50,343 nt of DNA, taken from NCBI GenBank assembly GCA_016192945.1, contig JACPTE010000010.1:1-50343 (forward strand), given 5' to 3'. A program made the translations under genes and the position numbers. The notes beneath the pieces are model-generated. The model made no database searches. It saw only the letters and a program-made list of their open reading frames with translations, and was not told the origin of the DNA. Below are positions 1-50,343 of the stretch, in pieces (position 1 is the first letter of the stretch; every line of letters starts with the position of its first letter). The stretch is from Candidatus Woesearchaeota archaeon. GTDB lineage: Archaea; Nanobdellota; Nanobdellia; Woesearchaeales; UBA10216.

Positions 1-73
1 GCTTGATTATACTGAATGTGCTTTCTATGTTGGAGCGTCTCTGGTAGTGTTCCGCGAAGAACATTGATGTTTT
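1..73 (-). pseudogene. Transposase fragment (DDE family, C-terminal part), cut by window edge
   Basis: The minus strand from 64 to 1 reads M-F-F-A-E-H-Y-Q-R-R-S-N-I-E-S-T-F-S-I-I-K. The core YxxRSNxESTFSxIK is typical of the C-terminal part of IS4/IS5-like DDE transposases, including the catalytic Glu region. An in-frame TAA lies three codons upstream of the ATG at 64, so the rest of the transposase is absent on that side. Reading continues off the window. It is probably an insertion-sequence remnant. No terminal repeats could be judged. Confidence 0.5.
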
Positions 74-119
74 TTAAAATTAACCACCCGCATACTTAAC
101 ACTTCACAAAACCGAAATC

Positions 120-127
120 TTTATATA
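120..127 (+). promoter_or_regulatory. TATA box of the DUF3467-thermosome transcript
   Basis: TTTATATA is preceded by a purine-rich stretch (accgaaatc) that could be a BRE. Using the 31-33 nt TATA-to-start spacing seen elsewhere in this window, transcription should begin near 151. The first gene starts only at 308, so this unit has an unusually long leader. Confidence 0.5.
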
Positions 128-150
128 CAACCAGTGATATACCTTTCCAA

Positions 151-256
151 TAGTTCTGGGGGTTTTATTCGCGGATACGCAGAAATAAAATAATCAACAC
201 CAGAATTTATTCAATAAGGCAGCGTTACATGACCTTGGCACTATTTGCCGTTTTTG
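151..256 (+). ncRNA. Candidate structured leader or small RNA upstream of DUF3467
   Basis: The predicted transcript start falls at the foot of a nested hairpin. TTCTGG (154-159) pairs with CCAGAA (200-205), TTTTATT (163-169) with AATAAAA (184-190), and GCG (171-173) with CGC (178-180) around a GATA loop. At 237-249 GGCA/TGCC forms a short hairpin followed by TTTTT (251-255), which looks like a terminator or attenuator. No convincing ORF lies inside. Pairing is seen directly. Function, and whether it is a separate RNA or a 5' leader, is inferred. Confidence 0.35.
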
Positions 257-307
257 AGGTCGGCTGCTAATATTTAATATTCAATCAGGGCAAAGAGGCT
301 GCTTGGA

Positions 308-655
308 ATGGATGAACCGCAGGAAATCAGGGTAGACGTCGTGAATGGACGCGAGTTCCTTGCTGATGAGGTCAGCATATCGCACAGCCCTGTCAGGTTT
401 GTTGTGGACTTCAAGTCAGTCAGCCCCAGGATGGACATGGCGAGCCAGCCTCCGAGGATGATAATAAGGCACAATGTTATCCTTCTTGAGCCCCACTTTG
501 CAAAGGACCTGCTCAGTGTCCTGAAGGACAACATTTCAAAATACGAGAGCCATTTTGGCGAAATCAGGAAGCCAGAGGCACTGCAAAGGCATGAGAAAGA
601 GTCTGCAAGGGCAGGCTCGCCGCCAAAAGATGTAAGGCAGGATTATTTCGGATAA
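308..655 (+). CDS. DUF3467 domain protein
   Basis: This 115-residue protein matches the DUF3467 pattern: an N-terminal segment with ISHSPVRFVVDFKSVSP, then RMIIRHNVILLEPHFAKDLLSVLKDNI, a hallmark-like 'hP.hAK.L...L..NI..YE..FGEI' segment. The C-terminal 30 residues are charged and probably disordered. The family is small, soluble and of unknown function, and is widespread in archaea. It is followed after 24 nt by the thermosome gene, which has its own Shine-Dalgarno, so co-transcription is likely. A functional link to the chaperonin is only inferred from this adjacency. Confidence 0.8.
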   Translation: MDEPQEIRVDVVNGREFLADEVSISHSPVRFVVDFKSVSPRMDMASQPPRMIIRHNVILLEPHFAKDLLSVLKDNISKYESHFGEIRKPEALQRHEKESARAGSPPKDVRQDYFG

Positions 656-679
656 AAAACAAATACGGAGGAAAGAAAA

Positions 680-2320
680 ATGACAACACAACAGCAGCTT
701 CAGCCAATCTTTATCCTTTCAGAGGGAAGCCAGAGGACAACTGGCAAGAATGCGCAGCGCTCAAACATAATGGCTGCAAAGGCAGTCGCTGAGACTGTCA
801 GGACAACACTAGGCCCAAAGGGAATGGATAAGATGCTTGTTGATTCGCTTGGGGATGTTGTAATCACAAATGACGGAGTTACGATTCTTGAGGAGATGAG
901 CATAGAGCACCCTGCTGCAAAGATGATTGTAGAGGTTGCCAAGACCCAGGAGGACGAGGTTGGCGATGGGACAACCACTGCTGTTGTGCTTTCAGGAGAA
1001 TTATTGAAGCAGGCAGAGGAGCTCATTGACAGGGAGATACACCCCACAGTCATAGCAAGGGGATACAGGCTTGCTGCTGACAAGTCCCAGGAGATACTCA
1101 ATTCAATATCAGAGCCAATAAGCGAGACTGATATTGCAACATTGCAGAAGATTGCAACGACAGCCATGACAGGAAAGGGCGCTGAGCAGGCAAAAGACAC
1201 ACTTTCAAGAATATCTGTTGAAGCCATAAGGGCAATCTCAGAGAAAGACGGCAGCAGGATGCTTATTGACATAGAGAACGCCAAGATAGAGAAGAAAGTT
1301 GGCGGAAGGGTTGAGGAGTCTGAGCTTATACAGGGAATAGTCCTTGACAAGGAGAAGGTGCATCCTGGAATGCCTCGCGTTGTGAAGGGAGCCAAGGTAG
1401 CCCTTCTTGACGCGGCAATTGAGGTAAAGAACACTGAGATTGAGACAAAGATTCAGGTTTCAGACCCTGCGCAGATGCAGGCATTCATTGACATGGAAGA
1501 GAAGATGCTGAGGGACAAGGTTGAGAAGGTAGCCTCAGCAGGCGCAAATGTTGTTTTCTGCCAGAAGGGTATAGATGACATGGCCCAGCACTTCATGTCA
1601 AAGAAGGGAATCTATGCAGCAAGGCGCGTGAGCAAGAGCGACATGGAAAAGCTCGCCAGGGCAACAGGCAGCAAGATAGTCACAAACCTGAACGACCTCA
1701 CCAGGGAAGACCTGGGATTTGCGGGCGTTGTTGAGGAAGTCAAGGTAGGAAACGAGAACATGACCTATGTCAGGGAGTGCAAGAACCCCAAGTCTGTCAC
1801 AATCCTGATAAGGGGCGGGACAGAGCATGTTGTTGATGAGATAAAGCGTGCAGTGGAAGACGCGCTTGGCGATGTTGCTGCATCGCTAAGGATTGGCAAG
1901 GTTGTTGCAGGGGCAGGAGCCTCTGAAATAGAGCTTGCCAGGGGACTGAGAAAGTTCTCAGAGTCGCTGAGCGGAAGGGAGCAGCTTGCTGTGATGGCAT
2001 TTGCAGAGGCAGTTGAGATAATACCGAGAACATTAGCAGAAAACTCCGGGCTTGACCCGATAGACATCATGACAGAGCTCAAGGCAGCGCACGACACCGG
2101 AAAGAAGTGGGCCGGGATAAACGTCTTCACAGGGAAGATAATAGACGCGTGGAAGGATGGCGTTCTTGAGCCTTTGAAGATAAAGACGCAGGCAGTAAGC
2201 TCTGCAAGCGAAGTGGCAATAATGATACTCAGGATTGATGATGTGATTGCCAGCGCGGGCAAGTCAGGCAAGGGCCCTGAAATGCCTCCAGGAGGCCCAG
2301 GCGGCTACGGGGATATGTAA
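680..2320 (+). CDS. ths: Thermosome subunit (group II chaperonin)
   Basis: This 546-residue ATP-dependent cytosolic chaperonin subunit forms double-ring complexes with a built-in lid. Visible hallmarks are [15 protein letters not shown] near residues 41-55, the nucleotide loop [29 protein letters not shown] near residues 94-109, and the C-terminal ATP-site segment [13 protein letters not shown]. The Gly/Pro-rich tail (GGPGGYGDM) is also typical. Length is normal for the family. A Shine-Dalgarno-like ggagg sits 9 nt before the ATG. The last bases overlap the stop of the convergent DUF167 remnant. Confidence 0.97.
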
Positions 2321-2457
2321 TTTTTTGATAGAAACCTGCAAAGCTCAACATTAGCCTTGTTCTTGTCTGCCGGGGCGCTAACCCTGACTATGTAGGCTTT
2401 CCTTCCTGCGTCAAAGCCCACCAGCTCGTTTTTTGGAGAGTTGGGCTTTACTATCAT
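2305..2457 (-). pseudogene. Truncated DUF167 (YggU/UPF0235) gene
   Basis: The minus strand encodes 50 residues starting MIVKPNSPKNELVGF and containing VRVSAPADKNKANVELCRFLSK, the DUF167 core (P.s..ne..g.......v.v.apa..gkAN.el..fLsk). The usual C-terminal segment of about 20 residues, with the V.I.sG..s..K pattern, is missing. Instead the frame runs NYISP and stops inside the thermosome 3' end. The symmetric TATATATA at 2486-2493 could drive it as a leaderless mRNA. It is either a decayed gene or an unusually short family member. Confidence 0.6.
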
Positions 2458-2517
2458 GCTTGAATAATTTTATCTGACCGAAACCTATATATAATGAAAC
2501 ACCCAGATGTTTTAGCA

Positions 2518-3048
2518 ATGGCTGAAGAAGATTCTGATTCGGATGAGCTTGAGTTGTCCAACCCGAACAGGGAGCTGCAGGATTCAATTGACAAGCTCAA
2601 CAGGACAGTAGAGAGCCTGATAAGCCTGTTCAAGACTGCAAGCGCAGACATCCATTCTGAGGCAGACAGCGACATGGGCAGGAAGCTGGACACCCTTATA
2701 AAGCAGAATGAAGACATCGCAAGGGCAATGCTGATGCTTCTTGAAATCAACAAGGAGCACCTTCCAAAGATTTCCCGGCAGGCAGAGAGGAATTCAAGGC
2801 GGGCTTATATTGCCCCTACAGCGCCAGTGCAGAGGATTGAGCCTGTTGTGAGCCTTCCAAGGCCTTCTCCAAACAGCCCTTCAAATGCGTATGGCAAATA
2901 CAATGCGCCTGTGCAGCAATCAGCTTTTAATCCTCCCCAGCCTCCGAAAATGCCTGTCCAGGCAGGCTCGCGTGAAGAGCCGGAGACCATAGTGCTCCCA
3001 GAGCTTCCCTCAACTTTAGCCAAGAAGGGGTTGTATCCCCATCCATAA
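2518..3048 (+). CDS. Hypothetical coiled-coil protein with Pro-rich tail
   Basis: I do not recognise this protein. The N-terminal half (SIDKLNRTVESLISLFKT...MGRKLDTLIKQNEDIARAMLMLLEI) is predicted helical and coiled coil. The C-terminal half is Pro/Ser/Gln-rich and probably disordered. The TATA box at 2485-2493 abuts an upstream in-frame ATG at 2494, which cannot lie inside the transcript. The ATG at 2518 (MAEEDSDSDE) fits the 32-nt leaderless spacing and is preferred. It is soluble, with no signal peptide. The next small gene starts 2 nt after its stop, so the two form an operon. Confidence 0.65.
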   Translation: MAEEDSDSDELELSNPNRELQDSIDKLNRTVESLISLFKTASADIHSEADSDMGRKLDTLIKQNEDIARAMLMLLEINKEHLPKISRQAERNSRRAYIAPTAPVQRIEPVVSLPRPSPNSPSNAYGKYNAPVQQSAFNPPQPPKMPVQAGSREEPETIVLPELPSTLAKKGLYPHP

Positions 3049-3050
3049 GA

Positions 3051-3302
3051 ATGACAAGGCTGAGGCACATATTCAGGCACCTTAGTGTTGCTGCAAAAAG
3101 GCAGCAGGATGAGGGCTGGAGGCTCTACAGGAGGGCTGCTGATTCTGAAGAGTTCGCTGCAATGCGGGAATTGAATGAAAGGATTTCAGTTCTGGAGCAG
3201 CAGCACAGAATACTCAAGAAGGCTCACCCTGGAGATGAAAGGCTGATTAATATTGAGAAGAGGATACTCCTGCTGAAGCTAATGCTGCTGAAAAGCCGTT
3301 AG
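3051..3302 (+). CDS. Small hypothetical basic helical protein
   Basis: This 83-residue Arg/Lys-rich protein is almost entirely helical (MRELNERISVLEQQHRILKK; IEKRILLLKLMLLKSR) and could form a leucine-zipper-like coiled coil. It follows the preceding coiled-coil gene by 2 nt and is probably co-translated with it. It ends in TAG, back to back with the TAG of the convergent histone-fold gene. Function is unknown. A partner role with the upstream protein is only inferred. Confidence 0.5.
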   Translation: MTRLRHIFRHLSVAAKRQQDEGWRLYRRAADSEEFAAMRELNERISVLEQQHRILKKAHPGDERLINIEKRILLLKLMLLKSR

Positions 3303-3497
3303 CTAGATGTCCCTTGCCATGAGGGTTTTCCTTCCGTTTTCCCTTGCGCGGGCGACAGACTCGTCCACAAGCTCCCTTACCTTCCTGTCAAGTGCCTGGA
3401 AGAAATCAGAGGTTATGTTGTCAATCCCGAATCCCTTCTGCTTTGAGATTTCCCTGACAAGTCCTGCAACCTGCGCCTTCACTATTATCATTGCCAT
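3303..3497 (-). CDS. Small histone-fold protein (DUF1931/NFYB-like)
   Basis: The 64 residues form one histone-fold-like unit. A short N-terminal strand/helix (MIIVKAQVAGLVREISKQ) is followed by a long helix (SDFFQALDRKVRELVDESVARAREN) and the closing GRKTLMARDI, which corresponds to the R-T-[IV]-x-A-x-D-[IL] end of archaeal histones. Such single-fold proteins are common in DPANN archaea and presumably dimerise and bind DNA. Translation may start at the first ATG or at MIIVKAQ two codons later. A TATA-like TTTAAATA lies at about 3521-3528. Its exact role in chromatin is not established. Confidence 0.75.
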   Translation of the reverse strand: MAMIIVKAQVAGLVREISKQKGFGIDNITSDFFQALDRKVRELVDESVARARENGRKTLMARDI

Positions 3498-3614
3498 AAT
3501 GCAGCCTTCTTAATCAGGATATTTAAATCTGGCGTTTCAATAAGCTGTTAAGTAAACGTCACCTTGGGCGTAAAATCGTAAAGTTTATATATCATGTATG
3601 TTTTTAGAATACAC

Positions 3615-4223
3615 ATGGCTGTTAATAACATACAATTCACAAAGATAGAAATTCAGATAGCTAAATACCTGTTTAAGCATTACAAGGATAAATATAATGC
3701 TAGGCAATTGGCCAGGATATTAAATATTAATCATGCACATGCAAACAAATTATGTAATATTTTGGCAGATAAAAAACTACTGATTAAGGAGAAAATTGGA
3801 AACTCTGCTTTTTTTTCTTATGAATATAGCAACAAGCTGGCCATAAAATTTATGGAGTACACACTAAGTTTGGAAGAGAAAGAGATTCCTAAATGGTTAA
3901 GTGTATCATCCCACGGTATGAACAAATTTAAGGATTACATTGAAATGGGGCTGATTTTTGGTTCATCTATAAACACCAAGGATTTCAACGATATAGATGT
4001 TTTGCTTATGTATGATATGGAAAAATCCGAAGACATTAAAAAAATAAAGGATGAAATAAGAAAATCTGAATTAGTTGAAAAACCAATAAGATATGTTGAT
4101 ATAGCTGAAAAGGATATTCTCCTGAATAAAGAAGACAAAATTTTTTATAATATCCTATCCGAAAGCTTGGTATTTCATAATCCTGAAAAATATGCTGAGG
4201 TGGTTAGAAAATGCCGCAAATAG
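3615..4223 (+). CDS. MNT-type nucleotidyltransferase with N-terminal HTH (antitoxin of MNT/HEPN pair)
   Basis: Residues 1-70 form a winged helix-turn-helix (NARQLARILNINHAHANKLCNILADKKLL). The middle carries the minimal nucleotidyltransferase motif GSSINTKDFNDIDVLLM (GS-x9-DxD metal ligands). In characterised MNT/HEPN systems the MNT protein neutralises the HEPN RNase by adding nucleotides to it. The TATA box at 3584-3591 overlaps the upstream ATG at 3594, so the leaderless ATG at 3615 is preferred. It overlaps the HEPN gene by 13 nt. The pair is visibly more AT-rich than its neighbours, suggesting lateral acquisition. Confidence 0.85.
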   Translation: MAVNNIQFTKIEIQIAKYLFKHYKDKYNARQLARILNINHAHANKLCNILADKKLLIKEKIGNSAFFSYEYSNKLAIKFMEYTLSLEEKEIPKWLSVSSHGMNKFKDYIEMGLIFGSSINTKDFNDIDVLLMYDMEKSEDIKKIKDEIRKSELVEKPIRYVDIAEKDILLNKEDKIFYNILSESLVFHNPEKYAEVVRKCRK

Positions 4224-4693
4224 ATGAGCATCTGAAATGGTGCATGAAAGACCCAAAAAGATTGATAAAAACAGAATCTGATTTGGATTTGGCACAAAAG
4301 CATGTTAAGAAGTCTGAATATAATTATGGGGTGGTGCAGACTCTTGAAAGGTTAAAGACGTATGACTGGGCATTTAATGTTGGTTTTTATTCCATTTATC
4401 ATTGCTTTTTAGCAATACTTGCCAAATACGGCTATGAATCCAGAAACCAGGCCTGCACTATAACTGTTCTGCATACTTTGATAAACGATAAGAAACTGGA
4501 ACTGGACAAAGACTTGATTGCCCAATTTGATACTCTTGATGTTGAAAAGAATATCACTAATCCGACAGTAAGAGAAAGAAGGGAACTTTCCACATATGGC
4601 GTTGAAACAAGCATTGATTTGCAGCAATTAAAGAAAATAAAGGAATTGATACTAAAAGTGCAAAGAGAGACGATAAGAATAATGAGGGAATAA
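4211..4693 (+). CDS. HEPN domain protein (putative RNase toxin)
   Basis: This 160-residue all-helical protein has a typical HEPN helix around YDWAFNVGFYSIYHCFLAILAKYGYESRNQ. The catalytic Rx4-6H motif is not obvious: an R in ESRNQ and an H in TVLHTL are nine residues apart. It may therefore be a divergent or UPF0332-like HEPN. Overlap with the upstream MNT gene indicates translational coupling. Known HEPN partners cleave RNA when not restrained. Activity here is inferred from context. Confidence 0.75.
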   Translation: MPQIDEHLKWCMKDPKRLIKTESDLDLAQKHVKKSEYNYGVVQTLERLKTYDWAFNVGFYSIYHCFLAILAKYGYESRNQACTITVLHTLINDKKLELDKDLIAQFDTLDVEKNITNPTVRERRELSTYGVETSIDLQQLKKIKELILKVQRETIRIMRE

Positions 4694-4790
4694 TATGAAG
4701 TGAACTTAACAGCCCACGTGCAGCAGTGGTTTTTGACAAAACTATTTATAGTCAGGGTCTTAACCTGGATAAGAAATTCGGGGTGTTTCT

Positions 4791-5043
4791 ATGCCGCTTA
4801 CAGATTTGCTGCGTGGGCACTATAAACGGATAGCCTTGGACAGCTCTTATAGCTGGTGGTATGCCGGGCAACACCAGGTGGCGCTTTCACATAGAATCCA
4901 TTGCAAACGGCAAAAAAGGCGACTATCCTATTCCTGATTTTGAGCGCATTGAAGGATTCTTTGAAAGGCTTCCAGGGAAAACAAGTTCAGTCTTGTTTGT
5001 GCCTGTTTTTGGGGCAAGCCAATACAGAAACACTATGAGTTAA
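4791..5043 (+). pseudogene. Possible frameshifted hypothetical gene
   Basis: Two overlapping reading frames look like one protein broken by a one-base shift near 4861-4870. Frame 1 starts at the ATG at 4791, reads MPLTDLLRGHYKRIALDSSY-SWWYAG and stops at 4937. Frame 2 continues GNTRWRFHIESIANGKKGD through YPIPDFERIEGFFERLPGK to 5043. A TATA-like ctatttata (4742-4750) and a ggggtg motif precede the ATG. I do not recognise the family. Coding status is uncertain. The remainder of 4694-5089 shows nothing else I can support. Confidence 0.35.
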
Positions 5044-5089
5044 GTTATAGGGAAAGTGCCAACCATGCGTAGAGCCGCAATCCCCAGCG

Positions 5090-5659
5090 CTACTCATGCC
5101 CGAACCTGAACAGCATTTTCTTTCGGTCATCAAGCATGCAGAAGCCGAACCTGGTGAACTGGATTATGTCGCCTTCACTTAGCTTTTCTGTCCCTGACTC
5201 AGCCAGCCCCCTGATTATTTTTGCGTCGGGCATCATAACTTCAGCCTTGACAGAGTGCTCAGCAGGCACCCAGTGGATAATCCTTTTCCCTTTTCCCCTG
5301 AAGTCATCATAATCCAGGCTTTCAAAAACCAGCTTTTTCCCTTTTTTCCTGAAATTCAGGCAGTCCATCAGCCTGGCTAATTCCCCATTCTCAATCAGTT
5401 CAAGGTCACTTTTCTCAATTATGAACCTCTCGTGAACATTGTATTTCCTTGTTCCCATTGACTCATCACTGGGATGCATCTTGATGGAAGCCTCTTGCTT
5501 GGGCGCTCCCTCAACTGCCACATGAGCAGGCTCTTTTATGAAGAAGTACCTTCTTGTTTTCGGGTCAAGGAGCCTCCTGTTTATGGCTGAGATTACAGAG
5601 AAGTCTATGTTTGTCTGTGCCCTTGACATCCCCACTTCCAGGGCAAGCTCATGAAGAGT
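5090..5659 (-). CDS. gltX: Glutamyl-tRNA synthetase, C-terminal anticodon-binding part (in frame after amber codon)
   Basis: This is the in-frame continuation of the synthetase beyond the TAG. TLHELALEVG leads into MSRAQTNIDFSVISAINRRL and then LDPKTRRYFFI, followed by the beta-barrel anticodon-binding domain (HERFIIEKSDLELIENGELARLMDCLNF). With the upstream part the total is about 558 codons, a normal GluRS length. An internal ATG at 5635 could start a separate polypeptide but would omit the first ten conserved residues. Possibilities are readthrough, a split enzyme made of two chains, a recent nonsense mutation, or a base-call error. Confidence 0.85.
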   Translation of the reverse strand, partial: TLHELALEVGMSRAQTNIDFSVISAINRRLLDPKTRRYFFIKEPAHVAVEGAPKQEASIKMHPSDESMGTRKYNVHERFIIEKSDLELIENGELARLMDCLNFRKKGKKLVFESLDYDDFRGKGKRIIHWVPAEHSVKAEVMMPDAKIIRGLAESGTEKLSEGDIIQFTRFGFCMLDDRKKMLFRFGHE

Positions 5660-6763
5660 CTATGGCTGGATGCAGCGCTTCTTCAGCGCTGACAGGGTGA
5701 CCAGCCTCGGGTCATCCCATCCGATATACTTCCCGCTCTCTACCATCTCCCTTATCTCGCGGCCTTTTGTGGTAGCTCCAATTACGTTAAACCTGCCGTA
5801 CTGCACTACTGTCTGCCTTGGCAGCCTCAGGAGCTCCTTCAGGCAATCTTGGAGCTCAACCCTCATCTCTCCAAACTCTATGCTCCTGAGTATGTGGGTG
5901 ACATTGGATGTGCCGTCCTCAATGGCGTTCTCAAAATCATACAATGGCCATGCGCAATATTTGCCCTTGTGAAGGTAGTGCTCATGATATGTTATCCTGA
6001 AGAGCGCGGGGTCTCGCATCGCGTGGTTCTGGCTTTGCATGTCGCCTGCCAGCCTCAGCGTGCATTCGCCCTCCCTGTATTTTTTGGAAACCATGCCCTT
6101 CCATTCCTGCATGTTCTGCTCTTTTTCCTTCGCGCGGCAGCTGCACATCTCGCCGCCATGCCTCAGCTCCCTGGCTCTTTCCTGGCTGCAGAAGCACACA
6201 TATGCCTTTCCCAGGCCTATCAGCATCTCTGCATACCTGTAGAACTTGTCCATGTCGTTGCTGACAGCCATGGTCTTATCAGGGCTTATCCTGAGGTAAT
6301 CCCTGATGTCAGCTTCCATTGAGCTTATGTATTCGCCCTTTGCAGTTGCAGGGTTAGTGTCCTCAAACCTGAGGATGCACTTTCCCTCATATTTCTTTGC
6401 GTAAAGATAATTTATTATGAAGCTCAGGGCGTGCCCTATGTGAAGGTACTTTGAGGGCTCAGGGGGAATCCTTGTAACTACCCTTCCCTTAACTGCGTTT
6501 TCAAGCTCTGGAAGCTCCCTCCTGGCAGGCTTCCTGCTGTCCTGAGCATTAGGGGCTATTTCCTGAAGTTTTTTCCTCTGCTCTGGTCCGGAAAGCCTGT
6601 TTACTTCAGCCACTACCCTGCCTATCTCATCAATCAGCCCATTCAGGTTTTCCTTCAGCTTTGGCTGCTCCTTCAGCAGCTTCCCGAGGACTGCATTCCT
6701 GTTCGCCTTCCCGTTGAAAGCCACTGCATTCTGCAGTGCATGCTTAAGAATTTCCCTGCTCAT
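5660..6763 (-). CDS. gltX: Glutamyl-tRNA synthetase, N-terminal and catalytic part (ends at in-frame TAG)
   Basis: This is an archaeal/eukaryotic-type GluRS that charges tRNA-Glu. After an N-terminal helical region of about 90 residues comes the catalytic core, with VVTRIPPEPSKYLHIGHALS (the HIGH signature is HIGH in LHIGHA), LRFEDTNP, and YGRFNVIGATTKGREI, where the KMSKS loop normally lies. The frame ends in WDDPRLVTL-SALKKRCIQP followed by TAG (5662-5660). The sequence then continues in the same frame with T-L-H-E-L-A-L-E-V-G and the anticodon-binding domain. TATA at 6786-6793 gives a leaderless start at 6763. The TAG replaces a residue that is usually Glu. Confidence 0.9.
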   Translation of the reverse strand: MSREILKHALQNAVAFNGKANRNAVLGKLLKEQPKLKENLNGLIDEIGRVVAEVNRLSGPEQRKKLQEIAPNAQDSRKPARRELPELENAVKGRVVTRIPPEPSKYLHIGHALSFIINYLYAKKYEGKCILRFEDTNPATAKGEYISSMEADIRDYLRISPDKTMAVSNDMDKFYRYAEMLIGLGKAYVCFCSQERARELRHGGEMCSCRAKEKEQNMQEWKGMVSKKYREGECTLRLAGDMQSQNHAMRDPALFRITYHEHYLHKGKYCAWPLYDFENAIEDGTSNVTHILRSIEFGEMRVELQDCLKELLRLPRQTVVQYGRFNVIGATTKGREIREMVESGKYIGWDDPRLVTLSALKKRCIQP

Positions 6764-6809
6764 GGAACATGGATTGGAGTGAGGGTATATAAATTTTTCA
6801 GATTATACA

Positions 6810-6849
6810 AGCGGAATTTAATGTCTGGATAAAAATTGCAAATTCCGCT
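6810..6849. terminator. Inverted repeat between the HPF-like gene and gltX
   Basis: AGCGGAATTT (6810-6819) pairs perfectly with AAATTCCGCT (6840-6849) around a 20-nt loop. It lies downstream of the minus-strand mevalonate/HPF operon and just upstream of the gltX TATA box. It could terminate the operon or act as an operator for gltX. There is no clear T-run after it. Confidence 0.4.
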
Positions 6850-6893
6850 GGATATAGTCAAGGAAAAAATCATACGAAAATTAACTTCCTTGC

Positions 6894-7241
6894 CTATAGT
6901 TCAGGCTCATGTGACTTATGGCTGGAGTGGTGGCTTAGCTCGTTCTCAAGCTTCTTCAGCACCTTGTCAAGGGCAAAGAAAAGGTTCATGTCGCTGATGG
7001 ATGCGTTATAGTGCCTGCCCTTGTCAACCAGCATTCCATGTATCTCGTATGATTCAGATTTTTCCCTCTCGCGGATTTTTTTCATCTGGAGCTTCAGGAC
7101 ATCAAACCCAGGGCATAGCTCAGAGAATCTCCTTGCGTAATTGCCGATAATCTTCTTCATGATTATGACAGAGCCTCCGTCAACATCCCTGAAGCCTGTC
7201 AACTCAATGTTGCCGCCCAAAGTTACCGTATCATCAGTCAT
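6894..7241 (-). CDS. HPF/RaiA-like ribosome-associated protein (putative)
   Basis: The 115-residue protein has the beta-alpha-beta pattern of the ribosome hibernation factor/RaiA fold: ITLTGF-like strand (GGNIELTGFRDVDGGS), helix (KKIIGNYARRFSEL), strand YEIHGMLVDKGRHYNASISD, and the closing helix LFFALDKVLKKLENEL, which resembles the 'aiD.a.dkLe.ql' helix of that family. Assignment is by pattern only. The ATG at 7241 is preferred because a TATA-like AT-rich stretch precedes it. A GTG at 7292 overlapping the mevalonate kinase stop is an alternative that would couple it to the operon. Confidence 0.45.
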   Translation of the reverse strand: MTDDTVTLGGNIELTGFRDVDGGSVIIMKKIIGNYARRFSELCPGFDVLKLQMKKIREREKSESYEIHGMLVDKGRHYNASISDMNLFFALDKVLKKLENELSHHSSHKSHEPEL

Positions 7242-7288
7242 TGCTTTTTTCCATAAAATTTTACTATAAAAATTTTTTGGTGGCGTTT

Positions 7289-8203
7289 TCACTGTATTTT
7301 GGCAACGAAAACATCCCCTGAATGCATTCTAAGGGCATCAGATATCCTGCGGGCGTCTTCCGGAGCGGATAATGCAATAACGCATCCACCCCTGCCAGCG
7401 CCTGTCAGTTTCGCCCCCAATGCGCCGCTTTTAACAGCAGCCTCCACAAGCATTTCAATCTCTGGTGAGGAAACTTTAATCTTCCTAAGCAGCTGGTGGT
7501 CCTGTCCCATCAGCATTCCCAGCTTATCAAGATTTCCAGTTTCCATGCACTTCCTTCCCTGCTCGGATACCTTTTCAATATCCCTGAAAATGCCATCATA
7601 TTTTTCAGGCTCTGCATCCCTTGCAGCCCTGACTTCTGCAACCACTTCCCTTGTTGAGGATGAGATTCCTGTGAATGCTACCACAATGGTTAGCGGCTTT
7701 TTTGGTTTTATGAACTCTGGCGGCTTGCCCTTGATGAAGTATATGGGCTTTTCCCATGCAGAGACTGTTGTGTCTATCCCGCTTGGAGTTCCATGGAAGA
7801 TTTTCTCCATCTCATAGGCAATCTCAGCAATCCTGCCTGTGGCAGGCTGAATTCCCTCCATTTCAGCAAGCCCTCTTGCAATCGCCACATTGAGGGCTGC
7901 CGAGCTGCCCAGCCCGGCCTTCATTGGAAATCCTGAGCTTATCCCAATTTCCAGTTTCCTGACAGAATCAAGAAGCTGGCCAGCTACCTTTAGTGACTGG
8001 ATAATCTTTTCTGCATCTTCAGGCCCTACCGGGGCTTTCACCTGGTAGCTATCAGCATCTTTTAGCCTTACATTAAGCCTCAGGCTCGGCAGCGGGACTG
8101 CAATGGCAGGATGCCCATAAACTGCTGAGTGCTCTCCAAGGAGAATCAGCTTTGCACACGCACTCGCCTCTGCATTTTTTTTTGTCATCCCGGCCTTTTC
8201 CAT
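7289..8203 (-). CDS. mvk: Mevalonate kinase
   Basis: This GHMP-family kinase phosphorylates mevalonate with ATP. Visible motifs are KLILLGEHSAVYGHPAIAVP near residues 18-37, the phosphate-binding loop GFPMKAGLGSSAALNVA near residues 92-108, the catalytic Asp region FHGTPSGIDTTVSAW, and motif 3 AKLTGAGRGGCVIAL. Length (304 aa) is normal for archaeal enzymes. It starts 1 nt after the HMG-CoA reductase stop, inside the mevalonate operon. Confidence 0.93.
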   Translation of the reverse strand: MEKAGMTKKNAEASACAKLILLGEHSAVYGHPAIAVPLPSLRLNVRLKDADSYQVKAPVGPEDAEKIIQSLKVAGQLLDSVRKLEIGISSGFPMKAGLGSSAALNVAIARGLAEMEGIQPATGRIAEIAYEMEKIFHGTPSGIDTTVSAWEKPIYFIKGKPPEFIKPKKPLTIVVAFTGISSSTREVVAEVRAARDAEPEKYDGIFRDIEKVSEQGRKCMETGNLDKLGMLMGQDHQLLRKIKVSSPEIEMLVEAAVKSGALGAKLTGAGRGGCVIALSAPEDARRISDALRMHSGDVFVAKIQ

Positions 8204-8204
8204 A

Positions 8205-9434
8205 CTATCTGTTCAGCCTCCTGTGCGCGTCAACAAGCTGCCTTGATGAGTGGGCTGCAAGCAGCGAAATCTCGCCTGCCAGCACACCTGATGCAACAAC
8301 CTCAGCCAGCTGGCTCGCGTTTTCACCCGGGTTTCCTGATTTCCTGATTCCAATCAGGCTTATGCACTCCTGCTGGGCTGGAAGCCTTGTTCCCCCGCCA
8401 ACAGTGCCTACCTGTATTGCGGGCATTGATACAGATACCTTCAGGCTATTGCCCTGCCTTTCCATCCAGGTGACTCCGTGAGAGCCTTCAACAACATGCG
8501 CCATGTCCTGGCCTGTTGCAAGGTAAACTGCTGCAACTACATTTGCAAAGTGCGAATTAAGCCCATAGCTTCCTGCAATGGACGAGCCTATTATGTTCTT
8601 GTAAATATTCAGGTTTTCCATATCTTCAGGCGTTGACTTAAGCACATCCCGGACAACATCACCTTTCAGCAACGCCCCTGCAACAACATGCCTTCCCCTG
8701 CCTTCCCTTAATGTAATTGAGGATGGCTTCTTGTCCACGCACAGGTTTCCTGACACAGAGAGGTATCTTATTCCACTGACTTTTCCCTCAAGATATATGC
8801 ATACGTTCTGGGCTGCAATGCTTATCATGTTCATTCCCATTGCATCGCCGGTATCAGCGCTCATCCTGAGCCATATCAAGCTGTCATAAACAAATGGCTC
8901 AATACCCTTAAGCTTCAGGAATCTGCTTTCCTGCTCAGCAATCTTTTTTACAGCCCCATAATTCTCCTGAAGGAATCTTATCAGGCTTGCAGCTGCTTCA
9001 GGGGACTCTGCTTTCATAAGCGGAGCCCTTGTCTGGCCTGTTTTGACTATTCTTGCCTTTACGCCGCCGCTCTTGTTAAGCGCACTGCATCCCCTGTTCA
9101 CAGATGCTACAAGCGCCCCCTCTGTTGTTGCCAATGGTATCAGCGCCCTTCCCCTGAAAAAACTCCCTTTTATCTCAAGAGGGCCTGCAATACCGAGAGG
9201 CACCTGGACAGAGCCAATCATGTTCTCTATGTTTCCCCTTGCCTTTTCAGGCTCCAGGGAGCCTGATTTTATTGCAGGGATGCCTGCTTCTGAGAATTCT
9301 TTTTCAATGAATTCTGCCCTTACCCTGACTGCCTGAGCCCTGGACAGGAAATTCTCCAGCTCATAAGCCCTGATTTTCCCGTTTTTCAGGCCTTCAAGAA
9401 TCTTCTTTTCAGGCAAGGACGAATTTGTAGCCAT
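8205..9434 (-). CDS. hmgA: HMG-CoA reductase (class I, NADPH)
   Basis: The enzyme makes mevalonate from HMG-CoA, the committed step of isoprenoid lipid synthesis. Visible signatures are NMIGSVQVPLGIAGPL, the catalytic-Glu segment PLATTEGALVAS, the Lys segment CVDKKPSSIT, the Asp-containing motif TGDAMGMNM, the dinucleotide-site loop VGTVGGGTRLPAQ, and a C-terminal His region (LLAAHSSRQL). The 409 residues match archaeal class I enzymes without the eukaryotic membrane domain. It overlaps the DUF35 gene by 26 nt. Confidence 0.96.
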   Translation of the reverse strand: MATNSSLPEKKILEGLKNGKIRAYELENFLSRAQAVRVRAEFIEKEFSEAGIPAIKSGSLEPEKARGNIENMIGSVQVPLGIAGPLEIKGSFFRGRALIPLATTEGALVASVNRGCSALNKSGGVKARIVKTGQTRAPLMKAESPEAAASLIRFLQENYGAVKKIAEQESRFLKLKGIEPFVYDSLIWLRMSADTGDAMGMNMISIAAQNVCIYLEGKVSGIRYLSVSGNLCVDKKPSSITLREGRGRHVVAGALLKGDVVRDVLKSTPEDMENLNIYKNIIGSSIAGSYGLNSHFANVVAAVYLATGQDMAHVVEGSHGVTWMERQGNSLKVSVSMPAIQVGTVGGGTRLPAQQECISLIGIRKSGNPGENASQLAEVVASGVLAGEISLLAAHSSRQLVDAHRRLNR

Positions 9435-9816
9435 ACCTTATCAGCCCTTCCTCTCCCTCTTCGGAAATCTTCCTGAAAACAGCCTTTACACGCGCTCCTA
9501 TTTTCATTTCCTCTGGCTCACAGTCAGCCATCTGGGCAGTGACCATCGGGCCTTCCATGAGCTTGACTATTGAGATGATGTAAGGGCTGTTGCAGACAAG
9601 CTTTTCATTTTCGCTGTCATCGTTGAATCCCTGCCTTACCACGGTGTATGTGACGACTTCCCCGGCGCCTTCAAATACCCGCTCTGAAATCTCCTGGGAG
9701 CCGCACTTCTTGCAGACCTTTGAGGCTGGAAAATAGAGGCTGCTGCACTTCATGCATTCGCTTCCTGCAAGGCTGTAGAATGATGGCATCCTGCGCCATA
9801 TGTTTGCGGGCATCAT
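9409..9816 (-). CDS. DUF35 OB-fold/Zn-ribbon protein, thiolase/HMG-CoA synthase partner
   Basis: The 135-residue protein has an N-terminal rubredoxin-like zinc ribbon (CMKCSSLYFPASKVCKKC, two CxxC pairs) followed by an OB fold (GAGEVVTYTVVRQ, IGARVKAVFRKI). In archaea DUF35 proteins bridge acetoacetyl-CoA thiolase and HMG-CoA synthase in a substrate-channelling complex. This gene sits immediately after both of those genes, overlapping the thiolase stop, which supports the same role. Confidence 0.92.
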   Translation of the reverse strand: MMPANIWRRMPSFYSLAGSECMKCSSLYFPASKVCKKCGSQEISERVFEGAGEVVTYTVVRQGFNDDSENEKLVCNSPYIISIVKLMEGPMVTAQMADCEPEEMKIGARVKAVFRKISEEGEEGLIRYGYKFVLA

Positions 9817-10973
9817 TACCTCCCGAAAATGTGGACAACTGCTGTTGCTCCTGAGCCGCCCACATTGTGCGTAAGTATCCTTTGCGAGTTTGTGTTGTTG
9901 AAGGCATCTCCCCTGAGCTGCATGGTGGCCTCTATTGCCTGCGCTATTCCTGATGCCCCAATCGGATGCCCCTTTGCCTTCAGCCCACCTGACGGGTTCA
10001 CCGGGATTTTCGCGCCAATCTCTGTGAGACCCTCTTCAACGAGCTTCCCGCCTTTTCCTTTCTCAACAAACCCCAGGTCTTCAAGGGCAAGTACCTCTGC
10101 TATTGTGAAGCAGTCATGAAGCTCAAGGCAGTCAATATCCCTGATGCTTGACCTCGCCTGCCTGAATGCCTCCCTTCCTGCAACAGCAGATGCCTTCAGC
10201 GAAACCAGGTCTTCCCTGTTGTGAAGCGAGATGCTGTCAGATGCCTGTGCGCTGGCCTCAATCCATACAGGAGTGTCGCATGCCTTCCTTGCAAGCTCTT
10301 CAGAGGCAATAACCACTGCTGCGGCGCCGTCTGATATTGGGGCGCAGTCAAGGAGCTTTATAGGGTCGGCAACCTTTGCAGAGTTCATGACATCATCAAC
10401 TTTTATGCTCTTCCTTAAATGCGCATACGGGTTGTTGAGCGCATTCCTGTGGTTCTTCACAGCCACCATTGCAAGCTGCTCTTCGCTCGTGCTGAAGCGG
10501 TGCATGTGCATCCTTGCAATCATTGCATAAAGCCCTGGGAATGTTGCGCCTATGCTCGCCTCATAATCCTGCGAAGAGGCTGTGGAGAGTATCCTTGTTG
10601 ACATTGTAGAGGTTACATCAGTCATCTTCTCAACACCTGCTGCAATGACTGCATCATACATTCCGCTCTTTACAGCAAGGTAAGCCTGCCTCAGAGACAC
10701 TGCTCCTGACGCGCAGGCAGCCTCAACCCTCGTGCTCGGTATCGGGGCGAGCCCTGATGAGTCCGCAATAAGGCTTGAGATGTGCTCCTGCCTTGTAAAA
10801 AGCCCTGATGACATGTTTCCTATGTAAAGGGCCTCTATCTGCTTCCTGTCCAGGCCGGAGTCCTCAATCGCCTTCATGTTAGCCTCTACAGCGAGCTCTA
10901 CAAGGCCCTGGTTCCAAAGCTGGCCGAACTTTGTCATGCCTGCCCCAATTATAGCAACCCTTCCCATGAGCAT
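9816..10973 (-). CDS. Acetyl-CoA acetyltransferase (archaeal thiolase)
   Basis: This enzyme condenses two acetyl-CoA to acetoacetyl-CoA, the first step of the mevalonate route. The nucleophilic Cys lies in VEAACASGAVSLRQA near residue 87. The conserved ELHDCF-TIAEVLA block, the catalytic His in LKAKGHPIGASG, and the C-terminal HNVGGSGATAVVHIFGR are all present. Length (about 385 aa) is normal for SCP2-type archaeal thiolases. Start options are GTG 10976, ATG 10973 or ATG 10967 (MGRVAIIGAG); all overlap or abut the HMG-CoA synthase stop. Confidence 0.93.
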   Translation of the reverse strand: MLMGRVAIIGAGMTKFGQLWNQGLVELAVEANMKAIEDSGLDRKQIEALYIGNMSSGLFTRQEHISSLIADSSGLAPIPSTRVEAACASGAVSLRQAYLAVKSGMYDAVIAAGVEKMTDVTSTMSTRILSTASSQDYEASIGATFPGLYAMIARMHMHRFSTSEEQLAMVAVKNHRNALNNPYAHLRKSIKVDDVMNSAKVADPIKLLDCAPISDGAAAVVIASEELARKACDTPVWIEASAQASDSISLHNREDLVSLKASAVAGREAFRQARSSIRDIDCLELHDCFTIAEVLALEDLGFVEKGKGGKLVEEGLTEIGAKIPVNPSGGLKAKGHPIGASGIAQAIEATMQLRGDAFNNTNSQRILTHNVGGSGATAVVHIFGR

Positions 10974-12013
10974 CACGCATACTTCTTGGACTGCCTTGCA
11001 TATTTCTCGTAAGGCAGGTAAACAGTGTTCTTCATCATGTCCTTCACTTTCATGAAGGATTTCCTCGCCTCAGGAAGAAGCCCTGTTGCCTCAAAAACAA
11101 ACCCGTCAGCGCCAGCCCCTGAGCCGTAAGACACCAGAAGGATTCTCTGGCTGCTCTCAGCCTCATCCAGGACTGAGCACAGCCCTATAAGGGATGATGC
11201 AGAATAGCAGTTCCCTATTTCCCTTACAAGCAGGCCGTTTTGCGTCTGCCTTTCAGTGAATCCAAGCATCCTTGCAGCCTCAACAGGAAATTTTCCGTTG
11301 GGCTGGTGAAATACAACATGAGCAAAATCATCAGGCCTGCTTGAGGTCATCTCCATGATTTTTTGCGTGCACTCAACAATGTGCCTGTAGTAAGCAGGCT
11401 TTCCGGTGAACTGCCCTCCGTGCTTTGGGTAGGGCTGGTTCTGCCTTCTCCAGAAATCAGGAGTATCTGTGGTGAAGGAGTAAGTTGCTTCAATCCTCGC
11501 CAGTATGTTTTCTGAGCCCAGCAGCATTGAAGCGCTTCCTGCTGATGCAGTGCACTCCAGGGCGTCATTGGGGTTTGCCTGCGCAACATCTGTTCCAATG
11601 GCAAGCCCGTAGCCAATCATGCCTGATTTTATCATGCTGTATACAATTTGCATTGATGATGTTCCTGCCTGGCACGCGAACTCCAGGTCAGCCGAGAACA
11701 GGCCCCTGCTCAGCCGCAATGCCTCTGCAACAATAGTTGCTGTCGGCTTGACTGCATAAGGGTGCGATTCAGAGCCTATGAACAGGGCCTGTATGCTGCT
11801 TCCCTGCACTTTTCCCATTGACAGGGCATGCTTTGAAGCCTCAACAGCCATGGTAGCAGAGTCCTCGTCAATCCCAGGCACAGCCTTCTCATTGACGCAC
11901 AGGCTCTTCTTCAAAGAATCAGCATCCCTGCCCCAGCTCCTGGCAATCTCATCAACCTTTATCCTGAACTTAGGAATATACGCGCCATAGCCTGCAATCC
12001 CAACATCTTTCAT
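10973..12013 (-). CDS. Hydroxymethylglutaryl-CoA synthase (archaeal)
   Basis: The enzyme condenses acetoacetyl-CoA with acetyl-CoA to HMG-CoA. The nucleophilic Cys is at residue 114 in LEFACQAGTSSMQ. The Glu-containing strand IDEDSATMAVEAS and the His segment VVFHQPNGKFPVEAARMLG are visible. The ATG at 12013 (MKDVGIAGYGAYIPKF) is preferred over an upstream TTG because the family begins this way and a GGGGGTG Shine-Dalgarno (12024-12030) is well placed. TATA-like elements lie at about 12055 and 12090, so this unit may have its own promoter. Confidence 0.94.
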   Translation of the reverse strand: MKDVGIAGYGAYIPKFRIKVDEIARSWGRDADSLKKSLCVNEKAVPGIDEDSATMAVEASKHALSMGKVQGSSIQALFIGSESHPYAVKPTATIVAEALRLSRGLFSADLEFACQAGTSSMQIVYSMIKSGMIGYGLAIGTDVAQANPNDALECTASAGSASMLLGSENILARIEATYSFTTDTPDFWRRQNQPYPKHGGQFTGKPAYYRHIVECTQKIMEMTSSRPDDFAHVVFHQPNGKFPVEAARMLGFTERQTQNGLLVREIGNCYSASSLIGLCSVLDEAESSQRILLVSYGSGAGADGFVFEATGLLPEARKSFMKVKDMMKNTVYLPYEKYARQSKKYA

Positions 12014-12120
12014 AGACAAGTTGCACCCCCTGCAATCATGCTTCTCCCTTATTTATTAAATCTTTCCCTAAAAAGGCATCATAATGGGTATTTATATGTA
12101 GTGGTTCCCAAATTCACAAC

Positions 12121-13101
12121 TCAAGCCACCACTTCAGCGCCCTTCCCTGGCGAGCTTGCAACAATCCTCTCAGCGAGGCCTTTTATAGAATGGATAACCC
12201 TGTTTACATTCTGCTCTGTTGTGAATATGTGCGCATTAGGGCCTGCGTCAAATGAATAGCCTGCTATCATCCCATTTTCCCTGTTAAGCTCGTTTACCCT
12301 CTTCATTATTTCCCTTGAGGATTCGTTGATGTAAATAAGCGGGGGCTTTGTGTCTGCCATTGAGGCGTGAAGGCTGTCGCTTTCTTCCATCGCCAGCCTG
12401 AATAGCTGCCCGGCATCCCTTCCCAATATCGCCTGCCGCACCCTTGAGACTGTCCCGGGCAGTTTCTTCAGCCTTTCCCTGTAAAGGCTGCTTGTCTCTA
12501 AGGTGAGCTTCATCCCATCTGTTGAGCTAACAGGCTTCTTTTCCTCTGACACGACTGCAGTGACAATCCTGAAGTCCTTCCAGTGGCTTTCATCAGCAAC
12601 CTGGACTGCATAGCTGTCAGAACCGTCTTCATCCTGCCCCTTTTTCCACCAGGCAAAACCCCCTATTACAGACCTGCTTGCAGAGCCAGAGCCGAGCCTT
12701 GCTGCGATTGACAGCTCCCTGCTATCCAGCTGGAGGTTAAGGGCAGCTGCCGCTGCTGCTGACAGGGCAGCATACCCTGATGCAGATGATGCCATCCCTG
12801 ATGACTTTGGAAAATTATTTCTTGAGATTATCCGGGCATTCATGCCTGTTTTTGCCTTTTTCCTGAGGCAATCAAGGACGAGAGCTACGTTTTTCATTTC
12901 CCTTTCAGATGCTTCTGCCCCATCAAGCTGCATTGAATCAGCGGAAAAGGCTTTTGAAAACTCAACAGTTGTTTCAGAATAAAGGCTCCTGTCAAGAGTC
13001 ACTGATATGCTGTCGTTCATTGGCAGCTTGAGCCTCTCATCCCTCTTTCCCCAATACTTGACTATTGCGATATTTGGGGATGCTATTGCTGTTGCCTTCA
13101 A
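12121..13101 (-). CDS. mvaD: Diphosphomevalonate decarboxylase
   Basis: This GHMP-family enzyme converts mevalonate 5-diphosphate to isopentenyl diphosphate. The N-terminal SPNIAIVKYWGKRD and PMNDSISVTL, the phosphate loop SSGMASSASGYAAL, the SGSASRSVIGGFAWW block, and the catalytic-Asp segment GYSFDAGPNAHIF (normally YTFDAGPNA) are all present in 326 residues. It overlaps the upstream kinase by 4 nt (ATGA). The related phosphomevalonate decarboxylase is the alternative; co-occurrence with a phosphomevalonate kinase-like gene favours the classical substrate. Confidence 0.9.
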   Translation of the reverse strand: MKATAIASPNIAIVKYWGKRDERLKLPMNDSISVTLDRSLYSETTVEFSKAFSADSMQLDGAEASEREMKNVALVLDCLRKKAKTGMNARIISRNNFPKSSGMASSASGYAALSAAAAAALNLQLDSRELSIAARLGSGSASRSVIGGFAWWKKGQDEDGSDSYAVQVADESHWKDFRIVTAVVSEEKKPVSSTDGMKLTLETSSLYRERLKKLPGTVSRVRQAILGRDAGQLFRLAMEESDSLHASMADTKPPLIYINESSREIMKRVNELNRENGMIAGYSFDAGPNAHIFTTEQNVNRVIHSIKGLAERIVASSPGKGAEVVA

Positions 13102-14096
13102 TTCCCCTCACCCATAATCCTTGCTCCTGGAACATTTGCCAGACAGCTTATGACTGTACCTCCTGCCTTTGTTATTGCATCAGCCACGCTTTCCTGCTTT
13201 TCTTCAGGAGCCAGAGAAATCATGCAGTCCCCGACTCCTGCGCCTGACAGCTTCGCCCCATACGCACCTGCATCAAGGGCTGCTTTTATCAGACTCTCCA
13301 GTATTTCAGAGCTGACCCCGCAGGACTCTGAGGGGGACCTGAATTTCCTCAGGATTCCCTGGTTCTGGTTCATCAGCTCGCCAAGAGCCTGCCAGTTTTC
13401 GGATTCAATGGCCTTTTTGCCATTAATGACAATCCTGTTTATTTCATCAAACAGGCCTTCGTAATAATCCGGCTGGTTCCTGATGCTTTCTGCAACCTGC
13501 CTCACTATGTCCACTGTGCTTGCAGGGATGCCTGTGTATCCAATAACTAGGCCCAGCTTATCGCATTTCAGGGGAGCAGGCTCTCCCCGCCTGTAAAGAA
13601 GCGTGCCGCCATAAATTGCTGCTGCAACGTCAAAGCCCGAGCCAACTTTCTGAACATCCAGGACAGTCTTGAATGCCAGCTCAAACATTTCCTGCCTGCT
13701 CATGTTTTTGGAATGGAAGTGGCTTAATGCCACGATAGTTGCCGCTGTCACTGATGCTGATGAGCCAAGCCCGACTTTCCTGCCTGCTGTAACTATGCTT
13801 TCTGTTGCTATCCTCACAGGCGCTGTGATGCTGAACCTTTCACAGAAGTTCTTCACTGCAAATGCGGCGAAGGCTACCTGCTTCGGAAAATCAGACTCCC
13901 GGACATCCACTGCCTGGCTGAACCCCAAGTCCCTGGCATCAAAATAAAATTCATCAGAAGGCGAAACAGAAGCCCTGACTGGAGCATCAACCGCGGTTAC
14001 AATGCAGTTCCTTCCATAGACAACTGCGTGCTCGCCCAGAAGCATCAGCTTTCCCGGAGCCTGGGCCGTAACCATCTCCTTTTTGTGGGCTTTCAT
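13098..14096 (-). CDS. Phosphomevalonate kinase (GHMP family, ERG8-like)
   Basis: This second GHMP kinase of the cluster has APGKLMLLGEHAVVYGRN, the loop GRKVGLGSSASVTAATI, and GSGFDVAAAIYGGTLLYRR, which resembles the eukaryotic-type phosphomevalonate kinase segment GSGFDVAxA. It ends with GAKLSGAGVGDCMISL. Since a dedicated mevalonate kinase is already present, phosphorylation of mevalonate 5-phosphate is inferred. The ATG at 14096 is 33 nt from a minus-strand TATA (14122-14129), so it is probably leaderless and heads the PMK-MDD transcript. A redundant mevalonate kinase cannot be excluded. Confidence 0.8.
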   Translation of the reverse strand: MKAHKKEMVTAQAPGKLMLLGEHAVVYGRNCIVTAVDAPVRASVSPSDEFYFDARDLGFSQAVDVRESDFPKQVAFAAFAVKNFCERFSITAPVRIATESIVTAGRKVGLGSSASVTAATIVALSHFHSKNMSRQEMFELAFKTVLDVQKVGSGFDVAAAIYGGTLLYRRGEPAPLKCDKLGLVIGYTGIPASTVDIVRQVAESIRNQPDYYEGLFDEINRIVINGKKAIESENWQALGELMNQNQGILRKFRSPSESCGVSSEILESLIKAALDAGAYGAKLSGAGVGDCMISLAPEEKQESVADAITKAGGTVISCLANVPGARIMGEGN

Positions 14097-14195
14097 CAAC
14101 CCGGGCTTTTCAATCAGATTATATAAAATTTACTTCATCTGACTCCAGCTTCTCATAATAAAAATCGTCAGTTTCCATAAACTCACCCCTTATTG

Positions 14196-14228
14196 TATGA
14201 TGTTGTCATATGAAGTATTACTTAAGTA
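14196..14228. promoter_or_regulatory. Two palindromes in the divergent mevalonate / RHH-nucleotidyltransferase promoter region
   Basis: TATGA-TGTTG-TCATA spans 14196-14210 and TACTTAAGTA spans 14219-14228. They lie between the minus-strand TATA of the phosphomevalonate kinase transcript and the plus-strand TATA boxes (14226-14233 and 14272-14280) of the RHH-fusion gene. Small palindromes are typical RHH binding sites, so autoregulation is plausible but inferred. Confidence 0.35.
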
Positions 14229-14303
14229 TATAAACCTTTCGGTTATCCTACAATGTATTACGATTCAAAAACTTTAAATAGTAGTCTGGAAATTCGTCCA
14301 TAC

Positions 14304-15140
14304 ATGAAGGAGAGGGTAACGCTCACGCTGGATTCCGACCTTCTGAGAGAGATGGACCGGAGGGTTGACGGCTTCAAGATAAAGAACCGCTCACATGCAG
14401 TGGAGCTTCTCCTCATGCAGAGCCTTGGCAGCAATGTTCCCAAGACAGCCATAATCCTGGCAGGAGGGAGGGGCGTGAGGCTGCAGCCAATAACGCACGA
14501 GCTCCCAAAGCCGCTAATCCCCCTGCATGACAAGCCCCTTCTCCAGCATCTTATAGAGCTTCTCAGGAAATACCACATAAAAAACATCATAATATCAATA
14601 GGCTATAAAGGGGAGAAAATCAGGGAGGCCTTTGGAAACGGCAGGAAGCTGGGAATGAATATAAGCTATGTAGAGGAGGACAAGCCGCTTGGGACTGCAG
14701 GGCCATTAAAGCTTGCCAAGACATTCCTGACAGACACTTTCATAGCATGCAATGCTGATGAGCTGAAGGACATTGACATAACAGACATGTACCTGACGCA
14801 TAAGGAAAACAAGGCGTTTGCCACAATAGCCCTGACAACAGTTGAAGACCCGAGCGCATATGGAGTTGCAAGGCTTCAGGGAAACAGGATTCTTGAATTC
14901 GTTGAAAAGCCCAAAAGGGAGAAAGCCCCATCAAACCTCATAAATGCAGGGCTTTATGTAATGGAGCCTGAGGTGATAGACTATATCCCTGATGGGTTTG
15001 CAATGCTTGAGAAGGATGTTTTCCCGAAATTAGCCCAGGAAGGCAGGCTTTTCGGATACCCATTCAGCGGGCAGTGGTTTGACACAGGAACACTTGAAAG
15101 GTACGAGAAAGCCATAAAAGAATGGAAAGACCTGGAGTAA
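14304..15140 (+). CDS. Sugar-nucleotide pyrophosphorylase fused to N-terminal ribbon-helix-helix domain
   Basis: Residues 1-45 form an RHH DNA-binding domain (ERVTLTLDSDLLREMDRRV, then KNRSHAVELLLMQSL). The rest is a nucleotidyltransferase of the glucose/mannose-1-phosphate type: AIILAGGRGVRLQPIT (Mg-NTP loop), ELPKPLIPLHDKPLL, ACNADELKDID, FVEKP, and GQWFDTGTLERYEKA. It would make an NDP-sugar from sugar-1-phosphate. The phosphohexomutase gene, which supplies that substrate, starts 1 nt after its stop. TATA at 14272-14280 gives a leaderless ATG at 14304. An alternative ATG at 14253 with TATA at 14226 would add 17 residues. Confidence 0.88.
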   Translation: MKERVTLTLDSDLLREMDRRVDGFKIKNRSHAVELLLMQSLGSNVPKTAIILAGGRGVRLQPITHELPKPLIPLHDKPLLQHLIELLRKYHIKNIIISIGYKGEKIREAFGNGRKLGMNISYVEEDKPLGTAGPLKLAKTFLTDTFIACNADELKDIDITDMYLTHKENKAFATIALTTVEDPSAYGVARLQGNRILEFVEKPKREKAPSNLINAGLYVMEPEVIDYIPDGFAMLEKDVFPKLAQEGRLFGYPFSGQWFDTGTLERYEKAIKEWKDLE

Positions 15141-15141
15141 A

Positions 15142-16494
15142 ATGCCCAGCTTCTTCAAGGAATACGACATAAGGGGATTAATAGACAAAGAGCTGAATGG
15201 CGAGACAGCTGAAAGAGTTGGGAAGTCGTTGGGAACCTTCCTGAATGGCCAGGAAGTTCTTGTGTGCAGGGACATAAGGCATTCCTCTGAAAAGATTCAG
15301 CCAGCTTTCGTGAAGGGGCTGCTTAGCGCCGGATGCAACGTGACTTTCATCGGAACATACCCGAGCCCAGTGCTCTTCTTCCATTCCTGGAGCCAGAAGA
15401 AAGAAGGCGCAATGATTACAGCCTCGCACAACCCTGCGGTCTACACAGGCTTCAAGTTCGTTGAGAAGACTGGATGCAGCTATGTTGACCAGTACAGGGA
15501 GCTGAAGAAAATCTATGAGAGCGGCAATTTCAGGAAAGGGAGCGGGAAGTATAGCGAAATTGATGGCTACACCGAATATTTTAAATTCCTGAAGTCTGTG
15601 ATAAAGCCAAAAAGAAAGATGAATGTTGCGGTTGAATGCCTTTATGCATCTTCTGCTGTTGTCATGCCAAACTTGTATGGGCAAATCCTTAACAGCTTTG
15701 TGCAAGTATCGCATGGGGAGGCTAAGCCTGACTTCAACAATGAAAGGCCTGAGCCAAAGGGTGATAATTTAAGGGATTTGTCCAGGATTGTTGCAGGCAA
15801 CAAGCTTGATTTCGGAGTGGGATTTGACGGGGACTGCGACAGGTCTGTGTTCATAGACGACAAGGGCAGGGAGTTAAACGGGAGCGTTGCCGCAGCCATA
15901 TTCATACAGCACATAATGCAGAAATACAAAGGCAAAGGAAAAACAGTTGTAATGACTGTTGACTGCAATTCAGAGCTAAAGCCCCTTGCGGAATCATACG
16001 GCGGAAAGCTTGTATGGAGCGAAGTCGGCCACGGATTCATAGGAATGAATGTTTACAGGCACAAGGCAGTTTTTGGCGGAGAGATGAGCTCTCATTTCTG
16101 GTTTGAGCACTACCCATTCTCAGACGGATTCATTGCAGGGCTCAAGATGGCAGAGCTTCTCAGCAGCACTGACAAGAAGCTTTCAGAGCTTGTTGATGAA
16201 ACCAAGTTTGCCCCAATGCTGAAGGAGTATGTCAACTGCGGAACTCATGAAAGGAAAGAAAATGTGAAGGATTCGCTTGTTGAAAAATACAAAGCAGAAG
16301 AAAAGAACGCAACGCTTACAAGGGACGGCATAAAGTTCTTCCTCAATGAGCTTGAATGGGTGCTGATAAGGAAAAGCAACAACCTGCCTGAAGTGTGCCT
16401 CGTCATAGAGGCAAAGGATGATGAAAGGCTAAGGGAGCTGCATGAGAAGTACAGGAAGGTTATTGATGAGACTATAGGAAAAACGAAATCATAG
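15142..16494 (+). CDS. Phosphomannomutase/phosphoglucomutase
   Basis: This alpha-D-phosphohexomutase interconverts hexose 6- and 1-phosphates. It shows the N-terminal FKEYDIRG, the active-site phosphoserine loop MITASHNP near residues 92-99, the metal loop GFDGDCDRSVFID near residues 228-240, the sugar-binding loop VFGGEMSSHFWF (GEMSxH), and a C-terminal domain. The 450-residue length is standard. It is coupled to the RHH-nucleotidyltransferase, so together they convert hexose-6-P into an NDP-sugar for glycans or glycoprotein decoration. Confidence 0.94.
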   Translation: MPSFFKEYDIRGLIDKELNGETAERVGKSLGTFLNGQEVLVCRDIRHSSEKIQPAFVKGLLSAGCNVTFIGTYPSPVLFFHSWSQKKEGAMITASHNPAVYTGFKFVEKTGCSYVDQYRELKKIYESGNFRKGSGKYSEIDGYTEYFKFLKSVIKPKRKMNVAVECLYASSAVVMPNLYGQILNSFVQVSHGEAKPDFNNERPEPKGDNLRDLSRIVAGNKLDFGVGFDGDCDRSVFIDDKGRELNGSVAAAIFIQHIMQKYKGKGKTVVMTVDCNSELKPLAESYGGKLVWSEVGHGFIGMNVYRHKAVFGGEMSSHFWFEHYPFSDGFIAGLKMAELLSSTDKKLSELVDETKFAPMLKEYVNCGTHERKENVKDSLVEKYKAEEKNATLTRDGIKFFLNELEWVLIRKSNNLPEVCLVIEAKDDERLRELHEKYRKVIDETIGKTKS

Positions 16495-16567
16495 CATTAT
16501 CTTTTTTTCAGGCAATTTATATTTTTTGTGCAAAAGAAATAAATATTCATTCCTCTCAGCGCAGACC

Positions 16568-16843
16568 ATGGATAGTTTAACTGAGCTTGAGATGTGCATA
16601 ATTCGCGTATTGAGACCTCCGCTAACAACCATTGAGCAGTCAGGAATACTTGGTAATTTTATGATGAGCCTTGATGGGCGTTCTTATTCTTCAGCTTATC
16701 CAGCCTCTGCAGATCAAATAGCTACGCTTGTTAGGGATGGAATTGAGCAGGTGGTTGATGCAATGGCTCGGCTTATGGAACAAGGAAAGATAAGGGACTA
16801 TAAGCTCCCTGACGGCAGCTTAGTCTATACGCGGTCTGCATAA
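16568..16843 (+). CDS. Small winged-helix-like hypothetical protein
   Basis: The 91-residue protein has three predicted helices and a C-terminal beta wing (ADQIATLVRDGIEQVVDAMARL...GKIRDYKLPDGSLVYTRS), resembling a winged helix. The specific family is not recognised. The ATG at 16568 fits the leaderless spacing from an AAATAAATATT element (16536-16546). It is soluble, monocistronic and directly upstream of the tRNA-Lys promoter. Confidence 0.55.
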   Translation: MDSLTELEMCIIRVLRPPLTTIEQSGILGNFMMSLDGRSYSSAYPASADQIATLVRDGIEQVVDAMARLMEQGKIRDYKLPDGSLVYTRSA

Positions 16844-16879
16844 ACTATTTAAACACTTTCCAGATTTCTAACAATAAAT

Positions 16880-16985
16880 GGGCTCATAGCTTAGCCTGGT
16901 AGAGCGGCTGGCTCTTAACCAGCAGGTCCAGGGCAGGTATCAACATCATGGTGATGCCTATGGAATTCGAATCCCTGTGGGCCCA
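16880..16985 (+). tRNA. tRNA-Lys(CTT) with intron in the T arm
   Basis: Acceptor GGGCTCA (16880-16886) pairs with TGGGCCC (16978-16984), discriminator A at 16985. The D arm GCTT...GAGC, the anticodon stem GCTGG/CCAGC and the loop CTCTTAA (anticodon CTT, 16914-16916) are regular. The T stem CAGGG (16929-16933) pairs with CCCTG (16973-16977), but the T loop TTCGAAT (16966-16972) is separated from its 5' strand by a 32-nt insertion (16934-16965). That insertion folds into an 8-bp hairpin, AGGTATCA/TGATGCCT. I infer an intron between positions 53 and 54. A canonical bulge-helix-bulge is not obvious. A TATA-like element (16848-16854) lies upstream. Confidence 0.88.
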
Positions 16986-17048
16986 TTTAATTTCTTAACC
17001 AGCAAAAGCTTAGGTCTCATCGAAAACCTCTTGCCACTACAACATTCA

Positions 17049-17149
17049 GAGCCAGATTCGCCTTTGTAAAACAAAGGTTCTTTTCTTCTCCCCCTCGGTA
17101 AGCGTGGGGGAAAGAAAAGAAGTTCGCATAAGCGAACCGAATCTGGCTC
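17049..17149 (+). ncRNA. Perfectly paired four-way-junction element upstream of lysK
   Basis: The 101 nt fold with no unpaired base at the junction. P1 pairs 17049-17060 with 17138-17149 (12 bp, GAGCCAGATTCG / CGAATCTGGCTC). P2 is 17061-17067/17071-17077 (7 bp, AAA loop). P3 is 17078-17094/17106-17121 (16 bp with one bulged C at 17088; loop of 11 nt containing GGTAAG). P4 is 17122-17127/17132-17137 (6 bp, ATAA loop). The arms directly abut each other. It lies between tRNA-Lys and the LysRS start codon, so it is either a leader RNA element or a DNA cruciform/miniature mobile element. No family is recognised. Confidence 0.7.
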
Positions 17150-17195
17150 AATGTATGAGCACCATAAGCAAGAGCAGAAGGATGAGGAATTCAGC

Positions 17196-18782
17196 ATGTT
17201 CTGGGCAGACCAGCTTGCGCAAAAAATAATAGGCAGGGAAAAATACAGGTATTCTGAAAAGAAAGCGCCAAAATTCAGCGAGCATGCTGTCAAGACATCT
17301 GCCTCAATTTCAGGCGTCCTCCATATAGGCAGGCTTAGCGATACCATCAGGGGGGCTTCTGTTTACAGGGCATTGAAAGAGGCGGGCGCAAAGCCAAGAT
17401 TAATCTGGGTGGCAGAGGACATGGACCCGCTGAGGAAAATTCCAGAGGGCGTCCCAAAGAGCTATGAAAAATACATAGGAGCTGCAGTCACAGACGTTCC
17501 AGACCCTGAAGGCTGCCATGGCAGCTATGCAGAGCACCACAAGGAGAAATACTTTGAGGTTCTCAGCGAGTTTGTCTTTGTAAAAATGGAAAAGCACTCC
17601 ACAAGGGAGGAATACAAGAAGGGCAGCTTCAACCCATTCATAAAAAAAATCCTCGCTTCAGCTGATGAAGTCAGAAAAATACAGAACAAGCACAGGACCA
17701 ATCCTTTGAAGAAAAACTGGAGCCCCTGGAGCCCAATATGCGGCAACTGCGGGAAAATCGTCACAGCCCGCGTCACAGGCATTGAAGACGGAAAAGTGAA
17801 CTATGTGTGCAGGGACTATATCTTTGAGTCAGCCACAGCAAAGGGATGCAACCACAAGGGCTCGGAAGACCCGCTGAAGGGGAATGGCAAGCTGCTCTGG
17901 AAAAGCGAGTGGGCTGCAGAATGGGCGCTGTGGAAAATCTGCTGCGAGGGGGCTGGCAAGGAATACAACGTCCCGAACAGCGCATTCTGGATAAATGCAG
18001 AAATAGCAGAGCAGGTGCTTGACTTCCCATCGCCTGAGCCGATGTTCTACGAGCACCTGATGATTGACGGGGTCAAGATGTCAGCATCTCTCGGAAATGT
18101 GGTTTATCCCCATGACTGGCTGGAGGTTGCAACCCCGCAGCTACTCACCTTCTTCTACAACAAGCGCCTTATGAAGACCAGGAGCTTTTCATGGAAAGAC
18201 CTGCCCCACCTGTATGATGAATATGATGATGCTGCAAGCGTGTTCTTTGGGGAAAAAAACCCTGACAACGAAAAGGAGACCAGCCACATCAAGAGGCTGT
18301 ACCAATTCTCAAACAGCGGCAATGTTGAAAGGCATCTGGGCATGAGCTTCAGCCACGCAGCAATGCTCAGCCAGATTTTCAGCACAAAAGATGGATTGCT
18401 GGGAAGCCTCAGGAAGACCGGACAATACAAAAAAGAGCTTGAAAAGGAGCTTCTGGAAAGAATCTCCAGGGCTTCTGCATGGCTCAGGAAATACGCCCCT
18501 GAAAGCGAGAGGTTTGAGCTGCAGGAAAATGTTTCGGCACAGCTTACGGAAAAGCAAAAGGAGGCGTTAAGGCTCATAGCGAAGGCCCTCAAAAGAAAGC
18601 AGTGGGACCAGAAGGAGCTGTTTGAGGAGTTCTACAGCATATCCAAGCAAATCGGGCTGGAGCCGAAGGAGCTTTTCAAGGCAGGCTACATGGTTCTCCT
18701 GAATAAAGAGCGGGGGCCTAAACTTGCGCCTTTCATCATCGCGCTTGGAGACAGGGCTTTAAGGCTGCTTGAGCAGGTGTGA
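17196..18782 (+). CDS. lysK: Lysyl-tRNA synthetase, class I
   Basis: This class I enzyme charges tRNA-Lys in many archaea in place of class II LysRS. The start at 17196 (MFWADQLAQKII) matches the family N-terminus and is preceded by an aaggatgagg Shine-Dalgarno-like stretch. An upstream ATG at 17151 would add 15 residues directly at the foot of the four-way junction. The signature SGVLHIGRLSD is the HIGH motif and KMSASLGN the KMSKS loop. A zinc-site-like segment (CGNCGKIVTARV...C...C) occurs near residues 180-220. The tRNA-Lys gene lies 211 nt upstream, suggesting coordinated expression. Confidence 0.95.
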   Translation: MFWADQLAQKIIGREKYRYSEKKAPKFSEHAVKTSASISGVLHIGRLSDTIRGASVYRALKEAGAKPRLIWVAEDMDPLRKIPEGVPKSYEKYIGAAVTDVPDPEGCHGSYAEHHKEKYFEVLSEFVFVKMEKHSTREEYKKGSFNPFIKKILASADEVRKIQNKHRTNPLKKNWSPWSPICGNCGKIVTARVTGIEDGKVNYVCRDYIFESATAKGCNHKGSEDPLKGNGKLLWKSEWAAEWALWKICCEGAGKEYNVPNSAFWINAEIAEQVLDFPSPEPMFYEHLMIDGVKMSASLGNVVYPHDWLEVATPQLLTFFYNKRLMKTRSFSWKDLPHLYDEYDDAASVFFGEKNPDNEKETSHIKRLYQFSNSGNVERHLGMSFSHAAMLSQIFSTKDGLLGSLRKTGQYKKELEKELLERISRASAWLRKYAPESERFELQENVSAQLTEKQKEALRLIAKALKRKQWDQKELFEEFYSISKQIGLEPKELFKAGYMVLLNKERGPKLAPFIIALGDRALRLLEQV

Positions 18783-18863
18783 GAGGGCAGAATCCATTAT
18801 TCAGCAGCATCCGGCTGACAAAAAATCCAAAAGTTTAAATAGTAAAAAACATTTTTCGCCTGA

Positions 18864-19559
18864 ATGAAAGTTGCAATAATGTTTTCCGGAGGAAAGGACA
18901 GCACATTTGCTGTTGATTATGCAAAGCAGATGGGCTGGGAGATAAGCTACCTTCTTTCAATAAAGCCATCAAGGACAGACTGCTACCTTTTCCATTTTGC
19001 AACAGTTGAGCACACCCCTGAGCAGGCAGAGGCGATGGGCATTAAGCATTACCTGCTGGCATGCGATGTTGCAAACCCAAAGCAGGAGGCGAACATTGTG
19101 AAGGACTTTATTGAGAAAAACCCTGTTGACGCCCTGGTCCTCGGGGGAGTCGGGCTCCAGGTAACTCAGCTAAAATCCCTGCAAAAGGCATTGCTGCCCT
19201 CCAGGATAGAGGTGTTTGCCAGCCACGCAGGCTATGACCATGAGGAAATAGTTGAGCAGATGATAAAGAAGGGCTATGACATCAGGATAACACAGGTAGC
19301 CTCTGAGGGGCTTGGGGAGGAGTGGCTCGGGAGGCAGATTACAAAAGACTCATTTAGCGAGCTGAAAAAGCGCTCGCAAAAGTACGGCTTCCACATCGGC
19401 TTTGAGGGAGGCTATGCAGACACTTTCGTCTGCGACGGGCCAACCTTCAAGAAGCGCATCATAATAGAGGAGGCTGAAAAGGTGATGGAAGACCAGTACA
19501 GCGGGCACCTTGTGATAAGGAAGCTGAGGCTTGTTGACAAGGTTCCGATTCTCAGGTAA
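18864..19559 (+). CDS. dph6: Diphthine-ammonia ligase (Dph6 family ATP-PPase)
   Basis: The PP-loop SGGKDST is at residues 9-15 (MFSGGKDSTFAVDYA). The family continues with YLLSIKPSR, EHTPEQAEAMGI and the EGLGEEWLGRQI motif characteristic of MJ0570/Dph6 proteins, which amidate diphthine on elongation factor 2 in the last step of diphthamide synthesis. Length (231 aa) is typical. TATA (gtttaaatag, 18832-18841) 32 nt upstream indicates a leaderless monocistronic gene. Confidence 0.9.
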   Translation: MKVAIMFSGGKDSTFAVDYAKQMGWEISYLLSIKPSRTDCYLFHFATVEHTPEQAEAMGIKHYLLACDVANPKQEANIVKDFIEKNPVDALVLGGVGLQVTQLKSLQKALLPSRIEVFASHAGYDHEEIVEQMIKKGYDIRITQVASEGLGEEWLGRQITKDSFSELKKRSQKYGFHIGFEGGYADTFVCDGPTFKKRIIIEEAEKVMEDQYSGHLVIRKLRLVDKVPILR

Positions 19560-19597
19560 AATTTTTAATTTTTCCATAGACTAGGTAGATGTAAATT

Positions 19598-19957
19598 TCA
19601 TTGTACAAATTCCACATTTTCAAGATTTTTGAATTCAGAGTCGCCTGTCAAGAATTTAAGCTTCGTTTGCCTTGCTAAAATATAGCCTATGCAGTCAGCC
19701 CATGAAAGTTTCTTTTTCGCATGCAGTAGTTTAAATTCAGTTGCCTCCATCATTGTGTCCTTTGTGATATCGACGAGATTAAAGGAAAACAAGTCAAATC
19801 TCCTTTTTCCATCTTCATTGCCATATGCCCTGACAAGATAAATGTAAAATTCACCCAGATTCAGCACCGATGTTGTTATCTGAAGATTAAAATAGGACTT
19901 ATAACTTGGGTTAGCTATATAAATTTCAACAAGAGCATATGTATCAAAGAAGTACAT
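19598..19957 (-). CDS. vapC: VapC-type PIN-domain RNase (toxin)
   Basis: The 120-residue PIN domain starts MYFFDTYALVEIYIANPSY, with the first acidic residue in FDTYA. It contains NLGEFYIYLV (conserved Glu), and LSWADCIGYILAR and FLTGDSEF carry the C-terminal Asp residues. Family members cleave RNA. The start at 19957 is favoured because the upstream reading extends into the antitoxin gene, whose stop is at 19959-19961. Confidence 0.9.
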   Translation of the reverse strand: MYFFDTYALVEIYIANPSYKSYFNLQITTSVLNLGEFYIYLVRAYGNEDGKRRFDLFSFNLVDITKDTMMEATEFKLLHAKKKLSWADCIGYILARQTKLKFLTGDSEFKNLENVEFVQ

Positions 19958-19958
19958 T

Positions 19959-20174
19959 TTAGTCTTCAAAGAGCTCATCAATCTCTTTAAGAGCTTTCCT
20001 TGTGTCCATCCTTTTTTCTCCCAATCCAAACAAGTCGCCAACCTTGCTTATCTTTCGTTTCACCTCTACTTCGACTTCCTCATTAGGCGAAAGACCAGCT
20101 TCCAAGGCGGCCGACTTGTCAAGCCTGATTCCAAAACTGTTCCCCCAATTCAAGATTTTACCTTTTACCCTCAT
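19959..20174 (-). CDS. vapB: AbrB/SpoVT-type antitoxin (VapB)
   Basis: The 71-residue protein begins MRVKGKILNWGNSFGIRLDK, a typical AbrB-like swapped-hairpin domain, followed by EVEVEVKRK and a charged C-terminal helix expected to bind the toxin. It ends 1 nt before the VapC start. A palindrome (TTATAC-ATTT-GTATAA, 20177-20192) sits directly upstream of the ATG and is probably its operator. Confidence 0.88.
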   Translation of the reverse strand: MRVKGKILNWGNSFGIRLDKSAALEAGLSPNEEVEVEVKRKISKVGDLFGLGEKRMDTRKALKEIDELFED

Positions 20175-20294
20175 AATTATACATTTGTATAACTATTATT
20201 TAAACTTTTCCATGTTATGCCTGCAATTCCCAAACTCCTGAATTTAGCCCTTTCAGGCTCTGAAATGGCTGTTTTCAAAACGAAAAATATATAA

Positions 20295-20313
20295 AGCTGC
20301 ATGCGTTTTTTTA
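20295..20313 (+). repeat. 19-nt promoter-associated repeat, copy 1 (gyrB)
   Basis: AGCTGCATGCGTTTTTTTA overlaps the end of the gyrB TATA region. A copy with one mismatch (G for A at the seventh base) lies at 22390-22408 immediately upstream of the eS1 TATA box. It may be a shared regulatory site or coincidence in AT-rich DNA, although the AGCTGCRTGCG part is not low-complexity. Confidence 0.35.
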
Positions 20314-20322
20314 CAACAGTAA

Positions 20323-22215
<1,893 letters not shown>

Positions 22216-22252
22216 ACAAACATTTAAATACTTGTTTTACTAGTTTTACCCT

Positions 22253-22391
22253 ATGGGAAAAGTCCAGGTATCTGTAAAAAATGTGGATTCAATATTATAT
22301 GGCTGACCTGATGGCTATTTTTCTAGATGCAAGCTACCTTCTGGCACTCTATAATGAAGAATGCCAGGATGTTTTACAACTAATTTTTTAG
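22253..22391 (+). pseudogene. Decayed VapBC module
   Basis: An ATG at 22253 opens 17 codons (MGKVQVSVKNVDSILYG) that end in TGA at 22306 and look like the start of an antitoxin. Five nt on, an ATG at 22311 reads MAIFLDASYLLALYNEE, the N-terminus of a PIN domain with its first Asp, but ends in TAG after 26 codons. A TATA-like catttaaata is still present at 22221. Both genes are heavily truncated, so this is a remnant. Confidence 0.65.
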
Positions 22392-22408
22392 CTGCGTGCG
22401 TTTTTTTA
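22390..22408 (+). repeat. 19-nt promoter-associated repeat, copy 2 (eS1)
   Basis: AGCTGCGTGCGTTTTTTTA matches the gyrB-promoter copy at 20295-20313 with a single mismatch. It directly precedes a TATATATAAA stretch upstream of the eS1 gene. Confidence 0.35.
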
Positions 22409-22462
22409 TATATAAATTTTGAGTAAAACTTTATAAATGGCTCCCATTTTCCACAACATATA

Positions 22463-23149
22463 ATGGTTGAGCAGAAACAGGCATTGAAGGCAGTGAAGAA
22501 GAAATGGTTCTTAATTTATGCATCCAAAAGCTTTGACGAGGCACTGATAGGCGAAAGCCTTGTTGTCAGCCCTTCAGAGCTGGTTGGCAGGATTGTCACA
22601 GTCAACCTCATGAGCCTCACAGACGACATCAGGCAGCAGCACATCAACCTGAAATTCAAGGTGGCGGCTGCTGAAAACGACAGGGCAACTGCAGAATTAG
22701 TGGCATTTGAGGTTATGCCTGCAGCCATAAAAAGGCTGGTGAGAAGGGGGATTGACAGGATTGATGCATCCTTCATCTGCGAAACTTCTGACGGCAAAAA
22801 AATCAGGATAAAACCATTCCTTCTTACAAAGGCATATGCAGGGGGCATGATAATAAAGGGCATAAGAAAGGCACTTATGGAGCATATAGCCTCTGAAGTA
22901 AAGAAGCTGACCTTTGATGACTTGGTAAAGCTGCTTCTTGCAAACAAGCTGCAGACTGGAATAAAGTCCGCCTTAAAAAAAGTTTACCCCATAAAGTCCT
23001 GTGAAATAAAGTATGCGTGCCTCGTATCAAAGGGCGCGGCCCTTGAAGTTTCAGGGGAAGGCGTTGAAGATGCAGGCATCCAGACAGCGCAGGATGGCGG
23101 GCTCACAGAGCCAAAAGACTTGGCGAGCAAGGAAGACAAGCAGGAATAA
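22463..23149 (+). CDS. rps3ae: 30S ribosomal protein eS1 (S3Ae)
   Basis: This structural protein of the small subunit is found in archaea and eukaryotes. The core KKKWFLIYASKSFDEALIGES, VNLMSLTDDIRQQHINLKFKV, and RIDASFICETSDGKKIRIKPF follow the family pattern. The C-terminal 30 residues are acidic/Gln-rich and variable. Length (228 aa) is typical. TATA (actttataa, 22429-22437) about 33 nt upstream gives a leaderless start. Confidence 0.93.
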   Translation: MVEQKQALKAVKKKWFLIYASKSFDEALIGESLVVSPSELVGRIVTVNLMSLTDDIRQQHINLKFKVAAAENDRATAELVAFEVMPAAIKRLVRRGIDRIDASFICETSDGKKIRIKPFLLTKAYAGGMIIKGIRKALMEHIASEVKKLTFDDLVKLLLANKLQTGIKSALKKVYPIKSCEIKYACLVSKGAALEVSGEGVEDAGIQTAQDGGLTEPKDLASKEDKQE

Positions 23150-23248
23150 GCCTCTTTTTCTTTATTCTTGAGTAGTTATAAACTTTTATAAGCCTTAAAT
23201 CGGCTAAAATGCCTGGTAGTTATCACTATAAAAAAATCAGCAGGAAAA

Positions 23249-25726
23249 ATGCCAATCAAGCCAAAAAAAGTTACAACATCAGCAGACCTTCTAATGAGCC
23301 TGCTGAGGGATGTCAAAGAGATATCTCTTGAGGATGCTGCCAAAAACCTAGGCGTCCCAATGGCAACACTGGAGAACTGGGCAACCTTCCTTGAAGAGGA
23401 ACGGGCATTGACAATCAAGTACAAGTTCACCACACCCTATCTGGTGTACACTGACCCTTCAGCTTCCAAGCAGCACCCTGCTACAGTGCAATTCAGGGAA
23501 AAGCTGATGCCTGAGGCAGAGATGGAGGAAGGGGTTGAAAGGGTCGGCGAGCTGATAGAAAAGGCAGAAGCCCAGACAAGAAAGGGCGAGTTTGGCTCTG
23601 TGAAGCAGACACTGACTATGCTCCTTGCAGAAGCCCGGTCACTCAAGGAAAGCCTTCATTTGGAGCCTGGCAAAAAGCTCAACGTGGACAAGAAGCTCAG
23701 TGAATTGGAGCTTTCCATGCAGAGAGCCAACTACTACGCTGACACAGGCAAGTTTGATGCTGCAAACAAGCTATACTACTCGGCGCTTGCAGAGATAAAA
23801 GACCTGCTGCTGAGCCTTAAGAAAGCCAAGGGGGCTATTGAGAAGGAAAGGGAGCAGGAGAGGATAACTGACATAAAGCAGCTTCTTGACAAGGCTTATT
23901 CCCTTATGGAATCAGGAAAGCTTGACGAGGCCATGGAGCTATATGAGCAGCTAAACAGGAGATACCGGACCCTTCCGAATGAGTTCCTCCAAAGAAAAGA
24001 GGAGATAGAGAAAAACCTCATAAAGCTGAACAAGGACATATCCCTTTCCCTGGACAGGCAGTCAATAGCCCTGATGAAGGAAGGCTCCAAAAAAATAATT
24101 GAGCTGATAAAGCAATGCAAGGATGCAACAGGCAAGGGCGATTTCACCAAGGCAGAGGAAGCATATTATGAAATCAGGAAAGCATTTGAAAAGCTTCCCT
24201 CAGGCTTTGCAAAAGAGCAGAGGGATTTGAAGAGGCAAATACTGGAGCTTTTTGAGGCCATTGCAGCTAAAAGGAAGGAGACGCTTACGCAGGCATTCCT
24301 AAAGAGCCAAAAGCAGCTCACAGACTCTCTGGCCATAATAGAGCGGGGAATCAGCTCAGGGAACTTCAGCCAGTCATCAGCTGAATATAACTCTGTCAAG
24401 AAAATATATGATTCTGTGCCTGAGGAATTCCTCAAGGAAAAATTGCAGATGTATGAACAGCTAAGAGTGGCATACCAAAAGCTCATGCAGCTTTATTCAG
24501 AGCAGTCATCAAAGAAAATGGGCGAAAAATCTGAGGAAATAAGGAGGCTTCTTATCATGATGAAAGAGCAGGTTGACTCCAACAGCATCAAGTCTGCCGA
24601 GGAAACATATGGCAAAATAAAGGAGGCGTTCATATCGCTTCCCCCTGGCTTTGTTTCTGAGAAAACAGAGCTGCAGAGAATGATAATCCAGGGGTACGAG
24701 TACTTCCTGTCAAGGTCAGAGTCATACTTTAACGCAGATATTGCAGCGAAAAAGGCAGCTATTGAAAGGCTTATGGGTGATGCGCTGAGCTACCTTAAGT
24801 CAGGAAGGATTGAGCTGGCTGAAGAGGTGTACAATGAAATAATAAAGGAATACAACCAATTCGCGCCAGGGTTCAGCTATGAGATGTCTGCATTGAGGCC
24901 CAGGCTGCTTGATGTTTACAGGGAGATAATAATCCGCAAGCAAAGCCAGCTCATCAGGGACACAAGCACAGATGTGAGCTCAAAATACAACGAGATAAGA
25001 AAGCTCCTCGTAGAGTCGCACATGAATGTTAACAGGAGAATGTTTGAGCTCCTGGAGCCCGACTACCACCGGATAAGAAAGCTATTCAACGAACTGCCCC
25101 TCGGCTTCATCAGGGAGAACTACCAGCTTAGCAAAAGCATTTCAAACCTTGCAAAGATAGTGGACTTCAACAAAAAAATAATTGCTGCTGAAAAGGCAAT
25201 GCATGAAAAAAGCCCTGAGCTGAAAACCATACTTGATGAGGCCATGGCGCTCAGGAAAGGCCTTCCGGAAGCAGAGGCAAAAAACCTGATAGACTATTTC
25301 GAGCTGAAGAAGCCATACTTCATGAAGGCGATTGAATACGCACAGGGCAGAACAGGCACGCCAGCACAGCAGCCAACACTTGCAAGCCAGGGGACAACCC
25401 AGCCAATTCCAATACCCATTCCAAAACCCAGGATACCGCTTCCTCCAGCACAGGCAAAAAGCCCGGCTCAGGCAGGGCAGCAAACAGCTGTGCAAAAGCC
25501 AATAAAAATGCAGGCAAAAATCAATTTAAGCATTCCAGCGCCACCATTGGCTATGCAGGCAGGCTCTCCTAAGATGCAGCAATCAAACCCCAGAATAACA
25601 ATCCCCCTGCCAAATAAGGCGCTCCCAGCCAATGAAGCGGAAAACCTTGGAGACCTTCGCGAAAAAATAGCGATGCTAAGAATTTCAGCAGCCCCCAGAG
25701 TAGTGATGCCTGTGCAGGTGAGATAA
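23249..25726 (+). CDS. wHTH plus tandem helical-repeat protein of the pilus-like operon
   Basis: The 825-residue protein opens with a winged-helix-like segment (ISLEDAAKNLGVPMATLENWATFLEEE). It then carries a long helical region with at least six copies of a 75-100-residue unit containing 'Y..I...F..LP.GF..E...L...I' (AEEAYYEIRKAFEKLPSGF, AEETYGKIKEAFISLPPGF, AEEVYNEIIKEYNQFAPGF and others), and ends in a Pro/Gln-rich tail (residues 700-825). It has no membrane segment. Its stop lies 2 nt before the secretion ATPase start, so it is probably a cytoplasmic scaffold or partner of that machine. I do not recognise a named family. Confidence 0.8.
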   Translation: MPIKPKKVTTSADLLMSLLRDVKEISLEDAAKNLGVPMATLENWATFLEEERALTIKYKFTTPYLVYTDPSASKQHPATVQFREKLMPEAEMEEGVERVGELIEKAEAQTRKGEFGSVKQTLTMLLAEARSLKESLHLEPGKKLNVDKKLSELELSMQRANYYADTGKFDAANKLYYSALAEIKDLLLSLKKAKGAIEKEREQERITDIKQLLDKAYSLMESGKLDEAMELYEQLNRRYRTLPNEFLQRKEEIEKNLIKLNKDISLSLDRQSIALMKEGSKKIIELIKQCKDATGKGDFTKAEEAYYEIRKAFEKLPSGFAKEQRDLKRQILELFEAIAAKRKETLTQAFLKSQKQLTDSLAIIERGISSGNFSQSSAEYNSVKKIYDSVPEEFLKEKLQMYEQLRVAYQKLMQLYSEQSSKKMGEKSEEIRRLLIMMKEQVDSNSIKSAEETYGKIKEAFISLPPGFVSEKTELQRMIIQGYEYFLSRSESYFNADIAAKKAAIERLMGDALSYLKSGRIELAEEVYNEIIKEYNQFAPGFSYEMSALRPRLLDVYREIIIRKQSQLIRDTSTDVSSKYNEIRKLLVESHMNVNRRMFELLEPDYHRIRKLFNELPLGFIRENYQLSKSISNLAKIVDFNKKIIAAEKAMHEKSPELKTILDEAMALRKGLPEAEAKNLIDYFELKKPYFMKAIEYAQGRTGTPAQQPTLASQGTTQPIPIPIPKPRIPLPPAQAKSPAQAGQQTAVQKPIKMQAKINLSIPAPPLAMQAGSPKMQQSNPRITIPLPNKALPANEAENLGDLREKIAMLRISAAPRVVMPVQVR

Positions 25727-25728
25727 AC

Positions 25729-27180
25729 ATGGCTGTTGAAGAAACCAACTCAATAGACTCATACCAGCTTTCCATAGGAGGCGTAATTGTAGATGTCCAT
25801 ATCTACCAGGAAGAGGAGGAAACAGTCCCGACTTACAGCATCTCAATCCTTAACATAAGCGAAACAACCAACATAATACTTAACAAGCTCAGGGAAGAAT
25901 TTGTTACCAGAATAAACATAGGCTCAAGCGGGTTCAGCGAAAATGCAGTGGAGGACATAAAGGAGCGCTTCAAGGGGGAGATAATGCTCCTGATAAGGAA
26001 ATATTTCCCCAACATTGACGACGCCACAGCAGACCTGCTCATGAACCATGTGATACAGCAGAACATAGGCCTTGGAAACCTTGAAATCCTGCTCAAGGAC
26101 AAGAACCTTGAGGAAATAGTTGTCAACAACTCAGAAGAGCCGGTCTGGGTATACCACAGGAAGCACGGATGGCTCAAGACAAGCATAACCCTGGGAAAAG
26201 AGGCGAGGATAAGGCACTATGCAACAATGATAGGCAGGGATGTAGGGAAAGAGATAACGCTGCTAAAGCCGCTGATGGACGCCTCGCTCAAGACTGGTGA
26301 CAGGGTAAATGCAACGCTTATGCCCATATCCAGCAAAGGCAACACGATAACAATAAGGAAGTTCTCGGAAAAGCCTTGGTCAGTGACCGACCTTATAACA
26401 AGCAACACAATCAACCTTGAAGGGGCAGCCTTTGTATGGCTCTGCATCCAGAACGAGCTGTCAATGATAGTTGCAGGCGGAACCGGCTCAGGAAAAACAA
26501 GCGCCCTGAACGCAATAGCGAACTTCTTCCCGCCGAACCAGAGGATAATCTCCATTGAGGACACCAGGGAATTAACGCTGCCCAAGACACTCCACTGGGT
26601 GCCAATGGAAACCAGGCTCCCAAACCCTGAAGGAAAGGGCGAGGTTACAATGCTTGACCTTGTAGTGAACTCGCTGAGAATGAGGCCTGACCGCATAATA
26701 GTGGGCGAAATAAGAAGGCAGCGCGAGGCAGAGGTGCTGTTTGAGGCCATGCACACAGGGCACAGCGTATACGGCACCTTCCACGCAAACAATGCGCGCG
26801 AAACAGTCATGAGGCTCACAAACGCCCCAATCAACATCCCGAAACACGTATTAGGCTCCCTTTCCCTGCTGATGGTCCAGAACAGGAACAGGAGAACAGG
26901 ATTCAGGAGAACCCTCCAGCTTGCTGAAATCCTGGAGTCCGGGGACGAGCACGTCCTGATGCAGCTGGACATCCCAAAAGACACGCTGTCAAAAGTTTCT
27001 GAGTCCAAGGCAATCTACCAGCTCCTGAACCTGTACACCGGAATGACAAATGCCGAGATTTCAAGGGACCTGGAGCAGAAAATCAAGATTCTGAAATGGT
27101 TTGTCAAGCAGGACATAACAGACGTCCACCAGATAGGGCTTGTCATAGCAAGGTATTATTCAGGAAAATTCAAACTTTAG
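25729..27180 (+). CDS. Type II/IV secretion system ATPase (archaeal pilus/TadA-GspE family)
   Basis: This hexameric ATPase powers assembly of type IV pilus-like filaments. The Walker A VAGGTGSGKTSALNAIANFF is near residue 250. It is followed by ISIEDTRELTLP (Asp box), MRPDRIIVGEIRRQREAEVL (Walker B) and AMHTGHSVYGTFHANNA (His box). The N-terminal domain contains NLEEIVVNNSEEPVWVYH. The next gene begins at GTG directly after the TAG stop, so the unit is tightly coupled. Whether the filament is a pilus or another device is not shown. Confidence 0.93.
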   Translation: MAVEETNSIDSYQLSIGGVIVDVHIYQEEEETVPTYSISILNISETTNIILNKLREEFVTRINIGSSGFSENAVEDIKERFKGEIMLLIRKYFPNIDDATADLLMNHVIQQNIGLGNLEILLKDKNLEEIVVNNSEEPVWVYHRKHGWLKTSITLGKEARIRHYATMIGRDVGKEITLLKPLMDASLKTGDRVNATLMPISSKGNTITIRKFSEKPWSVTDLITSNTINLEGAAFVWLCIQNELSMIVAGGTGSGKTSALNAIANFFPPNQRIISIEDTRELTLPKTLHWVPMETRLPNPEGKGEVTMLDLVVNSLRMRPDRIIVGEIRRQREAEVLFEAMHTGHSVYGTFHANNARETVMRLTNAPINIPKHVLGSLSLLMVQNRNRRTGFRRTLQLAEILESGDEHVLMQLDIPKDTLSKVSESKAIYQLLNLYTGMTNAEISRDLEQKIKILKWFVKQDITDVHQIGLVIARYYSGKFKL

Positions 27181-28005
27181 GTGATAGTCATTGACTTTGT
27201 CAGGATAATTATAAGAGCCAACCCTCAAATCAGGAGAGACCTGAGGACAGCCCACATTCCAAAGACGACAGAGCAGTTCGTAAAGCGGGCGCTCATAACA
27301 GGTGTCTACGGGGGCGCGGTTTTTGCCATACTGATTTTCTTTGCATTGGCCAAGGAAATGGGGATAAGGGTGGTCCCCATAATGCTTGTGGGATTTGGAG
27401 CGGGATTCGCATTAATAGTGGCATTCTCGCTGCAAACCCCAAAAGGAATAATCAAAAGAAGGGAGAAGGAAATAAACAGGGAAGTCCTGTTCGCAGGCAG
27501 ATACCTGCTCGTGAAGATGGAATCAGGCTCCCCCCTTTTCAATTCGCTGATTGACGCATCCAAAAGCAACAGCATAATATCAAAATACTTCAAGGAAATA
27601 GTGGATGAAATTGACACTGGAACCCCGATTGAAGTCGCCCTTGACAATGCCCGCGAATACAACGCATCTGAAAAATTCAAGAAGATACTCTGGCAGATAC
27701 TTGCAGCCCTCAAGACAGGGACTGAAGTAACCAATGCATTAAGAAGCACGCTTAAGACAATAGCCAATGAGCAGCTCATTGAGATAAAGGAATACGGAAA
27801 AAAGCTCAACTCCCTGATGCTGTTCTACATGGTTCTTGCATGCATAGTCCCATCACTCGGGGTTTCATTGTTCATAATAATCGCAAGCTTCCTCAACCTG
27901 GCCATACTGCCAGCACACCTCTTTGCAGCCCTGTTTGGGCTGTTCGTAATACAGCTGTTCTTCATAATCATGATAAAAGCCTCAAGACCGGCTGTTGAGA
28001 TGTAA
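27181..28005 (+). CDS. TadC/FlaJ-like membrane platform protein 1 (T2SSF domain)
   Basis: This 274-residue membrane protein has two N-terminal hydrophobic segments (VYGGAVFAILIFFALA; VPIMLVGFGAGFALIVAF), a cytoplasmic T2SSF-like helical domain (EVLFAGRYLLVKMESGSPLFNSLIDASKS), and two C-terminal membrane segments (LMLFYMVLACIVPSLGVSLF; LFGLFVIQLFFIIMI). It would form the inner-membrane platform for the adjacent ATPase. The GTG start immediately follows the ATPase stop. Confidence 0.85.
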   Translation: MIVIDFVRIIIRANPQIRRDLRTAHIPKTTEQFVKRALITGVYGGAVFAILIFFALAKEMGIRVVPIMLVGFGAGFALIVAFSLQTPKGIIKRREKEINREVLFAGRYLLVKMESGSPLFNSLIDASKSNSIISKYFKEIVDEIDTGTPIEVALDNAREYNASEKFKKILWQILAALKTGTEVTNALRSTLKTIANEQLIEIKEYGKKLNSLMLFYMVLACIVPSLGVSLFIIIASFLNLAILPAHLFAALFGLFVIQLFFIIMIKASRPAVEM

Positions 28006-28006
28006 A

Positions 28007-29083
28007 ATGGCCCTGCCCTTTACCTCACCAGAGGATTTCGGAAAAGCCTTTGTCTTCAAGAGATTCAGGCCCAACCTGAGGAGATACTTCCTGAAAGCAG
28101 GCATCATTGAAGTGCCCTACAAGCTGTTCGGGATTATTTTCTACCTTAGCATAATCATAACCGCGGTTACATACCTTTACTACATATATCCGCTTCTTGC
28201 AACAATCAAGGTTCAAATCCTTGGCACGAGCTTCATAGCCCACTTCATCTCCAACTCCCTCGCATTTTTCGCAGGGACAGTCATATTCTGGATTGCCGCT
28301 CCCCTTGCAATTGTCGCAGTAATAGTGCTTGTAATGTACTTCTATCTTGACCTGAGAATCTATAACAGGACAAAAAGAATGGAAGATGTCCTTCCAGATT
28401 TCCTAAGGTTTGTTTCAGAAAACCTGAAGGGCGGAATGAGCTTTGAGCGCGCACTCTGGTCATCAATAAAGCCAGAATTTGACGTACTCGCATCAGAAGT
28501 GAGGCTGGCTGCAAAAAAGGTAATGACAGGGCAGGACGTTGAAGAGGCGCTTACCGAATTCACTGACAAGTATGACTCCCCAATAATGAGAAGGGCGTTT
28601 GAGCTAATCCAGGAGGGAATGAAGGGAGGCGGCAGGATAGCAGACCTGATTGACAAAATAATAGAAGACATAGAAGAGATGAAAGAGCTCAAGGCAGAGA
28701 TGAAGGCAACAAACCTCTCTTATGTAATCTTCGTGACATTTGTAGTGATAATAGTCGCGCCAGGTCTGTTTACTCTCTCATTCCAGTTCCTGACCGTGCT
28801 GCAGAAGCTTGGCGAAAAGCTGGCAGGAGCCGACACCCAGCAGGCAGGCATAAACCTTCCGATAAGCTTCGGAAATGTGTCAATAGACACAGAAACCTTC
28901 AAATCGTTCTCCCGCTATGCCCTGGCAATAATATCAGGGTTCTCATCAATCATAGTCTCCATAATAAACAAGGGAAACATCAAGGGAGGGATAAAGCTGA
29001 TACCCATCTACGTTGCAGCATCTCTGGTTGCCTATACAGTGTTCATGTACGTTGCCAGCAGCTTATTTGCCAACCTGTTCTGA
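28007..29083 (+). CDS. TadC/FlaJ-like membrane platform protein 2 (T2SSF domain)
   Basis: This is the second platform protein, about 358 residues. Hydrophobic segments near the N-terminus precede a T2SSF domain (VLPDFLRFVSENLKGGMSFERALWSSI; MRRAFELIQEGMKGGGRIADLIDKI), and more membrane segments follow (YVIFVTFVVIIVAPGLF, and two near the C-terminus). The start at 28007 (MALPFTSPEDF) lies 1 nt after the previous stop. Paired small and large platform subunits resemble the TadB/TadC arrangement. It completes the wHTH-repeat/ATPase/platform operon; no pilin gene is obvious. Confidence 0.87.
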   Translation: MALPFTSPEDFGKAFVFKRFRPNLRRYFLKAGIIEVPYKLFGIIFYLSIIITAVTYLYYIYPLLATIKVQILGTSFIAHFISNSLAFFAGTVIFWIAAPLAIVAVIVLVMYFYLDLRIYNRTKRMEDVLPDFLRFVSENLKGGMSFERALWSSIKPEFDVLASEVRLAAKKVMTGQDVEEALTEFTDKYDSPIMRRAFELIQEGMKGGGRIADLIDKIIEDIEEMKELKAEMKATNLSYVIFVTFVVIIVAPGLFTLSFQFLTVLQKLGEKLAGADTQQAGINLPISFGNVSIDTETFKSFSRYALAIISGFSSIIVSIINKGNIKGGIKLIPIYVAASLVAYTVFMYVASSLFANLF

Positions 29084-29129
29084 AACCAACAGCAAAATTT
29101 ATAAACAAGCTGTCAAATATTCAAGATAC

Positions 29130-29366
29130 ATGAACACCCGCATAACAGCATCATTGCTGGCAATAAGCCTGGTTTTTCTAATCGGCTGCACAGAGCAGCC
29201 CACAGACATGATAAGGTGCTCAGACGGCACGCTTGCAAGCGATGCCTCACTGTGCCCAGGGACTGGAAGCAGCTCAAGCAGTTCCAGCAGCTCCAGCGGA
29301 GGCTCAAACATAACCCCTCCACCAATGCCTGATGAAGACCTGCCAGCCCTGCCATCCATCAATTAG
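29130..29366 (+). CDS. Small lipoprotein with Ser-rich linker
   Basis: The 78-residue protein has a signal peptide with lipobox (ITASLLAISLVFLIGC), predicting lipid attachment at Cys 20. It is followed by EQPTDMIRCSDGTLASDASLCPG, a run of Ser and a short Pro-rich end. A TATA at about 29096-29103 gives a leaderless ATG at 29130. It lies just downstream of the pilus-like operon but has its own promoter. Function is unknown; an accessory surface component is a guess. Confidence 0.7.
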   Translation: MNTRITASLLAISLVFLIGCTEQPTDMIRCSDGTLASDASLCPGTGSSSSSSSSSSGGSNITPPPMPDEDLPALPSIN

Positions 29367-29412
29367 GCAGGCATATGTTTCTGTTTTTTTCTGCAATAGG
29401 CAGGAGAATGAA

Positions 29413-29562
29413 TGCCGCTGAGGGGCATTTCATCGCAAACATCATTTGCAAATTTGAACCCCCGACCTCCACGTAACCCAGTCAGCGGTTAATCATAGGC
29501 ACAAGGCCTCATCGCTCAAGATTTATGAGCGTGGCGCTCTGACCAGGCTGAGCTACAGCGGC
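29413..29562 (-). tRNA. tRNA-Met(CAT) (or Ile2) with two introns: anticodon loop and T loop
   Basis: On the minus strand acceptor GCCGCTG (29562-29556) pairs with CAGCGGC (29420-29414), discriminator A at 29413. The anticodon stem CCACG/CGTGG encloses CTCATAA, split at the canonical 37/38 site by about 49 nt (29475-29523). The T stem GGGGG (29463-29459) pairs with CCCCT (29425-29421). The T loop TTCAAAT is followed by an extra 26 nt (29426-29451) with a GCAAA/TTTGC hairpin, a second non-canonical intron. CAT could be elongator Met or the modified Ile2 anticodon. Elongator Met is more likely from the overall sequence. Confidence 0.85.
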
Positions 29563-29618
29563 ATAACAAAACTGAAAAGAGGGGTTTTTAAAAAAGTTAT
29601 GCTGATTCTCATGATTTG

Positions 29619-30035
29619 TCATTTGTCAAAAAATTTTTTAATTGATGCAGCAAGCAAAGGAATCTCCCTAAGTGCCTCTTTCACAGTTTCTTCTGAGGCA
29701 TCATCACCATAATAGTTTATGCCGTTCCTTATCTTCCTGTAACGGTCAAACCTGGCTGATATGCCCTGCTCATTCAGTATTTCATCGATAAAATATGTTA
29801 TGGCTTCATGAGACAGGAACTTGTATCCTTTCAGATAGCCTATTGCCTCGCAATGCTGCCTTAACCCTTCATAAAGTTCCCTTATTATTGATTTCAATGT
29901 TCCCGACTCAAATGGGATTCTTTTTGCAGAATATATTGCTTCATCAGCGGATATCAGAAGGCTCTTTGCCCTTATTTTATCTCTCGGAATAATCTTGACA
30001 TACCCTTCGTCAATACTTTGGCGGAATCTTGTCAT
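29619..30035 (-). CDS. HEPN domain protein (putative RNase toxin)
   Basis: This 138-residue helical protein has the HEPN-like core IRAKSLLISADEAIYSAKRI, then SHEAITYFIDEIL, and the motif RYRKIRNGINYYG, where the usual RNxxxH is RNxxxY. Such Y variants are frequent in minimal archaeal HEPN proteins. It lies 3 nt after the MNT gene stop, forming an MNT/HEPN toxin-antitoxin pair. Confidence 0.8.
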   Translation of the reverse strand: MTRFRQSIDEGYVKIIPRDKIRAKSLLISADEAIYSAKRIPFESGTLKSIIRELYEGLRQHCEAIGYLKGYKFLSHEAITYFIDEILNEQGISARFDRYRKIRNGINYYGDDASEETVKEALREIPLLAASIKKFFDK

Positions 30036-30038
30036 GAA

Positions 30039-30572
30039 TTATAATACCTCCAATTGCCCTGAGAGCACAATCCCATTGCATATGCTGTTTATGAGACCCT
30101 GATTTTTCTTCTTTGCGGTTTCCCAGCTTTTTTTATCAAATTTATGTATGCTTATAGTTCTTCTGAGAGCCTTTTCATATGCCTTCAGGTCTATGCTTTC
30201 CTTGACTTCGGAGATTATGCATAAATCAACATCGCTTTTTTCATCATCAAGAGCCTTCGCAAAACTTCCGAAAAGGGCTATTACCGGATAATTATGATGT
30301 TGCTCAAGCTTTTCAATTAGCCCTGAAGCCCTCAGCTTCTCAAGATTATAATACAATTTCAGATTCAGGTATTTTTTTGAAGATGCATTGGCTTTGTAAG
30401 TATCATATGGTTTTGAATGCCTAAGAGTAAGGCAGCCTTCCTTTTGCAGCTGTTTAATGTGCCTGCCTGCAGCAGTATGGCTGATGCCTGCAATCTTGGC
30501 TACCTCCCGTATATGGAAGGACTCGCCAGGGCTCTCGAAAAAAGGCTTTAAAATGGCAATTTTTAATTCCAT
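30039..30572 (-). CDS. MNT nucleotidyltransferase with N-terminal winged helix (antitoxin)
   Basis: Residues 1-60 form a winged HTH (FHIREVAKIAGISHTAAGRHI). Residues 95-115 carry the nucleotidyltransferase signature IALFGSFAKALDDEKSDVDL (GS-x9-DxD). It probably both adenylylates the HEPN toxin and represses its own operon. The start at 30572 is 32 nt from a minus-strand TATA and is embedded in a perfect 10-bp inverted repeat, a likely operator. Confidence 0.88.
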   Translation of the reverse strand: MELKIAILKPFFESPGESFHIREVAKIAGISHTAAGRHIKQLQKEGCLTLRHSKPYDTYKANASSKKYLNLKLYYNLEKLRASGLIEKLEQHHNYPVIALFGSFAKALDDEKSDVDLCIISEVKESIDLKAYEKALRRTISIHKFDKKSWETAKKKNQGLINSICNGIVLSGQLEVL

Positions 30573-30595
30573 CTGTAAATAAAAGTTTACAGATG
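30570..30595. promoter_or_regulatory. Palindromic operator over the MNT start codon
   Basis: CATCTGTAAA (30570-30579), six spacer bases, then TTTACAGATG (30586-30595): a perfect 10-bp inverted repeat that covers the leaderless start codon and the bases downstream of the TATA box. Binding here would block transcription. The MNT protein's own HTH is the natural candidate ligand. Confidence 0.6.
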
Positions 30596-30628
30596 TATTT
30601 AAATGTTTCCATCAGAGACAAATTGAAA

Positions 30629-30775
30629 TTAGAACATCCTACCGCCAAGCGGCACTTCAAAACCTGGCTGGACAAGCACAACATCCCCATTCAGGTCTGG
30701 AACGCCAAGTGTCAGCACTTCAGAGCTGAATTTTCCAATCTGCTTGGGCGGGAAATTTACAACTAATTGTATCAT
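30629..30775 (-). pseudogene. Half-length CsaA/Trbp-like tRNA-binding domain gene
   Basis: The 48-residue frame begins MIQLVVNFPPKQIGKFSSEV and ends GFEVPLGGRMF, matching the C-terminal half of the CsaA/EMAPII-type OB fold (VVNFPPkqIG..mSEVLvLG......VVLl.P...VP.G.r.). Family members have about 110 residues, so the N-terminal half is missing. It lies in the same frame as the HIT gene, separated by TGA and three codons. It is either a truncated gene or an unusual mini-protein. Confidence 0.6.
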
Positions 30776-30784
30776 AATCAAGCC

Positions 30785-31195
30785 TCACTCCATTGATGCC
30801 TTGATTTTTTCAGAATACTCCTTCATCTCCCCCTCAGCGTATTTTCCCTGAGGCCAGTGCCTGAGCCCGTCCCCCTCAAACCTGGGCATGACATGAAAAT
30901 GGGCGTGCGGAACAGTCTGCCCTGCAATGCCGTGATTGGCGAGTGACAGGCTTATACCGCCTGCATTCGTCGCCCTCATCACAGCCCTTGAAACCCTCTT
31001 GACAGCAACTGCCAGCTCCTGCAGGAGTCTGTCTGGAAGCTCCATTATTGTTTCATAATGCTCTTTTGCGATTACAAGAGTGTGGCCCTTGTGCACAGGC
31101 GCAATGTCAAGGAACGCAATTATGTTTTCATCCTCATAAACCCGGGCAGACGGAATCTCGCCCCTTACAACCTTGCAGAATATGCAGTCTTTCAT
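30785..31195 (-). CDS. HIT family nucleotide hydrolase/transferase
   Basis: The 136-residue protein shows the N-terminal CIFCKVVRGEIPSARVYEDE, typical of the Hint/PKCI branch, the middle DIAPVHKGHTLVIAKEHY, and the histidine triad QTVPHAHFHVMPRF near residues 93-106. It probably hydrolyses AMP-linked or aminoacyl-adenylate substrates. The Cys pair CIFC suggests zinc binding. It ends three codons before the half CsaA gene. Confidence 0.93.
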   Translation of the reverse strand: MKDCIFCKVVRGEIPSARVYEDENIIAFLDIAPVHKGHTLVIAKEHYETIMELPDRLLQELAVAVKRVSRAVMRATNAGGISLSLANHGIAGQTVPHAHFHVMPRFEGDGLRHWPQGKYAEGEMKEYSEKIKASME

Positions 31196-31234
31196 CCCAT
31201 CAAAAAATCAGCCAGCCTTTAAAAACATTTTCGT

Positions 31235-32116
31235 TCACCAGGGCAAAATTCTCAGCAGCCCCTTTACCCTGCTGAGATTCAGCTCTGAAATAATAACTCC
31301 CGCAACAATGAGTGTCCCCCCAATAATCTGGACTGGCGTGGGCATTGAATTGAACAATATGACTACATACAGCACAACCACAAACGGGTCCAGAGTCCTT
31401 ATTATTGCCACTTTGGATATGTCCAGCTGTTCCAATGCCTTGAAGAAGAAGAGGTAGCCAAGCACTGCGCTTATTATTGAACCGGCAATTATCAGCAGAA
31501 GAAGATTTGGAGCAACAGGGCTGAGCTTTCCAGTTGCAGATACATACAAAAACAGGAGCATTGCAGTGTATGTTGTCCTTACGCTGGTGAGGGTGTATGG
31601 CTTGATTCTCGGAACGTAGAGCTTTGCTATGAACTCCTGTATAGCTATGGATAATGCAGCAACCACTGCTATTATGAAACCTGGCAGCAGCGATTCCTCT
31701 GCCCTGAAGCTTATCACCAGGGCCCCTGCAATGGATATCACAGCCCCTAACGCCTCCAATGAGCTGAGCCTTTCCTTCAAGTAGATTATGCCAAGGATTA
31801 TCATGAACAGGGTCATGAACCTGAGCAGAAATGAAGTCAGGGATGGCCCTATTGATTTTATTGCCAAAATCCACAGGATAGCGGAAACTGCATTGAAGAA
31901 CCCTATTATCAGCCCTTCCTTCCAGAACTTCCTTGCGTTTGCCAGCGGGTTTTGCCTTGTTTTTATGTAAGCAAGAAGCGCAGAGAAAACAGCCGCAGAC
32001 AGGAACCAAAGCATCATAAGCATCTCAGGACCAACATATCCAAGAAGGTATTTTGTGAATACGAACGAGCTGCTTACAAAAAATGCAGAAATGACTGCAT
32101 AGAATGCGCCATTCAT
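31235..32116 (-). CDS. EamA/DMT-family transporter
   Basis: The 293-residue protein has about ten hydrophobic helices in two EamA repeats (FYAVISAFFVSSSFVFTKYL; SIAIQEFIAKLY). The substrate is not predictable from sequence; family members export metabolites or transport nucleotide-sugars or amino acids. It overlaps the MazG gene by 4 nt (ATGA), so it is co-transcribed with it. Confidence 0.85.
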   Translation of the reverse strand: MNGAFYAVISAFFVSSSFVFTKYLLGYVGPEMLMMLWFLSAAVFSALLAYIKTRQNPLANARKFWKEGLIIGFFNAVSAILWILAIKSIGPSLTSFLLRFMTLFMIILGIIYLKERLSSLEALGAVISIAGALVISFRAEESLLPGFIIAVVAALSIAIQEFIAKLYVPRIKPYTLTSVRTTYTAMLLFLYVSATGKLSPVAPNLLLLIIAGSIISAVLGYLFFFKALEQLDISKVAIIRTLDPFVVVLYVVILFNSMPTPVQIIGGTLIVAGVIISELNLSRVKGLLRILPW

Positions 32117-32481
32117 CTTCTTTTTTTCTCCCTTTCCTTCTCCTCTCTCCAGAGCTTCATTGAGTGCTCAATGGTAACTTCCTCGCCGCTGATGATATAA
32201 GGCTTCCTCCTCTTCATCTTTTCATTTACACCCTTTATGACATCTTCGGGTTTGAACATCCCTTTGTGCTCTGCAATGTGCATCAGCATTATCACATCCC
32301 ACAGGAGGTCTCCAAGCTCCTCCCTGATATTCCGGGCATCCTTGCTCTTGATAGCCTGCTCAAGCTCTTTTGCCTCGCTGACAACCTGCACTGCAAAGCT
32401 CTCAACAGTCTGCTCCCTGCACCAGGGGCATTTTATCCTGCATCTCCTCACTAAATCAACCAGTTCCTGAAGCTTTTCCAT
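32113..32481 (-). CDS. mazG: MazG-like nucleotide pyrophosphohydrolase
   Basis: The 122-residue all-alpha NTP-PPase has a CPWCREQTVESFA segment (CPWDxxQTxxSL in the family) and acidic metal ligands in VVSEAKELEQAI and IREELGDLLWDVIML. It is single-domain, probably house-cleaning of non-canonical or signalling nucleotides. The start at 32481 avoids running into the tRNA-Ala gene, whose 3' end is at 32504. Confidence 0.88.
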   Translation of the reverse strand: MEKLQELVDLVRRCRIKCPWCREQTVESFAVQVVSEAKELEQAIKSKDARNIREELGDLLWDVIMLMHIAEHKGMFKPEDVIKGVNEKMKRRKPYIISGEEVTIEHSMKLWREEKEREKKRR

Positions 32482-32503
32482 AAATAACCCTTGAAATGAA
32501 AGA

Positions 32504-32639
32504 TGGACCGGCCGGGACTTGCATGCTGCAGGCATGCTCGCCTGCAACAATTTGAACCCGGAGCCTCACCCAAGCCAAGGGCGCATTAATCTGGAGACTG
32601 AAAATTCGTTCAGCCCTTACCAGATTTAACTACCGGCCC
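32504..32639 (-). tRNA. tRNA-Ala(GGC) with two non-canonical introns: D loop and T loop
   Basis: On the minus strand acceptor GGGCCGG (32639-32633) pairs with CCGGTCC (32511-32505) and includes the G3-U70 wobble that defines alanine tRNAs; discriminator A at 32504. The anticodon arm CGCCC-TTGGCTT-GGGTG (anticodon GGC at 32576-32574) is uninterrupted. The D loop is expanded to 38 nt (32589-32626) with a CTGAA/TTCAG hairpin, so an intron of about 27-30 nt is inferred. The T loop TTCAAAT is followed by 33 extra nt (32517-32549) with a TGCAGGC/GCCTGCA hairpin before CCCGG. Exact splice sites are not fixed. Confidence 0.85.
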
Positions 32640-32678
32640 ACCCATAATATTTTGCAACAGGAAACAGTATTTAAAGGT

Positions 32679-33641
32679 TTACAAAACCCTGCTGTCACTC
32701 ACATGCTGGTATGCAGAATAAGCTGCGAGAACACCCTCTGCAGCGCCTGTTATTGCCTGCTTGAAGCTGGTGTCAACAACATCTCCTGCTGCAAAAACAC
32801 CAGGAACATTCGTGTGCGCATTCCTGTCAATAAGTATCTCGCCCTTGTCATTTGTCTTCAATCCCAAGCCCCTTGCAAAGCCTGTCAGGGGAATGTGCCC
32901 TATTGCAACGAAGGCAGCATCAACTGGAAATTCCTTCATGCCCTTGTACGGCTTGTCCAATGTAACTGACTTAAGAAATCCTTTTTCATTTGCATTCATT
33001 TTCATCACGTTTGCCTGGCTGATTATCTCAATCTTCCTGTTTGCAATTACCCGCTCATAGTTAACCGGCTCAGGCCTTATCTTGTCGCCGCGGTAAATCA
33101 TGTAAACCCTGCTAGCCCACTGGGAAAGAACCAGGGCCTCCTTGGCAGCAGAGTCAGAGCCTCCTACTACCGCAACAGGCCTGTCCTGATACAATGCCCC
33201 GTCGCACAATGCGCAGTAGTGGACCCCCCTGTTTGCAAGCTCACTCTCTCCAGGAACATCCAGCTTCTTGTGCTCGGTGCCTGAAGAAATTATGACCGCC
33301 CTGCCGTAATAAGCCCCTTCCTCGCTGACAGCCTTGAAGATATTGCCGTTTTTCACAACTTCAATGACTTTTTCCTCCCTTATCTCCACGCTCTTGTAAT
33401 CCCTGGCGTGCTCCTCCAGCTTCTTTGCCAGCTCAGTGCCTGTAAGCCTTATGAAACCAGGATAGTTCTCAACAACATCAGTGGTTATTATGACTCCCCC
33501 TATCGTCTCCCCCAATACAAGAGTCCTCATAAGAAAACGGCCGCAGTAAACAGCTGCAGCAAGCCCCGAGCATCCTGCACCGACTATGATTACGTCCCTT
33601 ATATCCTTCCTGCCATCAGTCTTCTTTCCAGAGGCTGCCAT
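32679..33641 (-). CDS. trxB: Thioredoxin-disulfide reductase
   Basis: This FAD/NADPH-dependent flavoprotein reduces thioredoxin. The FAD-binding VIIVGAGCSGLAAAVYCGRF, the redox-active CALC in HYCALCDGALY near residues 140-150, the NADPH-binding VAVVGGSDSAAKEAL, and the C-terminal GVFAAGDVVDTSFKQAITGAA are all present. Length (320 aa) is normal. A minus-strand TATA (ctatttata) lies at about 33670-33678, giving a near-leaderless start. Confidence 0.95.
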   Translation of the reverse strand: MAASGKKTDGRKDIRDVIIVGAGCSGLAAAVYCGRFLMRTLVLGETIGGVIITTDVVENYPGFIRLTGTELAKKLEEHARDYKSVEIREEKVIEVVKNGNIFKAVSEEGAYYGRAVIISSGTEHKKLDVPGESELANRGVHYCALCDGALYQDRPVAVVGGSDSAAKEALVLSQWASRVYMIYRGDKIRPEPVNYERVIANRKIEIISQANVMKMNANEKGFLKSVTLDKPYKGMKEFPVDAAFVAIGHIPLTGFARGLGLKTNDKGEILIDRNAHTNVPGVFAAGDVVDTSFKQAITGAAEGVLAAYSAYQHVSDSRVL

Positions 33642-33751
33642 GTTTTTTACGCACTAATCTCACTATAAATAGTTTTTGCTCACATGCCCCATTGGACATT
33701 GGACATCACCCATCAACAGCTTTAAATACGCAGTTCAAACCCGGCAGCCCT

Positions 33752-36346
33752 ATGATTGAGCTAAAGGAAACCCCTGATTCAGAGGAGCAAATCTCAAGGA
33801 TACTGAACCCTACTGTGAAAAAGTGGTTCTTCTCAAGGTTTAATGGCTATAGCCTTCCCCAGCTCTTTGGTGTGCTGGAGATACACAGCAGGAATAACAT
33901 ACTTGTTTCAGCTCCAACAGGCGCTACAAAAACCCTGACAGGATTCCTGTCAATACTTAACGAGCTTGTTGACTCAGCTGAAAAGGGAATCCTCAAGGAC
34001 AAGACATATTGCGTCTACATATCCCCCCTCAAAGCACTCAACAACGACATAGAGAAAAACCTGAAAGAACCCCTCCAGGAGATGGAGACCATAGCAGGCA
34101 AAAAGCTGGGAATAAGAGTTGCCGTGAGGACAGGTGACACGACACCATCTGAAAAGGCAAGGATGCTTAAGAAACCGCCGCACATACTCATCACAACGCC
34201 AGAGAGCCTTGCAATAGTGCTCAGCTCATTCAGGTTCATAGAGTTCCTCAAGGATGTTGAATGGGTGATAGTTGATGAGGTGCACGCATTGGCAGAAAAC
34301 AAAAGGGGAACGCACCTTTCCCTCAGCCTTGAAAGGCTTCAGGCGCTCAGCCCTGCAATGTGCAGGGTAGGACTCAGCGCAACCATTGCGCCAATAGGGG
34401 AGGTTGCCCAGTACCTTGTGGGGCTTGAGGGTGGGAAGCCCAGAAGCTGCCTGATAGTGGAAGCCGACTTTATCAAAAAAATGGACATCAAAGTGCTAAG
34501 CCCTGTGCCAGACCTCATAGACACAGGGCACTCAGAAGTGCACGCGGCGATGTACACCATGATAGACAGCCTTATCCAAAGCCACAGGACAACCCTCATA
34601 TTCACAAACACCAGGAGCGCCACTGAAAGGGTTGTGCATTACCTGAAGGAGAAGTTCCCGAAGATATACCTGGCTGAGGAGGCATCCATAGGGGCGCATC
34701 ACGGCTCGCTTTCAAAGGAGCACAGGCACTCGCTTGAAACACAGCTGAGAGAGGGCAAGCTCAAGGCAGTTGTGAGCAGCACGTCACTTGAGCTCGGAAT
34801 AGACATAGGATACATAGACCTGGTGATACTTCTTGGCAGCCCAAAATCAGTTGCCAGGGCAATACAGCGCATAGGAAGAAGCGGCCACAAGCTGAATGAT
34901 TCCTCAACAGGAAGAATAATCGTGCTTGACAGGGATGACATGGTGGAATGCTCACTGCTGCTAAAGGCGGCAATAGAAAAGAAAATTGACAGGATACACA
35001 TTCCAAAAAACTGCCTTGATGTCCTCGCCCAGCAGATATACGGGATTGCAATAAGCCAGAAAATCCATGAAAAAGAGCTGTTTGAGCTGGTGAAGAGAAG
35101 CTACCCCTTCAGGGACATACCATACAAGGACTACAAGGAAATCCTTGACTACCTTAGCGGCAAATACATATCACTTGAGGACAGGAATATTTACGCGAAG
35201 ATATGGCATGACGAGGAAACAGGGATGATAGGGCGAAAGGGAAAGATGAGCAGGGTCATTTACATGACAAACATAGGGACAATACCTGACGAAAGCTTTG
35301 TTACTGTAAAGGTTGGAGAGCAGCCTATAGGAAAGATTGACGAGTCCTTCCTTGAAAGGCTGAAGAGGGGTGACATATTCGTCCTTGGGGGGGAAAAATA
35401 CGAGTTCCTCTTCAGCAGGGGGATGGTGGCTTACGCCAGCGCATCAGTCCACAGGCAGCCGACAATACCGAGCTGGTTCTCAGAGATGCTCCCGCTAAGC
35501 TTTGACCTCGCCATGGAAATAGGCAAATTCAGGAGGCTTATGGAGGAGAAATTCAACAGCAACCGCTCAAGGGCGGAAATCATCGGGTTCATCCACGAAT
35601 ACCTGTATGTGGATGAAAATACGGCGAATTCCATCCACGAATATTTCAGGGAGCAATACCTGTATGCGGCAATCCCGCATGACAAAAAAATTGTCATTGA
35701 AACATACACTGAGAAGGGAAGGAGCTTTGCAGTGTTCCACACGCTCTTCGGAAGGCGCGTCAATGACTGCCTGAGCAGGTCTGTTGCCTTTGCAATAGGC
35801 AGAACCCAGCACAAGGATGTTGAGATAGGCATAACAGACAACGGCTTCTACCTGAGCTATGAAAAAGGCGTGAATGTTCTGGGGGCTTTCAGCCTGCTCA
35901 AGTCAGACAAGCTTGATGTAGTCCTCAACATGGCAATTGACAGGACAGAAGTGCTCAGGAGGAGGTTCAGGCACTGCGCAGGCCGGGCGCTGATGATACT
36001 GCGCGAATACATGGGCCGGAGAAAAAGGGTTGGAAGGCAGCAGACCTCATCAATGATACTGATGTCTGCAGTCAAGAGAATATCAAACGACTTCCCAATA
36101 CTGAAGGAAGCCAGAAGGGAGGTGCTGGAAGACCTGATGGACATTGAGAACACAAAGCTCGTCCTGAAATCAATAGAGGACGGCCGGATAAAGATAAGGC
36201 ACATAAGCACAGAGATGCCCTCCCCATTCGCCTTCGGAATAGCACTCCAGGGATATACTGATGTCATGAAGATAGAGGACAGGATGGAGTTCCTGAAAAG
36301 GATGCACAATGCAGTGCTTGCAAGGATAAAAATGAAAGAAAACTAA
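33752..36346 (+). CDS. lhr: Lhr-type superfamily 2 DNA/RNA helicase
   Basis: This 864-residue helicase carries motif I as SAPTGATKTLTGFL (normally GSGKT), motif Ia YISPLKALNNDI, motif II VDEVHAL (DEVH), motif III GLSATIAP, motif IV IFTNTRSATE, and motifs V-VI SSTSLELGIDIGYIDLV and QRIGRSGH. The C-terminal half matches the Lhr WH/beta-barrel extension. The ATG at 33752 is preferred: TATA at 33720-33727 lies 32 nt upstream. Archaeal Lhr enzymes act in DNA repair. The metallophosphoesterase 1 kb downstream is a common partner. Confidence 0.9.
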   Translation: MIELKETPDSEEQISRILNPTVKKWFFSRFNGYSLPQLFGVLEIHSRNNILVSAPTGATKTLTGFLSILNELVDSAEKGILKDKTYCVYISPLKALNNDIEKNLKEPLQEMETIAGKKLGIRVAVRTGDTTPSEKARMLKKPPHILITTPESLAIVLSSFRFIEFLKDVEWVIVDEVHALAENKRGTHLSLSLERLQALSPAMCRVGLSATIAPIGEVAQYLVGLEGGKPRSCLIVEADFIKKMDIKVLSPVPDLIDTGHSEVHAAMYTMIDSLIQSHRTTLIFTNTRSATERVVHYLKEKFPKIYLAEEASIGAHHGSLSKEHRHSLETQLREGKLKAVVSSTSLELGIDIGYIDLVILLGSPKSVARAIQRIGRSGHKLNDSSTGRIIVLDRDDMVECSLLLKAAIEKKIDRIHIPKNCLDVLAQQIYGIAISQKIHEKELFELVKRSYPFRDIPYKDYKEILDYLSGKYISLEDRNIYAKIWHDEETGMIGRKGKMSRVIYMTNIGTIPDESFVTVKVGEQPIGKIDESFLERLKRGDIFVLGGEKYEFLFSRGMVAYASASVHRQPTIPSWFSEMLPLSFDLAMEIGKFRRLMEEKFNSNRSRAEIIGFIHEYLYVDENTANSIHEYFREQYLYAAIPHDKKIVIETYTEKGRSFAVFHTLFGRRVNDCLSRSVAFAIGRTQHKDVEIGITDNGFYLSYEKGVNVLGAFSLLKSDKLDVVLNMAIDRTEVLRRRFRHCAGRALMILREYMGRRKRVGRQQTSSMILMSAVKRISNDFPILKEARREVLEDLMDIENTKLVLKSIEDGRIKIRHISTEMPSPFAFGIALQGYTDVMKIEDRMEFLKRMHNAVLARIKMKEN

Positions 36347-36387
36347 AAATTTAAATAACCTGAAATGCCAAATAAGCAGGATAAAGC

Positions 36388-36693
36388 ATGCCAAGAAAGA
36401 CTGCCAGGAAAAAGACAGCAAAAAAAACTTCTAGAGCCAAAAATAAGGCTAAAAACAGGAAAATGACCTTCAAAAAGGCCAAAAAAGCTGTAAAAAACGT
36501 AAAAAAGGCTCAAAAACCCCGCAAAAAAACATCAGAGCATGATGCAGCGAGCATTTACGAGGAGGTTACAATAACCTGCCCGGGTTGCGGCAGGATAAGC
36601 AGGATGATAAAGCTCTCAGGAGTAAATGCAGAGGGCCTCATATGCCAGCGCTGCGCCAAGGGCGAAATAGAGATGGAGGAGATGGACTTCTGA
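36388..36693 (+). CDS. Lys-rich tail plus C-terminal zinc-ribbon small protein
   Basis: The 101-residue protein starts with 48 residues that are mostly Lys/Ala/Arg (histone H1-like), then a single zinc ribbon CPGCG (residues 70-74) and CQRC (88-91) with an acidic end. The basic tail suggests nucleic-acid binding. No named family is recognised. A TATA-like aatttaaata (36349-36358) precedes it. It is convergent with the VapC gene, whose stop is at the next base. Confidence 0.6.
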   Translation: MPRKTARKKTAKKTSRAKNKAKNRKMTFKKAKKAVKNVKKAQKPRKKTSEHDAASIYEEVTITCPGCGRISRMIKLSGVNAEGLICQRCAKGEIEMEEMDF

Positions 36694-37053
36694 CTATTTT
36701 ACGAATTCCACATTAGGAAATCCACTGAATCCTTTATCTCCTGTCAGGAAAAGCCTTCCTGTTTTTAATGCCGCCGTATAGCCCAATGCGTCTACATAAG
36801 AAAAGTCCATTCTCACATTATCATGCCTGAATTTTGCAGCTTCTAACACCCATTCATCCTCAATTTCTATTTTAAATTTCAAAAACTGATTAAAATAGCT
36901 GGCAGCTAACGCCTCGTCAACTTGCATCCATCTGTAAGAAAGTTCAAACAGATTGAAGATGGAAGTTACGTAATCCGAATCCACATACCTGGCATAGCTC
37001 GGATTGCCTTTAATTATCTCTATTATCGCGTATGAGTCCAGAAAGTACTTCAT
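36694..37053 (-). CDS. vapC: VapC-type PIN-domain RNase (toxin)
   Basis: The PIN domain begins MKYFLDSYAIIEIIKGNPSY with the first Asp, then NLFELSYRWM (Glu), MDFSYVDALGYTAAL and FLTGDKGF with the distal Asp residues. The start at 37053 is chosen by alignment with the other VapC of this window; it overlaps the antitoxin gene by 44 nt. The pair is the second complete VapBC in the window and is paralogous in layout to 19598-20174. Confidence 0.88.
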   Translation of the reverse strand: MKYFLDSYAIIEIIKGNPSYARYVDSDYVTSIFNLFELSYRWMQVDEALAASYFNQFLKFKIEIEDEWVLEAAKFRHDNVRMDFSYVDALGYTAALKTGRLFLTGDKGFSGFPNVEFVK

Positions 37054-37270
37054 CTCTCTTTTTATCCTCCTTTCTTCTTTCATCCTTGAATTTTTGTGCA
37101 TCCAGCTTCCAATCCTTGAAACTGCCAAACATGTCCTTTAATGTCATGGTGGGCTTCACTTCTATCAAAACCTCATCCCCTTCCTTCAGCCTCTGCTCAT
37201 CAACCACATTCTTAGGAACAACAATTCCAAATGAATTACCCCAACTCCTCAATTTAGCTTTGACCATCAT
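37010..37270 (-). CDS. vapB: AbrB/SpoVT-type antitoxin (VapB)
   Basis: The 86-residue protein begins MMVKAKLRSWGNSFGIVVPKN, an AbrB fold, followed by EVLIEVKPT and a long, very charged C-terminal helix (KFKDERRKEDKKRDEVL). A perfect palindrome TATAATTATA (37273-37282) lies immediately upstream of the ATG, a candidate operator. A second ATG one codon on is equally possible. Confidence 0.85.
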   Translation of the reverse strand: MMVKAKLRSWGNSFGIVVPKNVVDEQRLKEGDEVLIEVKPTMTLKDMFGSFKDWKLDAQKFKDERRKEDKKRDEVLSGLIRDNRDN

Positions 37271-37380
37271 AGTATAATTATATGTTATATCTAATATTTA
37301 AACCTTTTGATTTAAAATCAGCCCCAAATCATGCAACACCTATATATAGGAACCACATTTCTTATATGCTGGATTCTAAA

Positions 37381-38103
37381 ATGGAAATAGCAACAGGCTT
37401 CAGAATAATTGGCCTTGCATTGTATCTTGAAAAACATGATGCACTGGTAATTGGAGATGTGCACCTTGGATTTGAGGAAGCAATGAACAAGGAAGGCGTA
37501 TTGCTGCCAAGGTTCCAGTACAAGGACACTATTGAGCATCTGCAAAAGATACTTGATGCTTTTAAAGGAAGGAAGATAAGCGAAGTCATCATAAACGGCG
37601 ACCTGAAGCACGAGTTTGGCGAGATATCGGGGCAGGAATGGCGGGAAATACTGAAGTTCATTGACCTTATTCTGGAGCATTGCAGCAAGCTGGTTATTGT
37701 CAAGGGGAACCATGACGTAATACTTCACCCAATCGCGAACAAAAGGAATATAGAAATACATAACAACTATTTTCTCGGGGACATCTTCATCACGCACGGG
37801 CATGAATTGCCAACTGAGGAGGAATTCAAAAAAGCGAATACTATCCTAATCGGGAATGAGCATCCTGCTGTTTCCATAAGGGAAGGGGCAAGGTCAGAAA
37901 CTTACAAGTGCTTCATCCGCGGCAAATGGAACGGGAAAGACATGATTGCAATGCCTTCATTCAACCAGGTAACAATAGGCAGCGACCTGCTGAAAGAGAA
38001 GTTCCTAAGCCCTTATTTCAGGCAGGACATATCAAATTTTGAAGTGTATGTAGCAGGGGACAGGACATACCATTTCGGAAAGCTGAAGAACCTGAAAGAT
38101 TGA
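37381..38103 (+). CDS. Metallophosphoesterase (Lhr-associated type)
   Basis: This calcineurin-like phosphoesterase has motifs DVHLGFEEA, IINGDLKHEFG, VKGNHD and the His segments FITHGHELP and IGNEHPAVSI, giving a full dinuclear metal site in about 240 residues. Similar proteins are found beside lhr helicases in many genomes and are proposed to act in nucleic-acid processing. TATA (ctatatata, 37340-37348) gives a short leader to the ATG at 37381; an ATG at 37366 is less likely. Confidence 0.88.
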   Translation: MEIATGFRIIGLALYLEKHDALVIGDVHLGFEEAMNKEGVLLPRFQYKDTIEHLQKILDAFKGRKISEVIINGDLKHEFGEISGQEWREILKFIDLILEHCSKLVIVKGNHDVILHPIANKRNIEIHNNYFLGDIFITHGHELPTEEEFKKANTILIGNEHPAVSIREGARSETYKCFIRGKWNGKDMIAMPSFNQVTIGSDLLKEKFLSPYFRQDISNFEVYVAGDRTYHFGKLKNLKD

Positions 38104-38106
38104 TGC

Positions 38107-38655
38107 TTAATTTTTCATTCTCAAGACGTCTGATTTTGTAATCACACCCTCCAGCCTGCCGTTGTCTGAGATAAGGATTAGTGGAGAATACCTCAAAAGG
38201 TCAAGGATTATCCTTAAGGGAGTCTTTCTGGAGACAACAGGCGGAGACTCCTGCATGACGTCAGAAACCATGATGTGGGAAATATCCCTCTTTTCAGCAA
38301 GGTTTTCAATCAGGTTTGATTCTGTGACAAGGCCAACAGCAACATTATTGTCAATTACAGGCAGCTGGGAAATATTGTGGGCCTTCATGCCTTTAATCGC
38401 TATGCTTACAGTATCATTGCTGCTGCAGCTTATTATCTTCCGGACCATAAGCTCCTCAGCCTTGTGCTCCTCCTCTTCAGAGATGCTGTTCAGCACATTG
38501 AATATCCTTGTCACGCCGGTGTATGCAGGGTCAATCCTTCCTGACTCAATCTTTGCTATCAGCGACTGGGAAACCTGCGCCTTCCTTGCCAGCTCAAACT
38601 GTGTCAGGGAATGCCTTTTTCTCAGCCTCTTAATATCAGAAAGGTCCGGATGCAT
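38107..38655 (-). CDS. Transcription regulator with XRE-type HTH and two CBS domains
   Basis: Residues 1-60 are an XRE/Cro HTH (LRKRHSLTQFELARKAQVSQSLIAKIESGR). Residues 70-180 hold a CBS pair (VSIAIKGMKAHNISQLPVIDNN; PLRIILDLLRYSPLILISDNGRLEGVITKSDVL) that probably senses adenosyl nucleotides. The combination is typical of archaeal HTH-CBS regulators. It is convergent with the metallophosphoesterase gene (3-nt gap). Targets are unknown. Confidence 0.9.
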   Translation of the reverse strand: MHPDLSDIKRLRKRHSLTQFELARKAQVSQSLIAKIESGRIDPAYTGVTRIFNVLNSISEEEEHKAEELMVRKIISCSSNDTVSIAIKGMKAHNISQLPVIDNNVAVGLVTESNLIENLAEKRDISHIMVSDVMQESPPVVSRKTPLRIILDLLRYSPLILISDNGRLEGVITKSDVLRMKN

Positions 38656-38696
38656 GCCCTATGCTGAGGGCGCATTCTATATAAATACTTCTGAAG

Positions 38697-40304
38697 TTAA
38701 TTATCAGCATTCGGATGGCTTTTTATCCTCTTTCGTATTGCAAAAATTATGACAGCCATCACAGCAACAAAGGCTGCCAGCACCAGTAAGCCGGTCATGC
38801 CTGTGCCCTCCCTTGAGACTACAGGGATGACCTTCCCTCCGCCTGATTTTGGAGGGGATTCAGAAGAGCCCTGGGCACTATTCTCCTGGTTTTGAGTCCC
38901 CCCTGGCTGCTGGCTTGTTGGCTGGCTTGATTCATTTGGCTTAGCCTTATTGGCTTCAGTTCCCTCAGGAATGGTGGGGAACGCGGCTATCTTCCTGGCA
39001 GTTATGGCAAATATGCTGAACCCTGGCGTTTCTGCTGAGAAGTGGAGGCTCTCCTCATTAGAGCTGACAATGGCTGTAGGCAGCTCATTCCACACACTGC
39101 TCTTGAATCTCTTAAGAGCGACAGTCTTGTAGTCAAGGCTGTTGTTCTTGAACCATGATGCAGGCACATTGAATTTTATTGTAGCCCTGCTTAAATTCCC
39201 TGTGTTGCTGGCATCAATTGATATGTGCTTGTAGATTGACCCTTCGCTGCTGCTTATAGGCTCTGCCTGGCCGTCAGCAATGCTTGCCTCCTTGACAGTA
39301 ATTGTGGGCTGCACAGCCTCTTTCACAGGAAATATCTCAATCTCATAAACTGACAATTGGATGGACTTCAGGTAGTTGAAAAACCCTGAAAAGCCGACAG
39401 GTATCAAAGGGACTGAGACTGATTCAGAGGCAAGGGATGCGCCTCCCCCTCCTCCACCGCCTCCTCCGCCTCCGCTTCCACCACCCCCTGAACTGGAACT
39501 GCTGGAGCTGGATGAGCTTGACGAGCTTGTAGATGACTGGGTTCCAAGGCTGGTTTGGTTGAATATGGTTCCTGTTATGCTCCTGATTACTGATGCAGAG
39601 CCTGCCACGCCCTTGGCAGTTATTGTGTAATTGCAGTTTGTTAAGCCCATCACTACAAACCATTCCTGCGGGTTTGCTGCAGAGCTGCTGTCAGTGAGGG
39701 CGCCTATGTTCTGGGTGACATTTCCTGCAGGGCCACCGTCACTGCCGTTCATGACAAGGCAGTCAGATGGTGAGCTGGAGCTGATATTAACATCCGGATT
39801 GATATTGCCGCCTGCTGTTACAGTTGCAGAGACAGAAAACACAGCGTTTCTTGAGGCTGAGGAGGCGTTGGTAGTGTTCTTGAGCGATTTTATGTCTATG
39901 GAGTTTATAGTTGTATCTGCAACTGCAGTGTCAGAAACAGAGTCAAGCATTATTGATGAAAACTTATTCAAGCCAGAGGTAGTTGCCCTTATGTCTGTGA
40001 ATGTTGCAGTTGTTGATGCGCCTGTTGTAATGCTTGTGCTGAATCCTGAGCCAGAGTATGTCGCAGACTCAGCCCAGCTTCCGCTCACCCTGAGCGTCAC
40101 AGAAGTCAGGCTTGCTGTGCCGGAATCCGGATTGTTTATGGTAGCCTGGCAGTTGAAGTTTTCATTGACAGCTACATTGACAGTTCCTGTCTGGCCTGAG
40201 CAGCTTACAGCGGTTACCTGCAATGCGCCAAGAGCGGCTACAGAGCTCATAACAGCTGCTATGACTGCAAAAACTGCAATGAACAGCTTCCTTTTGGTTT
40301 CCAT
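38697..40304 (-). CDS. Membrane-anchored surface protein with PGF-pre-PGF-like domain
   Basis: A signal peptide (LFIAVFAVIAAVMSSVAALGAL) is followed by CARDB-like beta-sandwich sequence, a Ser run plus Gly-rich linker (about residues 265-290), and a PGF-pre-PGF-like domain (FNVPASWFKNNSLDYKTVALKRF). After a Pro/Gln/Ser-rich stalk comes a C-terminal membrane helix (GMTGLLVLAAFVAVMAVIIFAI) with a basic end. It is anchored outside the cell. The ATG at 40304 is 34 nt from a minus-strand TATA and has ggtg upstream. It lies 48 nt downstream of the giant surface protein. Confidence 0.8.
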   Translation of the reverse strand: METKRKLFIAVFAVIAAVMSSVAALGALQVTAVSCSGQTGTVNVAVNENFNCQATINNPDSGTASLTSVTLRVSGSWAESATYSGSGFSTSITTGASTTATFTDIRATTSGLNKFSSIMLDSVSDTAVADTTINSIDIKSLKNTTNASSASRNAVFSVSATVTAGGNINPDVNISSSSPSDCLVMNGSDGGPAGNVTQNIGALTDSSSAANPQEWFVVMGLTNCNYTITAKGVAGSASVIRSITGTIFNQTSLGTQSSTSSSSSSSSSSSSSGGGGSGGGGGGGGGGGASLASESVSVPLIPVGFSGFFNYLKSIQLSVYEIEIFPVKEAVQPTITVKEASIADGQAEPISSSEGSIYKHISIDASNTGNLSRATIKFNVPASWFKNNSLDYKTVALKRFKSSVWNELPTAIVSSNEESLHFSAETPGFSIFAITARKIAAFPTIPEGTEANKAKPNESSQPTSQQPGGTQNQENSAQGSSESPPKSGGGKVIPVVSREGTGMTGLLVLAAFVAVMAVIIFAIRKRIKSHPNADN

Positions 40305-40352
40305 CAGCTCTAGCACCTTTTTTTTGGGTTAATAAACTTTCTATTTAGAGGC

Positions 40353-43300
40353 CTATGTAAGGGTTAATGTGAAATTATTCGGAGCCCACGCATTAATGCT
40401 GGCATCAGTATGGTTCGCGCAGTAAACATTCCACTTATATGAGCCTGCTGTTGAGTGGTTTAGTGACAATGTGGTATTAAGGGATGATGCGATGTTTGTG
40501 TAAGTGGCATTAAGCGCCCATGCTGAGCTGAGGTTTGTGTATAATGAGCAGTCTGCATATGATGTCCTCATTCCGATCCAGTTAAACAGGAATGACAAGT
40601 TTCCTCCGCTGGCCTGGGAAGAGCTGTTTGCAGGCGATAGCAGGGTTACATTGATTGTGCTGACGTTATTGACAGCAACTGAGAATGAAAGGTTGGAGGA
40701 GCCCCACGCATTCAATGTGGAATTGCCGCAAATCACATTCCAGCTGAAAGAGCTGTTGGTTGTTATGTTAATGCTCAGGTTGCTCTTCTGGCTGCCTGCT
40801 GCGCTCAAATTCCTGGTCATGTTTGAAACCCAGCTGCCTGTGTAGTTTGTGTACAATGAGCAGTTGCTGGTGCCTGCTGTAAGGATGCTTGCATTCACCT
40901 CAAAAGTGATGTTCTGGCCGCTGCCTCCAGTGCTGTATGCAGTTCCATTAGACGGGCTGACAAGGGTGACTGTAATGTCCTGGCTTGAAGAGGAGCCGTT
41001 GTTAACAATTGTCTGGATAGTCCTGTTATCGCCCCATGCGCTCTGAGTGGAGTTGGTGCAGTAAACATTCCAGATGTAAGTCGTGTTAGCTGTGGAGTTG
41101 AATGAAAACTGGTTGTTCGTAGTGCTGGTTATTGCATTGTTTGTTATGTTTGCTGCAAATCCTCCGGTAGCATTGGTGTACAATGAGCAGTTCAGGTTGC
41201 TCAGGGTGGCTATGGTTACGTTGAAGTGAAGGCTGAAGTAAACAGCGCCAGAGCTGTTGGTGAACAATGTATTGTTAGCCTCTGTCTGGTTGATTGACAG
41301 GCTGATATTAGAATTAGGCAGCAGCGTGAAAGAGCGGTTAACAGTTGACCAGGTGGCGTTTACATTGGTAATATTGCAGAAGACACCCCACTTATAAGTC
41401 CCTGCAGTGCTGTGGGTTATGTTGTAGCTTGCCTGCTCTGTGTTTGATGAGCCTATGATGAACCTGATCATGTTGTGCCTTGTCTCGTTGACATCCCATG
41501 CCCCTGTGAAGTTGGTGTAAAGCGTGCAGTTGGCCATTTTTGTAGGGCTTGTATTTGTGCCCTGGCTGTGGTTTACCGAGAAAGAAAGGTTTAGAAGCGA
41601 GCCTACGGTAATAGCAGCAAAATCAGCAGGCGCAAGCAGGCTGACATTTGCAGAGTTCGTAGATGAACTTCCCCCGCCTCCTGATACATTTGAAACATTA
41701 ACCCTGAATGCGACCCTCCTGTTAACCATGTTCCAGTCATCATCATAGCACCACGCGTTAATTCCGTAATCCTGGGTTATCGGAAGCTTTGATATTGAGA
41801 AGTTGAATGTATGCGTTGTTCCCCCAGTTATAAAGGAGCCCCAGTCTGTTCCTGAAATGCCCCACCTGCTTATAGAGGCGTAGTAGTATGTGCTCCCGTT
41901 GAAGCCTGCCCCGTTGCATGAGCGGTAGTCAACACTCTGGGTGTCAACGCTTCCATTGCCTGAATTGCCCTTTTGGTCATTGCAGTAGTAAGCGGTGAAC
42001 TGGTCATAATTAACCAGCGAGGCATGGCAGTTCACTGATTCGCTTGTAGTGATGTTAAGGAACAGGCTCCCGTTTATTGTGATGTTGAATGACGGGCTGT
42101 TTATTGTCGCATTAGGCGCTCTCGTGTCCTTTGTCTGAAAGTACCAAGTCTTGAGAACAGCCCCTCCGAGGCTTCCATTCACAGTCACGCGTACATAATA
42201 ATCCCCCTTCTTCCAGTCACTTCCATTGTGCAGAATCCTTATCCCCCTCCTCTCTGTGCAGTTAAGCTCATTCCCGCTTACGGTTATTGAGCTGGCTGAA
42301 ATCCAGCTGGCTGTCTGGTTGAAGATTGTGAAATTATAGCTGTTATAAGACCTGCAATAGTCGCTCCAGCAGTTGTTTGCTGCATAAGACACCTCAACCC
42401 TGGTTACATTAACGTATGCATTGCCACACCCGTATGTGTTGTTCACTACCTGCAACCTGAAGGTTATGTTGTTTGTTGTGTCAAATGTATATTTCCAGCT
42501 GGCGTTTTCATCCTCATAGTACCAGTAGGGCGTATAGGGGCTTACCGCCTGGAACCACGTATAGCCTCCGTCAATGTTCTGGCTCCTGTCTGTGGCTGAT
42601 GTGAACTCCAGGTTCAGGTTGTGCCAGCCTTCAGGCCAGCCCCCTGCCGGGACAATTATCGTGACATTCTGGGCTACAGTGCCGTTAACCCCTCCGCTTG
42701 ATGTGCTGTTAATCATGCAGGTTCCTGTAACCTGCGAGCTGCAGCTTCCTACGCTGAAATCGTATGCAAGCTGGCCATTATTTACCCATTCGTAAATCCT
42801 TGTCAGGTTGCCAACTGTTCCGCTGCCAGAGATTGCCTTTGTGAGAGTTATAGGAAGAGTTATGTTCTGGCTCTTGCTTATGGAATACTGGTTAGTTATT
42901 GTTCCCAGGCTCACAGCCACGCTTACAGCCCTGAAAGAAACTTGAGTTGACTGGCTTACATTCTGGGCGTTATCCCTGACGCTTATCGTAATGTACCTGT
43001 AACCGCTGTTGGCAAGGCTCCACGCATTGTTGTTTGGAGTGATATTAAGCTGGGTGCTTCCATTGAATGACTGGGATGAATTAGGCCTGTAGTTAGTGTA
43101 TGTTGCCTTGCTGTAGCCTGAGCCGCTCCACATGTTCTCGGTAATGCTGGTTATTGAATAGTTCCCAGGCACAACATTGTTGTTGCCCCAGTCAGCCTGG
43201 TACGCATACAGGTTTATTGAAACATTGCTGTCCACGTCAACAGTATACCTGGCAGTGCTTGCAGAAAGCCTGAAAGGCTGGATGCTGAACCACAAGTATC

Positions 43301-46300
43301 CTGAGCTTGTGGAGTTCTCGCTATCAGTCATTGTCACCTCGCCATAATAATAGCCGGCATCCCAGCTTCCGCTCTTATTGACACTGATTATGGCTGTTCC
43401 ATTCACGCTCATCGGGGTTATGCTGAAGTCTTCAGGATAGTTGAATTCAACAGTCTGCCATGTGTCGCTCTTCCACGTCCTCAGGACCATGTCCTTGACT
43501 GTAGTGTTTATGTAGTCCCCCCTGCTGTAATATGAGTAAGAGGACTTCTTGTTCCTGGTTGTAGATATGTTGAAATAGATGGGGCCAGAGCCGCTTGAGG
43601 TGTATGTGTAAGTGCCTGAGGCATTAGTCGGCTGCGTGTCAACATTGAACGATATGACATTGAACCAGCCGTAGCCTGTCTCTGTCCCGTTTATGTCCAG
43701 AATGAGATTATACCACCCACCATCCCACGAGCCTGAAACCCTGCTTATGTTGAGTATGTGCCCCTTATATGTATCGCTGGCGCTCCAATACCACGGGCTT
43801 GATACATTCACGTTTATCCTGCTCACTGAGTAAAGGCTTGAGTTGACTTCCTTGTAGCTGCCTGACTGGTAGAACTGCATCTTTTTAACTCCGATTGTGA
43901 CATTCCCGTTGAGGCTTGCCCCGCCATTGTCATTATAATTTCCGGCATTGTAAATTCTGACATAGAGGCTTATGTTCTCCTTTGAGCTGAATGCATCCTT
44001 GTAATTGTAGGTTCCTGATTCTATGGGTGATGAGTAAGCCTCCCACTGCCTCACATTAAACCACGCCTCCCCATAGTCTATATCTCCAGTCGCATCATTC
44101 GTTCCCTTTATGGTCACAGAATAAGCGCCTGTCTGCCATCTTGTCTTCGGGGTCTTGTCATGGTAAATAGTGAAGCTTCCCCATCCGCTTGAGATGTTTG
44201 ATGAATTAATCCCTGAGTTGTTATACCTGTAATCTATCGGTGGCCAAATCCACTCGCCGTAATCACCCATGTAATTTATTTTTTCAACAGTCACAGAGCC
44301 GGTAATCCCCCCGTTATTGGAGTTGGAGTACCAATTGGACCACCAGTTGCTGCCAGCCTCATAAAGCCTCACATTGAATGAGATGTTGCTTACCGGCTTC
44401 TGAACCCAGGCATTATTGTTTGCATAAGCCCAGATATAGAAGCTCCTCGCCTCAAAGATAGTAACTGCCTTGTCGCTTGTCTGGCCATCAGGCCCTATTA
44501 TCTTCAGGTACACAAGCTCCCTGCCGCCCTCCCATCTCCTCTCAGGCTTCAGGGTGCAGGTATACTGCCCCTGGTCGTTGTCTGCCGAGCACAAAGTGGC
44601 TGTTGCATTCAGCGCCTGCTTGTTGCCTGTCTGGGCATTAACTACTTTTTCCACAGTGATTGTTGCATTTGTTATAACCTGCTTCTTTGTAGTGTCAATA
44701 TTGCACGCCTGGCCCATTCCATATTGTGAGCTGAATGCAGAAGAATTGTCTGCCTTCGCCCTTCCTGCAGGGTTTTCCGCCCTTGTAAGCCTGAGTTCAA
44801 CATAAACAGTGTCAGTCGTCTTGTACTGCCAGACATACCAGCTGCTTGAGCTGTCCACAGAGCCAGCTGAATTCTTGGAAGAAGCGCAGGCGTCATAGGG
44901 GTTTACTGTGAATGTTGCAGATGATGAGGCGCTGTTGTTGTTCATGAATACAGTAACGCTATAAACCCCACCCTGCTTTGGCGTGTCCATCATAATCCTG
45001 CCAACTGAAACATTGAACGCCCATTCCAGGATGCTGTTATTGCTGTTGACATCACCCCACCCGTTAACCCTTGTGTAGTTCATCACAGTCCCGTTTTCAA
45101 ATGCTACATTGCCTAATGTGACGTTCGTTATGTTCACGTCTGATGTGATGTTCTTCAGGGTCAGGCTTAAATAAGTAAACTCAGAGGTGCTGAACAGCTC
45201 CTTCAGCTCGCCCTGCTGGGTGCTTGGGAACATGTTGGGAGTCATGTCAGTGACCTTGATTGTCCTCTCAGAGTTCTGGACAACTCCGCTGTAATTCATG
45301 CTCACAGAAACAATGTAAGAGCCAGATACATTAGGCGATGTGAATAAAAACTTATAGCAGCCCTGACTGCCGCATGATGAGTTAAGGGAGGCATTAGCCA
45401 GCGATAACACCTGCCTGAGGCTGTTATACAGAACTATATTAAAATGCGTGTAATTGGCATCAGCTATAAGGGTGCCATTCGCCCTTTCCTTCGGGTAAAT
45501 CTCAAAAGTGATGTTCCTTCCCGGGAATGCAGAATACTCGTATTCAAATCCAGAATCGCCTGATGCCTTGACAATGTACATTGTCCAGCTTTTTATGTTA
45601 AAGAGCGCTGATGATGAGATAATGCTTCCCCCGTCCTCATAAACATTCACAGATGCCTTGTAAGAGCCGTCAGAAAACCCGTTCCCGGTAGTGAACTGAA
45701 ACCTGTTCACGAACCCGTTGGTGTCATTAAGCTTGGTGGAAGTTATGTTCACAATCACATTGCCTCCAGCATCAATTATTGTCCCGTTAAACACGAATGT
45801 TCCGTTGGCAGTTGAGCCGTTCTTTGTGACCTTGACCTCAACAGATGCCTGCTCATTAGTGGTTAGAATCTCCTTGAAAGAAGTGCCTGTGGAGTCTTTG
45901 ATGTACACGCTGACATCATAAGGCACAACTTCAAAGTAGCTGGTTGCAATAAACCCATTAATCTCAACAAGGTATTTCCCGGCAGCAGAAACAGAGAAAT
46001 TAGCAGAGCAATAGCCTGAACTCCCTGTTATGCAGCTGAATGACGACAAAACAAGGTCTGAATCCCCCTGCTTCTTGCGCAAAGTCCCATTAAGCGAAAC
46101 ATTTGTAACCGGCACAAGGCTGTCGCCTGCCTGAATCCATGTGGAGCCAGATACAACAACATTATCACCAGCAGAATACTTTGACTTGTCAGTTGACAGA
46201 AACACCTTATCAATAGCTTTTGAAAGCACATTGAACTGGATGTCAACCTTGTTGTACGTGCTATTGGAGGCATCAGTATACCCAACCCTCAATACGAACG

Positions 46301-46721
46301 CGCCCACTGTTGCCGGGGCGTATATCGGGGTTGCACCAAGATAATTGCTGCTCTTTGACCTTATGATGCCTTCAGAAGTAGTGTTCACCAGCACCTGGCT
46401 TAAAAGGCTGTAAGAATTGTTAGTGCTTGCATTCAATATGCTTATGTTAGCAGTGAAATTCTCAGAAACAGCATAATAGTCCGTATGGTTGGTTACGGTC
46501 ACATTAGACCTGACATTTGAGACGTTCGCCCTCTTTATAACACCATTCAGAGGGATGGTCTCATTGAGATTGAACGTGTTTTTCTCAACATTGGCGCTTA
46601 TCCAGTACAGGTATGAGTCAGCATTAAAATTGTCCCCGGCATCAGAATTCGCAACAGAAGCAGCCATAGAAATGAGTATAAAATCCAGCAATATCAGGCT
46701 CATCCTCTTTTTCAAGTGCAT
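40353..46721 (-). CDS. Giant secreted Asn/Ser/Thr-rich surface protein (2122 aa) with beta-sandwich repeats
   Basis: A signal peptide (LILLDFILISMAASVANS) leads into a 2100-residue extracellular protein with very many N-x-S/T sequons. It seems to consist of Ig/MG2-like beta-sandwich units. The last 430 residues hold at least four repeats with 'C[ST]LYTN...W..N.T' and 'Y.WNV.C.N.T...W' patterns. No C-terminal membrane anchor is visible; it ends NFTLTLT. It may be a cell-wall or adhesion protein held by another protein such as the downstream PGF protein. Leaderless: TATA 46749-46756, start 46721. Confidence 0.8.
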   Translation of the reverse strand: MHLKKRMSLILLDFILISMAASVANSDAGDNFNADSYLYWISANVEKNTFNLNETIPLNGVIKRANVSNVRSNVTVTNHTDYYAVSENFTANISILNASTNNSYSLLSQVLVNTTSEGIIRSKSSNYLGATPIYAPATVGAFVLRVGYTDASNSTYNKVDIQFNVLSKAIDKVFLSTDKSKYSAGDNVVVSGSTWIQAGDSLVPVTNVSLNGTLRKKQGDSDLVLSSFSCITGSSGYCSANFSVSAAGKYLVEINGFIATSYFEVVPYDVSVYIKDSTGTSFKEILTTNEQASVEVKVTKNGSTANGTFVFNGTIIDAGGNVIVNITSTKLNDTNGFVNRFQFTTGNGFSDGSYKASVNVYEDGGSIISSSALFNIKSWTMYIVKASGDSGFEYEYSAFPGRNITFEIYPKERANGTLIADANYTHFNIVLYNSLRQVLSLANASLNSSCGSQGCYKFLFTSPNVSGSYIVSVSMNYSGVVQNSERTIKVTDMTPNMFPSTQQGELKELFSTSEFTYLSLTLKNITSDVNITNVTLGNVAFENGTVMNYTRVNGWGDVNSNNSILEWAFNVSVGRIMMDTPKQGGVYSVTVFMNNNSASSSATFTVNPYDACASSKNSAGSVDSSSSWYVWQYKTTDTVYVELRLTRAENPAGRAKADNSSAFSSQYGMGQACNIDTTKKQVITNATITVEKVVNAQTGNKQALNATATLCSADNDQGQYTCTLKPERRWEGGRELVYLKIIGPDGQTSDKAVTIFEARSFYIWAYANNNAWVQKPVSNISFNVRLYEAGSNWWSNWYSNSNNGGITGSVTVEKINYMGDYGEWIWPPIDYRYNNSGINSSNISSGWGSFTIYHDKTPKTRWQTGAYSVTIKGTNDATGDIDYGEAWFNVRQWEAYSSPIESGTYNYKDAFSSKENISLYVRIYNAGNYNDNGGASLNGNVTIGVKKMQFYQSGSYKEVNSSLYSVSRINVNVSSPWYWSASDTYKGHILNISRVSGSWDGGWYNLILDINGTETGYGWFNVISFNVDTQPTNASGTYTYTSSGSGPIYFNISTTRNKKSSYSYYSRGDYINTTVKDMVLRTWKSDTWQTVEFNYPEDFSITPMSVNGTAIISVNKSGSWDAGYYYGEVTMTDSENSTSSGYLWFSIQPFRLSASTARYTVDVDSNVSINLYAYQADWGNNNVVPGNYSITSITENMWSGSGYSKATYTNYRPNSSQSFNGSTQLNITPNNNAWSLANSGYRYITISVRDNAQNVSQSTQVSFRAVSVAVSLGTITNQYSISKSQNITLPITLTKAISGSGTVGNLTRIYEWVNNGQLAYDFSVGSCSSQVTGTCMINSTSSGGVNGTVAQNVTIIVPAGGWPEGWHNLNLEFTSATDRSQNIDGGYTWFQAVSPYTPYWYYEDENASWKYTFDTTNNITFRLQVVNNTYGCGNAYVNVTRVEVSYAANNCWSDYCRSYNSYNFTIFNQTASWISASSITVSGNELNCTERRGIRILHNGSDWKKGDYYVRVTVNGSLGGAVLKTWYFQTKDTRAPNATINSPSFNITINGSLFLNITTSESVNCHASLVNYDQFTAYYCNDQKGNSGNGSVDTQSVDYRSCNGAGFNGSTYYYASISRWGISGTDWGSFITGGTTHTFNFSISKLPITQDYGINAWCYDDDWNMVNRRVAFRVNVSNVSGGGGSSSTNSANVSLLAPADFAAITVGSLLNLSFSVNHSQGTNTSPTKMANCTLYTNFTGAWDVNETRHNMIRFIIGSSNTEQASYNITHSTAGTYKWGVFCNITNVNATWSTVNRSFTLLPNSNISLSINQTEANNTLFTNSSGAVYFSLHFNVTIATLSNLNCSLYTNATGGFAANITNNAITSTTNNQFSFNSTANTTYIWNVYCTNSTQSAWGDNRTIQTIVNNGSSSSQDITVTLVSPSNGTAYSTGGSGQNITFEVNASILTAGTSNCSLYTNYTGSWVSNMTRNLSAAGSQKSNLSINITTNSSFSWNVICGNSTLNAWGSSNLSFSVAVNNVSTINVTLLSPANSSSQASGGNLSFLFNWIGMRTSYADCSLYTNLSSAWALNATYTNIASSLNTTLSLNHSTAGSYKWNVYCANHTDASINAWAPNNFTLTLT

Positions 46722-46778
46722 TTAAGAATACTAAATTAGTATACTGGTATATAAATCTTCTTTTTTCAGAACTCTGTA

Positions 46779-47378
46779 CTACCTGTAATTCAGCTTCCCG
46801 GAAGCAGACCCAAGGGAGTAGCTGGGCCTGCCGCTGCCTGAAGCTGAGTAGCCCTCTCCAGATTTTTTGGAGATGCTGCTGTAGCTCTTGCCCTCATTGC
46901 CGGGAATAACTCCCAGCTCTGTCACGTTGCCCTTCACATCTGCTACAAACTCGCAGCCGCAGCCGCTGGCTGTGCACAATGCAGAATCCCTCTTAAAACC
47001 GCCATATGCAATCCCGCCCTCACCGCCCCCAGCATTATATGATACGCCCTTGTTCTGGCTTGATTCATAAGAAACCCCCCTGCCCTGCCCATCAGAGGGT
47101 TTCTGCTGCTCCTTCAGGAATGCCGCCCACTCATCACTCTCAGATGCGATGGACTCTATGCCCTTCTTTTTAGCCCCGCCAGCCACCCTGTCAAAGCCGG
47201 GGAACACAAGCGATGCCTCAACATTCTGCTGGCTGTGCCTTTCCATATGGGACTTTACAGCATCAGACTCCATGAACTCCCTCCTCCTCGCATTCACAGA
47301 GTCCTCTGCACGAATAATGTCGGAAATCTCCCTGTTGATTTCCTCATCAAGACTTCTCAATACCTCAATCCTTGACAT
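46779..47378 (-). CDS. Hypothetical Gly/Ser-rich protein
   Basis: The 199-residue protein has a charged helical N-terminus (RIEVLRSLDEEINREISDIIRAEDS), then a Gly/Ser/Tyr-rich low-complexity half containing CTASGCGCEFVADVKG, a possible metal or redox Cys cluster (C-x4-C-x-C). It has no signal peptide. The family is not recognised. It is divergent from SRP54, with TATA at 47401-47409 about 31 nt from the start. Confidence 0.5.
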   Translation of the reverse strand: MSRIEVLRSLDEEINREISDIIRAEDSVNARRREFMESDAVKSHMERHSQQNVEASLVFPGFDRVAGGAKKKGIESIASESDEWAAFLKEQQKPSDGQGRGVSYESSQNKGVSYNAGGGEGGIAYGGFKRDSALCTASGCGCEFVADVKGNVTELGVIPGNEGKSYSSISKKSGEGYSASGSGRPSYSLGSASGKLNYR

Positions 47379-47471
47379 GAAGGAAAGGTAAAAACTTTTG
47401 TTTAAATATGTTTGTTAATGGAGAAATGTTGTTTCACAATGTTTATATACGCTGTTTCAGCTCCCGGAGCC

Positions 47472-48815
47472 ATGCTGGACAAACTGGGAGATGCGCTCAA
47501 GAACAGCCTCCAGAAGATAACAAAGGCGCTGTTTGTAGACGAAACGCTGGTAAACGAAATACTCAAGGATATCCAGAGGGCATTGCTACAGTCAGATGTA
47601 AACGTCAAGATAGTCTTTGAGCTTTCCAAAAAGATTAAGGAAAGGGCTCTTAAGGAGGAAATCCCCGGGCTGAGCAAGAAAGAGCACCTTGTAAAGATTG
47701 TCTATGAGGAGCTTGCCAGGTTCCTCGGAGAAAAGGAAAGCGCAATAGACACAAGCAAGAAGCCTACAAAGATAATGCTGCTCGGGCTTTTCGGCTCAGG
47801 CAAGACAACAACAGCAGGCAAGCTGGCATCCTACTTCTCAAAACGCGGGCTTAAAGTGGCGCTGGTGCAATTGGATGTTTACAGACCTGCTGCGCTGCAG
47901 CAGCTTGAGCAGCTCGGCAGGAAATTGAACACTCCAGTATACGGGGATGGAAAGGAGAGGAATGCACTCAAGATTTACAAAAAGCTTGAGCCAGAGCTCA
48001 AGAAATTTGACATTGTAATACTTGATACGGCAGGAAGGGATGCCCTTTCAAAAGACCTGATACACGAGCTTAACCAGCTCGGAAGGGAGATATCCCCTGA
48101 CGAGAGCCTTCTGGTGATTTCAGCAGACATAGGCCAGACAGCAGAGAAGCAGGCAGCAGCATTCAACGGGGCATGCAGGATAACAGGCGTAATAATAACA
48201 AAAATGGAGGGCACTGCAAAGGGAGGCGGAGCCCTTGCAGCGTGCGCAGTATCAGGAGCCCCAGTCAAATTCATAGGCGTCGGGGAAAAAATTGACGACC
48301 TTGAAAAGTTCAACCCGCAGGGATTTGTAGGCAGGCTTCTCGGGATGGGCGACCTGGAGGCGCTGCTTGAGAAGGCAAGAGAGGCAATCAGCGAAGAGGA
48401 GTCAGCAGACCTGGGCAAGAAATTCCTCAAGGGCGAGTTTAACCTTATAGACCTCTACGAGCAGATGCAGGCCATGAGGAAGATGGGACCCCTGAGCAAA
48501 ATAGTGGAGATGGTCCCGGGGTTCGGGCAGCTGAAGCTCCCGAAGGATCTCATAGAAGTGCAGGAGGGCAAGCTCCAAAAATGGAAATACGCAATGGACT
48601 CCATGACCAAGGAAGAGCTGGAAGAGCCTGAGCTGATTGACTCAGGCAGGATAGAGCGGATAGCAAAAGGCGCAGGAATAAACCAGGCAGAGGTCAGGGA
48701 GCTAATCAAGCAGTACAAGCAGAGCAAGAAAATGATGAAGCTCTTCAAGGGCGGGGACCCTAAAAACATCCAGAAGCTGATGAAGCGGATGGGCGGGGCT
48801 GGCTTCAAGGGGTGA
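47472..48815 (+). CDS. srp54: Signal recognition particle protein SRP54
   Basis: This GTPase delivers signal-peptide-bearing ribosomes to the membrane. Seen are the N domain (MLDKLGDALKNSLQKITKAL), G1 LLGLFGSGKTTTAGKLA, DVYRPAALQQLEQLG, G3 ILDTAGRDALS, G4 TKMEGTAKGGGALAA, and the Met-rich M domain ending GGDPKNIQKLMKRMGG. The ATG at 47472 matches the family start and lies 30 nt from TATA 47442-47449; an upstream in-frame ATG at 47412 is before the promoter. Length (447 aa) is normal. Confidence 0.96.
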   Translation: MLDKLGDALKNSLQKITKALFVDETLVNEILKDIQRALLQSDVNVKIVFELSKKIKERALKEEIPGLSKKEHLVKIVYEELARFLGEKESAIDTSKKPTKIMLLGLFGSGKTTTAGKLASYFSKRGLKVALVQLDVYRPAALQQLEQLGRKLNTPVYGDGKERNALKIYKKLEPELKKFDIVILDTAGRDALSKDLIHELNQLGREISPDESLLVISADIGQTAEKQAAAFNGACRITGVIITKMEGTAKGGGALAACAVSGAPVKFIGVGEKIDDLEKFNPQGFVGRLLGMGDLEALLEKAREAISEEESADLGKKFLKGEFNLIDLYEQMQAMRKMGPLSKIVEMVPGFGQLKLPKDLIEVQEGKLQKWKYAMDSMTKEELEEPELIDSGRIERIAKGAGINQAEVRELIKQYKQSKKMMKLFKGGDPKNIQKLMKRMGGAGFKG

Positions 48816-48897
48816 AATGATGGACAGGGAAATCGGCAGGATAAAGAAGAATGAGACTACTGACATTAATATTTATAAATAGGCACAGCATCCTGTT

Positions 48898-48984
48898 TTC
48901 AATGTTGCCAGGAACGCATACACGTAACCTGCTGGTTATGGTCGCTCTCCGTTTTGAATGAGAGTATTCAATGGCATTTTATCA
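48898..48984 (+). other. Structured leader before tRNA-Ser
   Basis: A TATA box (tatttataaatag, about 48868-48880) predicts transcription from near 48900, some 85 nt before tRNA-Ser. The leader contains hairpins TAACC/GGTTA and CTCTC/GAGAG and a GGCAT/ATGCC hairpin that touches the tRNA 5' end. It could be a processed leader or an independent small RNA. No ORF is supported. Confidence 0.3.
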
Positions 48985-48985
48985 T

Positions 48986-49081
48986 GCCGGGATCGCATAA
49001 CCTGGCATTGCACAGGCCTGGAAACCAGTTCTTGCAAGCCTGGCCCGCAAGGGCGTCTGGGTTCAAATCCCAGTCCCGGCG
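48986..49081 (+). tRNA. tRNA-Ser(GGA) with short intron in the anticodon loop
   Basis: Acceptor GCCGGGA (48986-48992) pairs with TCCCGGC (49074-49080); discriminator G at 49081 and the long variable arm GCCC-GCAA-GGGC (49043-49054) indicate serine. The anticodon stem CAGGC (49013-49017) pairs with GCCTG (49038-49042). Between them lie 20 nt: loop CTGGAAA (anticodon GGA, 49020-49022) plus 13 extra nt, read as an intron at 37/38 (about 49024-49036). The T arm CTGGG-TTCAAAT-CCCAG is uninterrupted. Confidence 0.85.
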
Positions 49082-49083
49082 CT

Positions 49084-49743
49084 TCATTTTGTGCCTGTGA
49101 AGCCTGTTAAGGAATCAATCTGCTTGGCGATTTCAGTTTTATCCTCACTCGCTGTAACCAGAATCCTGTCTTTGTTATTGAATTTGTAATTTAAGCCTTC
49201 CTGCTGTAGCACCCCATTAACATATACCTTAAAGTCCTTATTCCCTATACCCAAGCTTTCTAAGAAGAAGCCAACGTTTATGCCTTTAGCATGTACATGC
49301 ACAAGGTTCCCTGACTTTCCAGGACCGTCGTTCTCCACATGGACGAACTTACTCCTGACAAAATAGCGAGCATCAGAAAGGTCAAGCAGGCTTCCATTCA
49401 TATATACCTTAATGTCCGAGTGGGCATGCTGGCTACCCAAAAGACCAATCTCACTAGTTGGAGCCATTGTACACTGCATCATTCCTGATGCGATACAATC
49501 TTCAACCCTCATGCCACAAAAGTCGCAAATACCATCATTATTACTATCCATAAACTCTGATGCCTTCTTACGGTCAAAATCAGAAAACACTGCAGCCTGG
49601 AAATGCTTATCCGGCTCACCATTTACGCTTTTGACGTTTAAGCCAGAGTTTATTGGGGCAAACAAAGTGTAACCTGTAACTAGGAGAGCAGCAACAGCTA
49701 CTGCTAAACAACCGTAAAGGAACATATCTTCCGAGTTTTTCAT
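49084..49743 (-). CDS. Membrane-anchored extracytoplasmic protein with Cys/His metal-binding motifs
   Basis: One N-terminal membrane helix (MFLYGCLAVAVAALLVTGYTLF) precedes a soluble domain with DSNNDGICDFCGM (EF-hand-like loop merged with a CxxC), further Cys in RVEDCIASGMMQC, then QHAHSDIKVYMNGS and GNLVHVHAKGINVGFFLESLGI. The H-x-H-x-D and H-V-H patterns resemble a family of archaeal secreted proteins of unknown function. A metal-handling role is inferred. It overlaps the membrane-protein gene by 4 nt. The AT-richer composition differs from the upstream surface genes. Confidence 0.7.
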   Translation of the reverse strand: MKNSEDMFLYGCLAVAVAALLVTGYTLFAPINSGLNVKSVNGEPDKHFQAAVFSDFDRKKASEFMDSNNDGICDFCGMRVEDCIASGMMQCTMAPTSEIGLLGSQHAHSDIKVYMNGSLLDLSDARYFVRSKFVHVENDGPGKSGNLVHVHAKGINVGFFLESLGIGNKDFKVYVNGVLQQEGLNYKFNNKDRILVTASEDKTEIAKQIDSLTGFTGTK

Positions 49744-50156
49744 CCTCGTAACCTTGACCTGCCTTTAATGAACAATCCTATAGCCGCCAAAACAATGATG
49801 CCGCCTGATAGATAAAGGTAAGGCTTGAATCGCTGGACGTTGTTGAAGGGCACGCCAATTAATATGAGGCCAAAATTCAATAAAAGCATATTTGACGACA
49901 ATCCCTTCATAATGGTGTTTTTTAGTAAAACCGTAAAAGCAAAAATGATGACCGCTGCTACCCAAAAATACACTGCAACTTCTGTGAGGAACAGCAAAGG
50001 CATTCCTACAACAGTTATGCCGATAACACTCAGCAGAACAATAAGCGACATGCACAGGTTATGGCAAACCTGGTATGAACCCAAGAAACTTGTTACTCCT
50101 GAGACACTCCCGGCAGCAGACATAACCTTTCCTTTGAAAGATGCGGTCCCCCTCAT
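49740..50156 (-). CDS. Four-helix integral membrane protein, metal-handling candidate
   Basis: The 138-residue protein has about four membrane segments (LCMSLIVLLSVIGITVVGMPLLF; VAVYFWVAAVIIFAFTVLL; LLLNFGLILIGV; GGIIVLAAIGLFI). A Cys/His pair sits at the first one (SYQVCHNLCMSL), reminiscent of small mercury/copper transport proteins, though I cannot assign a family. It is co-transcribed with the Cys/His-rich protein. Its start lies beside a perfect palindrome at 50161-50177. Confidence 0.65.
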   Translation of the reverse strand: MRGTASFKGKVMSAAGSVSGVTSFLGSYQVCHNLCMSLIVLLSVIGITVVGMPLLFLTEVAVYFWVAAVIIFAFTVLLKNTIMKGLSSNMLLLNFGLILIGVPFNNVQRFKPYLYLSGGIIVLAAIGLFIKGRSRLRG

Positions 50157-50160
50157 TATA

Positions 50161-50191
50161 TTTACAACGTTTGTAAAGGTTGTTTATAAAG
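50161..50191. promoter_or_regulatory. Bidirectional promoter with perfect palindromic operator
   Basis: TTTACAA-CGT-TTGTAAA (50161-50177) is a perfect 7-bp inverted repeat sitting over the predicted start site of the minus-strand membrane-protein operon. Next to it the palindromic TATA TTTATAAA (50183-50190) can serve that gene (about 33 nt) and the divergent AbrB-like gene. A repressor bound here would control the membrane operon and probably its own gene. Confidence 0.5.
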
Positions 50192-50223
50192 TTTTGCCAA
50201 ATACATAGCAAAAGGTGATAAAA

Positions 50224-50343
50224 ATGAGCAGCGTACCATTAACAAAAATGTCGTCAAAGGGGCAGATAGTTATTCCATTACGAATGCGGAGCAAGCTGGG
50301 TCTGAAAGAAGGCCAGAGGTTCGCGGTTATGGGGGACAAAGAT
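50224..50343 (+). CDS. AbrB/SpoVT-type transition regulator or antitoxin (partial)
   Basis: Forty codons are visible before the window ends: MSSVPLTKMSSKGQIVIP, then LRMRSKLGLKEGQRFAVMGD. The 'SSKGQIVIP..lR..lgl..G' pattern is the AbrB/MazE-like DNA-binding domain. A ggtgat Shine-Dalgarno-like motif precedes the ATG by about 6 nt. It could be an antitoxin or the regulator of the divergent metal-protein operon. Confidence 0.8.
   Translation, partial: MSSVPLTKMSSKGQIVIPLRMRSKLGLKEGQRFAVMGDKD

Follow-up and report, generated by a model that had tools for sequence, protein, structure and literature searches.

The window analysed here, a stretch of 50,343 nucleotides from a Candidatus Woesearchaeota archaeon, holds a segment of 101 nt predicted to fold into a four-way junction, between a tRNA-Lys gene and lysK, the gene for a class I lysyl-tRNA synthetase (LysRS). 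Its position raises the question of whether the segment is a switch of the synthetase gene or a mobile element that happened to land there. An earlier note on this DNA had suggested feedback control by LysRS or by uncharged tRNA-Lys, and had named a cruciform-forming miniature mobile element as the alternative.

Folding bore out the four abutting helices of 12, 7, 16 and 6 bp that had been read from the sequence, spanning all 101 nt, with a bulged base in hairpin C as the sole amendment (Table 1). No base is left unpaired where the helices meet, and hairpin C has a pyrimidine-rich 5' arm and a purine-rich 3' arm. As RNA, the core has a minimum free energy of -60.0 kcal/mol (z -10.4), and 0 of 200 shuffles folded equally well. 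The corresponding values for single-stranded DNA were -41.5 for the + strand (z -12.4) and -41.1 for the - strand (z -11.7), with the identical four-way junction predicted for both. Because every arm is an inverted repeat, the two strands would give mirror-image junctions.

Table 1. Features of the lysK locus, in positions of the window
Feature	Positions	Strand	Basis
tRNA-Lys(CUU) gene with T-arm insertion (context, outside the element)	16880..16985	+	Rfam RF00005 (47.2 bits); the sequence itself for anticodon and insertion
MITE copy, 150 of 174 bp, without 24 bp at the lysK-side end	17013..17162	(-) relative to the complete C8 and C35 copies	99% identity to the 174-bp elements G000:C8 and G000:C35
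Surviving terminal inverted repeat, GGTCTCATCGAAAACCTC	17013..17030	+	Shared with the complete copies, in which GGCGTTATTGAAAACCTC is its imperfect partner
Four-way-junction core, 101 nt	17049..17149	.	Folds of both strands; same A-B-C-D-A parse in related copies
Helix A, 12 bp	5' arm 17049-17060, 3' arm 17138-17149	.	Fold and parse of related copies
Hairpin B, 7 bp and 3-nt loop, CCTTTGT-AAA-ACAAAGG	17061..17077	.	Fold and parse
Hairpin C, 16 bp, one bulged base, 2 further bp at the tip	17078..17121	.	Fold and parse
Hairpin D, 6 bp and 4-nt loop, GTTCGC-ATAA-GCGAAC	17122..17137	.	Fold and parse
Element sequence probably giving the ATG and first four codons (MYEH) of lysK	17151..17162	+	AATGTATGAGCAC belongs to the element in each of the four copies
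lysK, class I lysyl-tRNA synthetase (context, outside the element)	17151..18782	+	ORF; 58-74% identity to full-length relatives across the family

A search of the window's own genome (G000; 1.07 Mb, 41 contigs) found the core at three or more other sites, at 98-100% identity; with at most 11 candidates scored per genome, copy numbers are lower bounds throughout. When the flanks of the genomic copies were compared, the complete repeated unit proved to be 174 bp long, GGCGTTATTGAAAACCTC...GAGGTTTTCAATGAGACC, with 18-bp imperfect terminal inverted repeats (TIRs), 8-bp target duplications and no transposase gene within it. The 101 nt first described are thus right as a fold but too small as a unit. 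The C8 copy is flanked on both sides by the target duplication GGTGGCTT and the C35 copy by ACCTGATA and ACATGATA, while the C5 copy is without the end opposite to that missing in the window. The window copy, whose alignment covers query positions 33-182 of 190, has lost one end, so a target duplication cannot be seen there. This genome also contains a second family (C3, C9 and C29), which has the core in common and carries other ends (GGCTTTGTGTA...) and 8-9-bp duplications. With dispersed copies, terminal inverted repeats, target-site duplication and no internal transposase gene, the element has the features that define a MITE. The copies at unrelated sites, the TIRs and the 8-bp duplications support the mobile-element alternative.

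We then compared lysK loci. LysRS was found in 16 of the 19 genomes of the family, and a tRNA-Lys-like gene precedes lysK in about 10 of 14 relatives (G001, G003, G006, G007, G011, G012, G013, G014 and G016; in G004 it lies further off). A tRNA-Lys-like gene directly upstream is thus a widespread arrangement in this Woesearchaeota family (loci L054-L068), and the tRNA is often intron-bearing. The upstream regions of the 14 relatives, two of them represented by only 90 and 226 bp, contain no core. Since the core is missing from these leaders despite the kept tRNA-Lys neighbor, the MITE insertion at lysK is, as far as sequence comparison goes, specific to the lineage of the window. Control of lysK through LysRS or uncharged tRNA-Lys, which the place of the core between tRNA-Lys and lysK had brought to mind, was not borne out: the same element lies elsewhere, at unrelated sites, with TIRs and target duplications and in no clearly preferred orientation, and none of the 14 leaders, about 10 of which have the tRNA-Lys neighbor, contains it. 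We regard this reading as scarcely credible. The earlier note had proposed to look for a conserved position before lysK, which the relatives do not have, and had named scattered copies with target duplications as evidence against a leader role; such copies are what we found. A T-box- or thrS-like synthetase leader regulator was likewise rejected as a conserved mechanism, the position upstream of the synthetase gene not being conserved. A local effect of the MITE on lysK in the window genome alone is possible.

The element may nevertheless touch the coding sequence. The in-frame ATG 2 nt past the core had been pointed out correctly, but a start near 17196 had been preferred. In relatives, LysRS starts 5-20 residues before the motif FWADQ; because these proteins also extend upstream of FWADQ, the ATG at 17151 is the more likely start. 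As this ATG and the codons after it lie within the element, and the LysRS of relatives is likewise extended, the MITE probably supplies the start codon of lysK in the window genome.

Two further observations concern these loci. The tRNA-Lys(CUU) gene of the window has an apparent T-arm insertion of about 30 nt (CAGGG...ATTCGAATCCCTG) at a non-canonical intron position, and an ARAGORN run without introns misses the gene. Upstream of lysK in two relatives (L063 and L064, from G017 and G009) lies a common repeat (gcttttagcgattagcgacc...aaaagcat...ttagcagctctgcggtcctccga), apparently of another element family.

The ends of the copies bear on how the element might move. An exact 8-bp duplication with G...C tips flanks 18 of 88 copies; mixing left and right flanks from different copies gave 0.6 on average and 2 at most. 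The terminal inverted repeats begin with GG and fall into five types: A, GGYNNNATTGAAAA, found in the window; B, GGNNAANTCAAGTTAAGTG; C, GGCNNTGTAGAAAATC; D, GGTTGTTGCGAAAA; and E, GGCTTTGTGTA. The IS1595 family also makes 8-bp duplications; it was rejected as a partner, PF12762 being found in 0 of 26 MITE-carrying genomes with a positive control. GG tips and 8-bp duplications are traits of IS6 elements (PMC7986276) and are both present in these MITEs, and membership of the archaeal "IS6" elements in that family is disputed (PMC6807381). IS6-type transposases (PF13610) occur in 68 of the 353 genomes of the order. One such element, of 938 bp (G000:C4, about 66683-67620), has the type-B ends GATGAAGTCAAGTTAGGTGTC and GGCAAAGTCAAGTTAAGTGTC, flanks GCCAACAA and a transposase reading frame shortened to 231 codons. 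Others lie between type-B ends in G196 (897 bp, duplication GGCTCAGG) and G018 (945 bp, with an intact transposase frame of 269 codons), and the end GATGAAGTCAAGTAATGCGGGATAG of an IS6-type element in G011 is similar to GATAATGTCAAGTAATGCGGGATGAG, a MITE end from that genus. Four transposase loci with type-B ends (L268, L276, L283 and L286) matched NCBIfam NF033587 (IS6 family), two above the cut-off and two just below. No transposase with type-A ends was found in 19 G012 loci and one G000 locus, nor were matching ends found for the IS6-like transposases of G335, G128, G097 and others (L262, L267 and L269). The element is a MITE, probably related to IS6. Separately, a different structured insert (GGTGCGACGG..., with nested hairpins) is placed between type-A and type-C ends or next to them in L020 at 1501-1707 (G000:C7, 13310-13516) and in L286 at about 1000-1130, a possible second structured MITE type.

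DNA similarity alone carried the search for the core into other genera, and an alignment of 14 cores was made into a covariance model. In these 14 cores, both partners vary in 21 of the 36 pairs, and the covariation score was 0.505, against 0.192 +/- 0.017 when shuffled and 0.06-0.15 for slid structures. With this model, 32 of the order's 353 genomes (Woesearchaeota) were found to carry the core, the best E value being 1e-26; an even sample of the phylum gave 14 genomes of the order and one marginal match outside it (G513, E 5e-4). A strict exact core pattern retrieved two records from a genome contig collection, both Candidatus Woesearchaeota, and one strict core pattern had zero matches among viral contigs. 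The compensatory changes that the earlier note had proposed to seek with such a model are present, yet they lie within a mobile element.

We parsed 80 regions with our own script, which scored G·U and A·C alike, and obtained 73 distinct copies that parsed cleanly. All 73 have the form A-B-C-D-A with abutting helices; since they went in part into the covariance model, they are not an independent sample. Shuffles anchored at the junction, which are independent of the model's pairs and ignore relatedness, showed that most variable stem positions are at least 0.9 Watson-Crick, compared with 0.3-0.5 with partners shuffled, and have up to four pair types. The pairs at the junction are nearly invariant (A1 G-C in 69 of 73 copies, B1 C-G in 69, C1 T-A in 72, D1 G-C in 70 and D2 T-A in 70), B2 is C-G in 63 of 73, and pairs farther from the junction vary freely. 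The core is common to MITEs with several different terminal repeats. Rfam 15 held no match to it at the gathering score, and at a permissive threshold gave sub-threshold chance matches only, mostly to microRNA precursors; a literature search found no description of Woesearchaeota MITEs. As far as Rfam and the literature searched show, a covarying four-way-junction core spanning several end types is undescribed, and the remark that no described archaeal family fits holds to that extent.

Some copies depart from the common form. In G201 and G202 (L157, L159-L161, L166, L168, L170 and L180), core-only copies with a short helix A and no recognizable terminal repeats lie a few bases from stop or start codons, one of them between ribosomal protein genes. 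In L187 (G114:C12), hairpin D is lengthened into a much longer nested hairpin, and in L036 and L113 (G014:C48) the 3' half (hairpin D, helix A arm and end) occurs as a tandem duplicate, whether genomic or from assembly.

Covariation of this kind could reflect a transcribed structured RNA that the MITE carries as a regulator, stabilizer or insulator of neighboring genes. Such an RNA would agree with the strong RNA fold, the RNA-like covariation and the mostly intergenic location of the copies. The composition of the stems argues otherwise. Among 2811 pairs in the 73 copies, 2708 (96%) were Watson-Crick, 36 (1.3%) G·U, 22 A·C and 45 other, whereas the acceptor and T stems of 19 tRNAs from the same loci had 5.7% G·U (p = 4e-5). 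G·U slightly exceeds A·C in the cores (36:22, p = 0.087 against even), in a ratio not significantly different from that of this small tRNA sample, so an RNA contribution is possible. Both strands fold alike, and the gene contexts of the copies (++16, --12, -+9, +-7) show no clear orientation preference. Because G·U is rare and barely above A·C, and orientation shows no clear preference, the pairing pattern suggests that the core is likely constrained at the DNA level rather than as RNA. Resident copies also decay: copies with 95% or more similarity inside one genome are separated by one-sided changes only, and distant copies mostly by paired changes, which points to selection while the element moves and neutrality once it has landed. 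We therefore think a carried RNA very unlikely.

A constraint on DNA could go further. The cores may form a DNA-level structural family, in which the junction is selected as DNA, the transposase or a junction enzyme of the host recognizes its fold, and compensatory change keeps it across an archaeal order as it does structured RNAs; we advance this tentatively, at less than even odds. The perfect stems have another possible source, as template switching can generate stems without mismatches, preserve them and give rise to compensatory changes (PMC8794818), and it inverts spacers (PMC8604942). On that account switching between arms keeps the hairpins perfect and yields covariation with no selected function, the MITE being real and the cross a by-product of inverted repeats. 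It accounts for the missing G·U intermediates and agrees with the exact inversions found inside identical arms (CTGCCCGGGCGA/TCGCCCGGGCAG in G144/G335; tip CGGTAAGCG in G000 against CGCTTACCG in G001/G014). However, it leaves unexplained both the fixed junction pairs beside freely varying outer pairs and the exact abutting of four hairpins across genera. We consider it unlikely as the whole cause, and part of the covariation may come from it.

A perfect four-way junction with conserved flanking pairs also recalls a Holliday junction, and a host resolvase or recombinase might bind or cut the extruded core, for example in resolving IS6-type cointegrates. IS6 elements do form cointegrates, which are resolved by homologous recombination (PMC7986276). 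The autonomous IS6-type loci that were searched, however, have no core, and in G012 (L289-L307) hairpin C is all that is left of the core in at least 15 type-A MITEs, of which many are flanked by 8-bp duplications. Since these multiplied with hairpin C only, the most persistent part of the core, the four-way form is not needed for movement, and we find a junction mimic rather improbable.

We favor a trans-mobilized MITE whose core is retained as DNA and helps to bridge its ends, at a probability of roughly three in four from the sequences compared; against it stand the IS6 link, seen for type-B ends only when the window type is A, the G012 MITEs with hairpin C alone, and the cores of G201 and G202 that have no recognizable ends. 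The MITE consists of two imperfect GG-starting terminal inverted repeats, two short spacers and the four-way-junction core of about 100 bp. IS6-family transposases would recognize the repeats and move copies in trans, and the core would persist since active copies depend on it as DNA. It might extrude as a cruciform or fold in single-stranded DNA behind the replication fork. Unfolded, the element of 140-175 bp would be about one persistence length of stiff duplex; the folded core would shorten it and bring both ends side by side for the transposase. Once a copy has landed, this constraint would be gone and the copy would decay. Insertion near lysK was presumably tolerated, with the start codon supplied by chance. 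The folded stretch before lysK is thus, in all probability, a chance landing of a non-autonomous MITE and not a gene switch.

This reading corrects a tempting synthetase-riboswitch annotation in the window genome. Compensatory change is usually read as proof of a functional RNA, and any RNA-discovery pipeline would label the covariation of this core as a new RNA; here the signal sits in a transposon and looks DNA-based. Woesearchaeota thus offer a natural test between two possibilities: that transposition selects for a non-B DNA structure, or that template switching is all that preserves it.

T-box and thrS leader elements are, like the segment in the window, structured segments near synthetase genes; the window element differs in that it is not conserved at the gene, has no fixed orientation and is not recognized by Rfam. 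Integron attC sites, recombined by a tyrosine integrase, are also folded DNA in which structure rather than sequence is conserved, but attC is a single hairpin and the MITE core a four-way junction, and neither a cassette array nor an integrase was noticed at the MITE loci. REP/REPIN elements are palindromic repeats between genes as well, and folding plays a part in their mobility; REPINs are mobilized on single strands by Y1 transposases (RAYTs) without target duplication, whereas the Woesearchaeota MITEs have TIRs and 8-bp duplications. Archaeal MITEs such as the Sulfolobus SM elements are small, non-autonomous and scattered in genomes, as these are; we know of no conserved multi-helix core with compensatory changes in archaeal MITEs in general. 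The nearest likeness is to IS6 MITEs, of which ISfinder lists two, MITEBth2 and MITEHarch3, of 227 and 336 bp (PMC6807381, PMC7986276). Both kinds have two ends without a transposase gene, GG tips and 8-bp duplications, and IS6 transposase elements match the ends of one group of the Woesearchaeota MITEs. In contrast to the listed elements, the Woesearchaeota MITEs measure 140-175 bp and carry a covarying four-way-junction core, one and the same under several end types.
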